Origin: Fidelibacterota bacterium
Lineage (GTDB): Bacteria > Fidelibacterota > Marinisomatia > SCGC-AAA003-L08 > JACNLC01
Length of the DNA stretch: 38,448 nt
Assembly (NCBI GenBank): GCA_024277615.1
Contig: JAJRUW010000002.1
Span: 1 to 38,448 of the forward strand
Direction of reading: 5' to 3'
A program made the translations under genes and the position numbers. Each line of letters begins with the position of its first letter. The first letter of the stretch is position 1. The notes below the pieces were generated by a model. It saw only the letters and a list, made by a program, of their open reading frames with translations, was not told where the DNA came from and did no database searches. Below are positions 1 to 38,448 of this stretch, piece after piece.

Positions 1-348
1 AGTCTCTGCGAGCACCACCTGCTGCCTTTTTTTGGTAAAGCCCATGTGGGTTACATACCCCACGGGAAAGTTATAGGCCTGTCTAAAATCCCCAGAATTG
101 TGGAAATGTACGGCCGCAGGCTGCAGCTACAGGAGCGCATGACCCAACAAATCGCAGCTGCCATCGATGAAGTCCTCAATCCGGAAGGAGTAGCAGTAGT
201 TATGGAAGGCCAGCACATGTGCATGCAGATGCGGGGAGTAGAGAAAAAAAATTCTCACGCCACTACATCTTTCATGACCGGTGTATTCCGGGAGGACTCC
301 CGGACCCGCAAAGAATTTCTGGACCTCATCAAACTCAACCGCTCCTGA
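1..348 (+). CDS. folE: GTP cyclohydrolase I, C-terminal part (5'-truncated by window edge)
   Basis: Reading frame 1 is open from the first base, so the gene starts outside the window. The product converts GTP to 7,8-dihydroneopterin triphosphate, the first step of folate synthesis (also used for queuosine or tetrahydrobiopterin). The visible 115 residues begin with [20 protein letters not shown], which contains the zinc-binding Cys-Glu-His-His motif. Further on, [13 protein letters not shown] carries the second zinc cysteine and the catalytic-region signature. The C-terminus looks complete, ending at a TGA 45 bp before lpd on the same strand. It is probably the first visible gene of a folE-lpd-lipB-cupin transcription unit. 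Identification is certain from the motifs; whether it is fused to anything upstream cannot be seen. Confidence 0.96.
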
Positions 349-393
349 CCAGTACCGTCAAATAACCGTCAATGATCACGCGAGTATAAAACC

Positions 394-1776
394 ATGTCAG
401 ATTATTCAGTCGTCATTCTGGGCGGCGGACCCGGCGGTTATGTTGCCGCTATCCGTGCCGCTCAACTGGGCCATAAAGTTGCCGTTGTAGAATCCACCCA
501 TCTTGGAGGGATCTGCCTGAACTGGGGCTGCATTCCTGCCAAAGCACTGCTTAAAAATGCAGAAGTGCTTACCACTATCCGGGATGCGGGCAAATTCGGC
601 GTGGAAATTGCCGGTTTTTCCGTCAACTGGCCCAAAGTTGTCAAGCGTTCCAGAGATGTTTCCCTCAGGCTCACACGCGGTGTGGAATTTCTCTTTAAAA
701 AGAACAAAATAGACTGGATCAAGGCCCGGGGGGAACTGGTGAATGCGCACACACTGCGTGCCGTGACGGAAGATGGAGGCGTCCGTGAAGTCAGCGCCGA
801 TTTCATCATCCTTGCCACCGGAGCGAGACCCAACTATTTCCCCGGTATGAAACCGGATGGGGAGCATATTATCACTTCTAAAGAGGCTCTGGTCCTCAAG
901 TCGGTACCGGAAAGTCTGGCCATCATCGGAGCGGGCGCCATCGGCGTGGAATTTGCCCATATTTACAGTACCTTCGGAGCCTCAGTGACTCTGGTAGAGG
1001 CCCTGCCCCGGATCCTGCCCGTGGAGGACGAGGACATCTCTGCCGAATTAACCCGCATCTTCAAAAAACGGAAAATCGGCATCCGCACCGGTACCGGGGT
1101 TGATCACATCGAAACCGGCAAATCCGGCGTAACACTTTACCTGCAGAACGGAGACACCCTGGAGGCCGAAAAAGCCCTCATTGCCGTGGGTGTAAAGGGA
1201 AATATTGAAAATATCGGACTTGAGAAACTGCAGATCGCAACCGATAAGGGCCGGATCCGCAGCGATGCCTTCCTGCGCACGAATATCGAAAACATCTATG
1301 CCATTGGCGATGTGGCTGGTCCGCCCTGGCTGGCACATGTGGCCTCTGCCGAAGGGATAACCGCCGTTGAACATCTCTCCGGGAAAAACCCGTCGGCCAT
1401 GTCGTATGAGAATGTGCCTGGCTGTACTTATTGTCAACCCGAAATCGCCTCAGTTGGGCTTACCGAAGCCCAGGCAAAGTCTGCCGGTCATGAAGTTAAG
1501 ATAGGGAAATTCCCCTATCGGGGACTGGGCAAAGCCATGGCCTCAGGCGATACGGAAGGCTTTGTCAAAATGGTCTATGATGCCAAATATGGAGAACTCC
1601 TGGGCTGTCATATTATCGGCCCTGAAGCCACCAATCTCATCATGGAAGCCGGCATCGCCCGCAAATTGGAAACCACTCATATTGCTCTTTTGAAAACTAT
1701 TCACCCGCATCCGACTCTGTCTGAAGCACTGATGGAAGCCACCGCCGACGCCCTGGGTGAAGCCATCCACATATAG
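394..1776 (+). CDS. lpd: Dihydrolipoyl dehydrogenase (E3)
   Basis: 460-residue FAD enzyme that reoxidises dihydrolipoamide in 2-oxoacid dehydrogenase complexes or the glycine cleavage system, passing electrons to NAD+. The N-terminal FAD motif GGGPGGYVAAIRAAQLG (about residues 10-26) is followed by the redox-active disulfide in GGICLNWGCIPAK (C41, C46). The NAD-binding motif GAGAIGVEFAHIYSTFG lies near the middle. The C-terminal HPHPTLSEAL carries the active-site His-Glu pair (H439, E444). Length is normal for the family. The gene is followed after only 6 bp by lipB, which supplies the lipoyl group for the E3 partners, so co-transcription makes functional sense. The ribosome site before the ATG is weak; start chosen because the FAD motif begins at the usual distance. 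Confidence 0.96.
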   Translation: MSDYSVVILGGGPGGYVAAIRAAQLGHKVAVVESTHLGGICLNWGCIPAKALLKNAEVLTTIRDAGKFGVEIAGFSVNWPKVVKRSRDVSLRLTRGVEFLFKKNKIDWIKARGELVNAHTLRAVTEDGGVREVSADFIILATGARPNYFPGMKPDGEHIITSKEALVLKSVPESLAIIGAGAIGVEFAHIYSTFGASVTLVEALPRILPVEDEDISAELTRIFKKRKIGIRTGTGVDHIETGKSGVTLYLQNGDTLEAEKALIAVGVKGNIENIGLEKLQIATDKGRIRSDAFLRTNIENIYAIGDVAGPPWLAHVASAEGITAVEHLSGKNPSAMSYENVPGCTYCQPEIASVGLTEAQAKSAGHEVKIGKFPYRGLGKAMASGDTEGFVKMVYDAKYGELLGCHIIGPEATNLIMEAGIARKLETTHIALLKTIHPHPTLSEALMEATADALGEAIHI

Positions 1777-1782
1777 AGTCTT

Positions 1783-2532
1783 TTGATGCCAATGGGAGAC
1801 CCGGAGCTGCATCGCCTCACCGACCCGGTGACAGAAAACAACCTCACCGGTACTCTCCAGACCATCCGAGGGCTCTGCCACCGGACGCTGAACTATTTCT
1901 GGCTGGGTCGTCAGTCCTATCGCCCCGTTTGGGAACTGCAGAAAAAACTGCACCGGTTACGCAGCGATGAAGAAATACGGGATGTCATCCTGTTATTGGA
2001 ACACGATCCCGTCTATACTTTGGGTAAAAATGCCGACCAAAATCATTTACTGGATTCTCACCCTGCAGACGCTGATGTGGTCCGGATTGACCGGGGCGGT
2101 GATATCACTTTTCACGGTCCGGGGCAGCTGGTGGGTTACCCCATCCTCGATCTGCATCAGTATAAATTGAGCGTCTCCTGGTATATGCGCACATTGGAAC
2201 AGAGCATCATCGACGCCCTTGAAGAGATCGGCATCGCATCCTGCCTGAAAGAAGGGCTCATCGGAGTCTGGGTGGAAGATGAAAAGATCTGCGCCATGGG
2301 CGTACGTCTGGCCAGATGGGTCAGCATGCATGGTTTCGCTCTCAACATCCAGCCGGATATGCGCTATTTTGAGGGCATGATACCCTGCGGGATATTCGAA
2401 TACGGAGTGACCTCGGTGAATGCCCTGACCGGCGAAAAACACACGGTTGAGGAAATGGCCGGCCGCACAGCAGCCAAATTCGACAAGCTGTTTTCGGCAA
2501 AAGATAATCCGCAAACCACAACACAATTATAG
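1783..2532 (+). CDS. lipB: Lipoyl(octanoyl) transferase
   Basis: Transfers octanoate from octanoyl-ACP to apo-lipoyl domains, the first step of protein lipoylation. Family signatures are clear: LLEHDPVYTLGK (about 71-82), RIDRGGDITFHGPGQLVGYP (101-120), EKICAMGVR with catalytic K168, and MIPCGIFEYGVTS with catalytic C202. At 249 residues it is slightly long because of about 38 extra N-terminal residues before LNYFWLGRQSYRPVWELQ, where LipB proteins usually begin. The frame opens with TTG at 1783, followed at once by ATG codons at 1786 and 1792, so the true start is uncertain by a few residues and part of the extension may be untranslated. It sits directly after lpd. No lipA is visible in the window. 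Confidence 0.95.
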   Translation: MMPMGDPELHRLTDPVTENNLTGTLQTIRGLCHRTLNYFWLGRQSYRPVWELQKKLHRLRSDEEIRDVILLLEHDPVYTLGKNADQNHLLDSHPADADVVRIDRGGDITFHGPGQLVGYPILDLHQYKLSVSWYMRTLEQSIIDALEEIGIASCLKEGLIGVWVEDEKICAMGVRLARWVSMHGFALNIQPDMRYFEGMIPCGIFEYGVTSVNALTGEKHTVEEMAGRTAAKFDKLFSAKDNPQTTTQL

Positions 2533-2547
2533 CACAGCCGGAGTCCA

Positions 2548-2907
2548 ATGAATCTTTTAGATGCCTTCTCAAAAATAGATGATTATTATGCACCCAAAAT
2601 TATCGGCTCGGTAAACGAAACCTATGTGAAAATCGCAAAGATCAAAGGGAATAGAATCCCGCTGCACGCTCATGTCAATAACGATGAGTTATTTTATATA
2701 ATCGATGGTGAATTGCAAATGGAACTGGGGGATCGAGGCGAATTTACTTTACAAAAAGGGGAATTGTACATCGTCCCCAGGGGTGTGAAGCACCGCGTAT
2801 CTTCCAAAGTGGAATGCAAAATCCTGCTGATTGAGGGAAAAACCACACGGCATACGGGAGATGTGTCGAGTGAAATCACCAGGACCATCAAAGATCAGCT
2901 ATCCTGA
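2548..2907 (+). CDS. Small single-domain cupin protein
   Basis: 119 residues. Both cupin motifs are present: motif 1 in GNRIPLHAHVNNDELFYIIDG (metal ligands His-x-His and Glu) and motif 2 in GELYIVPRGVKHRV (final His ligand). These mark a metal-binding beta-barrel. The substrate cannot be read from the sequence; small cupins of this type include sugar isomerases, dioxygenases and binding proteins. A good ribosome site (CCGGAGTCC just before the ATG) supports the start. It follows lipB by 15 bp and is probably the last gene of the folE-lpd-lipB operon, with a hairpin 27 bp after the stop. Confidence 0.85.
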   Translation: MNLLDAFSKIDDYYAPKIIGSVNETYVKIAKIKGNRIPLHAHVNNDELFYIIDGELQMELGDRGEFTLQKGELYIVPRGVKHRVSSKVECKILLIEGKTTRHTGDVSSEITRTIKDQLS

Positions 2908-2934
2908 TCAAATATACAAATAGCTTTCTATCCC

Positions 2935-2956
2935 TGTCCACATTTTTCAGTGGACA
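2935..2956 (+). terminator. Hairpin after the cupin gene, possible terminator
   Basis: A perfect 7-bp inverted repeat, TGTCCAC and GTGGACA, encloses an 8-nt loop (ATTTTTCA) 27 bp after the cupin stop. No clear U-run follows on either strand, so it is only a candidate terminator or mRNA-end stabiliser between convergent transcription units. Confidence 0.45.
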
Positions 2957-2985
2957 AATATGACCGTCTTGCTAATGCTTCCGTT

Positions 2986-3114
2986 TCACCCCAGTATCTC
3001 ATCAATCACCATGACAATGTCGATGATGTCAATCTGCCCTGAGTAGTTCAAGTTCACATCGCCGGACAAAAACTGCTCCTCCTACGGCTCAGAGTATCCC
3101 GGCAGGAAATCGAT
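2986..3114 (-). pseudogene. Decayed dockerin-like C-terminal fragment
   Basis: Read on the minus strand, one frame runs IDFLPGYSEP, a TAG stop, EEQFLSGDVN, LNYSGQIDIIDIVMVIDEILG, then TGA at 2988-2986. The segment GDVNLNYSGQIDIIDIV matches the calcium-loop repeat pattern (GDVNxDGxIDIxDxV) of dockerin-like domains, which sit at the C-terminus of exported proteins in many FCB-group bacteria. No start codon and no upstream body of the gene is seen before the secretin stop at 3160, and an in-frame TAG interrupts the short piece, so this is a remnant. It shares strand with the secretin and lies 45 bp beyond that gene's 3' end. Confidence 0.6.
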
Positions 3115-3159
3115 CTAAACCGCCGGGTGCTTCAATCTGTCATCTCCAAACCTTCGGGA

Positions 3160-4182
3160 TTACTCCTTTGTTGCAGAAGGATCCTGCCCGGGGACGGGTG
3201 AGCCCTGCAAATCGATCACACGGGGTGTGAGGACCACGAGAATATTTTTTTCCGACTGCACTTTCACTTTTTTAGAGAACAGATAAGGTAAAACATAGCC
3301 CAGAAGCGGTACCCTGCGAACACTCTCCTGCTCTTCCAGCTTCTTAAAAGCACCCAGCAGGAAAGGTTCATTATCTCTGACAAACACATGGTTGTTGAGT
3401 ATTTGACCACTCTCTACCGGACTGCCGGAGATATTACCTGTAAGACTGGTGTACTTGGCGGTGATCTCCAGTGAAATGTAGCCGCTTTCCCCCAGTGAAG
3501 GTGTCACTTCCAGAGATAAACCCGAGTTGATCTCCTCGGTCTCATAAATATTCGAATAACTGGAATAGCGTGAGACATAGGTGGAATGCTGACCATCCAG
3601 AATCGAGCCCTTACGGTTGTTCGTGGTCACGATCCTGGGAGAATTTGTCACCGTTCCGAGATTGTTCTCCTTGATTATGCTGATGAAATCACTCAGGCGG
3701 ATGTTCCCGGCATTCAGAGAGAATGTATTTCTATCCAGCGTGATAGTAGATGTCCGATCAGATGTATCGGAATATTGGGAATCCTCATCTGACTGGTAAA
3801 TCTCAAGATCATAGGAGAATGGTAATTTTTCCAATACGGATTGCCAGTCCCAGCCGACATCCTGTAGAGATTGATCATTGATCTCGATTATTTCCACCTG
3901 AATTAAAAACTGTCTAGGGGCTATATCGAGGAATTTGATGATATCAACGGCGGTGGCCAGAGCGGTTTCAGTTCCCATCAGCCTTATACGATTGGTAGAA
4001 GTGTTCAGATACAGTTGAACCGTTTGATCATTCACATCAAACAAATAATTTTTACCCTCCGTTTTCCGGCAATCCAGTACTTCCACCAGATCACCGGGCG
4101 CCAGATACTGCAATTGATAATCCAGTTGATTGCCTGAAAATAATAAGGCTGACGATAAGAGGGTTAATACAAGAGTTTTCAT
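3160..4182 (-). CDS. Short secretin-family protein (type II/III secretion or PilQ-like)
   Basis: 340 residues with a hydrophobic N-terminal signal (about 1-17). One small N-domain follows (about 25-90), then a secretin beta-domain (about 90-325) containing QFLIQVEIIEINDQSLQDVGWDW, the VTNSPRIVTTNN segment and the conserved VPLLGYVLPYLFS signature (291-303). Secretins form outer-membrane rings for type II/III secretion or type IV pili. This one is short: most have several N-domains, here only one is visible. No pilMNOP, gsp or secretion ATPase gene lies nearby, so it is an orphan and its machine is unknown. AAAGGA precedes the ATG. An insertion sequence begins 44 bp upstream of the start and may have removed or replaced its promoter. 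Confidence 0.82.
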   Translation of the reverse strand: MKTLVLTLLSSALLFSGNQLDYQLQYLAPGDLVEVLDCRKTEGKNYLFDVNDQTVQLYLNTSTNRIRLMGTETALATAVDIIKFLDIAPRQFLIQVEIIEINDQSLQDVGWDWQSVLEKLPFSYDLEIYQSDEDSQYSDTSDRTSTITLDRNTFSLNAGNIRLSDFISIIKENNLGTVTNSPRIVTTNNRKGSILDGQHSTYVSRYSSYSNIYETEEINSGLSLEVTPSLGESGYISLEITAKYTSLTGNISGSPVESGQILNNHVFVRDNEPFLLGAFKKLEEQESVRRVPLLGYVLPYLFSKKVKVQSEKNILVVLTPRVIDLQGSPVPGQDPSATKE

Positions 4183-4217
4183 AGCAGTTTGTCCTTTCTA
4201 AAATAATTTAATGAAAG

Positions 4218-4226
4218 CCTTCCCGT
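4218..4226. repeat. Left target-site duplication of the IS4-family element
   Basis: CCTTCCCGT directly abuts the left inverted repeat. Its partner CCTTCGCGT (5509-5517) directly abuts the right repeat; 8 of 9 bases match. A 9-bp duplication fits the IS4 family. Confidence 0.7.
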
Positions 4227-4245
4227 CAGTAGTGTCCGATAAAAA
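4227..4245 (+). repeat. Left terminal inverted repeat of the IS
   Basis: CAGTAGTGTCCGATAAAAA pairs with the right end, differing at three positions over 19 bases. Confidence 0.85.
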
Positions 4246-4274
4246 ATAAAAGAGAGGTCTGATACTTCTCAAAA

Positions 4275-4291
4275 AGGGATAAAATATCCCT
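4275..4291. repeat. Hairpin in the IS leader, upstream of the transposase
   Basis: AGGGATA and TATCCCT form a perfect 7-bp stem around a 3-nt loop, 34 bp before the transposase ATG. Hairpins here in IS elements often limit transposase expression from outside transcripts; that role is an inference. Confidence 0.45.
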
Positions 4292-4325
4292 GTCAAAAAG
4301 TTTAATAATAGAGGAGAATCAGACC

Positions 4326-5495
4326 ATGGGGAAAATTACACCAGTATTGGGAAAACTTCTTAATCTTTTTCCGAGATACGAATTTGAAAAGTTAGAAGAT
4401 CAGTATAATGCAAATTATTATACCAAATACTTTACCGGTTGGCAACAGTTGATCGTGTTGTTGTTTTCCCAGATCAGCGGTAAAGATAGTATGAGGGATA
4501 TTGAGACATCTACTCTTGTACATCAGCGTAAATGGTATCATATTGGCTTTAGAGGAGTAAAGCGCAGCACTCTATCAGATGCGATGAAAAGCCGACCTTA
4601 TCAGATATATGAGGGTCTCTTCTACCGATTATTAGAGAAATGCCAGTCCGTAATACCCAAGCATCGATTCCGATTCAAGAATCAACTTTTTAGCATGGAC
4701 TCAACTCTTATTGAATTATGTTTGTCCGTATTTCCATGGGCGAAGTACAGAAAATGTAAAGGCGCTATTAAACTTCATTATCTGCTCAATCATTCTGGGA
4801 TGATTCCAAGTTTCATGGTGCTAACCGTTGGTAAACACCATGATGTCCGCGTAGCAAAGAGCGAAGAAGGATTGGATTTTGCTCTCTTACCGGACAGCAT
4901 ATTGGTGATGGACAAGGCGTACATTGATTATAAGTGGTTGTATTCTCTTACACAACGAACAGTGTATTTTGTAACGCGTGCAAAATATAACATGGCTTAT
5001 ATTGTCACCGGACAGCATAAATCATTGAAGAATAAGAATATTCTACGAGATGACATCGTTCTCCTGACAGGCCTTAAAAAGACTAAATATCCTGAAAAAA
5101 TGCGTCTGGTGGGATATGTATCACCGGATAATGGCAAATACTAAGAGTACATCACAAATAATTTTCACCTTGCTGCAAGCACCATAGCAGGGATTTATAA
5201 AGATCGCTGGCAGATTGAAATTTTCTTCAAATGGATTAAAAGCAATTTGAAAATCAAATCCTTTTTAGGAACAAGTTATAATGCTGTTTTGAGTCAGATC
5301 TGGGTGGCGATGTGTTATTATCTTCTACTGAGGTATATCAAGTTCCAGACTAAACTATCGCAGTCAATAACCAATCTGGGGATTATGATCAGTGGGGTGA
5401 TGATGGAAAGAGTGAATCTTATTGATATTCTGTCGTTAACACCTGTGACGATACGAGCGGTGAAAGTGACTGATAATCAATTGACACTATTTTAA
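4326..5495 (+). pseudogene. IS4-family DDE transposase interrupted by an in-frame TAA
   Basis: The frame reads through 390 codons with a single TAA at codon 273 (5142-5144). Before it lies a DUF4372-like N-terminus, then the first catalytic Asp in FSMDSTLIEL (D125) and the second in LVMDKAYID (D196). After it the same frame continues EYITNNFHLA and then YKDRWQIEIFFKWIK. That gives the exact IS4 signature Y-x2-R-x3-E-x6-K (Y291, R294, E298, K305), including the third catalytic residue. The stop therefore removes E298 from the main product. No frameshift is needed to join the halves, so a point mutation (for example TAT or TAC to TAA) is the simplest cause. GAGGAG precedes the ATG and the C-terminus ends 13 bp inside the right repeat. 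Confidence 0.9.
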
Positions 5496-5508
5496 CCGGA
5501 TACTACTG
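5490..5508 (-). repeat. Right terminal inverted repeat of the IS
   Basis: Read on the minus strand from 5508 it is CAGTAGTATCCGGTTAAAA, matching the left terminal repeat at 16 of 19 bases. The transposase stop lies within it. Confidence 0.85.
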
Positions 5509-5517
5509 CCTTCGCGT
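5509..5517. repeat. Right target-site duplication of the IS4-family element
   Basis: CCTTCGCGT immediately follows the right inverted repeat and differs from the left copy CCTTCCCGT at one base. Confidence 0.7.
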
Positions 5518-6175
5518 TAACTATTTTTGGAGCATTGACGGTTGCAGAATAAACCGAGTTGTTTTGCGCATTTTTACGGGCTAGTCCGCTGTGCAGCAAC
5601 GAGCGAGATAAATTACAAAAGGGGAAAAATATTGCACCGAGTCAGGCCGTTAGTACGAACCGATCAGCGGGTGGAGACAATCGGATTTGGGGCAGCGTGT
5701 GGAACATCGTTTTTTTCATCCTTGGTTCCTTTCAGAAATACTCGTAACAATAAAGATTGAGCAGTCAGTCGCATGGCCGTAAAAATATATTAGGTCAACG
5801 CATGTATATTATTTCAGTTGATACAGTAATTCAATAAAAAGGTTGTGTTGAAATACCTGGCAGATTCCACCGGTTATTTTTGGCATACCCAGAAATCATC
5901 AACAGCGTAAGAGTCGGATCACCGTGAATATTCTGCGGGATGGACCGATAAATTTACACCGTTCAGGTGCCTTGATGAGGTTATTGAAGGGTTCGTAGGG
6001 CGTATCCCAGGTATATCTTTCCCGTTTGGGGATTTCACCTTCCGGGAGTTTTAAGACATTCCAATATTATTTTCCTGAATACACTTGGTAAAACAGAACC
6101 TCCGATATATAAGGTCTATCAATTTACAGAATCATATGACCGGTAATATTATTTAATATTTATGCAATAATCCTG
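5518..6175. other. Gene-poor stretch between the IS and the PII gene
   Basis: About 660 bp with no reading frame that I can support as an intact gene. The part near 5570-5715 is clearly richer in G and C than its surroundings. It holds only short open frames of 62-72 codons with no recognisable domain and no convincing ribosome site. The part 5899-6066 holds a short minus-strand coding-like remnant listed separately. No RNA gene was recognised. Confidence 0.5.
5899..6066 (-). pseudogene. Short unrecognised coding remnant
   Basis: On the minus strand, 56 open codons run from a TAA at 6069-6067 to a stop at 5901-5899. They contain LPEGEIPKRERYTWDTPY followed by EPFNNLIKAPERCKF. The composition looks protein-like, with many charged and aromatic residues, but there is no start codon, no recognisable domain and no continuation on either side. 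I read it as the tail of a lost gene; the function is unknown. Confidence 0.3.
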
Positions 6176-6517
6176 TCAGACTGCGGTTGATCCTCTCTCG
6201 CCGGTTTGTATTCGAATGGCATCTTCAACGGGCAGAATATAGATTTTCCCATCTCCGCGAAGTCCGGTTTGGGCTTCTTTTTCAATAATTTTAATGACCT
6301 CCTCAACCAGATGGTTTTCGCAGATTATTTCAATTTTAATGTGAGGAATGTAATCCACAAGGTCCTCAACAACCCGATGGGGAGCATCCCTGGCTTTCCC
6401 CCGGCCGAACCCCCGGACATCGGAAACACTCATTCCCGTCAATCCATCCACGCTGTGCAGTGCCAGCGTAACCTTTGATAATTTGTGAGGTTTTATAAAA
6501 GCTATGATCTCTTTCAT
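6176..6517 (-). CDS. PII-family signal protein with atypical T-loop (PII-NG-like)
   Basis: 113 residues from the chosen ATG at 6517, which has GGAG six bases upstream; a longer frame exists but lacks such a site. PII features are clear: MKEIIAFIKPHKLSKVTLAL at the N-terminus, SVSDVRGFGRGK before the T-loop, IKIEIICENHLVEEVIKII, and GDGKIYILPVEDAIRIQTGERG near the end. The T-loop reads ARDAPHRVVEDLVDYIPH and lacks the tyrosine that GlnB/GlnK proteins carry for uridylylation. It is the last gene of the efflux operon, 61 bp after cusA. Tyr-less PII proteins encoded beside heavy-metal RND pumps are known as the PII-NG group; their ligand and partner are not settled. A role in sensing metal or nucleotide state for the pump is an inference. 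Confidence 0.88.
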   Translation of the reverse strand: MKEIIAFIKPHKLSKVTLALHSVDGLTGMSVSDVRGFGRGKARDAPHRVVEDLVDYIPHIKIEIICENHLVEEVIKIIEKEAQTGLRGDGKIYILPVEDAIRIQTGERGSTAV

Positions 6518-6578
6518 GGTGATCTCCGTATTTTGTGTGAAAAGGCCGGGAATGACAGGCACTCCCGCCCCGATTTAC

Positions 6579-9500
6579 TTATCTTAACTGAAGTTCGTCA
6601 GTTACATCAATGGCAAACCATTTATAAATTGCAGGAACTACCAGTAATGTCAGCACCGTTGATGTGAGCAGTCCTCCTATCACAACGGTTGCCAGCGGAC
6701 GTTGAACATCGCTGCCGGTACCGGTTGCAATCAGCAGAGGAATGAGTCCGAAAGCCGTTGTGATGGCCGTCATTAGTACGGGCCTGATCCGCATTAGTGC
6801 TCCCTTTACAGATGCCTCGTTAACGGGAATACCGTCCCTCATCAGTTGGTTTAAATACGTAACCAGCACCATTCCGTTTTCAAGCGCAATACCGAAAAGA
6901 GCTATAAATCCTACCGAAGACGGCACCGAAAGATTTTGATTTGTCAGCCATAACGCAACAATGCCCCCCACGAGAGCAAGGGGTATATTTAACAGAATTA
7001 ATAATGTATTTTTCAGCGACCCAAAGCCGGTGAACAGCAGGATTACGATCAGCAACAGGGTAATGGGCACGACCACTGCAAGACGTTTATTTGCCTGTTG
7101 CTGTAATTTGAACTGCCCGCCCCAGGTGACATGATATCCTGCAGGTAGTGTGATCTGCTGTTCAATCAATTCCTGGCTTTCTTCAACAAAAGAACCTATG
7201 TCGCGGTCCAGCACATTACATTGAATTGTGATGAATCTCTGGCTGTTTTCACGAGTGATCTGACGGGGGCCGACGATCTCGGTTATATAGGCCAGCTGGC
7301 TGATAGGGACTTTGGTTCCTGCAGGTGATTCTATGAGTATTTCCCGAATGGCTTCGGGGGAACTGCGGTAATCTCTGTTGAACCTTACGAGGATGTCAAA
7401 CCGTTTCACACCTTCAAATAATTGTCCGGCAATTTCTCCCCCCACCGCGGCCCGGATCACTTCCTGTACATCCGAGACGTTGATTCCATAACGGGCGATA
7501 GCATGACGATCAACTTTGATGAGAAGTTGAGGTGTGCCGCTCACCTGATCTGCCTGAAGGTCTGCTGCACCTCTGACTGTACCGACCAGCTTTACGATTT
7601 CATCCGCTTTTTCCTTTAACAGGTCCAGATCGTCTCCGAACAATTTAATGGCCAGTTCTGCGCGGACGCCTTCCAGCAGTTCATCCACGGTCATCTGAAT
7701 GGGCTGTGTAAAATTGGATAGGACACCGGGAATATTCCCTAATTCCTCACGGATGAGGGTTTCAAGCTCGGATTGATTTTCGGCAGACCGCCACTCTTTC
7801 TTCGGTTTCAGCATGATGTACATTTCAGCACTATTGACGGGATCCGTGTGAGCACCCACTTCTCCGCGTCCGATCCGCGTCAGTACATTTTCAATTTCGG
7901 GAATTTTCATCAACCGCCGTTCTACGATCTGTGTGATGCGTGTGCTTTCATTCAGGGATATCGAAGGTGCCATACTCAGCCTGAGCACGATTGTTCCTTC
8001 CTGAAGCGTTGGCGTAAACTCAGAACCAAGGCGTGGATAAATGGTTATTCCGACAATCAACAAGCTTACGGCGAGGCCAACAGCATACTTCCTTTTATTG
8101 ATGAAAAACCTAATGACAGGTTCATAAAGTCGTCCGAGAAACCTGACAATTGCGATTTCATTGGCAGTTTGATCTTCCGCAGACAGCTTTTTGGGACGTC
8201 TCATGAAAAAATATGACATAATCGGTGCCAGGATCAGAGCAAAGAGGAGCGACCCTAACATCGCCAGTGATACCGTGTAGCCGAGGGGACGGAATGTTTT
8301 TCCTTCCACACCCTGTAAAGTGAAGAGGGGCAGGAAAACCACGATAATGATTATAATGGAAAAAAGTATCGGGCGTCCCACTTCCACACAGGCCCGGCGA
8401 ATGACATGTATGCGGGCTTCGTCCGCATGTGAGCGTCGTAGTTTTTGATCCACATTTTCAACCATTACAATTGTACCGTCAACCATCATCCCGATGGCAA
8501 TTGCTAATCCGCCAAAAGACATGAGATTGACCGATATCCCGAATATCTTCATGCCGATCAGGGCGAACAGGATGGAAAAGGGTATGGAAATCGCAACTAC
8601 GAGACTCGGTCGGAAAGAGCCCATGAAAACAACCAGAACCAGGGCAACTAAAAATATGCCCTGCAAAAGGGCCCGGGTAACCGTGTTTACGGCTGCCTCC
8701 ACCAGAGTTTTCTGCTGGTAATAGGGAACAATTTGTATTCCTTCAGGAAGTGTTTTATTAATTGCGGTCATTTTTTCTTCTACCTGACCGATCACCGTAG
8801 ATGAGTTGCTGCCATACAGTTTGACCACCATGCCTGATACGACCTCTTCGATTCCATTCCGGGTTTGTAATCCCCGGCGAACTGCGCCACCTACTTCAAT
8901 CTGCGCAATTTGCTTTAGATAAACCGGAGTCCCGTCATGAGTTTTGATGACAATTGCTTCAATATCTTCAATTTCCTGAAGCAGCCCTGTGGATCTTACA
9001 ATATACTCCTCTGAATTTTTCTCAATAAACTGAGCTCCCACATTCAGATTATTGATCCGGATTTTATCAACTATATCCTGAACTGTGACATCGTAACGCA
9101 GCAAAGCATTCGGATCGACAGAAACCTGAAACTGCTTTTCCCAGCCGCCGATACCGAGCACTTCGGTAACCCCCGGGACAGTTTGGAGCTGGTATTTGAT
9201 CAGCCAATCCTGTACGGAACGTAGTTCGGTGAGAGAATATTGTCCGGTTGTATCCTCCAGATAATAAAAGAGGATCAACCCCATGCCTGTTGAAATGGGC
9301 CCCATTTGCGGTTCTCCGAAACCGTCCGGGATAAATTCCCTGGCTTCCTGCAGCCGTTCATTGACCAGCTGTCGGGCAAAATAGATGTCAGTCCCGTCTT
9401 TGAAATACACATTCACCACCGACAAGCCGAAATTGGAAACAGATCGGATGTGATCGAGATCGGGCAATCCGTTCATTGCGGCCTCAACCGGGAAAGTAAT

Positions 9501-9689
9501 ATATTTTTCAATTTCTTCCGGGGCCAATCCTTCGGTCTCGGTAAAAACCTGAACGAGTGAGGGCGACACATCCGGAAATGCATCAATGGGAAGCTGTTTG
9601 TAACTGAATACGCCGGCACCCATGACCAGGATTCCGAGCACAGAGATGAGCAATTTGTTGCTTAATCCGAATTGAATGATTTTTTTCAT
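6579..9689 (-). CDS. Heavy-metal efflux RND pump, inner-membrane subunit (CusA/CzcA family)
   Basis: 1036 residues, the normal length. The first membrane helix follows MKKIIQFGLSNKLLISVLG, two large periplasmic loops are present, and two bundles of membrane helices lie near 340-500 and 870-1020. The fourth helix reads FGGLAIAIGMMVDGTIVMVEN and holds the acidic proton-relay residues D404 and E411 typical of heavy-metal efflux pumps. The protein exports metal ions using the proton gradient, docking to the adaptor and outer-membrane channel encoded just upstream. Helix 4 resembles but does not exactly match the CzcA or CusA consensus, so the metal (Zn/Co/Cd, Ni or Cu/Ag) cannot be fixed. GGAG lies upstream of the ATG. 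It is separated by 87 bp from the adaptor gene. Confidence 0.94.
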   Translation of the reverse strand: MKKIIQFGLSNKLLISVLGILVMGAGVFSYKQLPIDAFPDVSPSLVQVFTETEGLAPEEIEKYITFPVEAAMNGLPDLDHIRSVSNFGLSVVNVYFKDGTDIYFARQLVNERLQEAREFIPDGFGEPQMGPISTGMGLILFYYLEDTTGQYSLTELRSVQDWLIKYQLQTVPGVTEVLGIGGWEKQFQVSVDPNALLRYDVTVQDIVDKIRINNLNVGAQFIEKNSEEYIVRSTGLLQEIEDIEAIVIKTHDGTPVYLKQIAQIEVGGAVRRGLQTRNGIEEVVSGMVVKLYGSNSSTVIGQVEEKMTAINKTLPEGIQIVPYYQQKTLVEAAVNTVTRALLQGIFLVALVLVVFMGSFRPSLVVAISIPFSILFALIGMKIFGISVNLMSFGGLAIAIGMMVDGTIVMVENVDQKLRRSHADEARIHVIRRACVEVGRPILFSIIIIIVVFLPLFTLQGVEGKTFRPLGYTVSLAMLGSLLFALILAPIMSYFFMRRPKKLSAEDQTANEIAIVRFLGRLYEPVIRFFINKRKYAVGLAVSLLIVGITIYPRLGSEFTPTLQEGTIVLRLSMAPSISLNESTRITQIVERRLMKIPEIENVLTRIGRGEVGAHTDPVNSAEMYIMLKPKKEWRSAENQSELETLIREELGNIPGVLSNFTQPIQMTVDELLEGVRAELAIKLFGDDLDLLKEKADEIVKLVGTVRGAADLQADQVSGTPQLLIKVDRHAIARYGINVSDVQEVIRAAVGGEIAGQLFEGVKRFDILVRFNRDYRSSPEAIREILIESPAGTKVPISQLAYITEIVGPRQITRENSQRFITIQCNVLDRDIGSFVEESQELIEQQITLPAGYHVTWGGQFKLQQQANKRLAVVVPITLLLIVILLFTGFGSLKNTLLILLNIPLALVGGIVALWLTNQNLSVPSSVGFIALFGIALENGMVLVTYLNQLMRDGIPVNEASVKGALMRIRPVLMTAITTAFGLIPLLIATGTGSDVQRPLATVVIGGLLTSTVLTLLVVPAIYKWFAIDVTDELQLR

Positions 9690-9776
9690 GGTCTGTAATT
9701 CTCCAAATGGTTTACTGCCCGGTGCTGTTTACAGCCGGCCGGTTGAATCAGATTGATAATTTTAAAAAATCCTGGA

Positions 9777-10721
9777 TCAGTGTGCATGTCCGCCGCCAAA
9801 ATCGTCTTTCTGAAGTTCGGCTTTCAGGGTAAATCCCCCTTTGCTTACATAAATATCACCGCGTTTCAGTCCGTCAAGAACTTCTAAGTTTAGATCATTC
9901 GTGCGACCGACGTGTATAGCTCCGGGCTCGAAACCTCCCGGTGTTTTAATAAAAATAACCTGACGGGATTCCATCATTTCGATGGCAGTTTTCGGGATGA
10001 GAATATCCACATTTTCACTGGTTGTGGTGATTTTCCCGTTTACGAATAACCCCGGTCGCCAGTCACCGCTGCTGTTATCCAGTTCTACCCGGGCAGTTGC
10101 GGTTCTGGTCTCCTCGTTGATCACGGGGGATATGTAGCTGATAGTGCCTGTAATAGAAGAAAATCCAAGCCCGGCGGAGATCTCCACCTGCTGTCCCGGA
10201 TGCACAAAGGGCAGGTCTTTCTGAAAAACGCTGAGGTTTGCCCAGACTGTATTCAGATCTGCAATCAGAAATCCGTGATCCGTATCATTAATCACTTCAC
10301 CATTTGTAAGATGCTTTTCAATGACAATGCCGGTGATCAGGGATTTTATCTCAAAATTCGAGAGGCTCTCATTACTTTCGATGACGGCCAGAACTTCTCC
10401 CTTTTTAACAAGATCACCAACATTTTTTTTAACGGCCTTTACAACACCGGTGAATCGGGGGTAAATATGTGCCAGATTATCCGGAGGTATTACGATCTCT
10501 CCCGGAAGAACCACATGAAGCTGCAGTTGTCCGGGACCGGCAATTTCGGTTTCAATTCCGAATTCAAGCATTTCGGCATCTGAGATCTCAACAATTTCAT
10601 GATCCGGCTCATGTCCGTGTTCATCTTCTTGCTGATGATCGGCAATTTCCTTTTCGCCGCAGTTAAGTGTGAAAATCAAAAATGTTATCATTAAAAGGTA
10701 TCCGGTAATTTTTTTCTGCAT
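9777..10721 (-). CDS. RND efflux periplasmic adaptor subunit (CusB/CzcB family), His-rich
   Basis: 314-residue membrane-fusion protein linking the inner-membrane pump to the outer-membrane channel. A hydrophobic N-terminus ends in a possible lipidation cysteine (TFLIFTLNC). The early His/Glu-rich stretch HQQEDEHGHEPDHEIVEI resembles metal-binding segments of such adaptors, and the C-terminus ends GGGHAH. In between are the lipoyl-like hairpin (YPRFTGVVKAVKKNVGDLVKKGEVLAVIES), a half returning through ITGIVIEKHLTNGEVI, and a beta-barrel (RPGLFVNGKI). The coiled hairpin is very short, making this a compact adaptor. AAGGAAATTTAG precedes the ATG. The gene lies 30 bp after the channel gene and shares its strand. 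Confidence 0.92.
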   Translation of the reverse strand: MQKKITGYLLMITFLIFTLNCGEKEIADHQQEDEHGHEPDHEIVEISDAEMLEFGIETEIAGPGQLQLHVVLPGEIVIPPDNLAHIYPRFTGVVKAVKKNVGDLVKKGEVLAVIESNESLSNFEIKSLITGIVIEKHLTNGEVINDTDHGFLIADLNTVWANLSVFQKDLPFVHPGQQVEISAGLGFSSITGTISYISPVINEETRTATARVELDNSSGDWRPGLFVNGKITTTSENVDILIPKTAIEMMESRQVIFIKTPGGFEPGAIHVGRTNDLNLEVLDGLKRGDIYVSKGGFTLKAELQKDDFGGGHAH

Positions 10722-10751
10722 CTAAATTTCCTTAATTTTTTTGGGGTTTCA

Positions 10752-12098
10752 TCAATGACTGTACTGCATAATTTTTTGCCCTGTCAGACCTTCAATTCGG
10801 GTGAGGGTAAGGTTGTATTCAAGCAGAGAACTCAGATAACTGCTTCTGATCTCGAAAAGTACTCTCTGTGCATCGAGAACATCCAGAACACCGTATTTCC
10901 CCTGTTCATATCCGTCCGATATGATGCGAAAGGCATTTTGAGCTTCCGGGATCAGTGTGGTGTGATAGCTGTCCACCTCCATTTGCAGCATTAATAACGT
11001 ATTGTATGCGGATTGCAATTCTCTCTGAAGTTTTATTCTTACGGAGTTGGACTGCCATTCGGACTGTACAACAGCTTCGGCTGCGCCGGCAATGGCATTG
11101 CTGTTATTATTGAATAGTGGTAAAGGAAAAGATAATCCGGCCGTAAAGGTGGCATCGTTTGTTTCGTTCAGTTTTCGGATCCCGGCTGAAAAGGTAGGGT
11201 CGGGAATTCGATTTGCTTTTTCCAGTTCAACCTGATGTTTTCGATACTTCAAATTCGCTTTCAGAATTTCAATCGTAGGATTTTCTGAAAGCTGTGTCAG
11301 CAGTGTTTCGAAAGCAGGTAATTCTTCGAGTGTTTTCAGTTCACCTGCAAGTACAGAGGCTGTTAAAGTTTCTGCACCCCAGACAGAGGCGAGTTTCATG
11401 CGCTCTTCGGCGAGCTTGCGATGTGCACGTTCCAGGCGGATGCGCGCATTTATCACCTCAACTTTTGCTCTGGATAGCTGCGCCGGGGAGACTCGACCGG
11501 CATTAACTCTTTTGCGAATTGTATCTTTAAACTGACCCGCCAAATCCAGCAGGTCGGTGGCCAACCGAATTTCCTCCTGAGTTGCCAGGACCAGTGTGTA
11601 GGAGTAAACAACATCCGTAAAGATGCTGAGTTCTTCTTCCCGGTAGCCAAGCATGGAGATTTCCGTTGCCGTGTCAGCCAGTTTCAGGCGTTTTTTTCTT
11701 TTACCGGCAAGTTCGATGAGCTGACCGGCTGAAAAAGTGGCTTCGGAGAGAGCTGTCTTCTCATAAGCCCCTGAACCTGCAAAATTTTCTATTTCAAATG
11801 CAAGTTCAGGGTTGGGCAATCTGGCTTCCTGTTTTGCTGCAAATCGTTTGACATTAATTTTGTACTTGGCTGCTTTTAGGCCCGGGTTGTACCTGAGCGC
11901 CAGAGAAAGGGCTTCTCTGAAATGAAGGGTATCTCCAATACTTTCAGGTTTCAGGTTTAGGTCAAGATCGCCTGCCAGTACATAGCCTGCTCTCTCACCT
12001 GTATTGACTTCCCGTTGTCTTGCTTTATTCTGGCTAATTCCATAACCTGCACACAGGGTTATAATAATTATATTAATCACCGAGAGATTTAATTTCAT
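10752..12098 (-). CDS. TolC-family outer-membrane efflux channel (CusC/CzcC-like)
   Basis: 448 residues with a signal peptide (hydrophobic through about residue 22, ending GYGISQNKA). Two outer-membrane efflux repeats follow, with long amphipathic helices and typical segments such as ALRYNPGLKAAKYKI, RLPNPELAFEIENF, and later SYLSSLLEYNLTLTRIEGLTG at the end. Channels of this family form trimeric tunnels that receive substrate from the adaptor and pump; the two partner genes follow immediately downstream on the same strand. The substrate follows from the partners only. A 120-bp gap with a strong hairpin separates it from the small exported protein upstream in the operon. Confidence 0.92.
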   Translation of the reverse strand: MKLNLSVINIIIITLCAGYGISQNKARQREVNTGERAGYVLAGDLDLNLKPESIGDTLHFREALSLALRYNPGLKAAKYKINVKRFAAKQEARLPNPELAFEIENFAGSGAYEKTALSEATFSAGQLIELAGKRKKRLKLADTATEISMLGYREEELSIFTDVVYSYTLVLATQEEIRLATDLLDLAGQFKDTIRKRVNAGRVSPAQLSRAKVEVINARIRLERAHRKLAEERMKLASVWGAETLTASVLAGELKTLEELPAFETLLTQLSENPTIEILKANLKYRKHQVELEKANRIPDPTFSAGIRKLNETNDATFTAGLSFPLPLFNNNSNAIAGAAEAVVQSEWQSNSVRIKLQRELQSAYNTLLMLQMEVDSYHTTLIPEAQNAFRIISDGYEQGKYGVLDVLDAQRVLFEIRSSYLSSLLEYNLTLTRIEGLTGQKIMQYSH

Positions 12099-12137
12099 TG
12101 ATTACCTTATGTTAAATTTTGGTTAACAGTATCCTCT

Positions 12138-12167
12138 GTACCCCCCGTTTTTAGTTACGGGAAGTAC
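12138..12167 (-). repeat. Intra-operon hairpin upstream of the channel gene
   Basis: CCCGT and ACGGG pair around an 8-nt loop, with outer GTAC and GTAC arms that can pair after a 2-nt internal loop. It lies in the 120-bp leader between the small exported protein and the channel gene. It could attenuate transcription or shape mRNA decay; no U-run makes a strong terminator unlikely. Confidence 0.4.
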
Positions 12168-12218
12168 CCTCCGCAGCAGTGCGGACATAGCATGTGGGTA
12201 GTTGGAGGTAGAATACTG

Positions 12219-12626
12219 CTAAATCAGCAGAACGGGATTAGCTGCAACGGCAGCGTCAGGGCTGGAATGCGAGGCTTTGTGATAGTTTTGAGATGTAGTT
12301 ATGAGGTTGTGTATCGCAGGGATTTCTGAAAAAAATAAGGAAATTGCCCGGGTTTCATGATCAGTATAGCGCTTGGATACGGGGGCGATTCGAGGACCCG
12401 GCGTATGAACTGATATATCCAGGCAGTCATCATGAGCAAAAACTGTCGTGCCAGATTCAGTGCGTGTTCTTTCACTGCCGGGATTGGCATCAGGGTTCGG
12501 TCTAAAAAAAACAATACTGCCATCGGAACCGATACACAATACAACTTCAGGCAGGGGAACTCCCGGCAGCAACGAGTAAAACAGAATTGTGAAGCTCAAT
12601 AAAGGATAGGATATTTTCTTCAACAT
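12219..12626 (-). CDS. Small exported protein of the metal-efflux operon, unknown function
   Basis: 135 residues. The N-terminus MLKKISYPLLSFTILFYSLL looks like a signal peptide followed by PGVPLPEVV. The mature part has two cysteines, in VVLCIGSDGSIVFF (C31) and HDDCLDIS (C68), separated by a low-complexity linker. The tail is moderately hydrophobic (SPDAAVAANPVLLI). I do not recognise a named domain. From general memory, small secreted proteins with a VVLCxGxDG segment and a later Cys-x-Asp occur in other cus-type operons, but I cannot verify this here. It sits directly between the metal-sensing regulator (stop one base upstream of its ATG) and the channel gene, so a periplasmic metal-related role is a reasonable inference. 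Confidence 0.6.
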   Translation of the reverse strand: MLKKISYPLLSFTILFYSLLPGVPLPEVVLCIGSDGSIVFFRPNPDANPGSERTRTESGTTVFAHDDCLDISVHTPGPRIAPVSKRYTDHETRAISLFFSEIPAIHNLITTSQNYHKASHSSPDAAVAANPVLLI

Positions 12627-12995
12627 TTATAATTCTTCAATATGCTCTTTTGCGACGGCAATCAGTTGTTCAATGTGAGAATCATTGAGGGAATAATATA
12701 CCATTTTGCCCTCTTTACGATTATTAACGATGTGCAAATTCCTAAGCAGCCGCAATTGATGGGAGATGGCGGATACGGAGACTTCCACGATGGCAGAAAT
12801 ATCACAGACGCAAAGCTCGTCAATTGACAGGGCCTGTAAAATCTGCAGCCGCGTAGGATCTGAAAAAGCTTTGAACAGTTCGGCCATAAATTTGGTTTTC
12901 CCGATTTCGGGAATTTGTCCGCTTACCAGTTTTACCTTTTTCAGGTCAACCGCTTCAAGTGAGCAGGTATATTTTTTGTCGTCGGTCATTTTCAA
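12627..12995 (-). CDS. ArsR/SmtB-family metal-sensing repressor
   Basis: 122-residue winged-helix regulator. The sequence FSDPTRLQILQAL leads into ELCVCDIS (C62, C64, the alpha-3 thiolate motif), then the recognition helix VSVSAISHQLRLLRN and wing KEGKMVYYSLND. The last helix, DSHIEQLIAVAKEHIEEL, keeps the alpha-5 zinc-site spacing D-x-H-x10-H-x2-E (D105, H107, H118, E121) seen in SmtB and CadC. A single N-terminal cysteine (C11) lies near where CadC and SmtB have theirs. It therefore has ligands for both a soft-metal thiolate site and a zinc-type site, resembling CadC. It is first in the efflux operon and is expected to repress it until metal binds. Confidence 0.92.
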   Translation of the reverse strand: MKMTDDKKYTCSLEAVDLKKVKLVSGQIPEIGKTKFMAELFKAFSDPTRLQILQALSIDELCVCDISAIVEVSVSAISHQLRLLRNLHIVNNRKEGKMVYYSLNDSHIEQLIAVAKEHIEEL

Positions 12996-13007
12996 TATAT
13001 GTTATAA

Positions 13008-13023
13008 TTGAGCAATTATTCAA
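13008..13023. promoter_or_regulatory. Probable operator of the ArsR/SmtB-type repressor
   Basis: TTGAGCAATTATTCAA is an AT-rich imperfect palindrome (TTGA and TCAA arms) 12 bp before the regulator start. It fits the kind of site bound by ArsR/SmtB repressors. On the minus strand the TTGAAT arm could double as a -35 element with AT-rich candidates for -10 downstream, which would let the repressor block the promoter directly. Confidence 0.55.
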
Positions 13024-13294
13024 ATATAGTGGGTATTCCCGAAACGAACCAACTCTTTTTTGTGCTCTTTGTAGATTTGCTTCGTCCGTCCACAACGTTT
13101 ACATATAAAAAGGCCTGCACCGGAAAGTGTGACAGGGCTTAGCTTTCCATATCGACAAAAACAAAGGATAAGATATGCTAAAGGTAATCCTGTCTGTATA
13201 ATTGTTCATGAAGTTCAATCGCTACTCATTCGAAAAGATTGTGGTCTGCCAGGTATAAATCCGACAAACATAGCATTTGTACGTCCCAAATATT
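13024..13294. other. Intergenic region between dnaG end and the efflux operon promoter
   Basis: About 270 bp without an accepted gene; the promoter of the efflux operon must lie at its left edge. A minus-strand frame of about 60 codons ending at 13020 has a Cys pattern CFC followed by CKRCGRTKQIYKEH, like a zinc ribbon, but has no ATG, GTG or TTG start. It may be the tail of a lost transposase or zinc-ribbon protein. Confidence 0.4.
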
Positions 13295-15085
13295 TTATGA
13301 TTTCGAATACAATTTGCCTGCGTTTTTTTTCTTTCTTTGCAGCAGGTCCATTTCTGTGAGGAGCTGACTGAACTCAACGGTTCCGGAAGCGGTTGCTTTC
13401 AACTGCTGCCGTTTTGCGTCGAGCTGAGCATCAATAAATTTTTTCTCCAGGCGTGTCAAACAATCTTTAGCTACGACCGGGGTTGTGGAGATTTTGTCAA
13501 TTTCCATGAGCAAAGCTGAAAGTCTGCGGCGATCCGAATCATTTTCCAATGCGTCGAAGACCGTATTGATATCAGGTGAACCGGCCGAAGGCAAATGAAT
13601 GAAAACAGCATCAAATATTCTCTGGCTGGATGGAGAAGTAAACCACTCCCTTATGAAATGATCATAGATCAGCTTCCGGATACTGTGATCCGTAGAAAAA
13701 CAGAGTTGCAGCAGTTCATCTTCCAGTTTTAGACTTGCAGGTGAATCCGGCTTCCGGAGTGTTTCTGTCTTCGTAATATCTTTCCCGCGGGGTAAACGCT
13801 GTTTCCGGCGCTGCAGCAGGTCTTCAAGTGACCTAAAAAGCGTCTCATCTTTTAGACCCGTGATCTCTGCCAGTCTTTTGACGTAGAGTTCTCTAAGTAT
13901 ACGGTCCTCAAAAAGCACTAATTCCTGCAGAACGCTTTTTACAAAACCGGCATTGAATGACGGATCGTTTCTGTCACCGGCGGACTTCTCATACTGAAAG
14001 TGTAATAAGTCCACGGCTTTTTCAACGGCTTCGAGAATAGGACCGGGACCTGCCTGTTTGACCCAGTCGTCCGGATCCACATTCTCGGGCATCTCAACGA
14101 TAGAGGGGTTCAGTCCGTTCCGCAGCAGTACATAGCCGGCCCGCACAGCCGCCGAGATCCCGGCCTTGTCACCATCGTAAGCCAGGGCAATTTTCCGGGA
14201 GTATTTCCTGAGCTCCCGGGCGTGGTTATCTGTAAATGCCGTGCCGGATACGGCAGCGATATTTTGGATGCCCGCTTGAAATAACTGCAGAAAATCCATA
14301 TATCCTTCAACAACGATCACAGGGTCCGATTCTCTGATAAAGGGTTTGGAAGCCCACAACCCGTACAGAATCCGGCTTTTATTGTAGAGCGGGGTTTCAG
14401 GTGAGTTTACATATTTTGCAGGATCGTCACCCTTGAAAACACGGCCTGCAAACCCGACTATCTTACCTTGCGTATTTTGTAAAGGAAACATGATACGTCC
14501 TCTGAACCGGTCGAAATAGCCCTTTTCTCCGGAGATAAACAGACCGCTTTGGGTCATCGCATCAGCCGTATATTTTTCTGCTCTCAGGAGTTCAAGAAGA
14601 GTTCCCCAACCCGTCTGACTGTAGCCAAGACGAAATTCACTGATCGTCTTGCGGGAAAGACCTCTGTCTGCAAAGTACTGCAGGACCTCTTTTCCTTCTG
14701 CTGTTTTCAGGTTTGTCTGAAAATGTCTGGCCGCAAATTCATGGATGTCTCTTAGTTGAAAGAGCAGCTCTCTCGGTCTGCTGCTGCCCGTGATATCCAG
14801 TTGTATATTGAAGCGGTCGGCAAGAAATTGTACGGCTTCGGCAAACTCGAGTTTTTCGATTTGCATAATGAAATTGATGACACCTCCACCCACACCACAA
14901 CCAAAACAATGAAAGATCTGTTTCTGTTCATTGACCGAAAAAGACCCTGTCTTTTCACTGTGGAATGGACAGAGACCAAAAAAATTCCGACCTTTTCTTT
15001 TTAATTGAATATATCCGGAAACGACATCAACAATATCAGCTGCATTGCGGACCTGTTCTATGGACTGTTCGGAAATGCGGGCCAT
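13295..15085 (-). CDS. dnaG: DNA primase
   Basis: 596 residues, typical length. It makes the RNA primers for replication. The N-terminal CHC2 zinc finger is intact: CPFH (C39, H42) and CFGCG (C60, C63). The central catalytic core includes GFAGRVFKGDDPAKYVNSPETPLYNK, and the TOPRIM domain shows VVVEGYMDFLQLFQ and AYDGDKAG with later PENVDPDDW. The C-terminal helicase-interaction part is divergent, as usual. Its ATG overlaps the mutS2 stop by one base (TAATG), so the two are translationally coupled. The gene is last in the mutS2 transcription unit. Confidence 0.95.
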   Translation of the reverse strand: MARISEQSIEQVRNAADIVDVVSGYIQLKRKGRNFFGLCPFHSEKTGSFSVNEQKQIFHCFGCGVGGGVINFIMQIEKLEFAEAVQFLADRFNIQLDITGSSRPRELLFQLRDIHEFAARHFQTNLKTAEGKEVLQYFADRGLSRKTISEFRLGYSQTGWGTLLELLRAEKYTADAMTQSGLFISGEKGYFDRFRGRIMFPLQNTQGKIVGFAGRVFKGDDPAKYVNSPETPLYNKSRILYGLWASKPFIRESDPVIVVEGYMDFLQLFQAGIQNIAAVSGTAFTDNHARELRKYSRKIALAYDGDKAGISAAVRAGYVLLRNGLNPSIVEMPENVDPDDWVKQAGPGPILEAVEKAVDLLHFQYEKSAGDRNDPSFNAGFVKSVLQELVLFEDRILRELYVKRLAEITGLKDETLFRSLEDLLQRRKQRLPRGKDITKTETLRKPDSPASLKLEDELLQLCFSTDHSIRKLIYDHFIREWFTSPSSQRIFDAVFIHLPSAGSPDINTVFDALENDSDRRRLSALLMEIDKISTTPVVAKDCLTRLEKKFIDAQLDAKRQQLKATASGTVEFSQLLTEMDLLQRKKKNAGKLYSKS

Positions 15086-17481
15086 TACTTAAAATCCACC
15101 ACTGTGATACCGGCACCGCCCTGCTCGGGTCTGGCAAAAGCGAATGAATCAACGAAAGAGCAGGTGGCCAGGTATTTTTGAACTGCTTCCTGTAAGGCGC
15201 CGGTTCCCTTACCATGGAGAATTTGTACTGTCGAGAGTCCGGCCAGCAGGGCCTGGTCCAGGAAACGAGTTACTTCTGTCAGCGCTTCGTCAACTCTTTT
15301 CCCCCGAAGATCAAGTCGAAAACCCGAAGGCACCGCAACAGTGTGTGTGCCGGACAAGTTCCCCGAAGCCTGTTTTTTTTGTTTTTTACGCGGCTTTGAC
15401 AATTGTTTTCGTTTCAGCCTGAGGCGAATGCCATTGACACTTACAAAAACATTATCCTGTTTATCAGGCGGTTGAAGAATGACACCTTCTTCTCCCAAAT
15501 GCGGGATTATAACGATAGTCCCTTTAACTGCGTCTGTCTTTGTGACCGGATTTGACGGCAGGGTTTCAAATTTTTCTATTTTTTTATTCAGACGCGTTAT
15601 TTTAGTCGAAAGCGTTTTTTTGGCCTTCGTCACGGATTGATGGTCAGCATTCCTGGATTTAATATTTTCCACCAGACTTTCGGTATCCCGTCGGGCATTT
15701 TCAACAATTTGCCTGGCAATATTGGTCGCTTCGGAGCGTGCGCGGTTAAATTTCTCATTAATTTCCTTCTCTTGTGCCATAATCTGTAATTCCTTTTCCC
15801 GGATAGCTGATTCTCTGGCTGATAAAGTTTCCTGCAGTCGATGTACACGAAGTTGCTCCTTTTCCAACTGCCCCAGCAGTTTTTCCAGCTTGACCGATGC
15901 ATTACCGAGCAGTTCTCCGGCTCTGCTTATTACAGAGCTTTCCAGACCGGTTCTCAGTGAGATATCTAAAGCATAACTGCTACCGGGCATCCCAAGTTTC
16001 AATTCATAAGTCGGAGCCAGCAGCTCAGGATCAAACTTCATTCCGCCATTGACGACACCTGCAGTATCGTGTGCCCAGATTTTCAATTGCCCGAAGTGAG
16101 ATGTGGCAATTACCCGGCTGCGAATTGTGAGGAATCGTTCCAGTACTGCCCGGGATAAAGCTGCTCCGGCTTCAGGGTCGGTGCCCGTTCCCAGTTCATC
16201 GACGAGCACTAGCGTGTGTTCACCGGCAACCGACAGGATATCACGGAGATTACATATATGCGCTGAGAAAGTGGAAAGATCATTCTCGACAGACTGCTGG
16301 TCACCGATATCCACTAAAATATGGTCAAAAACGGGAAGTATGACTTTTTCCGCCGGGAGGAAAAGTCCGCACTGTGCCATGAGCGCAAAAAGGCCCAGTG
16401 TCTTGAGTACAACAGTTTTACCGCCGGCATTAGGACCTGAAAGCAGCAAAATACGCTGTTCGGCGTCCAGTTCAAGATCGAGCGGTATCACGGTTCTGTC
16501 AGACAGGGCAAGCTGCGGGTTCCGCCCCTGCCTGATCAGGATTGTATCGTCTACGTTAAATTCAGGTTTGACACAATCAAACTGTTTTGCGAACGCGGCA
16601 AAACAATAATGTAAATCAAATTGCAGCAGTATCCGGAAAGAATGCACGATATCGCTGGCATAGGGTTTGAAAAAAGCAGTGAGCGTCTTTAGAATCCGAT
16701 AAACTTCTGCTTTTTCTTCGGCCTGGAGCGAAGCCAGTTCGTTATTTTTTTCAATAATCTCCAGAGGTTCTACAAAAACCGTCTGACCGGTTGCCGAGCG
16801 CCCTAGCACAACACCCTTAATTTTACGTTTATGCGTTGGGGTACAGGGCAGTGCAAGGCGGCCGTCCCGAAAGACGATCTTATCGCCATGAAGCCAGTTG
16901 TTTGCAGCTGCCCGTGAAAAAATTTCCTGCATGCGTTTCTGCACGGAAATCTGAAGCGCTTCAATGGCCTTTCGGATTCGTTTGAGATCAGCGCTGGCTG
17001 AGGAACGAACCTTATGTTCATCATCGAAGATCCTGTCAATTTCTTCAATGCCAATTTTAAATGCGAGCAACTCGGCAGCCATCTCACGCCATGGTGTCAG
17101 GTTATGCTGCTTACAAAATTGTCTAATCGTGACCGAAATCTCCAGCAGTCTTTTCAATTCAAAAAATTGATCGGGAAACAACACATTCTCTTCAATGCTA
17201 AGCTGGTCCGACCAGGCGGAAATATCCGGAATATGCTCAAGGGGAATCGGATCACCCTTCTGCAGAACGTCAAGGATGGCGCCGCTTTTTTCATGGACTT
17301 CTGTAATAGCGGCATGTCTGGTTGACGGCGATAGTCCGGCGATCAACTCTTCCGTTCGCGGGCAGTGGCAGTACAGGGCAAGTTTTTCCCGAATAATGTC
17401 AAAGCGGAGGTCTTTGAAGAGTACCTCCGGCGTTGAAACGTACGACTGACTTGCGGCAGAATTCACACTAAAGATGCCCAA
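15085..17481 (-). CDS. mutS2: Endonuclease MutS2
   Basis: 798 residues. MutS2 binds branched DNA (and in some species collided ribosomes) and opposes homologous recombination. Visible in order are a MutS core region, the ATPase Walker A in LLLSGPNAGGKT (about 345-356), Walker B in LVLVDELGTGTDPEAG, a long charged coiled coil (about 510-650), and a C-terminal Smr nuclease domain (about 720-798). The Smr domain has FRLDLRGKRVDEA and ILHGKGTGAL. There is no mismatch-recognition domain, which separates it from MutS. The frame opens with TTG at 17481; a GTG six codons... in the same frame is an alternative, so the start is uncertain by a few residues. It lies 52 bp after cvpA. Confidence 0.94.
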   Translation of the reverse strand: MGIFSVNSAASQSYVSTPEVLFKDLRFDIIREKLALYCHCPRTEELIAGLSPSTRHAAITEVHEKSGAILDVLQKGDPIPLEHIPDISAWSDQLSIEENVLFPDQFFELKRLLEISVTIRQFCKQHNLTPWREMAAELLAFKIGIEEIDRIFDDEHKVRSSASADLKRIRKAIEALQISVQKRMQEIFSRAAANNWLHGDKIVFRDGRLALPCTPTHKRKIKGVVLGRSATGQTVFVEPLEIIEKNNELASLQAEEKAEVYRILKTLTAFFKPYASDIVHSFRILLQFDLHYCFAAFAKQFDCVKPEFNVDDTILIRQGRNPQLALSDRTVIPLDLELDAEQRILLLSGPNAGGKTVVLKTLGLFALMAQCGLFLPAEKVILPVFDHILVDIGDQQSVENDLSTFSAHICNLRDILSVAGEHTLVLVDELGTGTDPEAGAALSRAVLERFLTIRSRVIATSHFGQLKIWAHDTAGVVNGGMKFDPELLAPTYELKLGMPGSSYALDISLRTGLESSVISRAGELLGNASVKLEKLLGQLEKEQLRVHRLQETLSARESAIREKELQIMAQEKEINEKFNRARSEATNIARQIVENARRDTESLVENIKSRNADHQSVTKAKKTLSTKITRLNKKIEKFETLPSNPVTKTDAVKGTIVIIPHLGEEGVILQPPDKQDNVFVSVNGIRLRLKRKQLSKPRKKQKKQASGNLSGTHTVAVPSGFRLDLRGKRVDEALTEVTRFLDQALLAGLSTVQILHGKGTGALQEAVQKYLATCSFVDSFAFARPEQGGAGITVVDFK

Positions 17482-17533
17482 TTCATGCTGCCAAACGAGT
17501 TATAGACATAAAATTACCGTACAGACCAAGCTG

Positions 17534-18097
17534 TCATTGTGAATCATCCAGGAGGGTTTGTATGTTTTTCTCCTTTATTTTCTCTTTCAGCGTGGTTCTG
17601 TAGTACTCATAATTCGGGTTACTGACAACGGCGGTGATTGCCCAATCCTTCAGCGACCGGCAGATGTGGTAAATGTAGGAGTCACGGTCCATGCGTTCAT
17701 GTAATTTGGCAGCCCTTGGGAAGGACTGCATTATAAAAATTAAGAGACTGATGACCAGTAAGCCCTTGAGGACACCGAGGAGGAGTCCGAGAAGTCGGTT
17801 TAGCCAGCCCAGCAGCACCACTTCCAGAAATTTTTGTAAGAACGAGGCAATGATCTTGATAGTGGCGACGGTTATGGTGAAGATTAGCACATAGCTTAAC
17901 ACAAACCGAAATGAATCATCCCGAACCCATCTGATGAGAAAGTCATTTGCCTCGTGATTGAAGTGATTGGCCATTGCAAACCCTGCAATGAGGGCTGCGA
18001 CTGTACTGATCTCATTAATAAATCCCCGGCGTGTTCCGTTAATTGCAAAATATACCAGTATGACCAGCAGGATTACATCAATGATCATAAATTGCAT
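17534..18097 (-). CDS. cvpA: CvpA-family membrane protein
   Basis: 187 residues with four predicted membrane helices (about 4-20, 28-45, 64-88 and 98-123). The family pattern is present: IDVILLVILVYFAINGTRRGF near the start, and GWLNRLLGLLLGVLKGLL in the middle. The C-terminal 60 residues are soluble and charged. CvpA proteins are needed for colicin V production in E. coli and for envelope stress or bile tolerance in some pathogens; the molecular role is unclear. A TGATG junction couples its start to the end of the yqeY-like gene. The frame starts MQFMIID, so M4 is an alternative start. Confidence 0.85.
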   Translation of the reverse strand: MQFMIIDVILLVILVYFAINGTRRGFINEISTVAALIAGFAMANHFNHEANDFLIRWVRDDSFRFVLSYVLIFTITVATIKIIASFLQKFLEVVLLGWLNRLLGLLLGVLKGLLVISLLIFIMQSFPRAAKLHERMDRDSYIYHICRSLKDWAITAVVSNPNYEYYRTTLKEKIKEKNIQTLLDDSQ

Positions 18098-18534
18098 CAG
18101 GCAAGAAATTCCCTGACCAGTTTAGAGGCAATTTTCCCGTCCCCTTTCCCGCTGATAGCCTGCATGACCAGCGGCATGACCTTGCCCATATCTGCCATTG
18201 ATGTGGCACCGCTTTCGCTGATAATTCGTTGAACAATGGTTTTAATTTCAGCTTCAGTCAGCTGTTCGGGAAGATAACTCTCGACAATGCTGAGTTCTGC
18301 AGCTTCGTTATCCACTAGATCTGCTCTGCCGGCGGCTTGATATTGGTCAATTGAATCTTTCAGCTGCTTCGAATAGCTTAATAAAATCTTTTGGATATCG
18401 GCATCGGTCAACTGCTCTTTGCGGTCGATCTGTATGGCTTTTACTTTGGCTATGATGTTCCTCAGAGCAGTCACTTTTAACTTTTCGTGGGCTTTGAGGG
18501 CGGTCTTTAAATCTTCTGAAAATTTTGAAAGCAT
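18097..18534 (-). CDS. yqeY: GatB/YqeY-domain protein
   Basis: 145 residues from the ATG at 18534, chosen because AGGAGG lies six bases upstream; a longer frame from TTG would put that site inside the gene. The protein matches the stand-alone YqeY family: LSKFSEDLKTALKAHEKLKVTALRNIIAKVKAIQIDRKEQLTD, then the C-terminal QLTEAEIKTIVQRIISESGATSMADMGKVMPLVM. This domain is the tRNA-binding tail of GatB, and free-standing copies may assist tRNA amidation or binding; the cellular role is not established. It heads the yqeY-cvpA-mutS2-dnaG run. Confidence 0.9.
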   Translation of the reverse strand: MLSKFSEDLKTALKAHEKLKVTALRNIIAKVKAIQIDRKEQLTDADIQKILLSYSKQLKDSIDQYQAAGRADLVDNEAAELSIVESYLPEQLTEAEIKTIVQRIISESGATSMADMGKVMPLVMQAISGKGDGKIASKLVREFLA

Positions 18535-18671
18535 TGAAATCCTCCTCAATTTGAAAAGAAAATTTAGTGAGAATGTCCTATCAACGGGAAGTAAAGAGGT
18601 CGTATCAGACGGATTTCTGGAATTTCCTGAAAGCAGCTCAAAACTTGTGGAAACGTCCAGGCCGAAAAGCT

Positions 18672-19418
18672 TTATATTGACGGATCATTTTCGGAAATGA
18701 CGATGAAATCATCTACCGACAATTGTTCCGGTCTGTGGTCACCGTAAACCTTTAATAATTTCCGGTTGAGATGATCTCCCAGCGTATTTTTAAGTTTTTT
18801 TCGCCGTTGTGAGAAGGCAAGCCTTACAATATAGCGGTGATGAACGCGATCAAAGTTTTTTTTGGATAGAGGTGTTAACGAAATAACGACAGAGTCCACT
18901 TTTGGCTTGGGTTGAAAAACATTTGAAGGCACTTTGAAATGCGATACTACGGTGGTGTAGGTCTGTACCATTACCGAAAGGCGTCCGTAAGTTTTTCCTC
19001 CGGGGGATGCCGTAATTCTTGCTCCGACTTCTTTTTGAACCATCAAGACAGCCCTGGTCCAACGACTATTATTGATTATCTTGAAGATAATGGGAGTTGT
19101 CAGATAGTACGGAAGATTCCCCAAAATGATATAACCTGCCGGGAGTGTGTCAAATCCAAAATTAAGGATATCTGCTTCGATAATATCGACATTGGGAGGA
19201 GAGGTTCGTTGCAGATGTCGTACCAGCAGAGGATCTATTTCAACAGCATAAATCTTTGAAACCAGTGGTGCAAGTGAAGCGGTGAGGGCACCGTCACCGG
19301 GTCCGATTTCCAGAACAGAATCTTCGGGCTGCGCACCAAGCTCTAACAGTATCTTTTGGACATAATTATGATCGCGTAAAAAGTTCTGTCCCCACTTCTT
19401 GCGAAAAGGGTGGGTCAT
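18672..19418 (-). CDS. rsmA: 16S rRNA dimethyladenosine transferase
   Basis: 248 residues. RsmA (KsgA) dimethylates two adjacent adenosines in the 3'-terminal hairpin of 16S rRNA using S-adenosylmethionine, late in small-subunit assembly. Family marks are clear: KKWGQNFLRDHNYVQKIL at the N-terminus, SAM-binding VLEIGPGDGALT, EADILNF, and catalytic motif GNLPYYLTTPII. The C-terminal segment VFQPKPKVDSVVISL and FSQRRKKLKNTLG also fit. Its ATG overlaps the stop of the tatD-like gene (ATGA), so it is coupled to metG-tatD. A 137-bp gap separates it from the yqeY start. Confidence 0.95.
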   Translation of the reverse strand: MTHPFRKKWGQNFLRDHNYVQKILLELGAQPEDSVLEIGPGDGALTASLAPLVSKIYAVEIDPLLVRHLQRTSPPNVDIIEADILNFGFDTLPAGYIILGNLPYYLTTPIIFKIINNSRWTRAVLMVQKEVGARITASPGGKTYGRLSVMVQTYTTVVSHFKVPSNVFQPKPKVDSVVISLTPLSKKNFDRVHHRYIVRLAFSQRRKKLKNTLGDHLNRKLLKVYGDHRPEQLSVDDFIVISENDPSI

Positions 19419-20188
19419 GGCCTCATTGTATTAAACAGGTCAAGTGCCGTAGTTGTAGTTCTGTCTGCTATTTCTTCGGCAGTGGTACCGGCAAATACCG
19501 CAATTTGTTCGGCTACATATTTTACAAATGCGGGTTCGTTCCTTTCACCCCGGAATGGGACCGGTGTGAGATAGGGAGAATCCGTTTCTAGCATAAATTT
19601 ATCAGTTGACAATTGCTCCAGCAGATTCGCATTGGTTATCAGATCACGTTTAAATGTAACCGAGCCGGTGAAAGAAACCAGCAGCCCGCATCCGAAGACC
19701 TGCCGGGCAAATTCAATATCTCCAAAGAAACAGTGTATCACGCCCTTCAGCGGTCGTGCCTGCCTGATACACGTCAGTAAATCCTGATCCGATTTCCGGT
19801 TATGAATGACGGCTGGCAGTTGCAGCGATTTTGAAAGTTCCAGCTGTTCAGATAATATTTTGATTTGCAGGTTAGGAGGTGAAAAATTATAATGATAATC
19901 GAGGCCTATTTCACCGATGGCAACGACTTTTGGGTGTGATGAGAAGGACTCGAGTTCATTTAAGTATCCTTTTTCAGCCTTTGATGCTTCATGCGGATGG
20001 AAACCAATTCCGGCATAGATTGAATCGTATTTTTCCGCCAGTTGAATACACTTTTCAGAACTGGTCAGATCAACGCCTACACAGATGATTCTGCAGACAC
20101 CGGCATTTTCAGCCCTGTAAAGAACATCCTCCAGATCATCTTTGTAATCATCGTCATAAAGATGTGCATGAGTATCGATCAGCCTCAT
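19415..20188 (-). CDS. TatD-family metal-dependent hydrolase
   Basis: 257 residues with the family's metal ligands in order: DTHAHLYD (His-x-His), GEIGLDYHY (Glu), VIHNRKSDQD (His), GVIHCFFGD (His) and LETDSPYLTP (Asp). TatD-type enzymes act as 3'-5' exonucleases or DNA/RNA deoxyribonucleases in quality control; the exact substrate is not fixed by sequence. It overlaps metG by four bases and rsmA by four bases. The metG-tatD-rsmA order is common in bacteria and supports assignment as the YcfH/YabD type. Confidence 0.92.
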   Translation of the reverse strand: MRLIDTHAHLYDDDYKDDLEDVLYRAENAGVCRIICVGVDLTSSEKCIQLAEKYDSIYAGIGFHPHEASKAEKGYLNELESFSSHPKVVAIGEIGLDYHYNFSPPNLQIKILSEQLELSKSLQLPAVIHNRKSDQDLLTCIRQARPLKGVIHCFFGDIEFARQVFGCGLLVSFTGSVTFKRDLITNANLLEQLSTDKFMLETDSPYLTPVPFRGERNEPAFVKYVAEQIAVFAGTTAEEIADRTTTTALDLFNTMRP

Positions 20189-21702
20189 CTGGGCATATCA
20201 ATCCGCGGGAAGGGTGATTTTCCCTCGCCCAGTACGGTACCCGGTTTTAGCAGACCCACTGAAAAATTTACCCAATCAAGATCCTGTGCGCCCAGGATAT
20301 GGAGGATTGAATCGATTCGATTGGGCATGACCGGATGAAGCAGCTGCGCCCCAATTCTCAGGATATCTGCGGCGAGGGCGAGAGTAGTACCGGCTGCAAT
20401 TTTAGGCGTAGTTCCCTGCTTGACTGTTTTCCAGGGTTCACGCTTTTCAAGGTAGCGGTTTAATTCCCTGAAAAGTCCGATTGTGATTTCAATCGCTTCG
20501 TTAATTTTCAGATTACTGATCAAAGATCTCACTTTTTGAGGTGCCGATTTTGCCACTGCGATCAGTTCCAGGTCGGTTTTATCATAAGTTCCGGATTCAG
20601 GAATAACGCCCGAAAAATGCTTTTTCAATAAAATTGTAACCCGGTTTACGAGATTACCGAAGTCATTGGCAAGGTCGGAATTATACCGTCGCACAAACCC
20701 TTCCAGTGAAAAAGATGCATCATGACCCAGCACCATATCTCTCATCAAATAATATCGAACCGGGTCCACACCATAGCTGTCAACCAGGTCCAGAGGATTA
20801 ATCACATTTCCCAGCGATTTGGACATCTTCGTATCTCCTGAGAGCCAGAAGCCGTGAGCGAGAATGGTTTTCGGCAATTGGATTCCTGCAGCCATTAAGA
20901 GGGTTGGCCAGTAAACGGAATGCGTCGTGAGGATGTCTTTGCCCATGAGATGATAGTTGGCAGGCCACCATTTTTTGAATCTGGCATCGTCAGTATTCCA
21001 ACCGATGGCGGAAATATAATTCGTCAGGGCATCCAGCCACACATAGGTGACATAATCCTTATCGAATGGCAATTCGATTCCCCAGCTCAATCGTGTTTTG
21101 GGTCTCGAGATACAGAGGTCAGTCAGTGGTTTTTCCAGGAATCCGAGAATTTCGTTTCGCCGGGTTTTGGGGAGAATGAAGTCAGGATTGGTTTTAATAT
21201 GCTCAATCAAGGCGTCCTGATAATTCGACATACGGAAAAAGTAATTTTTTTCTTTTAGTTTTTTGATTTCTCTGAAATTGCCCTCTTCCACTTCCTTTTC
21301 AGTTATAAACCTTTCTTCCGAAACGGAATAGTAACCTTCATATTCATCAGCGTATATCTCGCCCTTATCCCACAGAATATTCAGCAGGTCGATGACGCGG
21401 TCTGTGTGCCTCTTTTCGGTTGTGCGGATGAAGTCGTCATTTCGGATATGCAGTTTTTCCCAGAGTTCCTGAAATCTCACCACATATTCATCAACATGCT
21501 GCTGGGGTGGTACATTCCTTTTAATTGCAGATTCCTGAACCTTCTGACCATGTTCGTCTGTACCGGTCAAAAAATGTACTTCATCACCGAGGGAACGGTG
21601 ATATCTGGCCAGGACATCTGCAAGCAGAGTGGTGTAAGCATGTCCGATATGGGGTTTATCGTTAACGTAATAAATGGGTGTTGTAACGTAAAAAGTGGCC
21701 AT
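20185..21702 (-). CDS. metG: Methionyl-tRNA synthetase (short form)
   Basis: 505 residues. It charges tRNA-Met with methionine. The class I signatures are PHIGHAYT (HIGH) and GDTKMSKSLGN (KMSKS), with TGTDEHGQKV and AHGFWLSG between. The connective-peptide insert reads YYSVSEERFITEKE and lacks the CxxC knuckle, so it is the zinc-free type. It also lacks the C-terminal tRNA-binding/dimerisation domain carried by many bacterial MetRS; the protein ends after the anticodon-binding helical bundle. It is first of the metG-tatD-rsmA unit. Confidence 0.95.
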   Translation of the reverse strand: MATFYVTTPIYYVNDKPHIGHAYTTLLADVLARYHRSLGDEVHFLTGTDEHGQKVQESAIKRNVPPQQHVDEYVVRFQELWEKLHIRNDDFIRTTEKRHTDRVIDLLNILWDKGEIYADEYEGYYSVSEERFITEKEVEEGNFREIKKLKEKNYFFRMSNYQDALIEHIKTNPDFILPKTRRNEILGFLEKPLTDLCISRPKTRLSWGIELPFDKDYVTYVWLDALTNYISAIGWNTDDARFKKWWPANYHLMGKDILTTHSVYWPTLLMAAGIQLPKTILAHGFWLSGDTKMSKSLGNVINPLDLVDSYGVDPVRYYLMRDMVLGHDASFSLEGFVRRYNSDLANDFGNLVNRVTILLKKHFSGVIPESGTYDKTDLELIAVAKSAPQKVRSLISNLKINEAIEITIGLFRELNRYLEKREPWKTVKQGTTPKIAAGTTLALAADILRIGAQLLHPVMPNRIDSILHILGAQDLDWVNFSVGLLKPGTVLGEGKSPFPRIDMPR

Positions 21703-21796
21703 ATTTTCCTGTTTAAAATGTCGGGAAATTTAGGGAGTTTTAGCTTTAAGGATACCCAGAAGAATTGTACGCAGCAGGATAAAATTAATTGACAAT

Positions 21797-22591
21797 CTAC
21801 TCTTCTCTTTTTGTCTGCAATATTCTGATTGCAACATGTGAATAATTATTTGCAGCTCCGATGACCTCGTATGCGAAATGAAATGAATCCATAAAATTGA
21901 TCATTGCACTGAACTCAGAGTGTTCCATCTTGAAATCATCAAAAATTAAAATGTCATCAGGTTTTATTTTTGATGCCAGCGTTGCCAATACAAACAAACA
22001 GGATGTATAAAGATCAGAATCAATATGAATCACATTACGTTTCTTAAAGGATGTTTTATTGATAAAATTATGCAATGTATTTTGAAATAAGCCCTTGATA
22101 AAGATGCATCTTTCATCGTCCAGATTTGGGACATTACCGTTGGTCGAAAAATGCCCCTTTTTAAATATGCCCCAGTCTTCGGGGAGCCCTGTAAATGTGT
22201 CAAAACCATAAAAAGTGGAATCCGGATGTGTATTATTGACGTGCCACCAGGAGAACGAATTACCACCTGCAACACCAAATTCAAGATAATTAATGGGGAG
22301 ATTGAGATGCTGACTTGAAAATATCGCTTCATACAATTTTATTCGACTTTCATAATTATATTGCAGCGTAAAAAAATCGTTATAATTTGCAGGTGTATGC
22401 CTGCTGATCCATTCGGATAATTTTGATATGTGCGCAAGTTTATGAAATACAGGTAAAACCGGGCGAAATAAATTGTGCATTTTTAATTTACAGAATAAAT
22501 CACCGATAAATCTGCTCAGATGGAATTCATTGAATTTCTTTGACTCGGCTAACGCAGGGATACCGGGGTTATTAAATGTTTTTTGGTCCAT
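21797..22591 (-). CDS. TylF/MycF-like class I SAM-dependent methyltransferase
   Basis: 264 residues. The SAM motif is INYLEFGVAGGNSFSWW (about 100-116), followed by YGFDTFTGLPEDW, a typical TylF-family segment, then NVIHIDSDLYTSC and ILIFDDF with the acidic metal-binding residues of this family. Related enzymes O-methylate sugars on macrolides or glycans. It lies on the minus strand just left of the glycan cluster and divergent from it, so O-methylation of a surface sugar is a likely but unproven role. The DNA is AT-rich like the cluster and unlike metG next door, suggesting it belongs with the cluster rather than with the housekeeping run. Confidence 0.8.
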   Translation of the reverse strand: MDQKTFNNPGIPALAESKKFNEFHLSRFIGDLFCKLKMHNLFRPVLPVFHKLAHISKLSEWISRHTPANYNDFFTLQYNYESRIKLYEAIFSSQHLNLPINYLEFGVAGGNSFSWWHVNNTHPDSTFYGFDTFTGLPEDWGIFKKGHFSTNGNVPNLDDERCIFIKGLFQNTLHNFINKTSFKKRNVIHIDSDLYTSCLFVLATLASKIKPDDILIFDDFKMEHSEFSAMINFMDSFHFAYEVIGAANNYSHVAIRILQTKREE

Positions 22592-22862
22592 GTAATTTCT
22601 ATTTTGATTAAATTAAAGAATTCGGTCAGTTATTTAAATCGAATCAGACTAAAATACAGTATGATTAAGAGATTGACCGAGAGTGATTATCTGTAACTTA
22701 CGAAAATAAATTCAGTCAGTTCAAATTATATTCTTTAAACTGAAAGATATCAATTTGCTTTTTGAATAAAATTCGATTATCCGTCAAATATTTCCTTAAT
22801 TGTTAAACAGTGCCTTGCTTAACTTTTCGCATTAATATCATATTAAATCAGACAGATTATTA
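22592..22862. promoter_or_regulatory. AT-rich divergent intergenic region with candidate promoter for the glycan cluster
   Basis: 271 bp between divergent genes. Before the plus-strand cluster, TTGCTT (22815-22820) and TCATAT (22838-22843) are spaced 17 bp apart, a possible sigma-70-like promoter. The -35 overlaps a dyad GTTAAACAG...TTGCTTAAC (22802-22823) with 7 of 9 matching arm positions, a possible operator. Neither is proven. Confidence 0.4.
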
Positions 22863-23993
22863 ATGATGATACCATTCAACAAACCATATATCACTGGCAA
22901 CGAACTTCAGTATATGATGCAGGCCGTGCAATCAGGAAAAATATCGGGGGACGGCATGTTTTCAGAAAGATGTCATGCTTTCTTTCAGGAAAAATTTGGG
23001 TTTGGGCGTTGCTATTTAACGACGAGCTGTACGGATGCTCTCGAAATGATAGCTATATTGTTGAACATCGGCCATGGAGATGAAGTCATTATTCCGTCAT
23101 TTTCATTCGTCTCACTCGCAAATGCATTTGTGCTTCGCGGAGCTGATATTGTTTTTATTGACAGTAACAGTAAAAACCCCAATATTGATGTGGAAGCGTT
23201 GGAAGGCCTGATAACTCCCAGAACCAAGGTCATTGCGCCGATTCATTATGCGGGTATTGCTGCAGATATGGACAGAATTATTGAATTGTGTCAGAAATAT
23301 GATCTTTTCCTGATCGAAGACGCTGCCCAGGCTATCGATTCAAAATTTAATGATAAACCTCTCGGCAGTATTGGAGATCTGGGGGCCATGTCCTTTCATG
23401 AAACAAAAAACATTATTGCAGGTGAAGGCGGATTATTAATCGTCAATAATGACAAATATATTGAGAGAGCGGAAATTATCCGGGAAAAGGGGACGAATCG
23501 TTCAAAGTTTTTCCGGGGAGAGATTGATAAATATGGTTGGATTGATATAGGATCTTCTTTCCTGCCTTCAGACCTGATCGCTGCATTTTTATATGCTCAA
23601 CTTGAAAATATCAACTCAATTCAAACACGCAGAGCCGAGATATGGAACCGTTATTATGGCGCACTCAAGCCTTTGGAAAATGATGGGAAACTGATTTTAC
23701 CTCATTTACCTGACTTTGCAACGAACAATTATCATATCTTCTATTTTGTCTGTGAAACTCATGGAGTCCGGACTAAATTGATGAGATTTCTTGCGGAGAA
23801 AAGTATTAATGCAGTATTTCATTATCAACCATTGCATTTATCACCGTATTTTAAAGACAAATATAAAGGTCCGGAGCTTGTAAATAGTGTCCGATACGGG
23901 GACTGTCTTCTGAGATTACCCATGTATTATGAACTGACTCCGGATATACAGGATGAGGTTATCGATTCAATTATTAAATTTTACCAGAATTAA
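22863..23993 (+). CDS. wecE: dTDP-4-amino-4,6-dideoxygalactose transaminase (WecE/RffA-like)
   Basis: 376-residue PLP aminotransferase of the DegT/DnrJ/EryC1 family. It resembles E. coli WecE closely: MIPFNKPYITGNELQYM at the start, SGKISGDGMF, LTTSCTDALEM, IPSFSFVSLANAFVLRGADIVF and HYAGIAADMD. The PLP site SFHETKN has K182, with IEDAAQ (D153) also present, then IREKGTNRSKFFRG and AVFHYQPLHLSP. WecE aminates dTDP-4-keto-6-deoxyglucose with glutamate to give dTDP-4-amino-4,6-dideoxygalactose (dTDP-Fuc4N). The enzymes making its substrate (RmlA, RmlB) are not in the window. The WecD-like acyltransferase at 33744 is the natural partner. Two adjacent ATGs make the start uncertain by one residue. 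Confidence 0.9.
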   Translation: MMIPFNKPYITGNELQYMMQAVQSGKISGDGMFSERCHAFFQEKFGFGRCYLTTSCTDALEMIAILLNIGHGDEVIIPSFSFVSLANAFVLRGADIVFIDSNSKNPNIDVEALEGLITPRTKVIAPIHYAGIAADMDRIIELCQKYDLFLIEDAAQAIDSKFNDKPLGSIGDLGAMSFHETKNIIAGEGGLLIVNNDKYIERAEIIREKGTNRSKFFRGEIDKYGWIDIGSSFLPSDLIAAFLYAQLENINSIQTRRAEIWNRYYGALKPLENDGKLILPHLPDFATNNYHIFYFVCETHGVRTKLMRFLAEKSINAVFHYQPLHLSPYFKDKYKGPELVNSVRYGDCLLRLPMYYELTPDIQDEVIDSIIKFYQN

Positions 23994-24023
23994 TCCGTTT
24001 AACAATTATTTAAAGAAATCTAT

Positions 24024-24791
24024 ATGAAAGCTGTTATTTTAGCCGGCGGTTTTGGGACCAGACTATCAGAAGAGACCAAGGTTAAACCGAAACCCATGGT
24101 CGAAATTGGGGGCAAGCCGATTCTCTGGCACATAATGAAGATATTTTCTGCTTATGGAATCAAGGAATTTATCATCGCCCTTGGGTACAAAGGAGAATAT
24201 ATTAAAGAATATTTTTATAATTATTCAGCTATTAATAACGATATTACTGTCGATCTGCTGACAGGCGAAACCACCATTCACGATGGTGAAAATCCCGACT
24301 GGAAAATACATCTCATTGATACGGGCCTTAATACGCAAACCGGAGGCAGACTGAAGCGCTTAGAACACTGGTTTAAAGATGATGAATCTTTTTATTTCAC
24401 TTATGGCGATGGCGTTGCTGACATTGACCTCAACGAATTGTATAAGTTCCACCAGTCCCATGGCAGGCTGGCAACCGTGACAACAGTAAAATCACCGGCT
24501 CGATTTGGGAGAATCACATTTAACGACGATATCGTAACTGAATTTTATGAAAAGTCAAATCAGGCTGCCGGTTGGATCAATGGCGGATATTTTGTGTTAA
24601 GGAAGGATGTGATCAAATATATCGATGGCGATGACACACCATGGGAGAGGGATCCGGTCGAAAGATTGGTAGCTGACGGATAGTTAATGGGGTTTAAACA
24701 TGCAGGGTTCTGGTCCTGCATGGACACAATTAAAGAGAAAAATATTTTAGAACGGCTTTGGCAATCAGGCAGGGCTCCCTGGGTAATATGA
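24024..24791 (+). pseudogene. rfbF: Glucose-1-phosphate cytidylyltransferase with in-frame amber stop
   Basis: The first 219 residues match RfbF: MKAVILAGGFGTRLSEET, KPKPMVEIGGKPILWHIM, TGGRLKRLEHW and FTYGDGVADIDL. The enzyme makes CDP-glucose from glucose-1-phosphate and CTP. A TAG at 24681-24683 ends the reading frame after LVADG. The same frame then continues LMGFKHAGFWSCMDTIKEKN and LERLWQSGRAPWVI to a TGA at 24789-24791, which is the usual RfbF C-terminus. Restored length is 255 residues, normal for the family. At the stop position relatives have Glu or Gln (as in GELMAF), so a single G/C-to-T change explains it. An in-frame ATG lies three bases after the TAG, so reinitiation could make a second piece. 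Possible explanations are a recent null mutation, a split enzyme or a sequencing error. Confidence 0.9.
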
Positions 24792-24810
24792 TAATCACTT
24801 ATTTAGTACA

Positions 24811-25860
24811 TTGAAAATGAAAATACTGTTGACAGGAATTGATGGATATATAGGATCAATTGTCGGTCCGCGTCTTGTTGCTCTGGGGTATGATGTGGCC
24901 GGGTTGGACACGGGTTATTACCGCGACGGCAATCTCTGTCACCACTACTATGAGTTTTTCCCACAGATTATTAATAAAGATCTTCGTCTCATTACTGCCA
25001 AAGACCTTGAAGGATTCGATGCTGTAATTCATCTGGCGGAATTATCCAATGACCCTTTGGGAGAATATATTCAGAAGGTCACCTACGACATCAACCATGT
25101 GGGATCGGTTAAACTTGCTGAAAACAGTAAAAAAGCCGGTGTAAAAAAGTTCATTTATACATCCTCATGCAGTGTGTATGGAGTCGGGAATGAAGCAATC
25201 AGAACTGAAAAATCAGGTGTAAATCCGCAGACCGCCTATGCCAGATGCAAGGTGATGGTTGAACATGATGTAGCGGAATTGGCTGATGAACACTTTTCGC
25301 CGACATTTTTGAGGAATGCCACTGCGTATGGAATTTCCCCAAGAATGAGGTTTGATATTGTGTTGAATAATCTGGCCGGACTGGCCTGGACAACAGATGT
25401 GATCAAACTTTCAAGTGATGGAACTCCCTGGAGGCCCATTGTCCACATCAGAGACATTGCAAAAGCTATTGAGTGCGTCCTCCAGGCTCCGCTGGAAACA
25501 ACTCATAATCAAATATTTAATGTTGGTGATACAGAAGAGAATTTTCAAATCAAAGAAATTGCAGAAGCAGTTGCCGAAGAATTTCCCAATTGCGCTTTGA
25601 CGATTGGGCAAAGTGAAGGCGATAACAGAAGTTATCGTGTATCATTTGACAAGATTAATACACAACTCCCCGGGTTTCGGTGTGAGATGAACCTGAAAAA
25701 GGGAGCAAAAGAGTTGAAAGAACTGTTTAAACGGATAGAGCTGGATAAAACAATTTTCAATTTCAGAGCATTTACAAGACTTAAACAGATAAAATATTTG
25801 CTGGATTCAAACCAGGTGGATGAAAATCTTTTATGGGGGAAAACGAATTTTGAGCGGTAA
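24811..25860 (+). CDS. NAD-dependent sugar epimerase/reductase (extended SDR)
   Basis: 349 residues. The dinucleotide-binding motif is ILLTGIDGYIGSIV at the N-terminus. The catalytic region reads FIYTSSCSVYG and later YARCKVMVE, giving the Ser and Tyr-x3-Lys. The residues after the serine pair are Cys-Ser rather than the Thr-Asp-Glu triad of sugar 4,6-dehydratases, so this enzyme is more likely a ketoreductase or epimerase than RfbG. It may reduce the 4-keto group at the end of the CDP-branched-sugar path. It lies 19 bp after the restored rfbF frame. The start could be the second Met (MKMKILL), two codons later. Confidence 0.8.
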   Translation: MKMKILLTGIDGYIGSIVGPRLVALGYDVAGLDTGYYRDGNLCHHYYEFFPQIINKDLRLITAKDLEGFDAVIHLAELSNDPLGEYIQKVTYDINHVGSVKLAENSKKAGVKKFIYTSSCSVYGVGNEAIRTEKSGVNPQTAYARCKVMVEHDVAELADEHFSPTFLRNATAYGISPRMRFDIVLNNLAGLAWTTDVIKLSSDGTPWRPIVHIRDIAKAIECVLQAPLETTHNQIFNVGDTEENFQIKEIAEAVAEEFPNCALTIGQSEGDNRSYRVSFDKINTQLPGFRCEMNLKKGAKELKELFKRIELDKTIFNFRAFTRLKQIKYLLDSNQVDENLLWGKTNFER

Positions 25861-25880
25861 TAACAAATAATTGATAGTAC

Positions 25881-26414
25881 ATGAAATTAGTCCGGACAAA
25901 ACTAAGCGGCGCCTACATAATTGAGGCTGAAAAAATTGAAGATGACAGGGGTTTCTTTGCACGAACGTGGTGTGAAGAAGTTTTTTTAAAGAAGGGTTTG
26001 ATCAGTAAAATTGTGCAAGCAAACCTGTCTCATAATCATAAAGCCGGTACCCTTAGGGGTATGCACTATCAGCGTTCTCCCCACGGAGAGGCCAAAATAG
26101 TTAGATGCATCAGGGGAGCAATATTTGATGTAATTGTCGATTTAAGGCCGGACTCAAAAACTTATCTAAAATGGTTTGGTATAGAACTGAGCGCCGAAAA
26201 TTATAAATCCCTGTATGTTCCGGTGAACTTTGCGCATGGATTTCAAACCCTCACTGATGATGCTGAGATATTTTATCTCGTCAGTGAGTACTACCATCCC
26301 GAATCCTCTACCGGGTTGCGATATGACGATCCGGCGATTGAAATTCGCTGGCCTCTTGGAGTTACCGAAATCTCTGAAAAAGATTCTGCCTGGCCTGATA
26401 TTATTACACATTAA
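25881..26414 (+). CDS. RmlC-like dTDP-4-dehydrorhamnose 3,5-epimerase family protein
   Basis: 177 residues, usual length for the family. Marks include DDRGFFARTWCEE, GTLRGMHYQ with the catalytic His (H62), FDVIVDLRPDSKTYLKW, LYVPVNFAHGFQTL, and FYLVSEYYHPE with the tyrosines of the active-site region (132-138). Members epimerise C3 and/or C5 of 4-keto-6-deoxy NDP-sugars. Here it sits between an SDR and a sugar C-methyltransferase and after a cytidylyltransferase, so its substrate may be a CDP- rather than dTDP-sugar. Spacing is 20 bp after the SDR gene and 10 bp before the methyltransferase start. Confidence 0.88.
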   Translation: MKLVRTKLSGAYIIEAEKIEDDRGFFARTWCEEVFLKKGLISKIVQANLSHNHKAGTLRGMHYQRSPHGEAKIVRCIRGAIFDVIVDLRPDSKTYLKWFGIELSAENYKSLYVPVNFAHGFQTLTDDAEIFYLVSEYYHPESSTGLRYDDPAIEIRWPLGVTEISEKDSAWPDIITH

Positions 26415-26424
26415 ACAGCTATTT

Positions 26425-27675
26425 ATGGAAAAATTAAATAACAATTTGAATTGCAGATTTTGTGGACATCCCCTGGACCACGATTTCATTGATTTGGGTG
26501 TATCACCTTTATCCAACTCCTATCTGACTGAAAATGACCTTCAAAAAGTAGAACGGTTTTATCCACTGCATGCTTTTGTATGCAATAATTGTTTTCTGGT
26601 GCAACTTGGAGAATATGGAAATCCTAAAGAGATTTTCTCCGACTATGCTTATTTTTCATCTTATTCAACATCCTGGCTGGAGCATGCAAAAAATTATACA
26701 AATTCGATGATCGGGAGATTCGGGTTTGATAAAAACAGCAAGGTCATTGAAATCGCAAGTAATGACGGATATTTACTGCAGTACTTCAAAGCAAAGGGAA
26801 TAAATGTTTTGGGCATTGAACCTGCTTCGAATGTTGCAAAAGTTGCAGTTGAGAAAGGTATCCCCACCAGGGAGATCTTCCTGGATTCATCAACCGGCGC
26901 ACAACTCAATAATGAGGGGGTATCCGCAGATCTGTTAATTGGGAATAATGTTCTGGCTCACAATCCGAATTTGAATGATTTTGTAATCGGAATGCGTTCA
27001 ATACTGAACGAAAAAGGTGTGTTGACTATGGAGTTTCCGCACTTGCTAAAACTGATGAAGTATAAACAATTCGATACCATATATCATGAACATTTTTCCT
27101 ATTTTTCTTTTGCAACTGTCCAGACGGTTTTTAAAAATCATGGACTATTTATTTTTGATGTAGAAGAACTCCCCACACATGGCGGTTCAATTCGGATTTA
27201 TGCCTGCCATGAATCAGATAAATCTAAAGCAAAGACAGACGCTGTGGAGCTTCTGCTAAAGAAGGAAAAAAAATATGGACTTGACAATATAGACCATTAT
27301 CTGACCTTTAAAAATCAAATTATAAAATTGAAAAATTCAATTTTAAATTTTTTACTGAAGGTTGCAGAAGAAAAAAAATCGGTTGCGGCCTATGGTGCTC
27401 CGGCAAAGGGTAATACACTGTTGAACTATTGCGGAATCAAAAGTGATCTGATTAATTTTACAGTTGACATTAGTCCTCATAAGCAAGGCTTGTATTTGCC
27501 GGGTTCCAGAATACCAATTTACGAACCGGAAAGAATCCGTGAAGAACAACCGGATTATGTCGTAATCCTGCCCTGGAACTTAAGCACGGAGATCATGGAA
27601 CAAATGTCATACATCCGCAAATGGGGTGGGGAATTTGTCACATTTATTCCGGAGGTTAGGGTGCATCATGAGTAA
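26425..27675 (+). CDS. NDP-sugar C-methyltransferase (TylCIII/TcaB9-like)
   Basis: 416 residues from the ATG at 26425. A longer frame exists upstream but overlaps the epimerase gene out of frame, and the N-terminal zinc domain starts only after this ATG. That domain has paired cysteines C10, C13, C53 and C56 (CRFC, CNNC). The SAM-binding part reads VIEIASNDGYLLQYF, and YHEHFSYFS carries the His-rich catalytic segment typical of 3-C-methyltransferases acting on 4-keto NDP-sugars. A C-terminal domain contains AYGAPAKGNTLLNYCG. Such enzymes create branched sugars such as mycarose, yersiniose-type or related residues. Context (RfbF, epimerase, two SDRs) supports synthesis of a C-methyl deoxysugar. 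Confidence 0.9.
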   Translation: MEKLNNNLNCRFCGHPLDHDFIDLGVSPLSNSYLTENDLQKVERFYPLHAFVCNNCFLVQLGEYGNPKEIFSDYAYFSSYSTSWLEHAKNYTNSMIGRFGFDKNSKVIEIASNDGYLLQYFKAKGINVLGIEPASNVAKVAVEKGIPTREIFLDSSTGAQLNNEGVSADLLIGNNVLAHNPNLNDFVIGMRSILNEKGVLTMEFPHLLKLMKYKQFDTIYHEHFSYFSFATVQTVFKNHGLFIFDVEELPTHGGSIRIYACHESDKSKAKTDAVELLLKKEKKYGLDNIDHYLTFKNQIIKLKNSILNFLLKVAEEKKSVAAYGAPAKGNTLLNYCGIKSDLINFTVDISPHKQGLYLPGSRIPIYEPERIREEQPDYVVILPWNLSTEIMEQMSYIRKWGGEFVTFIPEVRVHHE

Positions 27676-27689
27676 CTCGGTTAATAATT

Positions 27690-28970
27690 ATGGTTGAGTC
27701 AGAGTTGAGGGCCTTAATGACTGAGCTCTACCCAATTTGCCGCAGCATTACCGGTAATGGTGTCAGAGATTCACTAAAAATCTTGCAGCGATATATACCG
27801 ATAAAGATACATGAAGTACCTACCGGCACAAAAGCCTTTGATTGGACCGTACCCAAGGAGTGGAATATCAAAGACGGCTGGATTAAAGATGCGTCAGGAA
27901 AAAAAATTATTGATTTTAAATCCTCCAATTTGCATGTTTTAAATTATTCTGCTCCGATCAAAAACAAAATCGGGCTGGAGGAATTAAAAGAACACATATT
28001 TACTGATCTTGATCATCCGGACTGGATACCCTATAGGACCTCGTATTATCAGGAAACCTGGGGATTTTGTATGGCTCATCACCAGTTCATTGAACTCAGC
28101 CCCGGACAATACGAAGTTAACATAGATACCACCCTGAAAAATGGGCATTTAACTTACGGAGAGTATTTCATTAAAGGCGAATCCGATGAAGAAATGATCA
28201 TATCCTGCCATATTTGTCACCCCTCTTTATGTAACGATAATTTATCCGGGATCACATTGGCAACATTTCTTGCCAGGCAGATGAGACAAAGGAAACTGAA
28301 AAAATCGTTCAGATTTCTTTTCATACCCGGTACAATCGGGTCGATCGTCTGGTTGAGCCGAAATGAACATTTGTTCTCAAATATTAAGCAGGGGTTGGTG
28401 CTGGCAAATCTTGGTGATAATGGCCCCATAGTTTATAAAAAAAGCAGAATCGGAAACTCTGAGCTAGACAAAACAGTAGAGTTTGTATTGAAAAACCGGC
28501 AAGTAGATTACTCGATACGTGATTTTATGCCATACGGATATGATGAGAGACAATATTGTTCGCCGGGTATTAATCTACCGGTTGGCCGTATAACCAGAAC
28601 ACCACATAACGAATATCCGGAATATCATACTTCAGCTGATAACCTCGATTTTGTGGATGATTCCAGCCTGGCTGTGTCTTTGGAGATTTTACTTGAGATT
28701 ACCGAGCTGGTGGATGGTAATCGTAAATACATGAATCTGCAACCCAAATGTGAACCTCAGCTTGGACGGAGAGGTTTATATGAAGCTCTTGGAGGAAAAT
28801 CCGGAGATAAGATAAATCAGCTTGCAATGCTGTGGGTGCTGAATTATTCGGATGGAGAGCATTCATTGCTGGATATTTCCAACCGCTCCAATATCGAGTT
28901 CAAAATAATTTCTGATACGGCCGACCTGCTCCGGGCACATGGTTTACTGGAGGAGGTTGTATATAGATGA
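27690..28970 (+). CDS. DUF4910 aminopeptidase-like protein with C-terminal winged helix
   Basis: 426 residues. The N-terminus ELYPICRSITGNGVRDSLKIL and the middle match the DUF4910/DUF2172 family, which has an M28 zinc-peptidase fold. Putative zinc ligands are seen in ISCHICHPSLCNDNLSG (His, Asp), ANLGDNGP (Asp) and EYHTSADNL (His). Where M28 peptidases have a Glu-Glu pair (the general base), this protein reads FLFIPGTIGSI, so ordinary peptidase chemistry is doubtful. The last 60 residues (INQLAMLWVLNYSDGEHSLL onward) look like a winged helix. Genes of this family occur in surface-sugar clusters, but the role is unknown to me. It overlaps the following SDR by four bases, so it is part of the same pathway unit. 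Confidence 0.82.
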   Translation: MVESELRALMTELYPICRSITGNGVRDSLKILQRYIPIKIHEVPTGTKAFDWTVPKEWNIKDGWIKDASGKKIIDFKSSNLHVLNYSAPIKNKIGLEELKEHIFTDLDHPDWIPYRTSYYQETWGFCMAHHQFIELSPGQYEVNIDTTLKNGHLTYGEYFIKGESDEEMIISCHICHPSLCNDNLSGITLATFLARQMRQRKLKKSFRFLFIPGTIGSIVWLSRNEHLFSNIKQGLVLANLGDNGPIVYKKSRIGNSELDKTVEFVLKNRQVDYSIRDFMPYGYDERQYCSPGINLPVGRITRTPHNEYPEYHTSADNLDFVDDSSLAVSLEILLEITELVDGNRKYMNLQPKCEPQLGRRGLYEALGGKSGDKINQLAMLWVLNYSDGEHSLLDISNRSNIEFKIISDTADLLRAHGLLEEVVYR

Positions 28971-29689
28971 GCCTTGCAGGTAAAACAGCCGTAATTACGG
29001 GAGCCAGCAGCGGTATCGGCTACGCAATTGCCTGTCATATGGCAAGCCTAAAAATCAATTTGGTTCTGTTGGGCAGAAATACCAGCAAATTGGAAGAAAT
29101 GAGGTCTGTTTATCAGGACCGGGTATGTGTTGATGTATTCAGGACAGATTTTCTCGAAGAATCACAAATTCAGGAAACTGCCCATCAAATTATTGAAAAT
29201 ATCGATACTATTGATATCCTTGTTCATAGCGCCGGATTGTATTCGAGAGGAGAATTCACCGCTTCATCAATGTCTGCATTGGATGAGCTTTACTTAGTGA
29301 ATTTAAGAGCTCCTTTTTTATTAACAAAACTTCTGCTGCCAACGATCAAAAAAAAAGAAGGTCAAATTATTGTTATTAACTCAAGTTGCGGCTTAAAAGC
29401 AAATGCCGGAATAAGCCAGTACTCTGCCGTCAAACATGGCGTAAAGGCCATGACCGATAGTCTTCGTGGGGAGGTGAATAAAGACGGGGTTAGAGTCTTA
29501 AGTCTATTTTTAGGAAGGACCGCAACGCCGATGCAGGCTTTCGTTCACAAGTTGGAGAAAAAATCATATCATCCTGCTAATTTTATTCAACCCGAGGATG
29601 TTGCAGAAATTGTAATTTCGAGTCTTAATATTCCCCATCGTACCGAGATTACGGATATAATTATTAGACCTACAATGAAATTAAGCTGA
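28967..29689 (+). CDS. Short-chain dehydrogenase/reductase
   Basis: 240 residues of the classical SDR type. The cofactor motif TGASSGIGYAIACHMA, the loop HSAGLYSRG (in place of NNAG), the catalytic serine in VINSSCGLKA and the Tyr-x3-Lys in YSAVKHG are all present. The enzyme oxidises or reduces a hydroxyl/keto group with NAD(P). Its ATG overlaps the DUF4910 stop, so both are translated together. In context it may reduce a keto group on the branched sugar or act on the DUF4910 product; the substrate is not determined by sequence. Confidence 0.85.
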   Translation: MSLAGKTAVITGASSGIGYAIACHMASLKINLVLLGRNTSKLEEMRSVYQDRVCVDVFRTDFLEESQIQETAHQIIENIDTIDILVHSAGLYSRGEFTASSMSALDELYLVNLRAPFLLTKLLLPTIKKKEGQIIVINSSCGLKANAGISQYSAVKHGVKAMTDSLRGEVNKDGVRVLSLFLGRTATPMQAFVHKLEKKSYHPANFIQPEDVAEIVISSLNIPHRTEITDIIIRPTMKLS

Positions 29690-29749
29690 GTTAAAAATGT
29701 ACAGCGGAACGATGAACCCCGATCCAAATAAGTGCAGAACTGACGAAAA

Positions 29750-30787
29750 ATGAAGGCAGAAAGAGAAATGGAAGATCAGTCCCGGCAAAATCTTATTTTC
29801 ATCTTTTCATTGCCACGGTCTGGTTCTACATTGCTCCAACGGTTATTAGCTGCTCACACAAAGATAAAAACCTATGCAGAACCCTATCTGCTGCTACCTT
29901 TGGCAGAATTGGACAACCTGTCAGATCAATATTGGTTCTACGGGAAGCGCTGTAACACAGGTGTGTTAGATCTCATTGATGGTCTTCCCGGTGGAAGAGA
30001 TGAATTTAATCAAAAGTTAAACAAGTTCATTAAAAGTATTTATTTTTCATTTTTGGGGAAAAACGAAAATTATTTCCTCGATAAAACTCCACATAATTAC
30101 TATATAATTCGTCAGATCAGTAACATTTTCCCCGAGGCGAAATTTATTTTCATTTTCCGTAATCCCCTGGCGGTTTATTCATCATTTAAACAATCATTCT
30201 ACAGGGGGCATAATATTACCAATAATTATCTGGTAAAGGATCTCTACACGGGACCGGGCAATTTATACGATGGATATGCACTTTTAAAAGATAAAGCCGT
30301 CAAAGTTATTTTTCGGGACCTTCTTACAAACCCAGAACGGGAGTTGAATAAAATCATGAAATATCTGGATTTAGATTATGAACCGGGTATGATGAAAGAA
30401 TTTCAAAATGTCACCTTCAAAGGGCATGTCAATTGGGATAAAACTTTTAAATTTAATTCTGTAAATTCGCAACCTGTTTCAAAATGGAAAAAATATACCG
30501 ATTCATGGTTTGAAAAATCAATCAACAGGAAATACATTACATCAATCGATGAAAGATATATTTTAGAGTCAGGGAATTCTCTCAAGGGCTTATTAAAAGA
30601 ACTACGGTCGATTAAAGTGGCAAAATTGGGTATCGCAAACATGCTTGATTATTGTTTTGCCTATCTCTTTAGAAATTTTGTGAGCCAGGAAACACGCTTA
30701 AAACTGCAGAAGATGTTTGCTCATTTTTTTTATGTTTTACATTTGTACGGGGTTGCCGACTACCTGGATAGTTATGGGAATTTTTAG
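29750..30787 (+). CDS. PAPS-dependent sulfotransferase family protein
   Basis: 345 residues. The 5'-phosphosulfate loop FSLPRSGSTLLQRLL (about 19-33) and the 3'-phosphate segment KFIFIFRNPLAVYSSF identify a PAPS-binding fold. The remainder is divergent, with basic and aromatic stretches typical of carbohydrate sulfotransferases. It probably transfers sulfate to a glycan residue. No PAPS synthesis gene lies in the window. The frame starts MKAEREMEDQ; the second ATG at 29768 has AGAAAGAGAA upstream, so it may be the true start. It is 60 bp after the SDR gene and transcribed with the cluster. Confidence 0.82.
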   Translation: MKAEREMEDQSRQNLIFIFSLPRSGSTLLQRLLAAHTKIKTYAEPYLLLPLAELDNLSDQYWFYGKRCNTGVLDLIDGLPGGRDEFNQKLNKFIKSIYFSFLGKNENYFLDKTPHNYYIIRQISNIFPEAKFIFIFRNPLAVYSSFKQSFYRGHNITNNYLVKDLYTGPGNLYDGYALLKDKAVKVIFRDLLTNPERELNKIMKYLDLDYEPGMMKEFQNVTFKGHVNWDKTFKFNSVNSQPVSKWKKYTDSWFEKSINRKYITSIDERYILESGNSLKGLLKELRSIKVAKLGIANMLDYCFAYLFRNFVSQETRLKLQKMFAHFFYVLHLYGVADYLDSYGNF

Positions 30788-30824
30788 TGGGATCTCGTTG
30801 CTGGTCATTACTTAGGAGCTGACT

Positions 30825-31781
30825 TTGTTGGAATCATTGAAAAACAGACTTTCGGAAAAATTATTATGGAAACTCTGGCGCATTAAGGATGCTGTCTCCT
30901 ATTCATTTATTAAAATATTAAACCTGCTCGGCTTTAATGTATATAGTATATCTGATTTTTATTCACCGATCCCTGTACTCAGTGAGCTCAAGAAAAATAA
31001 AGCCAGATGGAGTAAACCCAGTCAGTTGGTTGGCATCACTGTGAATATAAATGAGATGAAAAAATTAGTATCCGAACTTGCAACACTGTACGGCGATGAA
31101 TTCGGTAAATTGGATTATCAGACCGAGAGTCGAAAAGGGTTTGGCAGAGGGTTTACGGAGATTGATGCGGAATTTGTGTATTTCATGATCAGATACTTTA
31201 AACCCAAAAGATATTTTGAAGTCGGATCAGGGTTGTCAACGCATTTTGCCAGTCTCGCTGCGCAGCAAAATCAGCTTGATGGTGCAAAAACCAAAATTGA
31301 CTGTATCGAACCCTTCCCATATCAAAATCTGTATCGTGTCCCCGGAATAACGATCATTAAAAATGAAGTACAGGATGTGGAGTTCGATAAATTTGAAGAG
31401 CTGGGAGCAGGTGATATATTTTTTATTGATTCCACACATGTTGTCAAGATTGATGGTGACGTACCCTATCTATATCTTGAGGTCCTGCCGAGATTAAAGA
31501 AGGGTGTAATTGTTCATATACACGATATTGCCTTCCCGTACAACACACCTTATCCAACGGACTCATACATATTTAACCGTAAATCTAAACCCTGGTATTT
31601 TACGGAAGTGATGCTGCTGCAGGCCTTTTTGGCCTTCAATGACTCGTATAAAATATTAACATCTATACCTTACATTCACTTTTATGATGAAAAATTTCTT
31701 CAAAATACTTTAAATAATTACCATGAGATTTATCATCGCATGTATCCGCCATGTTCAATCTGGCTGCAAAAAATTAAATAG
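30825..31781 (+). CDS. Class I SAM-dependent methyltransferase (Methyltransf_24-like)
   Basis: 318 residues. The SAM motif is RYFEVGSGLSTHFASLAA near residue 135, followed by IDCIEPFPY, and DIFFIDSTHVVKIDGDV with the acidic loop, then IVHIHDIAFPYNTPYP. The 80-residue N-terminal part is hydrophobic and basic without a clear function. Relatives in glycan clusters modify sugars or lipid carriers; the target is unknown. The start is TTG at 30825 with AGGAG seven bases upstream; no ATG occurs in the first 80 codons except in the catalytic part, so a non-ATG start is required. Confidence 0.78.
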   Translation: MLESLKNRLSEKLLWKLWRIKDAVSYSFIKILNLLGFNVYSISDFYSPIPVLSELKKNKARWSKPSQLVGITVNINEMKKLVSELATLYGDEFGKLDYQTESRKGFGRGFTEIDAEFVYFMIRYFKPKRYFEVGSGLSTHFASLAAQQNQLDGAKTKIDCIEPFPYQNLYRVPGITIIKNEVQDVEFDKFEELGAGDIFFIDSTHVVKIDGDVPYLYLEVLPRLKKGVIVHIHDIAFPYNTPYPTDSYIFNRKSKPWYFTEVMLLQAFLAFNDSYKILTSIPYIHFYDEKFLQNTLNNYHEIYHRMYPPCSIWLQKIK

Positions 31782-31804
31782 CAGACTCATTCAATCCATA
31801 ATTG

Positions 31805-32767
31805 ATGCCTGAAATAACCTTAATTATTACGACCTATAATAAGGCTGCCCTCTTAAACGAAGCTCTCAAGTCTGTATTGAACCAAACGGAATCGATACAC
31901 CGTATAATCGTCTTAGACAACTGTTCTTCCGATGGGACCGAAAAAATCGTAGATAAAGTATCAGGAGTTGAATATATCAAAAATTCAAAAAATATCGGAA
32001 TGATCAACAACTGGAACAAGTGTTTTCAGATTTGTAAATCGCAGTTTCTGTGTATCTTGCATGATGATGATATTCTGGATAAAAGGTGGCATGAAAAATG
32101 GGAAAAGGCCTTAACAAGGGAAAATGAAGACTGCGCTTTTTATTTTTCAGCAGCCGGTATGATCAATAACAAACGGAGGTTGTTATCTGAAAGCAAATTG
32201 TTCGATAGTCGTAAATATCCGCCAGGAGCGATATACAGGGATCTTGTCAAAGCACGAATGTTCAGCTTCCCGGTTTCCGGTACAACCATTTACAACATGT
32301 CGGTTCTAACTGACGAGGATCGGTTTTTTAGGCAGTGGGACAGCAAGATCAATACATATCCCGATATTGAATTTCATGACAGAATTGCTAAAAAATATCC
32401 GGTATATTATTTAAACGAAAGACTGTTTTACAGCCGACAGCAATATGCTCCTAACCGTTCCGAAACACTGGGTGTGGATACAAATAAAGCATACTATAAA
32501 TCATATATCGCTGCTGTTCTTCCTTTTTTGATCAGAATGTACGCTGACAAAGAGTTCGCAAAAGAGAATTTAAACAAATTATGGTTGCATTATTATTTTA
32601 TCTCCGTAAGTTTTGCAATGCTTTACAGGGATAAAACCTTTATATCAAATGTGTTTGAGATAAAGAAAAAATCAAAACTGGATATTTCGTACCTTTTTTT
32701 GCCGGGTATTTGGTTTAAAGATTTTTTTAAATATCTCCATCGGCAGATTTTCCGCGTGTACATTTGA
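31805..32767 (+). CDS. Family 2 glycosyltransferase
   Basis: 320 residues from the ATG at 31805; a TTG one codon earlier is the only alternative nearby. The GT-A fold signature is ITLIITTYNKAALLNEALKSVLNQT, then VLDNCSSDGTEKIV, and LHDDDILDKRWHEKW with the DxD-type metal/nucleotide-binding acids. It transfers a sugar from an NDP donor to a growing glycan at the cytoplasmic face. The C-terminal third has no clear membrane helices. Donor and acceptor cannot be read from the sequence. Confidence 0.87.
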   Translation: MPEITLIITTYNKAALLNEALKSVLNQTESIHRIIVLDNCSSDGTEKIVDKVSGVEYIKNSKNIGMINNWNKCFQICKSQFLCILHDDDILDKRWHEKWEKALTRENEDCAFYFSAAGMINNKRRLLSESKLFDSRKYPPGAIYRDLVKARMFSFPVSGTTIYNMSVLTDEDRFFRQWDSKINTYPDIEFHDRIAKKYPVYYLNERLFYSRQQYAPNRSETLGVDTNKAYYKSYIAAVLPFLIRMYADKEFAKENLNKLWLHYYFISVSFAMLYRDKTFISNVFEIKKKSKLDISYLFLPGIWFKDFFKYLHRQIFRVYI

Positions 32768-32804
32768 CAACAAAATTATTTAGTTATTAACAGAAATTTA
32801 TTTT

Positions 32805-33740
32805 ATGGAAATCTCAATTGTAACCTCGCTTTTTCATTCTGACAGATATATAGAAGAATTTTATATAAGGATGACTAAGGCAGTGAAGCAGATCACCGAA
32901 GATTATGAGATCATCTTCGTTAACGATGGCTCACCGGACAGGTCGCTGGAGAAAGCGGTCAATCTTTATAACCGTGATGAAAAAATTACGATTATTGACC
33001 TGTCACGGAATTTCAGCCATCATAAAGCCCTGCTGACAGGATTAAAATACGCTTCCGGAGATAAGATTTTCCTAATTGACTCTGACCTTGAGGAAAGTCC
33101 CGAATTAATTGGAGAATTTTATAACGAGTTTATAAACAGTGACGCCGACTCCGTTTACGGTGTTCAAAAGAGGCGAAACGGGCAAATAGCATCAAAGATC
33201 ACAGGCAATCTCTTTTATATATTTTTCAATTATCTTTCGGGATATAAAATTGCCAGGAATCAGATGACGGTAAGGTTGATGAGCCGTAGATTTGTTCAAA
33301 GTCTCTTAAAATTCAGAGATAAAGAGGTCTTTCTGCCGGGGCTAATCTCAATGACAGGTTTTGTACAAATCCCATTTTGGGTTTCAAAAAAATATAAAGG
33401 CAATTCAACTTATACATTTAAACGAAAGATATCTCTTTTTGTAAATTCCATTACATCATTCAGCAGCAAGCCCCTACTGTTTATATTCTATTCCGGGATA
33501 TTGATTTTTAGTATATCAACTATCTTTGCTTTGAATCTGATTATTAAAAGAATTTTTTTCCGGGTTTATCTGACCGGTTGGCCCTCGCTGATGGTATCAA
33601 TTTGGCTGTTGGGAGGTATTACTATACTAAGTATTGGAATTATAGGTATATATCTCTCAAAAATTTTCATGGAAACTAAAGACAGACCTTTAACAATCGT
33701 GAGAAGAATCTACTCACATGCTGAAGATACGGAAAATTAG
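32805..33740 (+). CDS. Membrane family 2 glycosyltransferase (GtrB/DPM1-like)
   Basis: 311 residues. The GT-A domain contains ISIVTSLFHSDRYIEEFY, FVNDGSPDRSLEKA, SRNFSHHKALLTGL and IDSDLEESPE (DxD; relatives usually have DADLQD). Two C-terminal membrane helices follow (about 223-245 and 261-285). This is the layout of polyprenyl-phosphate glycosyltransferases such as GtrB and ArnC, which load a sugar on undecaprenyl phosphate for transfer outside the cytoplasm. It suggests one cluster sugar is added to the glycan in the periplasm. It lies 37 bp after the other glycosyltransferase and 3 bp before the GNAT gene. Confidence 0.88.
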   Translation: MEISIVTSLFHSDRYIEEFYIRMTKAVKQITEDYEIIFVNDGSPDRSLEKAVNLYNRDEKITIIDLSRNFSHHKALLTGLKYASGDKIFLIDSDLEESPELIGEFYNEFINSDADSVYGVQKRRNGQIASKITGNLFYIFFNYLSGYKIARNQMTVRLMSRRFVQSLLKFRDKEVFLPGLISMTGFVQIPFWVSKKYKGNSTYTFKRKISLFVNSITSFSSKPLLFIFYSGILIFSISTIFALNLIIKRIFFRVYLTGWPSLMVSIWLLGGITILSIGIIGIYLSKIFMETKDRPLTIVRRIYSHAEDTEN

Positions 33741-33743
33741 AAT

Positions 33744-34511
33744 ATGATGCAGTCAGTTGTAATAGATGACAATAACAGGCTGGACTTTTACGACACCCCC
33801 TGGAATACCAGAAGTCTGGGAATGAAAACCAGAGAAATATGCGCTTTAGAGTTCTCACATGTCGAATCGCTTAATACGCTGTTAACCAAACTTGATTATA
33901 AAAATGAAGTTGACGACATTCAATTGATCTGTTTAAGGATTCAAGGACAGAACCAGCCTTTAAAAATAACCCTGCAACAAAATGGTTATCGTTTTGTCGA
34001 GACATCTTTAAAGATGAAATTAAATAATCTTGAGCGTACAGATTTGTACAAAGAATTCGGGACAAATATTAACATAGAACAACCGGCAGAGCAGGATTTT
34101 GCTCAAATCCGTAACATTGCCAGGGATGACTTTGCATTCGGGCGTTTTCATGAAGATCCGTTAATTCCAGGGGAACTGGCCAGAAACAGATATTATCATT
34201 GGATTGATGAACTCACAAAACAGGGAAAGGAATTTCTTATATTCAAAAAGAACAACCTGGTTATTTCATTCCTGGCTTATCAAAAAATGAATTCGGATGC
34301 AGAGCTCATCCTTGGAGGCAGCAAAACATCCCATGGTTATATATCATATTATTTTTGGAGTACCATTCTGGATTATTTTAAAAAATCAGGTATCAGGAAA
34401 ATTCGAACTACTATCTCTGCGGCAAATTTGGGCATCTTAAATCTTTATATTAGATTTGGTTTTACAGTTGATGAAACTTTATTCGGTTTTCACAAACAGT
34501 ATGACCGGTAA
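33744..34511 (+). CDS. WecD-like GNAT N-acyltransferase for an amino sugar
   Basis: 255 residues with a C-terminal GNAT fold. The layout parallels WecD (RffC), the dTDP-Fuc4N N-acetyltransferase: an N-terminal segment FYDTPWNTRSLGMKTREI, the mid-protein AFGRFHEDPLIPGELARNRYYHWID, and the terminal TTISAANLGILNLYIRFGFTVDET typical of the GNAT acyl-CoA region. The classical Q/RxxGxG/A loop is modified (GGSKTSHGYISYY), so the acyl donor may differ. The partner WecE-type transaminase is at 22863. The adjacent acyl carrier protein, reductase and ligase suggest the acyl group may come from a carrier protein. Two ATGs in tandem start the frame. Confidence 0.72.
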   Translation: MMQSVVIDDNNRLDFYDTPWNTRSLGMKTREICALEFSHVESLNTLLTKLDYKNEVDDIQLICLRIQGQNQPLKITLQQNGYRFVETSLKMKLNNLERTDLYKEFGTNINIEQPAEQDFAQIRNIARDDFAFGRFHEDPLIPGELARNRYYHWIDELTKQGKEFLIFKKNNLVISFLAYQKMNSDAELILGGSKTSHGYISYYFWSTILDYFKKSGIRKIRTTISAANLGILNLYIRFGFTVDETLFGFHKQYDR

Positions 34512-34570
34512 TGGTTTAAAGAAGTAAAGAGTGATCAATTTTAACTTATATAGAAACCAGTGAAGGGTAT

Positions 34571-34864
34571 ATGAAAAAACAATTGGGAAAAATGATCTTC
34601 GATCAGCTTGTTGATATCAAGGATGATTATTTGGATTTAAAAGAAGAGCAGACAATTCCCATTTACGGGATGGATGGAAAACTTGACAGTCTTGAGCTTG
34701 TGAATCTGATTGTCAACCTCGAGGAAGCGGTGTACGCTAACTTTGGTATTAATGTCACCTTAGCCGACGAAAAGGCATTCAGCCAAAAAAGTTCACCTTT
34801 TCTCACGGTTCACAGCCTTTCAGAATATATAAAGACCTTATTGGCGGCAGTATCCGATGAATAA
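34571..34864 (+). CDS. Acyl carrier protein
   Basis: 97-residue acidic, helical protein. The phosphopantetheine-attachment motif is YGMDGKLDSLELVNLIVNLEE, with the modified serine at S40 in DSLELV, then a helix rich in Glu and Val. It is longer than housekeeping AcpP and diverges from it, so it is a specialised carrier. The stop overlaps the following FabG-like gene by eight bases. With the ligase at 35564 and the GNAT at 33744 it forms a dedicated acyl-transfer module. No phosphopantetheinyl transferase is visible; the host enzyme is assumed. Confidence 0.85.
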   Translation: MKKQLGKMIFDQLVDIKDDYLDLKEEQTIPIYGMDGKLDSLELVNLIVNLEEAVYANFGINVTLADEKAFSQKSSPFLTVHSLSEYIKTLLAAVSDE

Positions 34865-35558
34865 TATATTTTTGATTTCCGGTACACGAAAAGGGATTGG
34901 CCGGGAACTATGTCTGCATTTTCTTTCAAAAGGGGCAACGGTTATCGGCTGCAGCAGAGGAGAGGGCAGTATTCAAAACGAGAATTACTGTCATTATTCT
35001 TTAGATGTTTCGGATGAAACGGCGGTAACGGCAATGGTACGGGAAATTGCAGAAAAGTTTGGTAGAATTGATGTACTTATTAATAATGCCGGAATCGCAT
35101 CAATGAACCATATACTTTTGACCCCTGTTTCAAGCGTAAAAAAGATTATCAGCACAAATTTTATCGGTACATTTATTATGACCCGGGAAGCGGCCAAATT
35201 AATGACCAAAAACAAATATGGCAGAATTGTTAATATGGCAACGGTAGCCACTCCACTCAGATTAATGGGCGAGGCAATCTATGCTTCCAGCAAAGCGGCG
35301 ATTGTTAATTTTACAGAAATAGCTTCAAAAGAACTGGCCGAATTTAATATTACGGTTAATGCTGTCGGACCCACACCGGTTAAGACTGATTTGATCAAAA
35401 ATGTACCCAAAGCAAAAATGGAATCTCTTTTACAATTACAGGCAATCCATCGATATGGGACCTTTAAAGACATCTTAAACTGTATTGAATTCTTTATTGC
35501 TCCCGGAAGTGATTTTATTACCGGGCAAACGCTCTACCTCGGAGGTGTGAATCCATAG
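34857..35558 (+). CDS. FabG-like 3-oxoacyl-ACP reductase family SDR
   Basis: 233 residues with GTRKGIGRELCLHF cofactor motif, NNAGIASMNH, and Tyr-x3-Lys in YASSKAA. The position of the catalytic serine reads VNMATVATP, so the serine is replaced by threonine, a conservative but unusual change. The C-terminal GQTLYLGGVNP fits the family. It is translated across an eight-base overlap with the carrier protein gene, arguing that it reduces an acyl group held on that carrier, for example to a 3-hydroxyacyl group. Alternatively it acts on a sugar. No ketosynthase or dehydratase is adjacent. Confidence 0.83.
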   Translation: MNNIFLISGTRKGIGRELCLHFLSKGATVIGCSRGEGSIQNENYCHYSLDVSDETAVTAMVREIAEKFGRIDVLINNAGIASMNHILLTPVSSVKKIISTNFIGTFIMTREAAKLMTKNKYGRIVNMATVATPLRLMGEAIYASSKAAIVNFTEIASKELAEFNITVNAVGPTPVKTDLIKNVPKAKMESLLQLQAIHRYGTFKDILNCIEFFIAPGSDFITGQTLYLGGVNP

Positions 35559-35563
35559 CAGAT

Positions 35564-36910
35564 ATGCACTGGTTCATCGAAACCCTCTCTAAATTTAACC
35601 GCAACACAGCATTCATCTATAAAGGTAACAGTGTCGGGTACGATGAGTTAAAGCTTCTTATCAGCCGCTGCGACGGCTGGCTTAAAAACGAAAAAATAAC
35701 CCCGGGAGCGGTGGTTTTACTGCAGGGGGATTATGCACCTTATACGGTTGCAATGCTGTTGGCGTTGCTTGAAAATAAAAATATAATAATTCCAGTTGTC
35801 ACTCAACTGACTGAAGATGTCCGGCAAAAGATTGACCTCACAAATGCAGCTTGGCTGATAAAAATGTCGGATGCAAAACCGATCTTTTCAGAATTAGATA
35901 CAAATAATGTTGATTCCCCTCTAATTGATAGATTAAAAAAAAATAAATGTCCGGGTCTGATACTTTTCAGCAGTGGAAGTACGGGAAAATCCAAGGCGAT
36001 GGTCCATGATCTTAATAAATTGCTGGAAACCTATCGTAATAAATCTGAAAAGAAATTAAATATACTCATTTTCATGGGCTTTGACCATATAGGTGGTTTG
36101 GACACACTTTTCAGGGCCCTGTCAATCGGCGGGACAATTACTATTGCCACGGACAGATCTCCCCGAAATATTTGTTCATTAATTGAAAAGTACAAAGTAA
36201 ATATTCTACCTGTCACGCCCACATTTTTGAATTTGCTTCTATTGGATGAATCCTACAAAAATTATGACTTCAGTTCACTCAAGATAATTGGCTTCGGAGC
36301 CGAGCCTATGCCAACATTCCTTCTGAAGAAAGTGCGAACAATATTTCCGGATATTGAATTACAGCAGAAATTCGGAACCAGCGAAACTAATGCCATCCGT
36401 ATAAAAAACCGGGCTCCCGACAGTCTTTTCTTTAAGATTGACGACCCTCATGCCGCCTATAAAATCGTGGACAACGAATTATGGTTAAAAAGTACTTCTC
36501 AAATACTTGGTTATCTGGATGCTTCAACCCCTGCCCTTGATGAAGAAGGCTGGTTCAGAACGGGTGACCTTGTGGAAACGGCAGATGATGGAAGTATTAA
36601 AATCGTCGGGCGCATCAAAGGAGTGATCAATGTAGGTGGAGAAAAAGTATTACCTGAAGAAGTTGAAGCCCTGCTGATGGGGATGGATGAGATTAGTGAT
36701 GCACTGGTGTACGGGGAAGCAAATCCGCTTACAGGACAAATTGTCGTTGCGGATATCATACCCGCCCGGCAGACAAAAGTGACTGATATTAAGAAGTGTA
36801 TCCGCACTTATTGTAAAAATAAACTTGAAAGTTACAAAATACCAGTGAAAGTGTTTTTAGTCGATAAACTTGATTACGGTAAAAGAATGAAAAAAAGACG
36901 CTATAAATAA
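35564..36910 (+). CDS. ANL-superfamily acyl/aminoacyl-AMP ligase
   Basis: 448 residues. The adenylation motifs are present: P-loop LFSSGSTGKSKAMVHD (about 134-149), FGTSETNAI (270-278), GWFRTGDLVETADDGSIKIVGR with D335, and the C-terminal catalytic lysine in YGKRMKKRRY (K440). It activates a carboxylic acid as an acyl-AMP and passes it to a thiol, here most likely the carrier protein encoded two genes upstream. At about 450 residues it is shorter than typical acyl-CoA synthetases and of a size with carrier-loading ligases. It starts 5 bp after the reductase stop and is the last gene of the cluster. The acid substrate cannot be predicted. Confidence 0.87.
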   Translation: MHWFIETLSKFNRNTAFIYKGNSVGYDELKLLISRCDGWLKNEKITPGAVVLLQGDYAPYTVAMLLALLENKNIIIPVVTQLTEDVRQKIDLTNAAWLIKMSDAKPIFSELDTNNVDSPLIDRLKKNKCPGLILFSSGSTGKSKAMVHDLNKLLETYRNKSEKKLNILIFMGFDHIGGLDTLFRALSIGGTITIATDRSPRNICSLIEKYKVNILPVTPTFLNLLLLDESYKNYDFSSLKIIGFGAEPMPTFLLKKVRTIFPDIELQQKFGTSETNAIRIKNRAPDSLFFKIDDPHAAYKIVDNELWLKSTSQILGYLDASTPALDEEGWFRTGDLVETADDGSIKIVGRIKGVINVGGEKVLPEEVEALLMGMDEISDALVYGEANPLTGQIVVADIIPARQTKVTDIKKCIRTYCKNKLESYKIPVKVFLVDKLDYGKRMKKRRYK

Positions 36911-37004
36911 ATACATTCCATTGAATTCACCACCAAAGTTGTAAGTAAACCCGGCCCCAGATAGGGTCAATTATTGTACTCTGATAAACAATTTCCCATC
37001 AATC

Positions 37005-37060
37005 AACCGGATTAAAGTGTTACGCCGGCACTCATATAATCTCTTAAATCCGGTTATTTT
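37005..37060 (+). terminator. Probable terminator of the glycan cluster
   Basis: AACCGGATT (37005-37013) and AATCCGGTT (37047-37055) form a perfect 9-bp stem. Inside the loop AGTG and CACT can form a second short stem. The sequence then runs ATTTTAA, a short U-run, about 145 bp after the last cluster gene. Confidence 0.55.
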
Positions 37061-37100
37061 AACCACATTCCTGGAAATAATTTCCTACTTTAAATAAAGT

Positions 37101-37121
37101 GCCTCCTGTTTTCAAGGAGGC
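37101..37121. repeat. Perfect 7-bp hairpin between the cluster and the sensor gene
   Basis: GCCTCCT and AGGAGGC enclose a 7-nt loop. There is no U-run on the plus strand; on the minus strand ACTTTATTT follows, so a weak minus-strand terminator or a regulatory hairpin is possible. The right arm contains AGGAGG but no start codon follows closely. Confidence 0.4.
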
Positions 37122-37316
37122 TAAACTCTGCATATGTATTATAAAATAATGATTTAGATTACTCTGAAACATCAAGTGATCCTATTTACTCCACCCTGAA
37201 CAAAACGGCATATTATTTGACTTTTAGGGCATAGATGATCATGCGTCAATTATTTTGGACAGCCTTGATATGACGCCCTTTTAAGTAAATAACTTCAGCC
37301 TGAGTAACGGAACTAT

Positions 37317-38448
37317 ATGAGTGAAAGCAAAGAAATAACACAGACAATCAGAATCCAGCAGCTGGACCAACTTTATGAGCATCTTCCAAGTGTTCTGCCG
37401 GTATCAATCATCGTTTCGATAATACTTGGTGCTGTCCTGTGGCCGGTCACTGATCACTCAGTGATAGTAATCTGGTGGCTGGCGGTCACATTGACTTCAG
37501 TGCTGAGATTGGCGATTTCGACCTTCTACAGAAACGACGAAGCAAAGTTGAGCAATACAGCGGTTTGGTATAAACGCTATTATTTATTAGCCACTTTAGC
37601 CGCCGCAACCTGGGCAGCGCTGGCATTTGTCGCTTTTCCCCACGATGATCTTTTCAGACAATTTTTAATAATTTTAGTGCTGGCCGGTTTAGCAAGTGTC
37701 ACAGTTGTCAGCATGGCATCAATGTTAAATGTGGTTATTACTTATGTTTCTCTCCTGCTTCTGCCACTGGCTCTGAGACTTGCCATGCTTGGCGATGGAT
37801 TGCACCTTGTCACCGCTGCGATGGTTTTGGTGTATTTACTCGTTCAGATGGTCAGTGCATTAAAAACAAATGCGACCCTGAATGAAATCCTGCAGCTTAG
37901 ATTCGATATATTACAGAAGGACAAAGATAAAAGAAAATCCGAAGAATTGTATAAGACGATTGCAGATAATTTGCCTGTAGGGGTTGCAATGGTCTATGGG
38001 ACGGGCACACTTCAATTAATGAATAAAAAACTAAGTAAAATATTCAGTGCAGACCCAAGATCAATGATCGGGAAAAATATCACTGAACTGCTAGTACAGA
38101 TTAAAGACGATAAATATCTCGTTAAGCTTAGTGATTTCCTTAAATCAGGAAAACAGTTTGTCCATGAATCCGATAAACTGAGACTCAATTCTTCGACTGA
38201 ATATTTAAGATACAGCGGAGTCACAATCCGATTGAAAGAAGAAGAGCAGGAAGCATATATACTTCTTTGTACCGATATCACAGAAGAAAGGTCTGCAGTT
38301 AAGTTGGTGGAAAAAAGTGAGCAGCGGCTTAGAAGCATTATTGATCACAGCAATGATGTTTTTTATATCCATGACGTCAACCACAAAATGGAATATATCA
38401 GCCATCAAACACGTAAAATGTTTGGCTACGAGCCGAATGAAATGCTGA
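37317..38448 (+). CDS. Membrane-bound PAS-domain sensor protein (3'-truncated by window edge)
   Basis: 377 codons are visible from ATG at 37317 to the window end, with no stop. The N-terminal 180 residues hold about six membrane helices (near 28-45, 50-68, 89-107, 114-133, 136-158 and 161-183), resembling MASE-type sensory regions. A linker coiled coil (190-212) leads to a first PAS domain (about 210-325), ending with the usual LLCTDITEER. A second PAS begins at SEQRLRSIIDHSNDVFYIHD (from 334) and runs past the edge. The output domain is missing; histidine kinase or GGDEF/EAL are both plausible. It is on the same strand as the glycan cluster but separated by 406 bp and a terminator-like hairpin, so it is probably an independent gene. 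Confidence 0.85.
   Translation, partial: MSESKEITQTIRIQQLDQLYEHLPSVLPVSIIVSIILGAVLWPVTDHSVIVIWWLAVTLTSVLRLAISTFYRNDEAKLSNTAVWYKRYYLLATLAAATWAALAFVAFPHDDLFRQFLIILVLAGLASVTVVSMASMLNVVITYVSLLLLPLALRLAMLGDGLHLVTAAMVLVYLLVQMVSALKTNATLNEILQLRFDILQKDKDKRKSEELYKTIADNLPVGVAMVYGTGTLQLMNKKLSKIFSADPRSMIGKNITELLVQIKDDKYLVKLSDFLKSGKQFVHESDKLRLNSSTEYLRYSGVTIRLKEEEQEAYILLCTDITEERSAVKLVEKSEQRLRSIIDHSNDVFYIHDVNHKMEYISHQTRKMFGYEPNEML

Follow-up and report, generated by a model that had tools for sequence, protein, structure and literature searches.

The window analysed here (38,448 nt) is one entire contig (G000:C47) of a 2.4 Mb host genome that is 77% complete. Positions 22863-36910 hold 15 genes on one strand (+), in the order WecE, glucose-1-phosphate cytidylyltransferase, GalE-like epimerase, RmlC, C-methyltransferase, DUF4910 protein, SDR, sulfotransferase, methyltransferase, two family-2 glycosyltransferases and, as the last four, GNAT, ACP, SDR and ligase. 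The features on which the argument turns are the following.

22863..23993, + strand: WecE, dTDP-4-amino-4,6-dideoxygalactose transaminase (NF008687, TIGR02379), which would make the proposed acceptor dTDP-Fuc4N
32805..33740, + strand: polyprenyl-phosphate glycosyltransferase, ArnC/PgfS-like (Glycos_transf_2, 81.5 bits)
33744..34511, + strand: GNAT acyltransferase of 255 aa, a remote WecD relative, with a proposed role in N-acyl transfer to a 4-amino sugar
34571..34864, + strand: dedicated ACP of 97 aa with the serine motif DSLELV, which aligns with the ACPs of homologous loci
34857..35558, + strand: FabG-like SDR of 233 aa, with N101, T129, Y142, K146 and a GCSR arginine
35564..36910, + strand: ANL (AMP-forming) acid ligase of 448 aa, the predicted ACP loader

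The first-pass annotation had placed the last four genes in a Fuc4N-type sugar context, and this was confirmed: the product of 22863-23993 scored above both curated WecE cut-offs (NF008687, 535.8 bits, cut-off 375; TIGR02379, 484.9 bits, cut-off 434.85), with 4piw (E 1e-118) and 6blg (E 1e-114) as solved relatives. RmlB, the dTDP-glucose 4,6-dehydratase, is encoded elsewhere in the host genome (G000:C100:19259-20266; 513.8 bits versus a cut-off of 365.1). Together, these two findings indicate that the host can make dTDP-4-keto-6-deoxyglucose and, from it, dTDP-Fuc4N. The ArnC/PgfS-like glycosyltransferase, separated from the GNAT gene by 3 nt, matched the PgfS (NF047588, 177 bits) and ArnC (NF007986, 115 bits) models over nearly its full length, both under cut-off, and is a candidate for moving an acylated sugar onto a lipid carrier. 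The GC content was 0.389 in the four-gene module and 0.388 in the sugar cluster. Pfam detected neither a second acyltransferase nor a ketosynthase III (VioS-type) domain among the proteins of 22863-36910. No luxE or luxC was found among the Pfam-scanned window genes; the contig ends shortly past the module.

The four adjacent ORFs on the + strand are all open as originally described, including the 8-nt overlap of the ACP and SDR genes. The GNAT had been called WecD-like, and its best NCBIfam match was indeed WecD (NF008212, residues 53-250, E 3e-10). The kinship is remote: the score of 40.2 bits lies far under the cut-off of 219, as do the 31.6 bits obtained with TIGR02382 (cut-off 195.1). The Pfam score (19 bits) was also under the curated cut-off, the PseH model gave 17 bits, the best match in the phylum had 23% identity and a single-sequence structure model had a pLDDT of 42. 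The stretch F-x-F-x-R-F-H-x-D-P is common to the window GNAT and to a GNAT of another genome of the phylum (G118), which adjoins DegT and NeuB. Given the remote WecD likeness and this common stretch, a 4-amino sugar nucleotide is the most likely substrate of the GNAT. The region of its CoA pyrophosphate loop is odd (KTSHGYIS). We considered loss of this loop through use of an ACP and dropped the idea, as the core-unlinked relatives L010 and L011 also miss the strict motif.

Even with a threshold of E 10, Pfam did not recognise the ACP, and the NCBIfam ACP models matched weakly (TIGR00517, 19.2 bits, cut-off 70.45). Despite this, the carrier protein is genuine, and so is its serine motif: in the alignment with the ACPs of homologous loci, the D/E-S serine (the phosphopantetheine site) and a downstream block are kept, the block reading A-x-S..xSPF in most of them. 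The SDR matched Pfam adh_short with 154 bits. Its best-scoring families were FabG/3-oxoacyl-ACP reductases, and every FabG equivalog cut-off was missed (NF004198, 164 versus 296; TIGR01830, 162 versus 297.75). Among 16 sequences N101, Y142 and K146 were invariant, position 129 was T or S by alignment and R34 was nearly invariant; the clade also has a motif of its own, GIASMNH. A GCSR arginine is typical of NADP(H)-using SDRs, and the window SDR has this arginine together with the FabG-type N-S/T-Y-K active site. The ligase belongs to the ANL family (Pfam AMP-binding, 113 bits; AMP-binding_C, 44 bits). The P-loop (SSGSTGKSK) and catalytic lysine noticed at first reading are present and conserved, the C-terminal K443 and R446 being invariant. 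Its AlphaFold2 model (pLDDT 83) had MenE 5gtd as top Foldseek match (E 1.6e-32, TM 0.80); the nearest folds, MenE and 4-coumarate ligase, do not fix the substrate.

The ACP, SDR and ligase genes form a recurrent unit. We examined 20 loci, and each of them has all three, in most cases side by side. Besides the window, they comprise 11 loci on bacterial chromosomes, one Rhizobium plasmid (L049) and seven viral contigs (L050-L055, L074). The chromosomal loci belong to Neomarinimicrobiota, Bacteroidota and Pseudomonadota. L018 is the locus of G021, a Neomarinimicrobiota genome, with the copy on a 3203-base contig; L019 and L067 came from a search of order-level relatives of a Rhodobacterales record; L020, L022, L063, L064, L065 and L066 came from the SDR search of Bacteroidota or their order; L072 and L073 are from other Pseudomonadota. 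The core is interrupted at a few loci: SDR and ligase are separated by other genes at L066 and L073, ACP and SDR by a GNAT gene at L049 and by a gap at L020 and L022. Since the composition of the core, and mostly its order too, is kept at loci with only ~33-64% protein identity, the arrangement is not due to chance. The core is rare. Of 245 genomes scanned within the phylum, only the window genome and G021 gave a match to the ACP, and the same two alone gave one to the ligase; in G021 the three genes again stand together (identity to the window: ligase 41%, SDR 56%, ACP 33%). The genus of the host is represented by one further listed genome, which lacks both proteins. At E 1e-45, the core SDR was detected in 5 of 295, 2 of 296 and 3 of 399 sampled genomes. 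A scan of the genome collection with two SDRs gave four close matches after 18 ordinary SDRs had been set aside, and the patterns were poor. Viral scans with a single SDR or a single GNAT protein gave no match.

The gene beside the core is exchanged. An acyltransferase candidate adjoins the core at 19 of the 20 loci, and at 14 it lies 5' of the ACP gene. It is of the hexapeptide type at L018, L019, L020, L022, L065, L067, L072 and L054 and, by weak score or kinship, at L051 and L074; of the GNAT type in the window, L073, L052 and L053 and, under cut-off, at L063, L050 and L049; and of the AAC(3) type at L055 and L064 (at L064 on the opposite strand and two genes off). At L066 a split GNAT-like gene lies downstream of the core. 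As the core is kept while the transferase class varies, the donor-making part appears to be constant and the transferring part exchanged. The full GNAT-ACP-SDR-ligase order, for which a search of other genomes had been recommended, is repeated at the phage loci L052 and L053, where a terminase large subunit and a NeuB-type synthase are encoded nearby. L051 and L074 are glycan clusters on contigs called viral by IMG/VR. Judged by eye, L050, L054 and L055 contain phage-like genes. On the Rhizobium plasmid pT136b, a CmlS-type halogenase and two GNATs are the company of the ACP, SDR and ligase, and sugar genes are absent. The presence of the core in phages carrying NeuB suggests that phages themselves make or remodel acylated sugars.

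Where both the SDR and the ligase trees resolve, they have well-supported groups in common (L019 with L067, L051 with L074, and L018 with L020/L022/L065). The ligase tree places the window together with L063 and L064, which stem from a Bacteroidales search, and the other Neomarinimicrobiota core with Bacteroidota; this placement points to separate horizontal acquisitions of the two Neomarinimicrobiota cores. Pairwise distances of SDR and ligase did not agree significantly (Mantel r 0.135, a value reached in 964 of 5000 permutations; by ranks, -0.046). The distance correlation was significant for the ACP-SDR pair only, so that the case for co-inheritance is made by the common supported clades and the gene order.

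The first-pass annotation had also tied the module to WecE and amino sugars, and as a general rule this tie did not hold. WecE was not detected over cut-off in any of four other genomes tested, and the stretches read at L049, L050, L054, L063 and L072, among others, contained no amino-sugar genes, an outcome that the first-pass annotation had itself listed as refuting and that goes against its reading for the module as a class. With WecE at the window only and several loci devoid of amino-sugar genes, the core is not Fuc4N-specific; the link to Fuc4N is one that the window cluster alone provides. An RfbF-epimerase-RmlC set is common to the window, L019, L020, L022 and L065. We did not retain the idea that the core belongs with this set, because three of the five loci represent one lineage. 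The proposal of a dedicated set for loading, reducing and transferring an acyl group was supported, with an acyltransferase candidate beside the core at nearly all loci.

We propose, with moderate confidence, that the four genes make a non-acetyl acyl group and transfer it, the donor being carried by the ACP and dTDP-Fuc4N being the acceptor. The ligase would activate a small carboxylic acid with ATP and load it on holo-ACP. While still on the ACP, the acyl group would be reduced by the SDR at the expense of NADPH, most likely from 3-oxoacyl to 3-hydroxyacyl. The GNAT would then take it off the ACP and attach it to dTDP-Fuc4N, the product of RmlA/RmlB and WecE, at the 4-amino group. Transfer of the sugar to a polyprenyl carrier may follow, by the ArnC-like glycosyltransferase encoded alongside. 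Reduction of a 3-oxoacyl-ACP fits the most divergent members, L066 and L073, where a ketosynthase III is added (at L073 also a MaoC-SDR protein). Without a ketosynthase, as in the window, the ligase would need to attach a ready-made 3-oxo acid to the ACP for the SDR to reduce. A 3-hydroxybutyryl-like acid is our guess. As part of the same explanation, and held just as firmly, the core would be a portable donor-making unit whose neighbouring acyltransferase sets the acceptor. More tentatively, it may be a mobile cassette of bacterial phyla and phages that supplies one uncommon acyl-ACP, with swaps between GNAT, hexapeptide and AAC(3) transferases retargeting the acyl group to acceptors that include nonulosonic-acid precursors made by phages.

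Of the described systems, the P. syringae viosamine island (vioA, vioB, vioR, vioS, acp) is similar to the window in bringing together a 4-amino-sugar transaminase, an acyltransferase, a FabG-like reductase and an ACP. There, a 3-hydroxybutyryl group is carried on the 4-amino group, and mutants in vioR, the 3-oxoacyl-ACP reductase gene, lose the modified viosamine of flagellin (PMC3927599). Its seven ORFs include the ketosynthase III VioS and no ANL ligase (PMC3927599), whereas the window shows the opposite: a ligase is present and a ketosynthase absent. The FdhC, QdhC and QhbA routes resemble our proposal in that a hydroxyacyl group, 3-hydroxybutanoyl, is put on an amino sugar nucleotide by a transferase; unlike in the window, a dedicated ACP, reductase and ligase are not mentioned for these clusters, and no dedicated loader is described (PMC4869667, PMC3628348). 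It follows that the acid of the window may be a rarer one, or that the SDR may have a substrate other than the ACP-bound group; by this comparison, the dedicated loader suggests a less common acid.

ACP, 3-oxoacyl-ACP reductase and AMP-dependent synthetase genes also occur together as orf1-orf3 of the Aeromonas group II flagella glycosylation island (PMC7874193) and as the Acp/FabG/CaiC sets of enterobacterial FGI in 71-73 strains (PMC4875605). No product was assigned to either, and a liposugar was suggested (PMC7874193, PMC4875605). By gene type, they correspond to the window in having an ACP, a reductase and an AMP-ligase in a surface-glycan cluster; they differ by luxE/luxC and, in Aeromonas, pse genes, none of which lie near the window core. 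The first-pass annotation knew of no description of its gene set. The ACP-reductase-ligase part of that set was already catalogued (PMC7874193, PMC4875605), while no second instance combining it with WecE and a WecD-like GNAT came to light, and our literature searches returned no paper on the exact GNAT-ACP-SDR-ligase set.

A further comparison is with the WecE-WecD pair of E. coli (enterobacterial common antigen), where a WecD-type GNAT acts on dTDP-Fuc4N. The window has WecE and, in its GNAT, a remote relative of WecD far under the WecD cut-off; in E. coli, WecD has acetyl-CoA as its donor and works without an ACP, SDR or ligase. In V. cholerae O1, the tetronate genes rfbKLMNO reportedly encode an ACP, a ligase, reductases and a transferase for perosamine N-acylation; the reductases are said to differ from the window SDR, and we take this system as a lead only.

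That WecD, an acetyl-CoA user, is the best match of the GNAT leaves room for a division of labour in which the GNAT N-acetylates dTDP-Fuc4N with acetyl-CoA and the acyl-ACP of the core serves another acceptor, either a CDP-sugar of this cluster, C-methylated or not, or an O-acyl ester. The core is mostly accompanied by hexapeptide acyltransferases, many of which are O-acyltransferases, and what the window has in common with L019, L020, L022 and L065 is RfbF-epimerase-RmlC, not WecE. This explanation would need a transferase that Pfam did not find in 22863-36910; moreover, the GNAT gene lies directly 5' of the ACP gene, like the transferase at 13 other loci, and the whole four-gene order is repeated in phages (L052, L053). 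We therefore regard it as rather unlikely, though as the strongest of the competing accounts.

Transfer of an ACP-borne group by the GNAT could also do without an ACP-linked reduction, if ligase and ACP loaded a finished acid and the SDR acted on a free metabolite or sugar nucleotide. Most loci indeed have no ketosynthase, and the SDR, with its clade-specific GIASMNH, missed all FabG equivalog cut-offs; the position of its gene between ACP and ligase at nearly all loci, its FabG/3-oxoacyl-ACP reductase top families and the ketosynthase III of L066 and L073 make this improbable. We give even less credence to a small secondary-metabolite or lipid pathway sited at the end of the sugar cluster by chance. 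The pT136b core, with a halogenase, two GNATs and no sugar genes, shows such company, but the window module continues a one-strand run with glycosyltransferases, follows the ArnC-like gene after 3 nt and matches the sugar cluster in GC content, and several further bacterial and phage loci are glycan clusters.

Our preferred reading, a donor-making core served by an exchangeable transferase, concerns ACP/reductase/ligase sets of surface-glycan islands that have hitherto been listed as 'fatty acid synthesis' genes with no product. The compact core and its interchangeable transferase, which occur in several phyla and in phages, offer a minimal four-protein system for identification of the donor in vitro. 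Such a system would show how cells and phages diversify the acyl groups of their sugars.

The bacterial loci L020, L022 and L065, which carry the core genes for ACP, SDR and ligase, represent one conserved cluster. Its first part comprises RfbF, an epimerase, RmlC, an RfbH-like dehydrase, a reductase, DegT and a glycosyltransferase; a hexapeptide transferase, the ACP, the SDR and the ligase come next, followed by a gene of flippase-like appearance. On a Rhizobium plasmid typed as conjugative, homologous ACP, SDR and ligase genes share a cluster with a CmlS-type halogenase and a pair of GNATs; transposases lie upstream:

L049:10741-18364, cluster on Rhizobium plasmid pT136b

A transposase was also found in the window, where it adjoins a secretin-domain gene:

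4326-5144, transposase (DUF4372/DDE)

In two core-bearing phage contigs, terminase genes adjoin NeuB-type synthases, and these phages may make a nonulosonic acid:

L052:5926-6882, NeuB-type synthase
L053:1315-2199, NeuB-type synthase

DUF4910/DUF2172 proteins were found repeatedly close to the core, in the window and in the viral contigs L051 and L055:

window 27690-28970, DUF4910/DUF2172 protein
L051:19092-20402, DUF4910/DUF2172 protein
L055:11757-13580, fusion of a DUF4910/DUF2172 protein with an AAC(3)-type acyltransferase

Pseudaminic acid in its di-O-methylglyceroyl form depends in Campylobacter on Cj1295, an aminopeptidase-like polysaccharide protein (PMC3068675). The core-linked proteins may be of the same family.

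Two further genes belong to the window's sugar cluster:

29750-30787, sulfotransferase (Sulfotransfer_3, 101 bits)
24024-24683, cytidylyltransferase, same frame continuing to about 24790

The sulfotransferase suggests a sulfated product. The cytidylyltransferase gene is ended by an in-frame TAG, past which the same frame resumes with the apparent expected C-terminal end. This TAG is a nonsense mutation or else an error in assembly; should it be genuine, the CDP-sugar branch may no longer work in this cluster.
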